A DNA stretch of 33,351 nucleotides from Candidatus Liptonbacteria bacterium. Its GTDB lineage: Bacteria; Patescibacteriota; Minisyncoccia; UBA6257; 2-01-FULL-56-20. The notes beneath the pieces are model-generated. The model was not told the origin of the DNA. It was given only the letters and a program-made list of their open reading frames with translations, and ran no database searches. The stretch's first letter is position 1; every line of letters begins with the position of its first letter. Made by a program: the position numbers and the translations under genes. The stretch spans positions 1 through 33,351 of the forward strand of contig JACQKU010000019.1 in the NCBI GenBank assembly GCA_016204335.1, written 5' to 3'. This document shows, one piece after another, positions 1-33,351 of the stretch.

Positions 1-104
1 CACGGCGGAATTCCCCCCACACTCCGTTCCCCATCAGTAGCTTTAGCGAAGGAAGGCCTTCCGCCGTGTTCTTGCGGGGACGGACGGAATTTTTGGCGGC
101 GGCA
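1..104. repeat. Left copy of a ~104-bp inverted repeat flanking the RM cassette
   Basis: Reverse complement of 1..104 matches 4312..4415 over the same length. Positions 1..66 are identical; 8 mismatches counted by eye overall, 7 of them in one 11-bp block. May extend left of the window. Confidence 0.93.
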
Positions 105-1499
105 TTATGGATAAACTATCCTAACTTTATATTTTTTCGTCTGTTCGAGTTTATTCTCGACAGCTTCTTCAATATCATAGAAAAGATAACTGTCATGTTC
201 TCTCATGTCATCATCAAAATTTGAATCGTCGCTCAAAATTGCGGTCGCTGGACCCCTCAAGTGGGCGGGAATTTCTCGGACAATCTCCTCAACTGGTTTT
301 TGGTCAAGATTGTAAATTTTTTTGAAACCATGTCCAAAAACCAGAAATTCCGCCCACTGATCGAGGGTAAAAGCCCGCGGCCCGTGCTCCAATACTTCCT
401 CTGATTTGGGTAATTCTATTTCACCTTTTTGTGTGTAGAGCAGGAAAACACCGACATACACTTCTTTATCCCAATATTTTCCAGTTCCCAGAAATTTACC
501 TTGTGCCAAATTCAGCTTTTGTAGAAATCTTATGGAGTACGCGGGCTTTTCATTGGCCATAACAGCCAGAACAGAAAATAAACTTCTATTTGCTGGCTGT
601 CTCCGGTTTCGTTCTTTTTCCAGAAAAGCAACCATTCCGTTTAGATCGTCTTCTTTCATGGAAAACAGCCGGCAGTGATATTTTTCGTCAAACTTTAACG
701 ACTGCAATATCGTTTTCATATAGTTATCGGTCGCTATGACATCGCAGTACGGCATATACACCGAAAGAAACTCAATGTCGTTATAATCACCCTCAACCCC
801 GCGCTTGCGTGCTTTGTCAGACAGACTTCTACTCCAAAGTTGGCAAAAAATATCAATGTTCGGTATTTGCGTAAATTCGCGCGAATCAATAAATTCCTCT
901 GTTTTACCAATAACAATGTTATGCTTCCTCAAAACCCAAGTATAATCGGTTCGTAAAAGCGTTTTGTAATGTTTTCTCGTTGCTTCTATTTCCGCTTGAT
1001 ATTGTTTCTTTTCATCTACTCCACTATCGCGAATTTTTTGCAACGCTTCGGCGGTTCCTTTATCCATGCTTCCAAGTCCAAAATCAGGGAAACAAACATC
1101 TATTTTGAAGTTTTCCATTCGTCTGTTTGGGTTTTCTCTAAATGCCGAACGCCACATTTCACGCTCGTCTTGTTTGATTTTGAGATAGGCAAGCAGAGCA
1201 TTAACAAATTGACTATTCTTTATTTCCCACGGTGGATTTAAGGAAGTTTGCCCTAAATATCCTTGATAGCTTTGTATTGCATCTTTCAGCGTGGGATTAC
1301 TTTCTGCCGCAGTTTCAATTGCATGAATCCACCCGTCGGGCGAGAGAAATTTTTCCTCGTCAACGCCAATTTTAATTGCGTCAAAAACTTTCTGCAAAAT
1401 CGGCTTCACGCGATTCTTCTTGTCTTCCAATGAAAGTTTAGAGATGTCGCTTATAAAATTCTGGTCGAGATAGATTATTGCTTTATCTTCTGGGTTCAT
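105..1499 (-). CDS. Hypothetical protein with possible PIN-like nuclease fold, last gene of RM cassette
   Basis: 464-aa ORF. N-terminal IIYLDQNFIS and later CDVIATDNYMKTIL resemble acidic PIN-like motifs. Same strand as the RM genes. Stop codon directly abuts the inverted repeat. Confidence 0.75.
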   Translation of the reverse strand: MNPEDKAIIYLDQNFISDISKLSLEDKKNRVKPILQKVFDAIKIGVDEEKFLSPDGWIHAIETAAESNPTLKDAIQSYQGYLGQTSLNPPWEIKNSQFVNALLAYLKIKQDEREMWRSAFRENPNRRMENFKIDVCFPDFGLGSMDKGTAEALQKIRDSGVDEKKQYQAEIEATRKHYKTLLRTDYTWVLRKHNIVIGKTEEFIDSREFTQIPNIDIFCQLWSRSLSDKARKRGVEGDYNDIEFLSVYMPYCDVIATDNYMKTILQSLKFDEKYHCRLFSMKEDDLNGMVAFLEKERNRRQPANRSLFSVLAVMANEKPAYSIRFLQKLNLAQGKFLGTGKYWDKEVYVGVFLLYTQKGEIELPKSEEVLEHGPRAFTLDQWAEFLVFGHGFKKIYNLDQKPVEEIVREIPAHLRGPATAILSDDSNFDDDMREHDSYLFYDIEEAVENKLEQTKKYKVRIVYP

Positions 1500-1505
1500 T
1501 TTGAT

Positions 1506-2102
1506 TTATGGACAGAAAAGTAAAAAAGAGAGTAGCAAACTTATACCACCTATGGCGAATAAAAACATCAGCAGAGAAAGTGGCTCCCATTCCTTCTTTT
1601 TTACTTCTTTGTCTTGATAATTTTCCAATAATTCGTTGTTCTTCTTCATTAACTGGCCCAACAATGGCTGGGGGATTTTTATTGCTTCTCCTTTTTCAGT
1701 TGCAGATAGTGCCTTGTCGTATACTTTCTTAAAAACCTCAAATCTATTTTTGAAAATTTTCTTAACACGTTCAACTTCCGCGTTTGTGCCTTTGAAATTA
1801 GATTTATAAATTTTTTGCGTCCAAAACAGCCCAATAAAAATTGAAACAAACAAAAGCGACTCTCCCGTAAAAAACAATACATCGCTTTTTACATAACCAA
1901 GGCCAGTGAATCCAAAACCCGCCACTACGCCTATAACTTGTATCAGTTGAGTGGTAGAGTTGAGTATTTTGTATAACAGAGTTTTTTGGTCCTCACCATG
2001 AGCAGCCAAAATCTCACTTTCTAACTTAAAGTATTTTGATCCTTGGCTTTCATAAAACTCATCCCACTCCTCCGTAGATAATTGTATTTCTTCTTCGTTC
2101 AT
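1506..2102 (-). CDS. Hypothetical membrane protein (about 3 predicted TM segments)
   Basis: 198-aa ORF with hydrophobic stretches LIQVIGVVAGFGFTGLGYV, VLFFTGESLLFVSIFIGLFW and LSLLMFLFAIGGISLLLSFLLF. Overlaps the MTase stop by 4 bp. Confidence 0.78.
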   Translation of the reverse strand: MNEEEIQLSTEEWDEFYESQGSKYFKLESEILAAHGEDQKTLLYKILNSTTQLIQVIGVVAGFGFTGLGYVKSDVLFFTGESLLFVSIFIGLFWTQKIYKSNFKGTNAEVERVKKIFKNRFEVFKKVYDKALSATEKGEAIKIPQPLLGQLMKKNNELLENYQDKEVKKKEWEPLSLLMFLFAIGGISLLLSFLLFCP

Positions 2103-3220
2103 AGTTTTTCTGACACAAGAAATTCATACTCAACTTTTGAGAATAAACTACTTGGCAAATCATTCAACCTTTTTTGAACGACCTTAATCGCAGGCTCTGA
2201 CTTATCAATTCCAATCCAGTTGCGATTGAGCGATTGTGCCGCGACAAGTGTTGTCCCGGAACCAGCGAAACAATCAAGAACTAAATCTCCCTCGTTTGAG
2301 GACGCTTCAACGATAAACTTTAATAAATCCAAACTTTTCTCTGTTGGGTATTGCGGATATTGAGAGTCCTTGAACTCCCAAATATCTTGCATTTTCTTTC
2401 CGTCTCTTTCGTCAAGAAAGATTTTTTTGCGCGGAACGCCGTTTGCCGACCATTCAATCAATCCTTGATTGTCCCATTCTTCCAAAATCGCCGGATCGGT
2501 TCGCCAATGGCGACCTTTCGGCGGCTTCATTCCTTTCCATTCTTTGCTTGTATTTCCGTTAGAAGTTTCCCCGGGCGCGTGAAGTGGGATTGTTGTATAT
2601 TGTCGTCCGCTCTTATCCAACTTCTTAAATAGACGCTCCTTATCTTCTTCCGAGAAAGGAACGCGCGGGTTATTCCAAATCGGGCTTTCCGCTTTTGAAT
2701 AAAACAGTATTAAATCTTTTATGTTGCCGTATGCTTTACGATGAAAATTTTTTGGATTGCACTTTATACGAGTAATGTCATTTCGGAACATATCACGACC
2801 AAACACCTCGTCCATTATGAGTTTTACATAGTGTCCGATTTTGTAATCAATATGGAGATAAATTGACCCGCGCTCCGATAAAAGTTCGCGCAAAAAAATC
2901 AATCTCTCGCGCAAAAACTCTAAAAAATCTGCCCCAATAAGAGTGTCGCTGTAAGCGATAGCGTCTCCGTTGCTACTACTGATTGTGTTTGCGCGATCAT
3001 CGCTGATTTTGAAGTGTCCGTTTGTAGCGAATGGCGGGTCAATATAAATCAAATCAACCTTGCCTGAATAATCATCAAGAAGGGTTTTGAGAGTAGAAAG
3101 ATTATCAGCATGAATGAGCTTATTTCTCGCCCCCTTGCCTGATATAGTTTTTAGTTCAACTCTCGAAGTTTTTTCGAGAATATCTTTCTCGTGTTTTTTA
3201 TTGTCATAAGTAATAAACAT
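2099..3220 (-). CDS. Type II site-specific DNA methyltransferase (DPPF motif, beta-type motif order)
   Basis: DLIYIDPPFATNGHF (motif IV) precedes VLDCFAGSGTTLVAAQSLNRNWIGID (motif I). Confidence 0.94.
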   Translation of the reverse strand: MFITYDNKKHEKDILEKTSRVELKTISGKGARNKLIHADNLSTLKTLLDDYSGKVDLIYIDPPFATNGHFKISDDRANTISSSNGDAIAYSDTLIGADFLEFLRERLIFLRELLSERGSIYLHIDYKIGHYVKLIMDEVFGRDMFRNDITRIKCNPKNFHRKAYGNIKDLILFYSKAESPIWNNPRVPFSEEDKERLFKKLDKSGRQYTTIPLHAPGETSNGNTSKEWKGMKPPKGRHWRTDPAILEEWDNQGLIEWSANGVPRKKIFLDERDGKKMQDIWEFKDSQYPQYPTEKSLDLLKFIVEASSNEGDLVLDCFAGSGTTLVAAQSLNRNWIGIDKSEPAIKVVQKRLNDLPSSLFSKVEYEFLVSEKL

Positions 3221-3225
3221 AGACG

Positions 3226-4017
3226 CTATAATTGATACAGGAACTCACGCAAAACAAGCGCGCTCATTATATTTTCCTCTTTGAGCTTTCCAGTTATATC
3301 TTTATACATTTTGTTTTTGCCCTTGATGTAGAGGACGCCATCAAGAATCGCCACCTTAATCGCCTTAACATTTTTGGCTTTTATTGTGGCGATAGCGTCA
3401 TTAAATTGAGCGTTTTGGTGTCCGCCAAAATCGGTCAAAAACTTTGCTTCACCGATAACGTATTTTCCGTTGAAGCGACCGATAAAATCCAAACCTTTAT
3501 TATGTCTGTAATTCAGATGTTCGCGAGCAAATTTCATCATTTCCGCATCACTGGCATCTAAGATAGCGTTTCCTTTTGCTTTCAAAAATTCGCCGAGTTT
3601 TACTGGTTGTATGCCTAACGCTTTCTTGTTGAGCCAGCGTTTGAAAAGCGGGCCGATTTGACGATTTGTTTCTTTTGGTTCAGAACAACGGGCAAAAATT
3701 TTATCAAGCCCCATTTCATACAAGCGTCCAGAAAGTCGAGCAGAAGTTGCCGGATTTCTCTCTAACGCGGTCTTGTCTCGTTTCAGATAGGCAACATAAG
3801 AATCTTTAATCGGAAACAAATCTAGTTTCAAAAGATTTTTCATAAGCGTAACATTGTCCCGCTTTTCAAACGCTTTTTCTACATCTTTCCAAAGTTCTCC
3901 GTTGGGTTCGCGTATTCCTTCCGGAATTGTTGGATACACTTGAAATAAATCATCCAAATAACTTTTTTGGCTTGCGTAATCAATACTTAATTGTGTCCAA
4001 GGATTTATGTTTTTCAT
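3226..4017 (-). CDS. Putative type II restriction endonuclease (PD-(D/E)XK-like)
   Basis: Next to MTase and C-protein-like gene. GLDFIGRFNGKYVIGEAKFLTDFGGHQNAQFNDA fits a D...ExK catalytic core. Confidence 0.83.
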   Translation of the reverse strand: MKNINPWTQLSIDYASQKSYLDDLFQVYPTIPEGIREPNGELWKDVEKAFEKRDNVTLMKNLLKLDLFPIKDSYVAYLKRDKTALERNPATSARLSGRLYEMGLDKIFARCSEPKETNRQIGPLFKRWLNKKALGIQPVKLGEFLKAKGNAILDASDAEMMKFAREHLNYRHNKGLDFIGRFNGKYVIGEAKFLTDFGGHQNAQFNDAIATIKAKNVKAIKVAILDGVLYIKGKNKMYKDITGKLKEENIMSALVLREFLYQL

Positions 4018-4022
4018 AAAAT

Positions 4023-4235
4023 TTATTTAATCAAATCATCAATACTTATTCCTAATCCCTCGGCGATTTTAGTCACTGTTTGGATTGATGGTTTTGTTAT
4101 CACATTTGATTCAATCTTGGTCAGTGTTGTGTAGGGAATATCACACTTTCTCGCGAGCGCGTCTTGCGTCAATCCCTGCTTGTTTCGGAGGACTTTTATT
4201 TTATCCCCAATTTGTTTATTGTTCTTGCTTTCCAT
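4023..4235 (-). CDS. XRE-family HTH regulator, likely RM controller (C) protein
   Basis: 70 aa; GDKIKVLRNKQGLTQDALARKCDIPYTTLTKIE is a classic HTH_3 sequence. First gene of the RM operon. Confidence 0.88.
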   Translation of the reverse strand: MESKNNKQIGDKIKVLRNKQGLTQDALARKCDIPYTTLTKIESNVITKPSIQTVTKIAEGLGISIDDLIK

Positions 4236-4254
4236 AGTATGATAGTATAAGTAT
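4236..4254 (-). promoter_or_regulatory. Possible C-box/operator: three AGTAT repeats directly upstream of the C-protein start
   Basis: AGTAT-GAT-AGTAT-A-AGTAT on the + strand at 4236-4240, 4244-4248 and 4250-4254, adjoining the start codon. Confidence 0.4.
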
Positions 4255-4311
4255 GAGCGTTGAACCTAACCCTCACAACTATACTAACATGAATTTTATT
4301 TTTTCTCAATT

Positions 4312-4415
4312 TGCCGCCGCCAAAAATCCCGTCCGTCCAAGCGAGGGTGCGGCGGAAGGCCTTCCTTCGCTAAAGCTACTGATGGGGAACGGAGTGTGGG
4401 GGGAATTCCGCCGTG
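4312..4415. repeat. Right copy of the ~104-bp inverted repeat flanking the RM cassette
   Basis: Reverse complement of 1..104, see left copy. Confidence 0.93.
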
Positions 4416-4433
4416 CCCGAGCGTTCCGCCGGA

Positions 4434-4464
4434 GCGCCTGCCCGCCGAAGCCTCGGCGCAGGCG
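4434..4464. repeat. GC-rich hairpin repeat
   Basis: GCGCCTG cc CGCCGA agcc TCGGCG CAGGCG: nested inverted repeat immediately outside the right inverted repeat. Confidence 0.6.
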
Positions 4465-4542
4465 GGAAGCGGAGGCGGTCAGTCGTCGGGATTCGTTTGG
4501 TAAAAAGTTCGGATTTTGTTCAGGAGGGACAGCGCCGACTCT

Positions 4543-4782
4543 TTATTTTTTAATTAAATTAAGTTTCTTTTCTCGGCGCCAACCTTTGATTTGAGTTTCC
4601 CGTTTTAACGCACCACTTTTGGTCTCAAATTGTTCTGTATAAATAACCTTTTCGACTTTATGTGATGCAGTATAATGGCCGCCAATTTTGCTTCTATGTT
4701 CCAAAAATCTTCGTTCGAGATTATTTGTAATCCCAGTATATAAACTACCATCCTCGCATTTGATTATGTAAACGTAATACAT
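4543..4782 (-). CDS. GIY-YIG nuclease domain protein (UPF0213-like)
   Basis: MYYVYIIKCEDGSLYTGITNNLERRFLEHRSKIGGHYTA. Start placed at the internal Met; the upstream 13 residues of the called ORF come from a repeat. Confidence 0.88.
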   Translation of the reverse strand: MYYVYIIKCEDGSLYTGITNNLERRFLEHRSKIGGHYTASHKVEKVIYTEQFETKSGALKRETQIKGWRREKKLNLIKK

Positions 4783-4897
4783 ATGTCGAGTGGTCCTTCG
4801 GCGCGGCTCAGGACACTTCACCTCGCTTCGATTTTAAGGGCTTGCACTGAGCGAGCCTTCGACTTGGCTCAGGCCAAGGCGAAGCGAGTCGAAGTGC

Positions 4898-4966
4898 TGC
4901 GGGACAGGGAGTCGAACCCCAATTTTTTGGTTCAGAGCCAAACGGCCTACCATTAGCCGATCCCGC
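4898..4966 (-). tRNA. tRNA-Gln (CTG anticodon)
   Basis: Reverse complement GCGGGAT CG GCTAATGGTAGGC C G TTTGG CTCTGAA CCAAA ... TTCGACT ... GTCCCGC A: 7-bp acceptor stem, 5-bp anticodon stem, loop CTCTGAA. CCA not encoded. Confidence 0.9.
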
Positions 4967-4990
4967 ATTCCTTTTATTAAAGGCACTTTA

Positions 4991-4999
4991 TGATATAAT
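4991..4999 (+). promoter_or_regulatory. Extended -10 promoter element TGATATAAT upstream of pilus cluster
   Basis: TGNTATAAT consensus, exact. Confidence 0.5.
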
Positions 5000-5134
5000 G
5001 AATCTATGCCAGGCAGTGAAAACTCGATTTCACCGCGCTTGGACATTTAATCATAGTTACCATTTCACTTCAATACTCAAGGTAATAGTCGACCTTGCAG
5101 TAATTAAAAAATTATCGAGTTTCTACTACCCGGT

Positions 5135-6373
5135 ATGCGCGATATCAAATCTCTTACAGCCGCGCTCGAAGAGCTGGCTGCGAAACCGCTTGAATCGGTT
5201 TCGGTCATCGACTTTATGGACCTCGTCATAGAGCTTGCTTATGTGACCAAGGCGTCCGATATCCATCTTGAACCGGGAGACAATGCCGTGAGAATGCGTT
5301 TCCGAACGGACGGGCTTCTTCGGGACATCCTCGATAAAAAACTTATTTCCCGCGCGCTCCACCAGGAAGTTATCAGCCGCATCAAAGTGATGTCGGGACT
5401 CCGCACCGACGAACATTTCCTGCCGCAGGACGGGCGGCTCCGCGTGCGCCTGAAAGAAGCCGGCGAAATCGACGTCCGCGTATCCATTATGCCCACATAC
5501 CACGGCGAGAACGCCATAATGCGGGTGCTGGCAGAGACGCAAAACTTCGGGCTCAAGGATTTGGGTTATGTCGCCGAGGACCTTGAGAAGGTTATGAAGG
5601 CGATTCGAAAACCCTACGGGATGATTTTGGCGAACGGCCCAACCGGCTCCGGCAAAACCACGACGCTCTATACGATTTTGAAAGAATTGCACAAGCCCGA
5701 AATTTCCATCGTCACCATAGAAGACCCCATCGAGTATTCGCTTGAAGGAACGACGCAAATCCAGGTGGATATGCAGACGGGACTCACTTTCGCGAACGGA
5801 TTGCGCTCGATTCTCCGGCAGGACCCCAATATCATTATGGTCGGCGAAATTCGCGACTCGGACACGGCAAGCATCGCCGTGAACGCGGCGCTCACCGGCC
5901 ACTTGGTGCTTTCGACTCTTCACACAAACGACGCCGCGACCACGTTTCCCCGCCTCATCGATATGGGCGTGCCGCCGTTTCTGGTCGCCTCAACGGTGAA
6001 TATCGCGATGGGCCAGCGCCTTGTGCGGAAATTGTGCCAGAAATGCAAAAAGGAACGGACTCTCACCGACAAAGAACTTAAAAGTTTGCTCGAAATCGCG
6101 CCGAAGCAGACAACCATAAAAACCAAAGTATTTTTTTCCCCGAGCGGTTGCGACGCGTGCGGAGGAACCGGATTTGAAAGCCGCATCGGCATTCGCGAAG
6201 TGCTTGAAGTAAGCGATGAAATCCGCCAACTCATCGTTTCGAGGGCAAGCGCCCAGGACATCAAAGTTGCGGCGGTGCGGGGCGGCATGCTCACTATGTT
6301 TGCCGATGGAATGCAAAAAGCCGCTCAAGGTCTGACTACCATCGAGGAAATTCTCCGCATCATTCATGAATGA
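5135..6373 (+). CDS. pilB: Type II/IV secretion-pilus assembly ATPase (GspE/PilB family, short N-terminus)
   Basis: Walker A GPTGSGKTTTLY, VGEIRDSDTA, GHLVLSTLHTND, and the tetracysteine CQKC...CDACGGTGF. Confidence 0.93.
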   Translation: MRDIKSLTAALEELAAKPLESVSVIDFMDLVIELAYVTKASDIHLEPGDNAVRMRFRTDGLLRDILDKKLISRALHQEVISRIKVMSGLRTDEHFLPQDGRLRVRLKEAGEIDVRVSIMPTYHGENAIMRVLAETQNFGLKDLGYVAEDLEKVMKAIRKPYGMILANGPTGSGKTTTLYTILKELHKPEISIVTIEDPIEYSLEGTTQIQVDMQTGLTFANGLRSILRQDPNIIMVGEIRDSDTASIAVNAALTGHLVLSTLHTNDAATTFPRLIDMGVPPFLVASTVNIAMGQRLVRKLCQKCKKERTLTDKELKSLLEIAPKQTTIKTKVFFSPSGCDACGGTGFESRIGIREVLEVSDEIRQLIVSRASAQDIKVAAVRGGMLTMFADGMQKAAQGLTTIEEILRIIHE

Positions 6374-7499
6374 GGAACGGGCGAACGAGGAATTTAGGGA
6401 TAGAAAGGAGCGGGGATTTTCGATAGGAACTCTGAAACGGGACTTTAATCCGTTCAGCCGGCTTTCGGCGCAGGATAAAATAAATTTCGCGCGGCATCTT
6501 GCGATAGTCATCAAAGCGGGAATTCCGCTCTACGAGGGCCTTGTCATCATCAATAAGCAGTCGGACTCGAAAACGCTTACCCGTATCGTGGCGCAGATTC
6601 AGAAGGATGTGGCGAACGGGCGTTTTTTGGCGGACAGTTTGGAACGTTTTACCGGCGTCTTCGGAGATTTTTTTATCAACATTATCCGCGTGGGGGAGGC
6701 GAGCGGCACGCTTGCGCAAAATCTTTTGTATCTCGCCGACGAGCTCAAAAAACGAAAAGGCCTTCGCGCCAAAGTGCGTTCAGCGATGGTGTATCCGGTT
6801 GTTATTTTGGTGGCGACAATCGGAGTCACCGGCTTTCTCACTTTTTTCGTATTTCCGAAACTTCTTCCGGTTTTGCAGGGTTTGAACGTGAAACTTCCGC
6901 CTTCCACGGTGGCTCTTATCGCCGTGGTGGATTTTTTGACGCTCTACGGCATTGAAGTAATAATCGGCCTTGCGATTCTCATCATTTGTCTTCGAATATT
7001 GACGACGAAGGTCGCTTCCATACGTTACGCTTTTCACCGGGCAATGCTTGGAACGCCGGCGCTGTCCAAATTCTCAATCAGTTTGAACGTGGTGAGTTTC
7101 TCCCGTATCCTTGCCCTTCTCCTGAAAAGCGGAGTGAAAATCGTGGACGCGCTCGGGATAACCGCTTTAACGTCCGACAATCTCGTGTATCGCAATATCG
7201 TTCAGGAAGCCGATGAAGAAGTGCGGAAAGGGGGCCAGCTCGCGCCGTTTCTCGCGAAGTACCCGAAGTTTTTCCCTCCGCTTATGACAGGAATGATACA
7301 GATAGGCGAGAGCACCGGAAATCTTACCGAAAATTTGGAATATCTCTCGGCGTATTATGAAGAAGAAATGTCGTACAAGCTCGAATCGCTGACCGGCCTG
7401 CTCGAGCCGGCTCTGCTTCTTATGATGGGACTGCTGGTGGGGTTCGTCGCAATTTCGATTATTACGCCCATTTATTCCATCTCGCAGGGCGTACAGTAG
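6366..7499 (+). CDS. pilC: Type IV pilus inner-membrane platform protein (PilC/GspF family)
   Basis: FARHLAIVIKAGIPLYEGL, GEASGTL, ESTGNLTENLEYLSAYYEEE; three TM regions. Overlaps pilB end. Confidence 0.93.
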   Translation: MNEERANEEFRDRKERGFSIGTLKRDFNPFSRLSAQDKINFARHLAIVIKAGIPLYEGLVIINKQSDSKTLTRIVAQIQKDVANGRFLADSLERFTGVFGDFFINIIRVGEASGTLAQNLLYLADELKKRKGLRAKVRSAMVYPVVILVATIGVTGFLTFFVFPKLLPVLQGLNVKLPPSTVALIAVVDFLTLYGIEVIIGLAILIICLRILTTKVASIRYAFHRAMLGTPALSKFSISLNVVSFSRILALLLKSGVKIVDALGITALTSDNLVYRNIVQEADEEVRKGGQLAPFLAKYPKFFPPLMTGMIQIGESTGNLTENLEYLSAYYEEEMSYKLESLTGLLEPALLLMMGLLVGFVAISIITPIYSISQGVQ

Positions 7500-7538
7500 G
7501 AAAATAAGGGGCAACAAATGGCGGATGACTGACGACAA

Positions 7539-7967
7539 ATGACAAAAGGTTTTTCGATTATTGAGATTTTGATCGTGATGGCCATATTGACGATTATTGC
7601 CGGTTTTGTCGCTGGCGTCGGCTCAAATTTTTATAACAACCAGGCGCTGATTGGCGAACGGGACAGCGTTATAGGGTTGCTTCGAAGCGCAAGAACTCGG
7701 GCAATAAATAATATCAATCAGGCAAGCCACGGAGTTTATATAGGCGCTAGCCAGTACGTTGCTTTTGACGGCGAGTCGTACGCGGCAAGGAAGCAGGATT
7801 ACGATGCTGTTTTTCCAAGGTCGCTCGGCGCCACAATCATGGGTCCATCGGAGATTGTGTTTAAGGCAATAGAAGGCACTTCCAATGTTTCCGGGACGAT
7901 AACGATTTCAAGCGGAATCGGGAGCGTTACTATTTCATTGAACGGCGAGGGGATGGTTAATTGGTAG
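7539..7967 (+). CDS. Prepilin-type N-methylation protein (pseudopilin)
   Basis: KGFSIIEILIVMAILTIIAGFVAG. Confidence 0.88.
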   Translation: MTKGFSIIEILIVMAILTIIAGFVAGVGSNFYNNQALIGERDSVIGLLRSARTRAINNINQASHGVYIGASQYVAFDGESYAARKQDYDAVFPRSLGATIMGPSEIVFKAIEGTSNVSGTITISSGIGSVTISLNGEGMVNW

Positions 7968-7977
7968 CCGATAACAA

Positions 7978-9390
7978 TTGACAGTTAACATGCAGAAGTC
8001 AGAAGTCAAAAATCAAAAGTCAAAAGTTGTCGCCTTAGGGCGGCGGGGCCAGTCCACCGTTGAGATTATTATCGCGCTCATGATTTTGACGGTGGCAATG
8101 GCGAGCGCCATCATGGTTATCTTTGGCGGACAATCTCTTTCGGTTGATTCGGCGGAAAGCAGTATCGCGCTTCGTTTGGCTGAGAGGGATTTGGAGAGCA
8201 TATCGGCGCAAGCAAGGTACGACTTTAACAATCTTGCCTCCAGCACAACAGCGCAGAACGAGTTTACCAGGAATGTTATTGTGCAAACCGTAAGCGCAAA
8301 CACCAAGCAAGTTACAGCGAGAGTCGTCTGGTCAACCGATCCGCTGCGCACGCAGGCGGTCGAGCTGGTAACTTTGGTGAGTAATTGGCAAGGTGTTCAG
8401 CAGACCGGCGGCGACACCGGTGGCAGTCCGCCCTCCGGGAATTGGCAGAATCCCCGGACGCTCGGGACGGTAGACCTCGGGTCCGGGAATCAGGCAACCG
8501 ATCTCGATGTGAAGAGTAAGGTCGTCTATATGACGGCCACAGCCGCCTCCGCGAACAAGCCGGACTTTTTTATCATTAATGCGACTGACGGCCAGAACCC
8601 ATTCGTCGTTTCAAGCATAAACACGGGGAATGGTTTGAACAGCGTTGATGTCGCCGGGAATTACGCGTATGTCGCAGGGGTGGATGATAGCAAAGAGTTT
8701 CAGGTTATAGACGTAAGCAATGTTTCCGCCCCGTCGGTGGTCGCCACGCTGAACCTCGCTGGGAACGCGGACGCTCTTACGGTGTTTTATTTTAACGGCT
8801 ACGCCTATATTGGGCTGGCGAGCGGCGCGGCGCAGGAGTTCCAGATTATTAACGTTTCGAACCCGCTCTCCCCGAGCCTGGTTTCAGGTCTCTCGAGCGC
8901 AGGGGGCGAGATCAACGACATTTACGTCTTTAATAAGCGCGCATACCTTGGGACGGAAGACGGGACTCGGGGAATGGTCGTGATCGATGTCGCGAGCTCG
9001 ACTGCGCCGAGCGTCCTCGGGTCCATGAACGCGGGTGGGGAGCATGTTTACAGCGTCTATGTCCAGCAAAGCGAATCCGCTGTCACTGTGGGAGGCAAGG
9101 AGAAACTTTTTATGGCCAACGCTTCGAATTCCGCGAGCATCACGACTCTCGGTTCGGGAACGATAAGCGACAAAGTCCGGGACATCGTGACCGTGAACCC
9201 GTATGCTTTTCTAGGAACGGAAGATTCGAACAAAGAATTCCAGGTATGGAATGTTTCCAATCCCGTAACCCCGACGCTCTGGAGTTCGTTTAACTTCCCG
9301 CAAGTCGCAACGGGGGTCGACTATGAGGACAATATCGTTTACGTGTCGGTGCGGTCGAACGACGCCCTGCGCATTATTACGTCGCAATAG
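7978..9390 (+). CDS. Prepilin-like N-terminus fused to LVIVD-type beta-propeller-like repeats
   Basis: GQSTVEIIIALMILTVAMASAIMVIFGG followed by repeats such as KEFQVIDVSNVSAPSVV, QEFQIINVSNPLSPSLV, RGMVVIDVASSTAPSVL and KEFQVWNVSNPVTPTLW. Confidence 0.85.
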   Translation: MTVNMQKSEVKNQKSKVVALGRRGQSTVEIIIALMILTVAMASAIMVIFGGQSLSVDSAESSIALRLAERDLESISAQARYDFNNLASSTTAQNEFTRNVIVQTVSANTKQVTARVVWSTDPLRTQAVELVTLVSNWQGVQQTGGDTGGSPPSGNWQNPRTLGTVDLGSGNQATDLDVKSKVVYMTATAASANKPDFFIINATDGQNPFVVSSINTGNGLNSVDVAGNYAYVAGVDDSKEFQVIDVSNVSAPSVVATLNLAGNADALTVFYFNGYAYIGLASGAAQEFQIINVSNPLSPSLVSGLSSAGGEINDIYVFNKRAYLGTEDGTRGMVVIDVASSTAPSVLGSMNAGGEHVYSVYVQQSESAVTVGGKEKLFMANASNSASITTLGSGTISDKVRDIVTVNPYAFLGTEDSNKEFQVWNVSNPVTPTLWSSFNFPQVATGVDYEDNIVYVSVRSNDALRIITSQ

Positions 9391-9411
9391 ATAACAACCG
9401 ACAACTAACAA

Positions 9412-9963
9412 ATGACAATTAACAATCACGTGGCTAAAAAAATGCGCCAGGTATCAGATATAAGAGGTCAGAGGTTGGCCTTTACCCTCATCGAAACCAT
9501 TGTTTACCTCGGACTTTTTTCCATGATTATAAGCATGTCTTTGGTTGCCCTCTACCAAATTCTCGGCAGCGAAAATCAGCATCGCAATCGAGTGGAGGTT
9601 GATGCCGAAGCAAATTTTATGATGCAAAAAATTCAGTGGGCTCTAACCGGAGCCCAAGCCATTAACCAGCCGGCCGTGAACGCTACGGGCACGACACTCT
9701 CTGTGGATAAATTTAATTATTCACAAAATCCGGTCGTACTCAATCTTGACTCAAGAAATGTAAGTATCACCAAAGGAGCAAGCAGCAGCGCGCTTTTGGG
9801 CTCCGGTCGCGTTTACGTTAACCAGCTCATGTTTGAACATCTGCCTTCGGTGCAGGGCGCGCCGGAAGGCGTGAAAGTCACGTTTTCCGTCGTTTCCTTC
9901 GACATCGAGCGGTCGATTGCCGCATCAACGACTATTCAAGACACTCTTTATTTAAGAAAGTAA
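9412..9963 (+). CDS. Prepilin-type N-methylation protein (minor pilin)
   Basis: LAFTLIETIVYLGLFSMIISMSLVAL. Confidence 0.87.
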   Translation: MTINNHVAKKMRQVSDIRGQRLAFTLIETIVYLGLFSMIISMSLVALYQILGSENQHRNRVEVDAEANFMMQKIQWALTGAQAINQPAVNATGTTLSVDKFNYSQNPVVLNLDSRNVSITKGASSSALLGSGRVYVNQLMFEHLPSVQGAPEGVKVTFSVVSFDIERSIAASTTIQDTLYLRK

Positions 9964-9964
9964 T

Positions 9965-10366
9965 ATGCAAAAAATATTTTCTCGATCCGGAGGTTATATC
10001 GCTCTTATGTCGGCGCTGATAATTTCCGCGGTTATGGTTATTATCGTGGTCACCCTTAGCCAAGTTTCTTTTTTGAGTCGCATAAATATTGCCGATACCT
10101 ATTTTAAGGACAAAAGTAGGGCACTGGCAGAATCTTGCGTGAACACCGCGCTTTTGGACTTGGTTTTTAATCCGTCTTATTCCGGCAACGAAACAATCAC
10201 TGTGGCGAGCGACACATGTAAAATTATCTCCGTTGTCCCTTCAAGCACGGGGAGAATTATTTCTGCGCAAGGGGTTTTCGCTAATTCTTTTACTAACTAT
10301 AAAGTTACCGTGGCTTCAAACACAGTTTCTCTTATTAGCTGGGAGGAAGTTCAGACATTGCCATGA
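9965..10366 (+). CDS. PilX-like/pseudopilin-like hypothetical protein
   Basis: SGGYIALMSALIISAVMVIIVVTLSQVSFLSR at N-terminus; position in pilin cluster. Confidence 0.72.
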   Translation: MQKIFSRSGGYIALMSALIISAVMVIIVVTLSQVSFLSRINIADTYFKDKSRALAESCVNTALLDLVFNPSYSGNETITVASDTCKIISVVPSSTGRIISAQGVFANSFTNYKVTVASNTVSLISWEEVQTLP

Positions 10367-10827
10367 ACAAGAATGTGAAAAATCGAGTTGGAGTTACTCT
10401 CATCGAAATTATGGTAGCCCTAGCCATTATTGCCGTGCTTACCGCGGCCGTCCTTGTTATTTTGAATCCTATACAACAACTCGCTAAAGGACGCAATATA
10501 CAGAGAAAAGCAGACACAAATGTAATTTTAAATGCCGTAGGTCAAAATACGGTTGACAACCGCGGAACGTTTTCCTGCGCGAGCGGCGCCATTCCAACTA
10601 CAACGATGAAAATGGCTTCGTCGAGCGGCAATTATAATATTGCCCCCTGTCTTGTAACCACCTACTTAAACAGCATGCCTTTTGACCCTTTGGCATCGAG
10701 CGCGGACTGGAAAAGCATGGCTGATTACGATACCGGCTACACTATTATGAAAAACGCCACAACCGGCCGCGTGACGGTCTCCGCCCCGGCGGCAGAGCTG
10801 GGGGAAACTATTTCGGTGACGAGGTAG
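10363..10827 (+). CDS. Type IV pilin-like protein
   Basis: GVTLIEIMVALAIIAVLTAAVLVILNPIQQLAKGRN. Overlaps preceding gene by 4 bp. Confidence 0.88.
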   Translation: MNKNVKNRVGVTLIEIMVALAIIAVLTAAVLVILNPIQQLAKGRNIQRKADTNVILNAVGQNTVDNRGTFSCASGAIPTTTMKMASSSGNYNIAPCLVTTYLNSMPFDPLASSADWKSMADYDTGYTIMKNATTGRVTVSAPAAELGETISVTR

Positions 10828-10900
10828 CTTGCAGAAATGTCTGCTGCGCTGTATGAATTTGAATCCTACAAAAGTATATCGGCGACACAAAAGGCGAGAT

Positions 10901-12013
10901 TCATTTTCCGGCTTCCGAGTTCTCGATTAGCGCGATTTCAAGCGGTACGCTTAAAAACGGACTGTAGCGCATTTCCGAATACGCGCGGATAAGCGATTTC
11001 AAAAGTTTTATGTTTTTCGCCGTGTCGCCGTGAACGGCAAGTTTTTTCAAACGGATAATTTCTTCCGCAGTGAGTTCAAGAGTGAATATTTTTTCAAGCC
11101 CCGGATTCAATTTCAGCGACAGAACTTTTCGCAGATGATGAATCAGGTCTTTGACGAATTGGACGAGGTTGAGGCCTTCTTCATTGATAACCGAAATATA
11201 TTCCAACGAGGCATTGAGGTCGTTTTTCAGGAGCAGTTCCGCGAATTCCTCGACTTTTTTGAAACCGGTTCGGCCCGTCAGCCGCTCGGCGGTTTTTAAG
11301 TCGATTTTGGAACCGAATGAGGCGATTTGGTCGAGCAGCGATTCCGAGTCACGGAAACTGCCTTCGCCAGCCGCGGCAATAAGCTCAAGCGCGGACGGCT
11401 CGATGTCGATTTTTTCCGCCTTGGCGATGGCCGCGAGCTTTTCCATTATTTTCGTTTTCGGCTGTTTTTTGAAAAGGAACCGCTGGACGCGGGAAGTGAT
11501 GGTAGCGGGAAGTTTTTCGTATTCTGTCGTGGCGAGAACGATGACGGCGTGGCTCGGCGGCTCCTCGAGGGTTTTGAGGAGCGCGTTGAAAGCCGGTCCG
11601 GTGAGCATATGGACTTCGTCTATTATGTAAACTTTGTACCTGCCGCCGACCGGCGCCGATTTGATGCTGTCTTTTATATTTCTGATTTCGTCTATGCCGC
11701 GGTTCGAGGCGGCGTCTATTTCGATGACGTCAAAGGATGAGTTCGAATCGATTTCCCTGCAAGAGAGGCATTCGTTGCAGGGTTCGCCGAGCTGGGCGAA
11801 TTTGGAATCCGTGTGCCGTTTTTCGCAGTTCAGAAGTTTGGCGATGAGGCGCGCCGCCGTTGTTTTGCCGTTGCCCCTCGGCCCGTAAAAAAGATACGCG
11901 TGGCCCAGCCGGTTCTGCCTGGCGGCGTTTTTGAGTATCTCGACGTTGGTTTCCTGGCCGAGGAGGTCGCCGAGCAATTTTGGACGATATTTGCGGTAGA
12001 GCGCGAGAGCCAT
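10901..12013 (-). CDS. dnaX: DNA polymerase III subunit gamma/tau (short form)
   Basis: YRPKLLGDLLGQE, GPRGNGKTTAARL, CNECLSCREI, VYIIDEVHMLTGPAFNALLKTLEEPP. Confidence 0.96.
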   Translation of the reverse strand: MALALYRKYRPKLLGDLLGQETNVEILKNAARQNRLGHAYLFYGPRGNGKTTAARLIAKLLNCEKRHTDSKFAQLGEPCNECLSCREIDSNSSFDVIEIDAASNRGIDEIRNIKDSIKSAPVGGRYKVYIIDEVHMLTGPAFNALLKTLEEPPSHAVIVLATTEYEKLPATITSRVQRFLFKKQPKTKIMEKLAAIAKAEKIDIEPSALELIAAAGEGSFRDSESLLDQIASFGSKIDLKTAERLTGRTGFKKVEEFAELLLKNDLNASLEYISVINEEGLNLVQFVKDLIHHLRKVLSLKLNPGLEKIFTLELTAEEIIRLKKLAVHGDTAKNIKLLKSLIRAYSEMRYSPFLSVPLEIALIENSEAGK

Positions 12014-12096
12014 ATACGAAAATTATTATACGCTAAGTTTTCTTTTGCGCCAATGGTATTAACTATTCTAAGATTTACGTCCGTAGAATATGAGAG

Positions 12097-12102
12097 TATA
12101 AT
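12097..12102 (+). promoter_or_regulatory. -10 box TATAAT 9 nt upstream of a start codon (possible leaderless transcript)
   Basis: TATAAT with TTTACG at a 17-bp spacing upstream (12074-12079). Confidence 0.5.
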
Positions 12103-12111
12103 AGAATCGTT

Positions 12112-12636
12112 ATGGCTCGTGAATTCAAAAACCATGCATACATAGACGCAAATAATCTTTATAAAGGCATAAACTCTCTTGGTTGGAGATTGGATTTTAA
12201 ACGATTCCGTAGATTTCTTCAGGACCGCCACGCCGTAAAGAAAGCATATATATTTATAGGATTTATAGCTGCGAATGCCGGATTGTATCGCGATCTTCAA
12301 AATTGGGGATATACGGTGATTTTTAAACCTACAGTCCCGGGTTATAAGGGAAAGGTTAAAGGGAATTGCGATGGTGAGTTGATTCTGCAAGTTATGGCTG
12401 ATTTTGCATCCGATTCTTCAGACCCGTGCGAGAAGGCTGTTATCGTAACCGGGGATGGAGATTTTGCGTGTCTTATAAATTACCTTGAACCGAGGAGCAG
12501 GCTAGAAATACTTTTGAGCCCCGTCGAAGCTCAATGCTCAATTCTCCTTAAAAAGGCTACGCCCAAAGTAACTTATCTTGAGCAAATGAAGGGCAAATTA
12601 GAGCTTATTTTACCGAAGCTGAGTGAGCAAAAATGA
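12112..12636 (+). CDS. NYN domain protein (LabA/DUF88-like putative RNase)
   Basis: AYIDANNLYKGI, KAVIVTGDGDFACLINYL: acidic NYN/PIN-like motifs. Confidence 0.86.
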   Translation: MAREFKNHAYIDANNLYKGINSLGWRLDFKRFRRFLQDRHAVKKAYIFIGFIAANAGLYRDLQNWGYTVIFKPTVPGYKGKVKGNCDGELILQVMADFASDSSDPCEKAVIVTGDGDFACLINYLEPRSRLEILLSPVEAQCSILLKKATPKVTYLEQMKGKLELILPKLSEQK

Positions 12637-12676
12637 AAAAGCCCCCAAATGGGACGAACCCAAACAGGAGCTTTTT
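12635..12676 (+). terminator. Hairpin terminator after NYN gene
   Basis: GAAAAAGCCC ... GAGCTTTTTC arms at 12635-12644 and 12667-12676. Confidence 0.5.
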
Positions 12677-12746
12677 CGTGATAATCTTATCTGAAGTATA
12701 AGTTAGAGAGTATAAAAAAGTCAAGAGTTATCCACAGCCCATAATT

Positions 12747-12818
12747 ATGCTCAAAAACCGCACCCTTTATTTCGGCGACAATCTGGAGATTTTGCGAGAG
12801 AAGATTTTGGACGAGTAA
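12747..12818 (+). pseudogene. Remnant of a site-specific DNA methyltransferase N-terminus
   Basis: Reading frame MLKNRTLYFGDNLEILREKILDE-stop resembles the start of DPPY/F-type adenine MTases and stops just before the expected DxxYxDPPF motif. Confidence 0.65.
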
Positions 12819-12833
12819 AGTAAAAATAATAAT

Positions 12834-13445
12834 ATGAACGAAATTATTTATATTTTGATAAATGAGGCAATGCCTGGATATGTAAAAATCGGGAAAACCA
12901 GCAACAATCTTGCGCAACGAGTCCGCGATTTAAGCGCGTCAACCAGTGTTCCACTTCCGTTTACAGTTTTCTATGCCTGTAAGGTCAAAGATGCGAATTT
13001 TGTTGAACATCAACTTCACGATGCTTTTGATAACAATCGAGTAAATCCGAGACGTGAATTTTTTCAGATTGCGCCCGAGCGTGTAGTAGCTGCATTGAAA
13101 TTGGCGGAGATCGAAAATTTAACTCCAAAGAGTGATTTAATTGAGGCACAGGAAGATAAAGAAGCACACAAGGAAGCTTTGGAAAGGCGTGGGAGATTCA
13201 ATTTTGAGACCGCCGGCATTCAGTTGGGTGCGGAGATCTATTTTGGTCGTGATGAAACTAAGAAAGCAAAAGTGGTGGATCTTCACTCCGCCAAATCAAT
13301 TGAATTTAATGGCGAGATAACCAGTCTTTCGACGTCTGCTCAAAAAATACTCGGCTATAATTACGGCATAGCGGGCACGGATTATTGGATGTATGAGGGC
13401 GAGACGCTAGACGAACGTAGAAGAAGACTTGAAAGAGGAGAATGA
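12834..13445 (+). CDS. GIY-YIG (T5orf172-like) protein with C-terminal RAMA/DUF4357-like domain
   Basis: IIYILINEAMPGYVKIGKTSN...FVEHQLHDAFDNNRVNPRREFF, plus C-terminal SIEFNGEITSLSTSAQKILGYNYGIAGTDYWMYEGETLDERR. Confidence 0.8.
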   Translation: MNEIIYILINEAMPGYVKIGKTSNNLAQRVRDLSASTSVPLPFTVFYACKVKDANFVEHQLHDAFDNNRVNPRREFFQIAPERVVAALKLAEIENLTPKSDLIEAQEDKEAHKEALERRGRFNFETAGIQLGAEIYFGRDETKKAKVVDLHSAKSIEFNGEITSLSTSAQKILGYNYGIAGTDYWMYEGETLDERRRRLERGE

Positions 13446-13490
13446 CTATTAGATTTAAGAGTATAGTATTAGAGCAAACGTGAATATGAT

Positions 13491-14843
13491 ATGAAAATTC
13501 TCATCGGCGGAGCGGCGATTCTACTTTTGGCGGGGGGATTTTTTTTATTCGCGTCGCCGCGAGTGGCGGTTTTTGACGGAAACGCGGCGGCAAACGGTTC
13601 TTCAACGCCTCAAACCGTTCTCCAAAAAGCATTGTCGATTTTAAAAGCGGACGAACCGGCTTCAAATATCCCGGCGCCGCATTCCGAAAACGCGTCAGCG
13701 GACATCGAGAATCAGCGGCCGCTCGCGTCGCCGCCGGAAGTTGCGAAGGCGATTTATCTTACGGGATGGTCGGCCGGTTCGGAGTCAAAACTCGCGTCTT
13801 CCATGGACCTTATTCAAAAACGCGGGCTTAACGCCGTAATAATCGACATAAAAGATTATTCCGGCTATGTGTCGTATCGGATGGACGTGCCTGGAGTTAA
13901 GGCGACCGGAGCCGAGAATGAAATCCGAATTTTGAAACCGAACACCGTCGTCAAAAAACTCCACGATAAAAATATTTACGTCATCGGCAGAGTTACGGTG
14001 TTTCAGGACCCCATTCTCGCGAAAGCGCATCCGGAATGGGCGCTCAAAAATAAAAATACCGGAAAACTTTGGCTCGACAATCACGGCCTAGCGTGGCTCG
14101 ACCCGGCCGGAAGTTCGACATGGGACTATGTTATTTCAATCGCGAAAGACGCGCTGAACCGCGGATTCGACGAAATAAATTTCGATTATATCCGGTTCGC
14201 CTCGGACGGAAATTTGGATGCCATTCAGTATCCGTTTTGGCAAAAAACGCGGACTGACGCGGACTTAACGCGGACTGACGCGGAAACAAAAAGGGAAGTC
14301 ATTAGAGGTTTTTTCAAATATCTCCGCAAAAATCTTCCGGACGCGAAAATTTCCGCGGACTTGTTCGGTTTGGCGACTATCGACACATGGGACGACCTTG
14401 GCATAGGGCAAGTCATTGAAGACGCGTATCGGTATTTCGACTATGTTTCGCCCATGGTGTATCCTTCGCACTACGCGGCCGGAACGCTCGGCTACAAAAA
14501 TCCCGCCCAGCATCCGTACGAAATCGTGAGATATTCGATGGACGCGGCGTTAAAACGACTCATAACTTATAACCAAAAACTTATAACGGCGACATCAAGC
14601 GCAAACGAGTCATCGGTCATCGGTCATCGGTCATCGGTTAAACTCCGTCCATGGCTTCAGGCGTTTGATTTAGGCGCTGTCTACACTCCGGCGATGATTA
14701 ACGAGCAAATAAAAGCCGTTACTGACGCTTTTTCCAACAACTCCTCAACCAATAACTCAATAACCAATACCCAAATAACCGATTACTATGGCGGCTGGTT
14801 GTTATGGGACCCGACAAATAAATATTCTTCATACCGGGGATAA
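13491..14843 (+). CDS. Putative glycoside hydrolase-like protein (DUF4015 family)
   Basis: KAIYLTGWSAGSESKLASSMDLIQKRGLNAVIIDIKDYSGYVSY ... FDEINFDYIRFASDG; N-terminal signal/TM segment. Confidence 0.83.
   Translation: MKILIGGAAILLLAGGFFLFASPRVAVFDGNAAANGSSTPQTVLQKALSILKADEPASNIPAPHSENASADIENQRPLASPPEVAKAIYLTGWSAGSESKLASSMDLIQKRGLNAVIIDIKDYSGYVSYRMDVPGVKATGAENEIRILKPNTVVKKLHDKNIYVIGRVTVFQDPILAKAHPEWALKNKNTGKLWLDNHGLAWLDPAGSSTWDYVISIAKDALNRGFDEINFDYIRFASDGNLDAIQYPFWQKTRTDADLTRTDAETKREVIRGFFKYLRKNLPDAKISADLFGLATIDTWDDLGIGQVIEDAYRYFDYVSPMVYPSHYAAGTLGYKNPAQHPYEIVRYSMDAALKRLITYNQKLITATSSANESSVIGHRSSVKLRPWLQAFDLGAVYTPAMINEQIKAVTDAFSNNSSTNNSITNTQITDYYGGWLLWDPTNKYSSYRG
14247..14284 (+). repeat. Direct repeat ACGCGGACTGACGCGGA x2 within CDS, 21-bp period
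   Basis: 14247-14263 and 14268-14284 identical. Confidence 0.9.
14610..14637 (+). repeat. Tandem 7-bp repeat (TCATCGG x4) inside CDS
   Basis: Four perfect adjacent copies. Confidence 0.95.
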
Positions 14844-15671
14844 ATGACATACGAACTCGAAATTGAACAATTCAAAGGCCCGCTCGATAAACTGCTCGAG
14901 TTGATTGAAGCGCGGAAATTAGAAATCACGGAAATCAGCCTGGCGGCGGTGACCGACGATTTCATCCGTTATCTCCAAACGCTGGCAGACGCCGAACAAG
15001 CGCAGACCGGCGCGGAAAAAACCAACGTAAGTCCGCGCTTGTCTCGAGCGGAGTCGAGAGATGAAGTCCGCGAGGGTCTGCGTCTGTTGGCCGACTTTAT
15101 CGCCATCGCGAGCCGTTTGATTCTCATTAAATCAAAATCGCTTTTGCCGGATGTTTCCTTGACAGGCGAGGAGGAAGCCGAAATAAAAGACCTCGAAGAC
15201 CGCCTCAAACTGTACAGAGCTTTGAAACCTGGAATGAAACATATTGCCGGGCTTTGGCAGAATGGAAACCGGGAATTCGGCAGGCCGTATTTTTTGGATG
15301 TTCTTTCCTGGGCATCCGCGCCGGGAATGGAAGTATTCTATCCCGGGCCGAATCTTTCGGTTGCGGGGCTGACCTCGCCGCTTCAAAAAATTCTCGAGGG
15401 GTTTGAAAAAATTTCATCGGAAGAAGCGACTGTCAGAGAAGAAATAATTTCGATTGAAGAGAAAATCAAGGAAATCGTGAATCGCATCCAAAAATTCGGC
15501 GAGTCGACCCTTGCCGGATTGTCCGTAAGCGGCTCGCGCGCGGAACTCATCGCCGTTTTTCTCGCGGTTCTCCATCTCGCTCACGAGCAGTTGATTTTTC
15601 TCGAACAAAAAAGCCATTTTTCTGATATAATGGTAAAAACGCGACCCGAATTTACGAATGCATCCGAATGA
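14844..15671 (+). CDS. scpA: Segregation and condensation protein A
   Basis: FKGPLDKLLELIEARKLEITEISLAAVTDDFIRYL, IASRLILIKSKSLLP, C-terminal AVLHLAHEQLIFLEQ. Confidence 0.93.
   Translation: MTYELEIEQFKGPLDKLLELIEARKLEITEISLAAVTDDFIRYLQTLADAEQAQTGAEKTNVSPRLSRAESRDEVREGLRLLADFIAIASRLILIKSKSLLPDVSLTGEEEAEIKDLEDRLKLYRALKPGMKHIAGLWQNGNREFGRPYFLDVLSWASAPGMEVFYPGPNLSVAGLTSPLQKILEGFEKISSEEATVREEIISIEEKIKEIVNRIQKFGESTLAGLSVSGSRAELIAVFLAVLHLAHEQLIFLEQKSHFSDIMVKTRPEFTNASE
15623..15631 (+). promoter_or_regulatory. Extended -10 element TGATATAAT inside the 3' end of scpA, upstream of RM genes
   Basis: Exact TGNTATAAT 27-54 nt upstream of MTase start candidates. Confidence 0.5.
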
Positions 15672-16908
15672 TTCGAATATTACTATGGCTGTTGAACAAA
15701 TAATAAAGCAGGTAAAGGATTTTGTTGGCGCTCCGATAGTCAATGATATTTTAGATATCGGCGGCATTAGAGTCGCAAGGTTCATGGGAGAGTTTTGGAC
15801 TTCACGGCAGAGACAGGGAAATAGTTTACATGAGATATCATACCGTGCCTGTTTTAAATCTGAATTGCCAAAGTTTTTTATAGGTTCGTTGACAACCGAA
15901 GGAGATGTTGTTTATGACCCATTTGCTGGTAGGGGGACAACGGCTATTGAAGCAGCGCTTCTCGGTAGAAAAGTTATCTCTAACGATATTAATCCATTAA
16001 GCAGAATATTGGCTTATCCAAGATTATCGCCGCCGGATTTACTTGAATTAATTGAACGACTTGAAAAAATTAATCATAGCGTTAGAAAAATAAAAACGGA
16101 TATTAATTTGTCGATGTTTTATCACCCGCGAACCCTTGAAGAAATATTAAAAATTAAGAAATATCTTGAGAAAAGAAAAAGTGAAAATAGGGAAGATGAT
16201 TTGGATATGTGGATAAGAATGGTTGCAACAAATAGACTTTCAGGACATTCAACCGGGTTCTTCTCTGTTTATACATTACCGCCCAATCAAGCTCTAAGAC
16301 CAGAAAAGCAAAAGATTATAAATAGAGAAAGAAATCAAGAACCATCATATCGAAATGTTAAAAAAATTATAATCAAAAAAACACAGTCCCTAATCTCTGA
16401 AATTAATAACGAATTGTTTAGAAAATTAAAACACATAAAAGAGACAGCATCATTCTTAACAAAAGATTCAAGATATACAAGTGAAATATCTAATAATAGT
16501 GTTCAATTAACGGTGACATCCCCGCCATTTTTGGATATAGTACAATACACTGAAGATAATTGGTTGCGATGTTGGTTTAATTCAATCGACCCTTTTGAAG
16601 TTGAAAAAAATATAACAGTAACGAACAAGCTTGAAAAATGGAAAGAAGTTATCGGAGAAACACTAAAAGAGTTATATCGCATAACCAAACCGGGCGGTTT
16701 TGTGGCTTTTGAAGTTGGCGAAGTCAGAAAAGGAAAAATTAAATTAGATGAAGAAGTCGTCCCATTGGGTCTTGAAGCTGATTTTAAATGTTTAGGAATT
16801 TTAGTTAATAAACAGAATTTTACGAAAACATCTAATATATGGGGGATTTCCAACAATAAAATGGGGACTAACACTAACCGCATAGTTTTATTTACTAAAC
16901 AAAAATGA
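15658..16908 (+). CDS. Type II DNA methyltransferase (SPPF motif; start may be 15685)
   Basis: VYDPFAGRGTTAIEAALLGRKVISNDINPL (motif I) then LTVTSPPFLDIVQYTEDNW (motif IV). Confidence 0.92.
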   Translation: MHPNDSNITMAVEQIIKQVKDFVGAPIVNDILDIGGIRVARFMGEFWTSRQRQGNSLHEISYRACFKSELPKFFIGSLTTEGDVVYDPFAGRGTTAIEAALLGRKVISNDINPLSRILAYPRLSPPDLLELIERLEKINHSVRKIKTDINLSMFYHPRTLEEILKIKKYLEKRKSENREDDLDMWIRMVATNRLSGHSTGFFSVYTLPPNQALRPEKQKIINRERNQEPSYRNVKKIIIKKTQSLISEINNELFRKLKHIKETASFLTKDSRYTSEISNNSVQLTVTSPPFLDIVQYTEDNWLRCWFNSIDPFEVEKNITVTNKLEKWKEVIGETLKELYRITKPGGFVAFEVGEVRKGKIKLDEEVVPLGLEADFKCLGILVNKQNFTKTSNIWGISNNKMGTNTNRIVLFTKQK

Positions 16909-17564
16909 ATAAAGAATATATAAAAAAATTAGAAAATATTATAAAGACTATGTTAACGCCATTGAAAGGAATTCCCTTTAATTTGGTTATAGAAAGTCTT
17001 TCTGGCAATAAAGTTATACCGTTTAATATAAACGATAAAAAAGATATAGCGCTTCTTAAAAAACTAAAACTTATAACGATAATTGCCGGGAAAGAAGTAA
17101 ATAAGCGTGGAATATTAAGACCCAGACCCAATGAAGTTGGAAATGATATAGAACCGTTCATTAAAAAAACACTAAATAGAATTGGTTATAAAGCCGATAC
17201 TCCTTTTACTTCTGGTGGAGATAAAAAATCAACCGGTTACCCCGATATTGAATTTTTAGACGAATTTGGCAGAGTTAACTATTTAGAGTGTAAAACGTTT
17301 AATATCGAAAATATTTCTACTAGTCAAAGATCTTTTTACTTGTCTCCCTCCGAAAATTTCAAAGTTACTCGAGATGCTCACCACTTTGTTGTCTCATTTG
17401 AGGTTTACGTAGTTAAAAAACGAGGGACGCTTAACGTTTACAAATGCAGAAGTTGGAAAATTTTGGATATCAATGCTTTAGAGGTTGATGTTAAATACGA
17501 GTTTAATGCGGACAATAAAAGAATGTACGGCGGCGAATTAATTCTTGCCGAAGGCAAGATATAA
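16905..17564 (+). CDS. Putative type II restriction endonuclease
   Basis: Overlaps MTase stop by 4 bp; GYPDIEFLDEFGRVNYLECKTFN matches PD...ExK. Confidence 0.83.
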   Translation: MNKEYIKKLENIIKTMLTPLKGIPFNLVIESLSGNKVIPFNINDKKDIALLKKLKLITIIAGKEVNKRGILRPRPNEVGNDIEPFIKKTLNRIGYKADTPFTSGGDKKSTGYPDIEFLDEFGRVNYLECKTFNIENISTSQRSFYLSPSENFKVTRDAHHFVVSFEVYVVKKRGTLNVYKCRSWKILDINALEVDVKYEFNADNKRMYGGELILAEGKI

Positions 17565-17585
17565 AAGGTAGCAGTTTTTATTGCA

Positions 17586-18176
17586 ATGGATACAATAGAA
17601 AATGCCAAAAAATTAGAACAAAAACTGGCCGAACTTGAAGCGCTACTCTTTATTTACGGCGAGCAATTTTCCCGCAAAAAAGCGGAGAAGGTCTTAGAAA
17701 TTAATAATAAAGAAGAACTGGATTCTCTCATTGAAGAGTTCGGCAGGCGGCTGTCCGTCGAAGGCAGGGGATTGAGTTTGCTCACTGACAACGAAAAAAT
17801 CCAGCTTGTCACGAAGCCGCAATTCGGAAAACTCCTTGAAAGTTTCGTGAAAGCCGAGTTGAGCGATGATTTGACGCCGGCGAGTTTAGAAACGCTCTCG
17901 ATTATCCTGTATCTCGGCCCCATTTCGCGCGGGGAGATTGACTATCGCCGCGGCGTCAACTCGTCGTTCACGCTGAGAAATCTTTCACTCCGAGGCCTGA
18001 TTGAAAAATCATCCGATAAAGACCAGCAGGGCGGATATCTCTATCAAGCGAGCTTCGACCTTCTGAAGCATTTGGGAATAAACAGAAAAGAAGAATTGCC
18101 GGAATATGAAAAATTCAAGTCGCTTATTAAGCCGGACGACTCGCCTAAGCCGAAAACTTTCCCCGGAGCAATATAA
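17586..18176 (+). CDS. scpB: Segregation and condensation protein B
   Basis: KLEQKLAELEALLFIYGEQFSRKKAEKVL, LTPASLETLSIILYLGPISRGEIDYRRGVNSSFTLRNLSLRGLIE. Confidence 0.92.
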   Translation: MDTIENAKKLEQKLAELEALLFIYGEQFSRKKAEKVLEINNKEELDSLIEEFGRRLSVEGRGLSLLTDNEKIQLVTKPQFGKLLESFVKAELSDDLTPASLETLSIILYLGPISRGEIDYRRGVNSSFTLRNLSLRGLIEKSSDKDQQGGYLYQASFDLLKHLGINRKEELPEYEKFKSLIKPDDSPKPKTFPGAI

Positions 18177-19324
18177 TGACCAACATTCAAAAAATTTTAT
18201 TTTCCGGAATGATTCTTCTGGCCGTTTTTTGGGGGAATCGTTTTAATAACGGCAATCAAGCGAGCGGCGGCTCGGGAAATAATCCGGCGAAATTTTCAGC
18301 CCTGGAATCCTCGCCTTTTTTGGCGCAATCCATCGGCGTAGCTCCCTTCGACTCGGCTCCCTTCGACTCGGCTCAGGGCGGGCAGGATGAATCCATCGGC
18401 GCGGTTGAACAGCCGGACCAACCGTCGAATTTAACCGGCTCTTCCTCGCCGGAAGCGGGGGCGCGGGCGCGAACCGCCGGAAATCCGGCGAATGGCGCGT
18501 ATATGCCGAATGTGCCGGAATCCGGAGTCGGCCTGCTCAGCTCGGCAATTGCGCCGTCCGCGCCGGTTTTTTACCGGTTTAAAAACGACCCGGCTCCGAA
18601 TGTCGGCGCTCAAGAAGTATTGGTGGCAGACCTTCAATCCGGCGAAACATATCTTGAAATGAATGAGAACACGCGCTGGCCCTTGGCGTCGCTTACCAAA
18701 CTGGCGACTGCGGCGGTGGTCATGGATAACGTTGATTTGAAAAGCGCGCTTACGCTTGCCTCCGCCGATTTTTCCGGCGGCGAAGAAACCGGCTTTTTCA
18801 AAACCGGCTCCGTCTACTCGGCGAGCGATGTCCTTGCGGGGATGCTTCTTCTTTCAAAAAACGAGGCGGCCGAAGCGCTTGCGAACAATTTCGGCCGCGA
18901 GAAATTTATCAATATGCTGAACGAAGCCGCCGCGGAATGGGGGATGCCGAAAACGTATTTCGCGGACCCCACCGGCCTTTCCATCGCCGACCAGTCGACT
19001 CCGCAAGACCTTAAAAAACTCGCGTTGCATTTGTATCAAAATTATCCGAAAATTCTTGAAACGACCCGGCGGAAAAGCGCGGTGATTACCGAGTTGAGTA
19101 CCGGAAAGAAAACGACTGTTTCCAATATCAATTTGTTCGCCGGCAGGAGCGACTTTTTGGGCGGCAAAACCGGCTACACGGACGACGCGAACGGCAATCT
19201 TCTTTCGATTTTTTCATATGAGCGCCGGCCGATTCTCGTTATCGTTCTCGGCACCGGCGACCGGTTCGGCGAAACGGAAAAACTTTTCAACTGGTTCAAA
19301 AATAATTTTCGCGCAAACAAATGA
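18176..19324 (+). CDS. D-alanyl-D-alanine carboxypeptidase (peptidase S11 family)
   Basis: SLTK (SxxK), SKNEAAEAL (SxN), GGKTGYTDDA (KTG). Confidence 0.92.
   Translation: MTNIQKILFSGMILLAVFWGNRFNNGNQASGGSGNNPAKFSALESSPFLAQSIGVAPFDSAPFDSAQGGQDESIGAVEQPDQPSNLTGSSSPEAGARARTAGNPANGAYMPNVPESGVGLLSSAIAPSAPVFYRFKNDPAPNVGAQEVLVADLQSGETYLEMNENTRWPLASLTKLATAAVVMDNVDLKSALTLASADFSGGEETGFFKTGSVYSASDVLAGMLLLSKNEAAEALANNFGREKFINMLNEAAAEWGMPKTYFADPTGLSIADQSTPQDLKKLALHLYQNYPKILETTRRKSAVITELSTGKKTTVSNINLFAGRSDFLGGKTGYTDDANGNLLSIFSYERRPILVIVLGTGDRFGETEKLFNWFKNNFRANK
18342..18371 (+). repeat. 15-bp direct repeat CTCCCTTCGACTCGG x2 in the linker of the carboxypeptidase gene
   Basis: 18342-18356 and 18357-18371 identical, followed by CTCAGGGCGGGCAGGATGA. 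Confidence 0.92.
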
Positions 19325-20403
19325 ATCCAATCGATCAAAACAACACTTTTCTCATAGTCAGGACGCTCGTCCTTTTTATTTTTTCGTTCGGCGTGGCGAT
19401 TCTTTCGGCGCCTTTTCTGATAAAAATTCTTTATAAAAACAAGGCGTGGAAGAAAAAGCCGAGAGAATACACTATTGGCGGCGGAAAAACGCCGATTTTC
19501 ACGAGTCTCCACGCCGAAAAAGAGGTAAGCACGCCGCGGATGGGAGGAATTCTTATCTGGTGGACAGTGCTCGCCGTGACCGGGCTGATGTTCGCCGCTT
19601 CAAAACTTTTCACCGGGCAGTTTTGGGGACAAATGAATTTTGTTTCCCGCTCGCAGACATGGCTGCCGATTTTCGCGCTCATTTCGTCTTCGCTTCTCGG
19701 ATTGATTGACGACATTCTCGTGGTCAAAAACAAAGGCAAATATGTGGGGGGCGGCATCCGGTTCAAAGTCCGGCTTTCCGTGATAGGCATCATCGCGCTT
19801 ATCGGTTCGTGGTGGTTTTATTTCAAGCTCGGCTGGTCGAGCATCTATGTGCCGTTTTACGGCAATATTCCGATTGACGGATGGTATATTCTTTTATTCG
19901 TGCTCGTGGTCTTTGCGACTTTTTCTTCAAGCGTGGTTGACGGCTTGGACGGGTTGTCCGCCGGAGTTCTTTCGCCGATTTTTGCCGCGTTCGGCATTAT
20001 CGCTTATATCCGCGGGGAGTATGACCTCGCGGCGTTCATCACGGTAATCATTGGAGCGCTCGCGACATATCTCTGGTTCAACGTTCACCCGGCGAAATTT
20101 TATATGGGGGAAACGGGCATTATGGGTCTGACCGTCACGCTCGCGGTAATCGCGTTTCTGACGAACTCGGTTATTTTCCTGCCGCTCATCGCGTTCGTTC
20201 TTGTGATTGAATCCGCTTCCGTCCTTATACAGCTCGTTTCGAAAAAGTTTTTCGGGAGAAAAATATTTTTATCGGCGCCGATTCACCATCATTTTCAGGC
20301 GCTCGGCTGGCCCGAGTCGCAGGTGACAATGCGCTTTTGGATTATCTCGGCGGTCGCCAGCGCGCTCGGCTTGGTGCTCTTCTTTTTGGCGAGGTTTTAT
20401 TAA
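19321..20403 (+). CDS. mraY: Phospho-N-acetylmuramoyl-pentapeptide-transferase
   Basis: STPRMGGILIW, VVDGLDGLSAG, GETGIMGL, SAPIHHHFQALGWPESQVTMRFWI. Confidence 0.95.
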   Translation: MNPIDQNNTFLIVRTLVLFIFSFGVAILSAPFLIKILYKNKAWKKKPREYTIGGGKTPIFTSLHAEKEVSTPRMGGILIWWTVLAVTGLMFAASKLFTGQFWGQMNFVSRSQTWLPIFALISSSLLGLIDDILVVKNKGKYVGGGIRFKVRLSVIGIIALIGSWWFYFKLGWSSIYVPFYGNIPIDGWYILLFVLVVFATFSSSVVDGLDGLSAGVLSPIFAAFGIIAYIRGEYDLAAFITVIIGALATYLWFNVHPAKFYMGETGIMGLTVTLAVIAFLTNSVIFLPLIAFVLVIESASVLIQLVSKKFFGRKIFLSAPIHHHFQALGWPESQVTMRFWIISAVASALGLVLFFLARFY

Positions 20404-20421
20404 GGTATTTTTGCAACGAGG

Positions 20422-20444
20422 TTTTCCGCGGGCGGAAAATTTTT
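20422..20444 (+). terminator. Rho-independent terminator after mraY
   Basis: TTTTCCG CGGG CGGAAAA followed by TTTTT. Confidence 0.8.
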
Positions 20445-20446
20445 CG

Positions 20447-21514
20447 TCATTTTTTCCGAACGATGCAGAACGGCGTCATTTCGTCCGATTGTCCGAGCGG
20501 ATTGTCGCGGAATAATTTGCCTATGAATGATTCCGAAATCGCCCGCGTGGATTTTCCCAGAGAGAATGCGCCGCGATAGTTGGCGTCGAGTATGACGGTC
20601 TCGCGGCCGAGACGCTCTTTGATTCTCCGCGCCGCGCCGTCCGGGTCGTTTGGCGCGAGCTTCGCGGAGTGCGCGTATTCGAGAATGAGAAAAGACATCG
20701 GGCAGTCGATTGATTTGGCGCGTTTGCCGCAGATAACGTAAAAAAGCCCTCTGATGCCGAGCGGCCGCGTAATCGCCGAGACGGCGGCGGCGAAGAGAAT
20801 GCGGAGGTAGCCCGTCTCTTCAAGAAAAAGCTGCATCGCAAGATTGGTGCCGTGGCCGAAGCCGTGAAAATCCCTCGAACCGTAGTAATTGCCGACATTG
20901 CGGGCGAGAAAGCGCGCGAGCCGGGTCGGCTTGATATCGCTCATATCGACTACCCGGCCCTGGGTAATGGCCAGAGCTTTTTCACTGACAAAAATAATAT
21001 CGCCGGGCTTGAGGTACGGACCGACATAATCTTCGACAAGCGGCAGAAGGTCGGTGTCTTTCATCGTGATGAGGCGAGTTCTGACGGGCAGACGCTGATA
21101 TGCGACACCGTCCACATCAATGTCAATTTGCTTGCCCGGGTTTGCGGTAAACCCCCACACCAAAGATTTTGGTGTGGGGGTAAATTCGCCGGAAGGTTGG
21201 CGCGGCGCGGCTGAGGCTAACGCGTCCGCAAAAGAAACTTTCTCTCCGCGGAAAACCGCGAACAATTTTTCGGCCACTTTGCGGATTTCCGCGGGGTCTT
21301 CATGGATGGCGGCGCGGGAATGAAGCAGTTCTGTCGCCTCCATGTAAAGAATGTGCGCTTCGTCAATCGCCGTTTTTGCGAACGCGGCTTCGGCAACGGA
21401 TGTGTCGCCGTCTGACACGGCCTTAACGGTCGCCGAACCGTCTTCCCTCGGCGAGTAAATAATAGAAAGACCGGTTTGGTCTTTCATCTGCGCGTATGCC
21501 TGTGATTTTTCCAT
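20447..21514 (-). CDS. Coenzyme F420-0:L-glutamate ligase (CofE)-like protein
   Basis: LPVRTRLITMKDTDLLPLVEDYVGPYLKPGDIIFVSEKALAITQGRVVDMSDIKPTRLARFLA. Confidence 0.72.
   Translation of the reverse strand: MEKSQAYAQMKDQTGLSIIYSPREDGSATVKAVSDGDTSVAEAAFAKTAIDEAHILYMEATELLHSRAAIHEDPAEIRKVAEKLFAVFRGEKVSFADALASAAPRQPSGEFTPTPKSLVWGFTANPGKQIDIDVDGVAYQRLPVRTRLITMKDTDLLPLVEDYVGPYLKPGDIIFVSEKALAITQGRVVDMSDIKPTRLARFLARNVGNYYGSRDFHGFGHGTNLAMQLFLEETGYLRILFAAAVSAITRPLGIRGLFYVICGKRAKSIDCPMSFLILEYAHSAKLAPNDPDGAARRIKERLGRETVILDANYRGAFSLGKSTRAISESFIGKLFRDNPLGQSDEMTPFCIVRKK
21151..21181. repeat. Perfect 14-bp inverted repeat with 3-nt loop inside the CofE-like CDS
   Basis: ACCCCCACACCAAA GAT TTTGGTGTGGGGGT. 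Confidence 0.96.
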
Positions 21515-21598
21515 AACTGTAGTTTAATTATATCGCACCGGGGATTATTATCCACTTGTTGTTTTGCATTATGAGAAAGAAAGAGCCATAATTTGAAC

Positions 21599-21976
21599 AT
21601 GCTTATCCGGGTATGTATGGCGAAAATCCATCGGGCGACGGTCACACAAGCCGAACTGAATTACGTCGGTTCAATTACGATAGATGAGGACTTGCTTGAT
21701 GCAAGCGGCATGAAACCGTTCCAATATGTGAATATCACAAATATCTCGAATGCGGTCTTTTGGCAGACGTATATAATGCCGGGAAAACGCGGAGAAGGGA
21801 CAATCTGCCTCAATGGCCCGCCAGCCCGACTTTTTCAAAAAGGGGACAAGATAATCATCCTTGCGGAAGCATGGCTGGAACCGTCCGAACTGAAAGATTT
21901 GAATCCCGTTGTTGTGTTCGTTGACGATAGGAATAAAGTTACCGAGGTAAAGAAACACAAGGCGATTTCGAACTGA
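21599..21976 (+). CDS. panD: Aspartate 1-decarboxylase
   Basis: AKIHRATVTQAELNYVGSITIDEDLLDASGM with the Gly-Ser self-cleavage site, and GKRGEGTICLNGPPARLFQKGDKIIILAEA. Confidence 0.92.
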   Translation: MLIRVCMAKIHRATVTQAELNYVGSITIDEDLLDASGMKPFQYVNITNISNAVFWQTYIMPGKRGEGTICLNGPPARLFQKGDKIIILAEAWLEPSELKDLNPVVVFVDDRNKVTEVKKHKAISN

Positions 21977-22161
21977 AATTGACTTTTGTCCGGTTACGAT
22001 GTTTAGTATCTTCAAGCTGTTTTGCCCACTCAATCAGGATACTCGCGCTTTACGCCGAGCGTCCCGCGTGAACATAAGCAGTAGAAACAGCGCGCACTTT
22101 TGACAACCTTTTTTCGAGTTCACCGCGCACGCGTCCGAGGGACGCAGAGGGAGACATCGCT

Positions 22162-22794
22162 ATGTCCACGATTACCACTGTCGAGGTCGTTCGACCCACT
22201 GACGCGTTGCGTCTGGCATTGCAAAATCCTCTTACCCTACTCACTCCGAAGCAGCTATTCGACTTCGAGGTCGAAGAGCTCGTGACAAAAGGGTTCGCGG
22301 CATACGACCACGCCGACTCCTTTTACAAACGCCTGCCCTCTACTGGCGTACACGTCCTGGTCCCTCCGAAGCCCAGACCATGGAATCGCGCTCACCTCAA
22401 CTACCTCGTATCGCTTATCGAGGTGGACGGTGAGAAGGGTCGCAACTATACTGACCCCGCTCACTTCAGCGACGAGGACGAAGTGAGCGATGGGCCTCAC
22501 CTCATGCTCGACGTTGATGATACGCACTATCTCAACGTCAAGCCATCGGTCTCGCGGGCGACCATCCTCGCAGAAGGTCGCCATCCGTTCTGCACATGGC
22601 GCGGGATTATCTGCGCGCTCCTCTTTCCTTGGCGCCTCCGGGGCCGCGGCTGGTATCTCGCCGGCTCAGGAGGCCGGTTTGGGCAGCTACCATGCGTTCG
22701 ATTGTTCAACGGAACGCCTATATTGAACGCGTGGTACGGCAACGCCCTTCGGGAGTTCGTCACTCCATCGTGCGGAAGTATTTGGTTGCCTTGA
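22162..22794 (+). CDS. Hypothetical protein, no family recognised
   Basis: 210-aa ORF with GGGAG ribosome-binding-like site upstream, followed by a strong hairpin. Confidence 0.65.
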   Translation: MSTITTVEVVRPTDALRLALQNPLTLLTPKQLFDFEVEELVTKGFAAYDHADSFYKRLPSTGVHVLVPPKPRPWNRAHLNYLVSLIEVDGEKGRNYTDPAHFSDEDEVSDGPHLMLDVDDTHYLNVKPSVSRATILAEGRHPFCTWRGIICALLFPWRLRGRGWYLAGSGGRFGQLPCVRLFNGTPILNAWYGNALREFVTPSCGSIWLP

Positions 22795-22811
22795 ACTCGA
22801 ATCAGTTTCAA

Positions 22812-22850
22812 CCGGTAGCATCCCTCTGGGGTGCTACCGGCGTCGTATTT
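22812..22850 (+). terminator. Hairpin terminator after the hypothetical gene
   Basis: CCGGTAGCATCCC TCT GGGGTGCTACCGG followed by CGTCGTATTTTT. Confidence 0.7.
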
Positions 22851-22862
22851 TTAGAACGTTTT

Positions 22863-22965
22863 ATCCCCACACCTTCCCGCGGAGTATTAAACCCCGCGGG
22901 GAGGATTTGAAACCACCCTTCATCTTATCGGCAAGACCGCGGGGTATTCGGGAAGGTGTGGGGAT
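22863..22965. repeat. 103-bp element with 17-bp perfect terminal inverted repeats, upstream of proS
   Basis: ATCCCCACACCTTCCCG (22863-22879) and CGGGAAGGTGTGGGGAT (22949-22965), plus internal CCGCGG-rich inverted repeats. Confidence 0.88.
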
Positions 22966-22999
22966 TTATTTATAAAATTCGTGTGTTATCATTTCAAAT

Positions 23000-24253
23000 A
23001 TGCTCCAATCCAAGCTTTTTACCAAAACAGAACGGACGTTTCCGAAAGACGAAGAGGCGGCGAACGCCCGTTTTTTGGAGCGCGCCGGTTTTATCTACAA
23101 AAATTCGGCGGGCGTGTACTCCTATCTGCCGCTCGGCTGGCGCGTGATTCAAAAGCTCGTCGCGATTATCCGCGAAGAAATGGATGCGATCGGCGGGCAG
23201 GAAATGTTTATGCCGGCTCTGCACGATAAAAGATATTTGAGCGCGACCGGCCGGTGGGACGTTGATGTCGTCTTTAAGGTGCTGGACGGAAAAAACCCGA
23301 AGCCGGCATTCAGTTTGAGTTGGACGCACGAGGAACTGATAACCGAACTCGCGTCGAAATACGTTCATTCGTACAAGGACCTGCCGTTTTCCGCTTACCA
23401 AATCCAGACAAAATTCCGGAACGAACCGCGCGCGAAGTCGGGACTTTTGCGCGGCCGCGAATTTATGATGAAAGACCTGTACAGTTTTCACCGCGACGAG
23501 GAGGACTTGGACCGTTTCTACGACATCGTTAAAGAAGCGTATTTCAACGTTTTCAAGCGTGCGGGCATACAGGCGGTCTACACGCTCGCCGCCGGAGGCG
23601 ATTTTACTTCGAGCAACACGCACGAATTTCAGGCGATTTGTCCGGTCGGCGAGGATACGATTTACGTTTGTTCGAAATGCGCGTACGCCGAGAACAAGGA
23701 AATTTCCAAATTGAGCGGCGGAGGGCGGTGTCCGAAGTGCGAAGGCAAAATAAAAGAAGAAAAAGCCATCGAGGTCGGGAACATATTTCCGCTTGGTGCA
23801 AAATATTCCGATGCATTCGACCTGCGCTACACCGACGAAAAAGGCGAAAAAAATCCAGTCGTAATGGGTTCTTACGGCATCGGGGTCAGTCGTCTGATGG
23901 CGACAGTTGTCGAGATGTATCACGACGAAAAGGGCATCGTCTGGCCGGAAAGCGTCGCGCCGTTTAAAGTTCATCTGCTCGAACTCGCTGGTGCTTCGGC
24001 CTCGCCCGCCGAAGCCGGGCGTAAGAGTGCAAAAAAAATCTATGAAGATTTACAAAAAATCGGCGTTGAAGTACTCTACGATGACAGAAAGGCGTCTGCG
24101 GGCGAAAAACTGACGGACGCGGACTTAATCGGCTTGCCGTTCCGTTTGGTGGTCAGCCCGAAAACGGGCGATAAAATTGAAGTGAAAAAACGGAATGAAG
24201 AAATTACAAAAATAATGTCCTTTGAAGAAGTTATTAAGTTATTGGGAAATTAA
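23000..24253 (+). CDS. proS: Prolyl-tRNA synthetase, without the large INS editing domain
   Basis: ERAGFIYKNSAGVYSYLPLGWRVIQKL, FRNEPRAKSGLLRGREFMMKDLYSFH, GSYGIGVSRLMATVVEMYHDEKGIVWPESVAPF. Confidence 0.95.
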   Translation: MLQSKLFTKTERTFPKDEEAANARFLERAGFIYKNSAGVYSYLPLGWRVIQKLVAIIREEMDAIGGQEMFMPALHDKRYLSATGRWDVDVVFKVLDGKNPKPAFSLSWTHEELITELASKYVHSYKDLPFSAYQIQTKFRNEPRAKSGLLRGREFMMKDLYSFHRDEEDLDRFYDIVKEAYFNVFKRAGIQAVYTLAAGGDFTSSNTHEFQAICPVGEDTIYVCSKCAYAENKEISKLSGGGRCPKCEGKIKEEKAIEVGNIFPLGAKYSDAFDLRYTDEKGEKNPVVMGSYGIGVSRLMATVVEMYHDEKGIVWPESVAPFKVHLLELAGASASPAEAGRKSAKKIYEDLQKIGVEVLYDDRKASAGEKLTDADLIGLPFRLVVSPKTGDKIEVKKRNEEITKIMSFEEVIKLLGN

Positions 24254-24288
24254 ATTATTTAGCTTCCAATAACCCAATAACTTATTAA
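24231..24288 (+). terminator. AT-rich inverted repeat overlapping the proS stop codon
   Basis: TTATTAAGTTATTGGG (24231-24246) versus CCCAATAACTTATTAA (24273-24288), 14/16 complementary. Confidence 0.4.
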
Positions 24289-24305
24289 CTTAATAACGTA
24301 ATTTC

Positions 24306-25346
24306 ATGTTCAATAATTTTTTTAAAGAAGTCGGGATTGACCTCGGAACCGCGAATACTCTCGTCTATCAGAAAAATCGGGGCTTGGCGGTGAACGAGCC
24401 GACCGTGGCCGCGATAAACAATAAAACGAATGAGATTCTCGCGGTCGGCGAAGATGCGAAAAAAATGCTCGGCAGAACCCCTGCGCACATAAGCGTCATT
24501 CGGCCGCTCGTGAACGGCGTTATTTCCGATTACGATACGACACAGGAGCTCCTTCGCCAGTTTCTCAAGCGGCTGAATCGCGGCAGCGCTTTTTCAAGCA
24601 TCAGGCGGGCGGTTTTGGCGGTTTCAGACGACCTGACGGAGGTTGAAAGAAAATCGGTTGAAGACGCGGCAGTTGCCGCGGGCTCCGCGAAAGTGTATCT
24701 CGTTTCCTCGCCGTTGACCGCGGCGTTGGGCGCAGGATTGCCGGTTGAGTCGCCTACGGCAAGTTTGATAGTCGACATCGGCGGCGGCACAACCGATATC
24801 GCCGTTATTTCTCTCGGCGGCATAGTTGTTTCAAAAACCCTCAAAGCGGCGGGCGACAGGTTCAACGATGACATCATCAGATTTATGCGGGATGAATTTC
24901 ATCTTGCAATCGGCGAATCAACCGCCGAATCGGCAAAAATCATCGTCGGGTCCGCCATTCCTCTCGATGAACGGCTGGATACTCCGGTTCGCGGCAGGGA
25001 TTTTTCCAGCGGTTTGCCGAAAGAAATAATCGTCAAAAACAGCCATATAAGAGTTGCTATTTCAAAATCGCTCCGTTCGATTGTCGATGCAATCCGGGAA
25101 GTGATTGAAACGGCGCCGCCGGAACTTGTCGGCGATATGCTGAAGCAGGGCATTTCCCTTTCGGGCGGCGGCGCGCTTCTCCGCGGATTGGACCAGCTCG
25201 TTGAGAAAGAAACAGGGGTTTCCACAAAAGTCGTCGACGAGCCGCTTGCGGCGGTTGTAAGGGGACTGCAAAGAATCGTCGATGACTTTGAAGGACACCG
25301 CGGATTTTTGGATAGTCCCTTGAAGCCGCTTGAGATTTCGCTGTGA
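24306..25346 (+). CDS. mreB: Rod shape-determining protein MreB
   Basis: EVGIDLGTANTLVYQKNRGLAVNEPTVAA, VDIGGGTTDIAVISLGGIV, GISLSGGGALLRGLDQLV. Confidence 0.97.
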   Translation: MFNNFFKEVGIDLGTANTLVYQKNRGLAVNEPTVAAINNKTNEILAVGEDAKKMLGRTPAHISVIRPLVNGVISDYDTTQELLRQFLKRLNRGSAFSSIRRAVLAVSDDLTEVERKSVEDAAVAAGSAKVYLVSSPLTAALGAGLPVESPTASLIVDIGGGTTDIAVISLGGIVVSKTLKAAGDRFNDDIIRFMRDEFHLAIGESTAESAKIIVGSAIPLDERLDTPVRGRDFSSGLPKEIIVKNSHIRVAISKSLRSIVDAIREVIETAPPELVGDMLKQGISLSGGGALLRGLDQLVEKETGVSTKVVDEPLAAVVRGLQRIVDDFEGHRGFLDSPLKPLEISL

Positions 25347-25349
25347 GTT

Positions 25350-26051
25350 ATGAAAAAGGAAAACTGGTTCTTAGTCGGATTGGTCTTTGGGACTCTTTTT
25401 CTGCTGTTTTTCCGTCAGAATCTCGGCTGGAAGATCCAGGCGTTTTTTTCTCCGGCGGTAAATCTCCAATCTGACGCGCAACAAAAGCTTGTTTTGGAAA
25501 ATGAATCCTTGAACGCGGAACTGGCATTGCTCCGGCAAATCAAAAAAAATCAGCCTGTGCGGAACGGCGCGTTTCTGCCTGTGTTTGTCTACTCCCGTTA
25601 TCCGTTCAATTTTAAAAACGAGTTATTGGTGAGCGCGGGCGCGAATCAAGGCGTGGATATCGGCCAAACGGCAGTCATTGCTTCAAACGGCGCCGCTTCT
25701 TCCGGCTCCATACTCGTCGGAAAAGTGGAGAAGGTCTTTGAAAATGTTTCGCTTGTCCGGACGGTTTTTGATTCCAGATTCCGGTCCGCCGTCCGTGTCG
25801 GCGGATTCGGGACGAACGCGCTTCTTAAGGGGGGCGGCAAACCGGAACTTTCATTGATACCGAAAGACGCGAAAATTGCGAACGGGGACGTCGTATATTC
25901 GGCGAGTCCCGATTTTCCGTACGGCATTGCAATCGGAAATGCAGGCAATGTTCGTATTTCTTCCGACCAGCTTTTTCAGGAAGCCGATGTCGAAACGAAT
26001 TATAATCCGAACGAACTTCAGTCGATTTTCATCATATCGCAGAATTTCTAA
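25350..26051 (+). CDS. mreC: Rod shape-determining protein MreC
   Basis: Position after mreB; NELLVSAGANQGVDIGQTAVIASNGAASSGSILVGKVEKVFENVSLVRTVFD. Confidence 0.88.
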   Translation: MKKENWFLVGLVFGTLFLLFFRQNLGWKIQAFFSPAVNLQSDAQQKLVLENESLNAELALLRQIKKNQPVRNGAFLPVFVYSRYPFNFKNELLVSAGANQGVDIGQTAVIASNGAASSGSILVGKVEKVFENVSLVRTVFDSRFRSAVRVGGFGTNALLKGGGKPELSLIPKDAKIANGDVVYSASPDFPYGIAIGNAGNVRISSDQLFQEADVETNYNPNELQSIFIISQNF

Positions 26052-26086
26052 TCTCTAAACAATCTGAAAACCCAAAATTCAAACCC

Positions 26087-26560
26087 ATGAGAGCAAACAA
26101 GTTTCTTGCTTCACTCCTGCTTCTTTTGACAGCTGTTTTGCTTCAGTATAATTTCAATGCATTTCTAGGGTGGTCGCCTGATTTTGTTCTGGGAGTTCTC
26201 GTAACATTCCCTTTTTTTCTCGGATTTATTGAAATTTTATTCATGGGTCTGGCGGGCGCGCTGATTTTGAACTGGCAGCCGCAGTTCAGCTCCGAGATTT
26301 TGATGATTTCAACGATGCCGCTTTTTGTTCTCTTTGTTAAAAAATATTTTCCGTGGCGGGCCGGGCTCAGCCATATTCTTTCGACTTTTTTCATGCTCGC
26401 CGTTTTTTACGGTATTTCGGATTATGCCTCGCTTTTTGGCAATCCGGCTCTTTTTTTGAAAAGCGCCGCCTGGACGCTTGCATACGGTGCGCTTGTTTTT
26501 CAAGCATTAAATTACTTTTATCCGCCCTCGCAACGCTTCGGCGCCCGTCCTCCGCAGTAG
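26087..26560 (+). CDS. mreD: MreD-like membrane protein
   Basis: 157-aa multi-TM protein between mreC and mrdA. Confidence 0.7.
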   Translation: MRANKFLASLLLLLTAVLLQYNFNAFLGWSPDFVLGVLVTFPFFLGFIEILFMGLAGALILNWQPQFSSEILMISTMPLFVLFVKKYFPWRAGLSHILSTFFMLAVFYGISDYASLFGNPALFLKSAAWTLAYGALVFQALNYFYPPSQRFGARPPQ

Positions 26561-26638
26561 TCCTGCTACGGAGGATGGAGATTCCGCCTAAAATAAAAAT
26601 TATGAATTAGCGATGCTCTATAAAACAAAAGAAATTTG

Positions 26639-28597
26639 ATGTTTAAATCCAAAAAAAAGAACATTGACCTCGAGGAGTCCCTGAGCGTGGATTCGACCCG
26701 TTCGACAAGTCCTTCGACCCCGAGCTCAGGACCGAGGGGCTCGGGGCAGGCAAGCTCCCCGCAAGATGAATGGAGAAAAAGTTCGGAGCTCGTCGAAGTC
26801 CCGCTCGGCGACAGGGCAATCATATATTTGGGAACAATTCTTCTCTTCATAGGTATCGTCATTGCGGGTAGAATTTTTTATTTAGGTGTTTCGAAATCGA
26901 ATACGTACGTTCGGCGCGCCCAGGCGAATCTTAATCGCGTCAAGCCGGTTCAGGCGCCGCGCGGGGTTATTTCCGACCGCAACGACAAGGCGCTTGCCGA
27001 CAATCTGCCCGTTTTTTCCGCGTTTCTCAATGTCAACGAATTTCTTCGCATGCATGATTTTGAAAAAGAGACGCTCGATGCCGTCGAGGGAATCCTCGGC
27101 ATATCGCCGGACGATATATGGGCTATGGTTGAAAATACAGACCCCGAAAATTCGGGCGGCCAGGTTGTTTTGAATTCCGATTTGACACAGGAGGAAATTG
27201 TAAAGCTGAAAGGGTTGAATCTGCCGGCGATTGCGGTATCCGACGGTTTCAAACGGCGTTATCCGGACGGGAGCGTATTTTCTTCAGTAATAGGGTACAC
27301 GGGCTTCGTGGCTTCCGCCGATTTAAAAAATAATCCCGAGCTTACGGGCAAAGACGTCATAGGCAAAGCCGGCGCGGAGCTTTTTTACGACAACCGGCTT
27401 CGCGGCAAATCCGGCGCGATTATCCAAAAACGGGATGCAAGAGGGAAAAATATCGGAGACGAGGAAATAATTGCTCCGGAGATGGGAGAAAAACTCCGCT
27501 TGACGATTGACGGAGAGTTCCAAAAATATTTTTACGGCAGGATGAAAAGCGGATTGGATATGCTCGGAAGAACCAAAGGTGTAGGACTTGCGCTGAATCC
27601 CCGAAACGGAGAAATTCTTTCGCTGATTAATTTTCCGGTGTTTGATAACAACATTTTGAGTTCATTTGGGCGGAACAGCGAAAAAAAGGATATTCTGAAT
27701 TCCGCGGATAATCCGCTTTTTGCGAGAGCAGTCGCCGGTTTTTACAACCCCGGCTCGACCATCAAACCTTTGGTTGGAACGGCCGCGCTCAAAGAAGGAG
27801 TCATCAATCAATCCAAAAAAATTTTTTCACCCGGATATCTCGACATTCCGAATCCGTATAATCCCGATTCGCCGACCCGGTTTCTCGACTGGCGTTATCA
27901 GGGCGATGTTGATTTGTCGGCGGCAATCGCGCAATCGTCAAACGTTTACTTTTACGAAGTGGGCGGCGGCGGGCCGGATACGAAAGGCATCGGCATTACC
28001 AAACTCCGCGAATGGTGGCAAAAGTTCAATCTTGGAAGCCAAACAGGCATTGATTTGCCGGGCGAGGCGAAAGGGTTTCTGCCTTCTCCCGGCTGGAAAG
28101 AGAAAAAAACCGGCAAGCCGTGGTTGCTCGGCGATACATACAATGTGAGCATCGGCCAGGGGGATTTGCTTTTGACGCCAATCCAGCTTTTGAGTTACAT
28201 CGGCGCGATTGCGAACGGCGGAAAAATGTATCAGCCAGTCGTCAATCAAAATGAACCGCGCAAAATTTTAACCGACTTGTCGGAGCTCGAACCGCAATTC
28301 TTTGAAGTCAGAAAAGGAATGCGCGAGGCGGTGACGTCGAATCTCGGCACCGCGCATAATCTTGCCGACCTCGGTTTTCCCGTTGAAGCGAAAACCGGCA
28401 GCGCGCAGACCAATAACAATGAGCAGGAAAACGCGTTTTTCGTCGGGTACATTCCTTCCGCTCAAGACCCCTTGGCGGGCGGTTCTCAAATCGCAATCCT
28501 CGTCCTCATCGAAAACTCCCGCGAAGGCAGTTTGAACGCGGTCCCGATAGCAAAGGATGTTTTAAGTTGGTATTATCGGAACAGAATAAAGAAGTGA
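26639..28597 (+). CDS. mrdA: Penicillin-binding protein 2
   Basis: PRGVISDRNDKALADNLPVFSAFLN, FYNPGSTIKPLVGTAAL, SSNVYFYEVGGG, VEAKTGSAQ. Confidence 0.93.
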   Translation: MFKSKKKNIDLEESLSVDSTRSTSPSTPSSGPRGSGQASSPQDEWRKSSELVEVPLGDRAIIYLGTILLFIGIVIAGRIFYLGVSKSNTYVRRAQANLNRVKPVQAPRGVISDRNDKALADNLPVFSAFLNVNEFLRMHDFEKETLDAVEGILGISPDDIWAMVENTDPENSGGQVVLNSDLTQEEIVKLKGLNLPAIAVSDGFKRRYPDGSVFSSVIGYTGFVASADLKNNPELTGKDVIGKAGAELFYDNRLRGKSGAIIQKRDARGKNIGDEEIIAPEMGEKLRLTIDGEFQKYFYGRMKSGLDMLGRTKGVGLALNPRNGEILSLINFPVFDNNILSSFGRNSEKKDILNSADNPLFARAVAGFYNPGSTIKPLVGTAALKEGVINQSKKIFSPGYLDIPNPYNPDSPTRFLDWRYQGDVDLSAAIAQSSNVYFYEVGGGGPDTKGIGITKLREWWQKFNLGSQTGIDLPGEAKGFLPSPGWKEKKTGKPWLLGDTYNVSIGQGDLLLTPIQLLSYIGAIANGGKMYQPVVNQNEPRKILTDLSELEPQFFEVRKGMREAVTSNLGTAHNLADLGFPVEAKTGSAQTNNNEQENAFFVGYIPSAQDPLAGGSQIAILVLIENSREGSLNAVPIAKDVLSWYYRNRIKK

Positions 28598-28660
28598 ATA
28601 ACAAAAAATGAACAATGAGGAATGAATAAAAAAGTATTAAAGTGATTAAAGTGGCAGTTT

Positions 28661-28726
28661 TCATACTTTCTTATTCGCACGCCTGCCCGCCGTAGCGTTT
28701 GCGAAGGAGGGAATAAGAAAGTATGA
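28661..28726. repeat. Hairpin element, copy 1
   Basis: 16-bp perfect arms TCATACTTTCTTATTC/GAATAAGAAAGTATGA around CGCCTGCCCGCCGTAGCGTTTGCGAAGGAGG. Confidence 0.93.
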
Positions 28727-28747
28727 GAGAGATTAGGCAGAATAATG

Positions 28748-28756
28748 TGATATAAT
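28748..28756 (+). promoter_or_regulatory. Extended -10 element TGATATAAT, 7 nt before the ArsR-like start codon
   Basis: Exact TGNTATAAT. Confidence 0.55.
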
Positions 28757-28763
28757 AAGTTCA

Positions 28764-29039
28764 ATGAAGCAATTAGAGAAGATTTTTAAAGGGCTGGCGA
28801 ACCGGCGCCGGTTATCGATTATTCAGCTTTTATACAAGAACAAAGAGTTGCCGGTTGCCGAAATCTCGCGGCGCATTCATCTTTCTTTTACTTCAACTTC
28901 AAAACATTTATTAATTCTTCATCAGCTTGATATTGTTGAAAAACGCCAGGAAAGCTTGAGCGTATATTATCGGCTTGGAGATAAATTGCCTGACGTGGTT
29001 AAACGAGTCATTTTCTTTATCTCTAATTCGCGCGAATAG
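28764..29039 (+). CDS. ArsR-family HTH transcriptional regulator
   Basis: IFKGLANRRRLSIIQLLYKNKELPVAEISRRIHLSFTSTSKHLLILHQLDIVEKRQESLSVYYRL. Confidence 0.92.
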   Translation: MKQLEKIFKGLANRRRLSIIQLLYKNKELPVAEISRRIHLSFTSTSKHLLILHQLDIVEKRQESLSVYYRLGDKLPDVVKRVIFFISNSRE

Positions 29040-29052
29040 GAAAATATGGAGT

Positions 29053-29610
29053 ATGAATAAGAATTTTACGTTCGAACTAAAAGACGCGAATAAGCTTAAT
29101 GATGAAGAAAAGAATCAGCTTATGATGCTTAGTATTTCCGAATATCCTGCGTTCAAAAAACTTTATGCAAAGAATAAATACTATTCAACCGTAAAACCGC
29201 AGAAGCAGTTTATTATTAAGCAAGGAAAAAAGATTATCGGTACGGGCAAATTTCTTTGGCGGACCATAAAAGTAAATAAAAAATCTTTTAGGATGGCGGC
29301 TTTTGGTGTCCTTATTTCGAAAAAGTATCAAAAATTAGGTTTAGGGACGGAACTCATAAAGCGAGATATTCAAGAAGCCAAAAAAAAGAAAATAGATTTA
29401 CTTTATGGTTCAACTTCGAATCCTGTAGCAGTAAAAATACTTGAAGGACTGGGATTTAGGCAACTCAAGACAGCCGTTCTTTATAAAGATTCCGAGACGA
29501 AACAAATAAAAATGGAGAAAGGCCAAGTTTATATTTTCGAACTCAAAAATGGCATTTTAAAACAAATAGAAAAGACGAAAAAATTCTTCATCGGGATCGG
29601 ACCCGTATAA
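29053..29610 (+). CDS. GNAT-family N-acetyltransferase
   Basis: FGVLISKKYQKLGLGTELIKRDIQEAKKKKIDLLYGSTSNPVAVKILEGLGFRQL. Start set to the internal ATG at 29053. Confidence 0.83.
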   Translation: MNKNFTFELKDANKLNDEEKNQLMMLSISEYPAFKKLYAKNKYYSTVKPQKQFIIKQGKKIIGTGKFLWRTIKVNKKSFRMAAFGVLISKKYQKLGLGTELIKRDIQEAKKKKIDLLYGSTSNPVAVKILEGLGFRQLKTAVLYKDSETKQIKMEKGQVYIFELKNGILKQIEKTKKFFIGIGPV

Positions 29611-29644
29611 CTAGTTCCGGTTAGTATTGCTATTTTGAAACTAT

Positions 29645-31420
29645 ATGACTACAGAAACTCGGATCTGCCAGAACTGTAAGAAGAATTTTACGATTGAGCT
29701 GGAAGATTTTAACTTCTATAAAAAAATCTCAGTTCCGCCGCCGACGTGGTGTCCGCAGTGTCGGATGATCAGGAGGTTCACCCATAAGAATGAACGAAAT
29801 TTATATCGGGTAAAAGATGCACACACCGGAAAAGAAATTTTTTCTGGCATTCCGCCGCACGCACCCATCAAAATTTACGAGCAGGAATTTTGGTGGTCGG
29901 ATGGCTGGGATCCGATGGAATACGGCCGCGAGTATGATTTTAAAAAGCCATTCTTTGTTCAATTTAGGGAACTGATGCGTGAAGTGCCGTTTCCGAGCCG
30001 GAATATCACTCAATCAGTGAACTCGGATTATTCGGATTCATCGGGAGACCTCAAAAACTGCTATCTTTGTTTTAATTCCGGCCGCATGGAAAATTCCGCG
30101 TACGTTATCAACAGCACGCTTGTAAAAGAATCCTACGATATTATCGATGCCGCTAGCGCGGAACTTTCGTATGACTGTTTAAGCATCGGCGGCGCTTATA
30201 AACTTTTCTTTTCAATGTACTGTGGGCAGTCGGAAAATCTCTGGTTCTGCTGGGATTGCGTCGGTTGCTCAAATTGTTTCGGGTGCGTGAATCTTCGAAA
30301 CAAACGGTATTACATATTTAATCAGCCCCATACTAGAGAAGAGTATTTTGAAAAGCTAAAGAACTTCCGGCTTGATTCGTATGCGGCGCTTGAAGTCGTC
30401 AAAGAGCAGATAGAATGGTTTTGGACTTTATTTCCTCGTAAATATATCCGTGGAGTCAAGAATTTTAATGTATCCGGAGATTACGTTAATTTCTCTAAAA
30501 ATGTACGTTTCAGCTTCGGTATCGAAGGGGGCGAGGATTTGAAATATTGCCAGGAAATTTACCGACAAAAAGGGTATTGGGAGGGCGGAAAAGATTCTTA
30601 TGATTATTACAACTGGGGTTACAGTTCTGAGTTGATGTACGAAGTATGCGGTTCGGGTCAGGGATGCCGGAATATGAAGTTTTGTCTTGATTGTTGGCCG
30701 GCCGATCAGGATCTTGAGTACTGCATGCGATGCGTATCGTCGAATAATCTCTTTGGCTGCATCGGGCTTCAGAAAAAATCTTATTGCATTTTCAATAAAC
30801 AATATTCGCGCGATGACTTTCTCGAACTCCGGGAGAAAATTATCGCGCACATGAACGAAGCGCCCTACACCGACGCTCATGGAAGAATCTACAAATACGG
30901 GGAATTCTTTCCACCAGAGTTTTCTCTTTTCGGCTACAACGAAACCGTGGCGCAGGATTATTTTCCGTTGACCAAAGACGAAGCGGAAAAGCACGGATAC
31001 GTTTGGAGAGAAATCGAACGGCGGGAATACGAGATAACCATTGATGCAAAAGATTTGCCCGATTCCGTAACGGCGACATCAGATTCTATATTAAAAGAGG
31101 TTATCGGATGCATTTCCTGCAAAAGAGCATATCGTATTATTCAGGGCGAATATACGTTCCTACGATTTCAGACAATCGCTCTGCCGCGATTGTGTCCCGA
31201 TTGCCGTTATCTCAAAAGGTTTTCTTATCGAAACCGTCCAAAACTCTACGAACGCGAGTGTGATTGCAAAGGGATGAAGTCTAAAAATGGAAAATACAAA
31301 AACGCCATGAAGCATTCTCACAATGAGAATCAGTGTTCGAATTCATTTGTTACCGCATATACTCCGGAAAAACCCGAAATCGTCTACTGCGAGCAGTGTT
31401 ATCAAGCTGAAGTTGTATGA
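29645..31420 (+). CDS. Multi-zinc-ribbon, Cys-rich repeat protein of unknown function (paralog A)
   Basis: CQNCKKNF...PPPTWCPQC at N-terminus, CISCKRAY...LPRLCPDCRY and YCEQCYQAEVV at C-terminus, Cys-rich centre. Confidence 0.88.
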   Translation: MTTETRICQNCKKNFTIELEDFNFYKKISVPPPTWCPQCRMIRRFTHKNERNLYRVKDAHTGKEIFSGIPPHAPIKIYEQEFWWSDGWDPMEYGREYDFKKPFFVQFRELMREVPFPSRNITQSVNSDYSDSSGDLKNCYLCFNSGRMENSAYVINSTLVKESYDIIDAASAELSYDCLSIGGAYKLFFSMYCGQSENLWFCWDCVGCSNCFGCVNLRNKRYYIFNQPHTREEYFEKLKNFRLDSYAALEVVKEQIEWFWTLFPRKYIRGVKNFNVSGDYVNFSKNVRFSFGIEGGEDLKYCQEIYRQKGYWEGGKDSYDYYNWGYSSELMYEVCGSGQGCRNMKFCLDCWPADQDLEYCMRCVSSNNLFGCIGLQKKSYCIFNKQYSRDDFLELREKIIAHMNEAPYTDAHGRIYKYGEFFPPEFSLFGYNETVAQDYFPLTKDEAEKHGYVWREIERREYEITIDAKDLPDSVTATSDSILKEVIGCISCKRAYRIIQGEYTFLRFQTIALPRLCPDCRYLKRFSYRNRPKLYERECDCKGMKSKNGKYKNAMKHSHNENQCSNSFVTAYTPEKPEIVYCEQCYQAEVV

Positions 31421-31484
31421 TACCTTCTTATTTTCTTATTCGCGCGCCTGCCCGCCGTAGCGTTTGCGAAGGAGGGAATAAGAA
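31382..31484 (+). repeat. 103-bp direct repeat, copy 1 (3' end of paralog A plus hairpin)
   Basis: Identical to 33249..33351 by eye. Confidence 0.93.
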
Positions 31485-31492
31485 AATAAGAA
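31425..31492. repeat. Hairpin element, copy 2
   Basis: 17-bp perfect arms TTCTTATTTTCTTATTC/GAATAAGAAAATAAGAA around the conserved core. Confidence 0.93.
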
Positions 31493-31508
31493 TCAACTAT
31501 AAAATTTT

Positions 31509-33287
31509 ATGAATTCAGCGACCAAAGTGTGCCAGAATTGTAAACGGGAGTTTTCGATTGAACCCGAGGATTTTTCGTTTTACGAAAAAATAAACGTTCC
31601 GCCGCCGACATTCTGCCCTTTTTGCAGATTCGCAAGGAGGTTTTCTTACAGGAACGAAAGGAATCTTTTTTGGAATAAAAGCGCGAAGTCCGGTAAAAAA
31701 ATATTGTCGTTGTATCCTCTGCAATCCCATGTTACCGTCTACGACGAAGATGAGTGGTTTCGGGATGACTGGGACGCGTTGGAATACGGCAGAGATTATG
31801 ATTTTTCAAAACCGTTTTTTGAACAATTCCATGAACTCGCGCGAACTGTGCCGCGTCATGCCCGATCCAATACGAGCGGAAACACTGCAAATGTCGCAAG
31901 CGATTATGTGGCGAATACGGGATGGTCGAGAAATTGTTATTTTATTTTCAACGCCAGCGGAAACGAGAACTGCGCCTATGGAAACGGCGTGGATGACTGC
32001 AGGGAATGTTTCGATTGTTCGAACTCAATTAAATGCGAACTCTCTTACGAATCTTTTTTAAACAGGAACTGTTATAAAACGCATTTTTCTTCGCAATGCG
32101 AAGAATGCATGAACGTTTGGTTTTCGAAGGACTGTATAGGATGCACCGACTGTTTTGGCTGTATTAATCTTAGGAATAAGAAGTTTTATATTTTTAACAT
32201 TCCTTATTCGAAAGAGGAATATCGGGAGAAGTTAAAGAATATGGAACTTCATAAATGGAGCGGGCTTAAGGTAGCGCGGGAGAAGACCCGCGATTTTTGG
32301 CTGAAGAATCCCGTAAAGTATATGAGAGGAATCAACAATATCAACAGCACCGGGGACTACATCGACCATTCCCGGAATGTGCATTTGGGATATATCGTTC
32401 GCGAAAGCGAAAATGTGCGTTACTGCCAGTATCTTTCCGTGCCGTCGATTAAAGATTGTATGGACGTAACCTTAGACGGGTGGGGGTCAAACAACGAATT
32501 ATGTTATGAAAATTCCATATCAGGATTGGGCATATCCAATTCAAGATTTTCCGCGGAGTGCTGGCCCGAAGTGCGCGACACCGAATATTCAATGTTCTGC
32601 AAAAACGTTTCCAATGTGTTCGGTTGCGTGGGATTAAAAAACAAACAGTACTGCGTTTTCAACAAGCAGTATTCCAAAAACGATTACAAAGAATTAACTG
32701 GACGGATAAAAAAACATATGGATGATATGCCGTATACGGATAAGAACGGGAATATTTATCGTTACGGAGAATTTTTTCCGATTGAACACTCGCCGTTCGG
32801 GTATAATATTTCCGCCATAAGCGAACATTACCCGCTTTCGAAAGAGCAAGCTCTGGACCGCGGATATGCTTGGAACGAGCCCGAATCAAAAGAATACGAT
32901 ATAACGATGAAATCGGAAGACATTCCCGATTCCATAAATGACATCGCTGACGACATTCTTTCCGGCGTTATTGCATGCGTGAATTGCGCGCGGGCATACC
33001 GTATAATCAAAATGGAGCTCGATTTTCTGCGCGCCGAGAACATTCCGCTTCCGCGCCTTTGTCCGGATTGCCGCCATAAAATGAGGATTGCCCAAAGGAA
33101 TCCTTATTTTTTCTACAACGGGGAATGCGGTTGCGCAGGCGGGTCATCGTCAAACGGAAAATATAAAAATTCCACGCCGCATTTTCACAGAGAGAAAGTT
33201 TGTCCGAGCAAATTTATCACTTCCTACGCTCCCGACCGCCCCGAAATAGTCTACTGCGAGCAGTGTTATCAAGCTGAAGTTGTATGA
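31509..33287 (+). CDS. Multi-zinc-ribbon, Cys-rich repeat protein of unknown function (paralog B)
   Basis: CQNCKREFSIEPEDFSFYEKINVPPPTFCPFCRF; same layout as paralog A; C-terminal EIVYCEQCYQAEVV identical. Confidence 0.88.
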   Translation: MNSATKVCQNCKREFSIEPEDFSFYEKINVPPPTFCPFCRFARRFSYRNERNLFWNKSAKSGKKILSLYPLQSHVTVYDEDEWFRDDWDALEYGRDYDFSKPFFEQFHELARTVPRHARSNTSGNTANVASDYVANTGWSRNCYFIFNASGNENCAYGNGVDDCRECFDCSNSIKCELSYESFLNRNCYKTHFSSQCEECMNVWFSKDCIGCTDCFGCINLRNKKFYIFNIPYSKEEYREKLKNMELHKWSGLKVAREKTRDFWLKNPVKYMRGINNINSTGDYIDHSRNVHLGYIVRESENVRYCQYLSVPSIKDCMDVTLDGWGSNNELCYENSISGLGISNSRFSAECWPEVRDTEYSMFCKNVSNVFGCVGLKNKQYCVFNKQYSKNDYKELTGRIKKHMDDMPYTDKNGNIYRYGEFFPIEHSPFGYNISAISEHYPLSKEQALDRGYAWNEPESKEYDITMKSEDIPDSINDIADDILSGVIACVNCARAYRIIKMELDFLRAENIPLPRLCPDCRHKMRIAQRNPYFFYNGECGCAGGSSSNGKYKNSTPHFHREKVCPSKFITSYAPDRPEIVYCEQCYQAEVV

Positions 33288-33351
33288 TACCTTCTTATTT
33301 TCTTATTCGCGCGCCTGCCCGCCGTAGCGTTTGCGAAGGAGGGAATAAGAA
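33249..33351 (+). repeat. 103-bp direct repeat, copy 2 (cut by window end), includes hairpin element copy 3
   Basis: Identical to 31382..31484. Confidence 0.93.

What the first reader, a model, noticed from the sequence alone, without database searches (positions are those of the whole stretch)
29645..33287. Tandem paralogs of a large multi-zinc-ribbon protein of unknown function
Seen: two ~591-aa genes with the same plan: N-terminal CxxC...PPPTxCPxC ribbon, WW/DW-YGR-YDF-PFF-QF block, Cys-rich core, second ribbon CxxCxRAYRI...LPRLCPDC, and a final CEQCYQAEVV. They follow an ArsR regulator and a GNAT gene. Inference: a metal- or nucleic-acid-binding family under diversification, possibly a longer array beyond the window.
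Basis: partly seen in the sequence, partly recalled or inferred. Interest (0 to 1): 0.75.

Follow-up and report, generated by a model that had tools for sequence, protein, structure and literature searches.

The report
Zinc-ended solenoid proteins with partner ATPase
Two neighbouring genes in this tiny (Patescibacteria) genome belong to an undescribed family of large cysteine-rich proteins that related bacteria carry in up to 27 different copies, and the family travels with one particular ATPase of the type that feeds cargo into secretion machines, which suggests a previously unnoticed molecular system and makes it testable.

Summary
In detail: two intact genes (591 and 592 aa, 49% identical) lie at 29645-31420 and 31509-33287. 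The genome has seven copies; relatives have up to 27 (about 6% of a 0.8 Mb assembly).

No Pfam, NCBIfam, PADLOC or PDB family covers the protein. Its plan is N-S1-S2-C: two homologous treble-clef zinc modules at the ends, and two homologous Cys-rich beta-solenoid modules between.

Main finding: full-length members co-occur with one clade of soluble VirD4-like (type IV coupling-type) ATPase. Of 380 genomes across the phylum, 29 have both, 0 have the full-length family alone, 2 have the ATPase alone and 349 have neither. Three genomes with partial or split members lack it, and so does one full-length-positive relative (G028). The genes are often operonic. The ATPases share a C-terminal P-[LIM]-[ILV] tail absent from 38 related ATPases. 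In a second ATPase branch, a lone solenoid module is the ATPase's neighbour (4 genomes) or fused to it (1).

Best reading: one ATPase handles many variable client proteins, possibly for delivery to other cells. The partnership is well supported; transport direction and biological role are inferred. In the window's own genome the ATPase exists but is not adjacent.

The parts
28660..28726 (.). hairpin repeat copy 1 (67 nt, 16-bp perfect outer stem), 5' of the ArsR-like gene
   Evidence: the repeat finder D3/I10; six copies in the genome, four of them beside family genes or their regulator
28764..29039 (+). ArsR-like HTH regulator (91 aa); homologous 86-93 aa regulators lie beside family arrays in L152, L072 and L071
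   Evidence: Pfam HTH_5 1.2e-5; recurrence
29053..29610 (+). GNAT acetyltransferase gene (ATG start; the in-frame TTG ORF begins at 28975); no recurrence seen, probably a bystander
   Evidence: Pfam Acetyltransf_1 5e-7
29645..31420 (+). family member 1 (P0001, 591 aa), architecture N-S1-S2-C
31425..31491 (.). hairpin repeat copy 2, between the two genes
   Evidence: RNA fold -27.2 kcal/mol, z -3.4
31509..33287 (+). family member 2 (P0002, 592 aa), architecture N-S1-S2-C
   Evidence: AlphaFold2 mean pLDDT 84.6, pTM 0.86
31509..31853 (+). P0002 N module (aa 1-115): treble-clef zinc site C8/C11/C36/C39, then a degenerate second knuckle (W/D instead of Cys)
   Evidence: homologous to the C module, hhalign 99.7%, E 1.8e-26
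31854..32249 (+). P0002 S1 module (aa 116-247): Cys-rich beta-solenoid ending in FGCxNLRNKxYxIFN...SKEEY
   Evidence: homologous to S2, hhalign 99.9%, E 7e-36
32358..32744 (+). P0002 S2 module (aa 284-412): second beta-solenoid plus helix
32964..33284 (+). P0002 C module (aa 486-592): treble-clef (C490/C493/C518/C521) and terminal ribbon (C540/C565/C583/C586)
   Evidence: conservation; Pfam zf_Tbcl and zf_Tbcl_2 match 15 of 50 members each, location in the protein not shown for most
33288..33351 (.). hairpin repeat copy 3, cut by the contig end
   Evidence: 99% identical to 31373-31484 together with the last codons of the gene

Best explanation
The two genes encode members of an undescribed Patescibacteria family that act as variable clients of one dedicated, soluble VirD4/TrwB-like ATPase (the 'Y clade'). 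Supported here by computation: the family is built N-S1-S2-C from two internal duplications; nearly all full-length-positive genomes carry the Y-clade ATPase and almost no negative genome does; the genes are often adjacent and co-directional; the ATPase has no transmembrane anchor and ends in a conserved P-[LIM]-[ILV]-COOH tail; lone S modules sit next to, or are fused to, a second branch of VirD4-like ATPase. Inferred: the ATPase binds the folded clients (its C-terminal tail docking on them, or their conserved zinc ends docking on the ATPase) and feeds or remodels them. The step I think most likely, but have not shown, is delivery of the clients out of the cell through the phylum's relaxase-less type IV secretion machinery toward a host or neighbouring cell, with the variable solenoid deciding what each client recognises. 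Confidence in the ATPase partnership is about 0.9; in the cargo/translocation direction about 0.4. The confidence below is for the whole statement.
For: Co-occurrence: in the 380-genome phylum sample, 29 genomes have both, 0 have the full-length family only, 2 have Y only, 349 have neither (Fisher p 2e-41, not corrected for kinship; positives span 12 GTDB families). Within-genus contrasts: G003 has both while G024 has neither, likewise G104/G380 versus G118 and G314 versus G363. In 41 relatives, 13 of 14 full-length-positive genomes have exactly one Y and none of the 27 others was classed Y; Y was classed there from match position and ORF length, and confirmed by score for those fetched. One ATPase to 1-27 clients fits one machine with many clients. 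Adjacency: outside the window's class 15 of 25 Y' genes are within 400 bp of a family gene, all 15 on the same strand, and 18 of 25 within 1.2 kb. Y and Y' form one clade of 44 (support 1.0). C-terminal P-[LIM]-[ILV] tail in 42 of 42 intact Y/Y' and 0 of 38 other ATPases; the Y of family-negative G344 is truncated and lacks it. Lone S protein beside a TrwB-like ATPase in L083-L086, fused in L088. Ends conserved (0.52 and 0.56 identity), solenoid variable (0.36). Literature: 5,713 VirD4 homologues in 2,918 Patescibacteria genomes, only 148 near virB4, function left open (PMC12102498).
Against: In the window's own genome the Y gene (C6:83180-84661) has no family gene within the fetched ~10 kb, so the link rests on relatives. 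G028 has 10 family copies and no Y; G170 has Y and no family; three genomes with partial or split members (G231, G303, G372) lack Y. Y/Y'/X have no membrane anchor, unlike canonical coupling proteins. VirB4-like ATPases are in nearly all genomes with or without the family, so co-occurrence does not single out secretion. No signal, toxic domain or immunity gene was found. Folded proteins with several zinc sites and about 36 cysteines would have to be unfolded or moved folded. A fusion to the ATPase suits a stable subunit better than an exported cargo.
Confidence: 0.42

Rival explanations
1. Intracellular nucleic-acid machine: the proteins are DNA- or RNA-binding adaptors (zinc ends bind nucleic acid, solenoid gives specificity) and the ATPase, of the VirD4/TrwB/HerA/FtsK translocase superfamily, pumps nucleic acid, for instance in DNA uptake, transfer or defence against mobile elements.
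For: The ATPase matches TrwB_AAD_bind, T4SS-DNA_transf and HerA central-domain models; soluble, no membrane anchor; zinc ribbons and treble clefs often bind nucleic acid (general knowledge); variable repertoires and patchy presence resemble defence loci; the fusion in L088 suits a subunit.
Against: No PADLOC match; no nuclease, integrase or relaxase recurred among the neighbours clustered; members are near neutral (mean net charge -0.010 per residue) rather than basic; copies lie among housekeeping genes (murG/ftsW, pgk, lepA, guaB).
Confidence: 0.25
2. Stable multi-subunit assembly or scaffold: paralogs form hetero-oligomeric structures assembled or remodelled by the ATPase, with zinc sites as structural staples only.
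For: Paralog lineages are shared between genera rather than being genome-specific (12 of 172 nearest neighbours in the same genome), as expected for fixed subunits; beta-solenoids are common assembly modules; fusion and operon structure.
Against: Copy number varies from 0 to 27 among genera of one family, odd for an assembly of fixed stoichiometry; same-slot members in different genomes are usually not close relatives.
Confidence: 0.15
3. Metal handling: the proteins store, buffer or sense metal (about 36 Cys each), regulated by the ArsR-like gene.
For: Mean 35.6 Cys per protein; ArsR-type regulator beside arrays in four loci including the window; a CutA-like gene recurs near arrays in about 7 loci (named from its sequence, not scanned).
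Against: The recurrent regulators elsewhere are TrmB-like, not metal sensors; a metal store does not explain a dedicated VirD4-like ATPase nor 27 diverged copies; the ArsR match has no tested metal site.
Confidence: 0.08
4. Hitchhiking: the family and the ATPase are separately part of a gene-rich accessory island and have no functional contact.
For: Genomes are related and the counts were not corrected for phylogeny; in the own genome the two are unlinked.
Against: Adjacency across two distant sets of genomes, paired presence/absence within three genera, an ATPase-specific C-terminal motif, and an independent operon/fusion of the S module with a different ATPase branch.
Confidence: 0.07

Closest known systems
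VirD4/TrwB/TraG type IV coupling ATPases (Pfam TrwB_AAD_bind PF10412, T4SS-DNA_transf PF02534)
   Same: The partner ATPase (Y clade) matches these models above cut-off and keeps the Walker A motif.
   Different: No transmembrane segment, C-terminal P-[LIM]-[ILV] tail, found beside client genes; proximity to VirB4 was not measured here, but VirD4 homologues in the phylum are rarely near virB4 (PMC12102498).
T4SS protein effectors with a shared C-terminal recognition domain (X-Tfe with XVIPCD; Bartonella Beps with BID), known to me from the literature, not tested by sequence
   Same: Many variable proteins with common ends, and a linked VirD4-like ATPase.
   Different: No toxic domain or immunity gene; 3 zinc sites and a Cys-rich solenoid; export not shown.
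zf_Tbcl / zf_Tbcl_2 (PF13451, PF23477) small treble-clef proteins
   Same: The end modules: Pfam matches 15 of 50 members each, best 1.8e-6; 44-residue structural match to viral putative zinc-ribbon proteins at 0.6 A rmsd, although at E 0.1.
   Different: The known proteins are short; here two such modules flank two solenoids.
Right-handed parallel beta-helix and pentapeptide-repeat proteins (P22 tailspike, AlgE4, MfpA, QnrB1)
   Same: Class of fold of the S region: the top Foldseek matches are nearly all of this class.
   Different: TM-scores about 0.1 and no sequence match; resemblance of class only.
PHROG 15341 (Campylobacter phage Cys-rich protein of unknown function)
   Same: Weak profile match to S modules (1e-4 for P0001, 8e-19 for a two-S protein).
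   Different: About 27-29% identity over part of a short Cys-rich protein; may be only compositional.

Membership tests
Canonical type IV coupling protein (the partner ATPase) | VirD4/TrwB-type P-loop ATPase domain | tested here: met
   T4SS-DNA_transf and TrwB_AAD_bind above Pfam cut-off for Y and Y'
Canonical type IV coupling protein (the partner ATPase) | N-terminal transmembrane anchor | tested here: not met
   Kyte-Doolittle 19-residue scan: maximum above 1.6 in 1 of 19 Y and about 5 of 24 Y' (maximum not N-terminal: median position 440), against 8 of 9 Z/other ATPases, near residue 11
Canonical type IV coupling protein (the partner ATPase) | Encoded with VirB4/relaxase | tested here: inconclusive
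   VirB4-like gene on another contig in the own genome (C20 versus C6); not measured systematically
T4SS effector / exported substrate (the window proteins) | Translocated by the T4SS | not testable with these tools
   needs a translocation assay
T4SS effector / exported substrate (the window proteins) | Known effector, toxin or recognition domain | tested here: not met
   no such Pfam, NCBIfam or PADLOC match
zf_Tbcl-type treble clef (end modules only) | CxxC...CxxC zinc site with the family's profile | tested here: met
   PF23477 and PF13451 each match 15 of 50 members, best 1.8e-6 and 5e-5; Cys 8/11/36/39 at 94-99%. The window proteins themselves do not reach E 1 with these two models
Right-handed beta-helix / pentapeptide-repeat superfamily (S modules) | Superimposable solenoid fold | tested here: inconclusive
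   S-only model pLDDT 74.6, pTM 0.57; Foldseek best E 7e-4, probability 0.25, TM about 0.1; full-length model no PDB match below E 1.1
Known anti-phage defence system | Match to a PADLOC family | tested here: not met
   none for P0001 or P0002 at E 1; the ATPase was not scanned against PADLOC

The most novel reading that the evidence does not exclude
A delivery system not yet described: one soluble VirD4-type ATPase with a C-terminal docking tail loads a large repertoire of zinc-ended beta-solenoid proteins, with constant ends and variable middles, that Patescibacteria use on their host or neighbouring cells, and whose gene sets turn over between conserved chromosomal slots.
Probability: 0.3. 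Interest if true: 0.9.

Novelty: categorically new. Interest (0 to 1): 0.72.

Why it matters
Patescibacteria have minimal genomes and mostly live on other bacteria, and how they act on hosts is a long-standing open question. A protein family that fills up to about 6% of such a genome assembly and has a dedicated ATPase should matter to that lifestyle. The pairing also offers a partner for some of the VirD4 homologues that are abundant in this phylum but rarely near virB4, and whose role a 2025 survey left open (PMC12102498). It turns a pile of 'hypothetical proteins' into a two-part hypothesis with a concrete first experiment: does the P-[LIM]-[ILV] tail bind the client?

Tried and rejected
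Recent genome-specific amplification: rejected, because copies do not cluster by genome and array neighbours are only slightly closer than random pairs (median distance 1.93 against 2.20). Phage, plasmid or mobile-element family: no tblastn match in 50,697 phage or 72,556 plasmid records; the one viral-contig hit (L036) is 62 residues at a contig end, in a stretch that I read as the antisense continuation of a tail-sheath-like gene, and is probably a chimeric contig (read by eye, not tested). PHROG 15341 traced to Campylobacter phage Cys-rich proteins; kept only as a weak resemblance. LIM-domain matches in the PDB (E 0.007 and weaker) taken as generic zinc-knuckle similarity. X- and Z-type ATPases considered as the specific partner: X is often adjacent but also occurs in family-negative genomes, and Z-type is in most genomes. 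CutA-like, GNAT and neighbouring housekeeping genes looked like bystanders. Literature searches in the open-access library found no description of the family; subscription papers and preprints are not held.
Full report
OBSERVATION. The window is one whole 33,351-base contig of a 700,911-base, 23-contig genome estimated 93% complete. Of the 28 homologous loci found in the GTDB-wide scan, all that carry an informative organism name are Patescibacteria lineages (Staskawiczbacteria, Nomurabacteria, Paceibacterota, Peribacteria, Peregrinibacteria); the others are titled only 'bacterium' or 'uncultured bacterium'. The two genes are intact at 29645-31420 and 31509-33287 and 49% identical. The genome holds seven members: the tandem pair here, a second tandem pair on C10, and single copies on C3, C1 and C21. 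An ArsR-like gene and a GNAT gene precede the pair.

ARCHITECTURE. Profile-profile comparison of sub-alignments shows two internal duplications: the N-terminal module is homologous to the C-terminal one (probability 99.7%, E 1.8e-26) and the two core modules to each other (99.9%, E 7e-36); the two cross-comparisons run as controls were negative. The N and C modules are treble-clef zinc modules: Pfam zf_Tbcl and zf_Tbcl_2 each match 15 of 50 members, although the two window proteins themselves do not reach these models. In 191 full-length members, Cys 8/11/36/39 and 540/565/583/586 are 94-100% conserved and 490/493/518/521 are 62-95% conserved; proteins average 35.6 cysteines. AlphaFold2 on a 50-sequence alignment gives pLDDT 84.6 and pTM 0.86, with many short strands at about 6-residue spacing in the core. 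Foldseek finds no PDB structure for the whole (best E 1.1). For the solenoid alone (weaker model, pTM 0.57) the top matches are mostly right-handed beta-helices and pentapeptide-repeat proteins, with TM-scores of about 0.1, so this is a resemblance of fold class only.

DISTRIBUTION. In 41 relatives, 14 have full-length members with 3 to 27 copies, for example 24, 26 and 27 in three genomes of the window's own family and 17 in a single-contig 0.84 Mb genome; 27 copies of about 1.78 kb are about 6% of that 0.8 Mb assembly (G007, estimated 81% complete). In a 380-genome sample of the phylum, 29 genomes have full-length members. Arrays of 6 to 8 consecutive genes occur, often with overlapping or nearly abutting start and stop codons. 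A second subtype that lacks the N-terminal CxxC start (M..KTPxFD...) alternates with the main type.

EVOLUTION OF COPIES. Within-genome identity (0.40) is about equal to between-genome identity (0.38), and the ends are more conserved (0.52 and 0.56) than the solenoid (0.36). On a tree of 189 members the nearest neighbour lies in the same genome in 12 of 172 cases (shuffled mean 4.4, maximum 15). Array neighbours are barely closer than random pairs, and members in the same chromosomal slot (murG-ftsW, pgk, lepA, guaB) in different genomes are usually not each other's closest relatives. The repertoire is therefore old and reshuffled, not a recent local amplification. Loss, transfer and fast divergence were not separated.

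THE PARTNER ATPASE. Clustering of neighbouring genes showed a VirD4-like ATPase as the most frequent neighbour (13 genomes; mapped). Three types were distinguished by match position, length and start sequence: X (soluble, usually with a C-terminal zinc module), Y (soluble, ~480-510 aa) and Z (about 800 aa, N-terminal membrane segment, present in most genomes). A profile of Y searched in the same 380 phylum genomes gives scores of 928-997 bits in six genomes (Y), then 541-594 bits in 24 genomes (Y', 741-791 aa), then 529 and lower. G086, at 518 bits, falls within that lower range; I count it as Y' because its hit is broken by a frameshift and because it falls inside the Y' clade on the tree. 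Y and Y' together form one clade of 44 sequences with support 1.0. The 31 Y/Y' genomes include all 29 full-length-positive genomes; the two others (G170, G344) share a genus with positive genomes, and the Y of G344 is truncated. Three genomes with partial or split members (G231, G303, G372) have no Y, and among the relatives G028 has 10 copies and no Y. Fisher's test gives 2e-41, but genomes are not independent; the more telling evidence is the paired presence or absence inside three genera and the spread over 12 GTDB families.

GENE ORDER. Of the 25 Y' genes, 15 lie within 400 bp of a family gene, all on the same strand, and 18 within 1.2 kb. Of the other seven, three have a member 2.9-7.0 kb away and four have none in the fetched stretch, two of these lying next to a contig end. 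The family lies 5' or 3' of the ATPase. (A binomial figure printed used a miscount of 17 and is not relied on.) In the window's class the order Y - family array - X is seen in L070, L013 and L152. In the own genome Y (C6) and X (C3) are not adjacent to members. TrmB-like regulators lie within three genes of family genes or the ATPase in 11 loci, often divergent from the array, and ArsR-like ones beside arrays in L152, L072 and L071 as well as the window.

INDEPENDENT LINK. Lone S modules (230-240 aa, with no zinc ends) were examined in five genomes. In four they directly follow a TrwB/HerA-like ATPase gene; in the fifth the S module is fused to the C-terminus of such an ATPase. In G231 a two-S protein, a lone zinc-module protein and a VirD4-like ATPase lie together, as if the protein were split in two.

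C-TERMINAL TAIL. All 18 intact Y and all 24 intact Y' end in P-[LIM]-[ILV] after a variable linker (EPLI, EPII, APIL and so on); the frameshifted Y' of G086 still encodes NEPLV in another frame; none of 38 other VirD4-like ATPases in the set ends so. A conserved extreme C-terminus across otherwise diverged proteins suggests a docking motif; that the client is what it docks on is inference.

MECHANISM. Supported by computation: modular build, co-occurrence, adjacency, tail, fusion. Inferred: physical contact, ATP-driven handling, delivery to other cells. The delivery step rests on analogy with VirD4, on the one-ATPase-to-many-clients ratio, on constant ends with a variable middle, and on the published view that type IV secretion in this phylum has been co-opted for something other than conjugation (PMC12102498). 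VirB4-like ATPases are present with or without the family, so this analysis does not prove secretion. An intracellular nucleic-acid machine is the main rival.

NOVELTY. Pfam, NCBIfam, PADLOC and PDB sequence searches gave no family for the whole protein; PHROGs gave one weak match. The literature available here has no description. I rate the pairing as lying outside described systems, while noting that the ATPase itself belongs to a known superfamily and the end modules to a known zinc-finger type; if delivery through the type IV machinery were shown, 'new variant of a known kind' would be the fairer label.

Noticed in passing
window 28660-28726, 31425-31491, 33288-33351; G000 C3:29491-29557, C8:4965-5028, C1:5326-5389: A ~65-nt hairpin repeat with an A/T-rich stem occurs six times in the genome; four copies touch family genes or their regulator. 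In C3 it lies about 14 bp upstream of the family gene's start. It could be a terminator, a shared control element or a small dispersed repeat.
   Followed up: partly
window 31373-31484 and 33240-33351: The 3' ends of the two genes plus the following hairpin are 99% identical over 112 nt although the genes are 49% identical as proteins; gene conversion, or an assembly effect at the contig end.
   Followed up: partly
window 15658-17564: A DNA methyltransferase gene (N6_N4_Mtase, 5e-21) and a 219-aa gene without Pfam match that may be its restriction partner sit between what look like scpA (14844-15671) and scpB (17586-18176), in the most A+T-rich stretch of the window (GC 0.31).
   Followed up: partly
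window 2099-4017 (-): A second restriction-modification pair: N6_N4 methylase and a full-length Tsp45I-type enzyme (E 4e-122).
   Followed up: partly
L008:3232-4974, L011:6788-8521, L034:6732-8480, L021:2489-4231, own genome C21:2809-4548: A divergent subtype starts with M..KTPxFDxALDEIL and lacks the N-terminal CxxC; in the arrays it sits next to a main-type member.
   Followed up: partly
L025:8293-9807, L031:10840-11658: Members whose first zinc-module cysteines are replaced (for example TCQLTNTEFEI...GPKVR), seemingly keeping the fold without the metal site.
   Followed up: no
L009, L011, L069, L070, L082, L100, L153: A small CutA-like gene (named from its sequence only) recurs between or beside the array and an ATPase gene.
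   Followed up: no
L095:2387-2812 (Campylobacter phage CP20): A Cys-rich phage protein of unknown function resembles the solenoid modules by profile (PHROG 15341).
   Followed up: partly
L036:5781-5966: A viral contig ends in a fragment of the S module, running against a tail-sheath-like gene; probably a chimeric assembly.
   Followed up: partly
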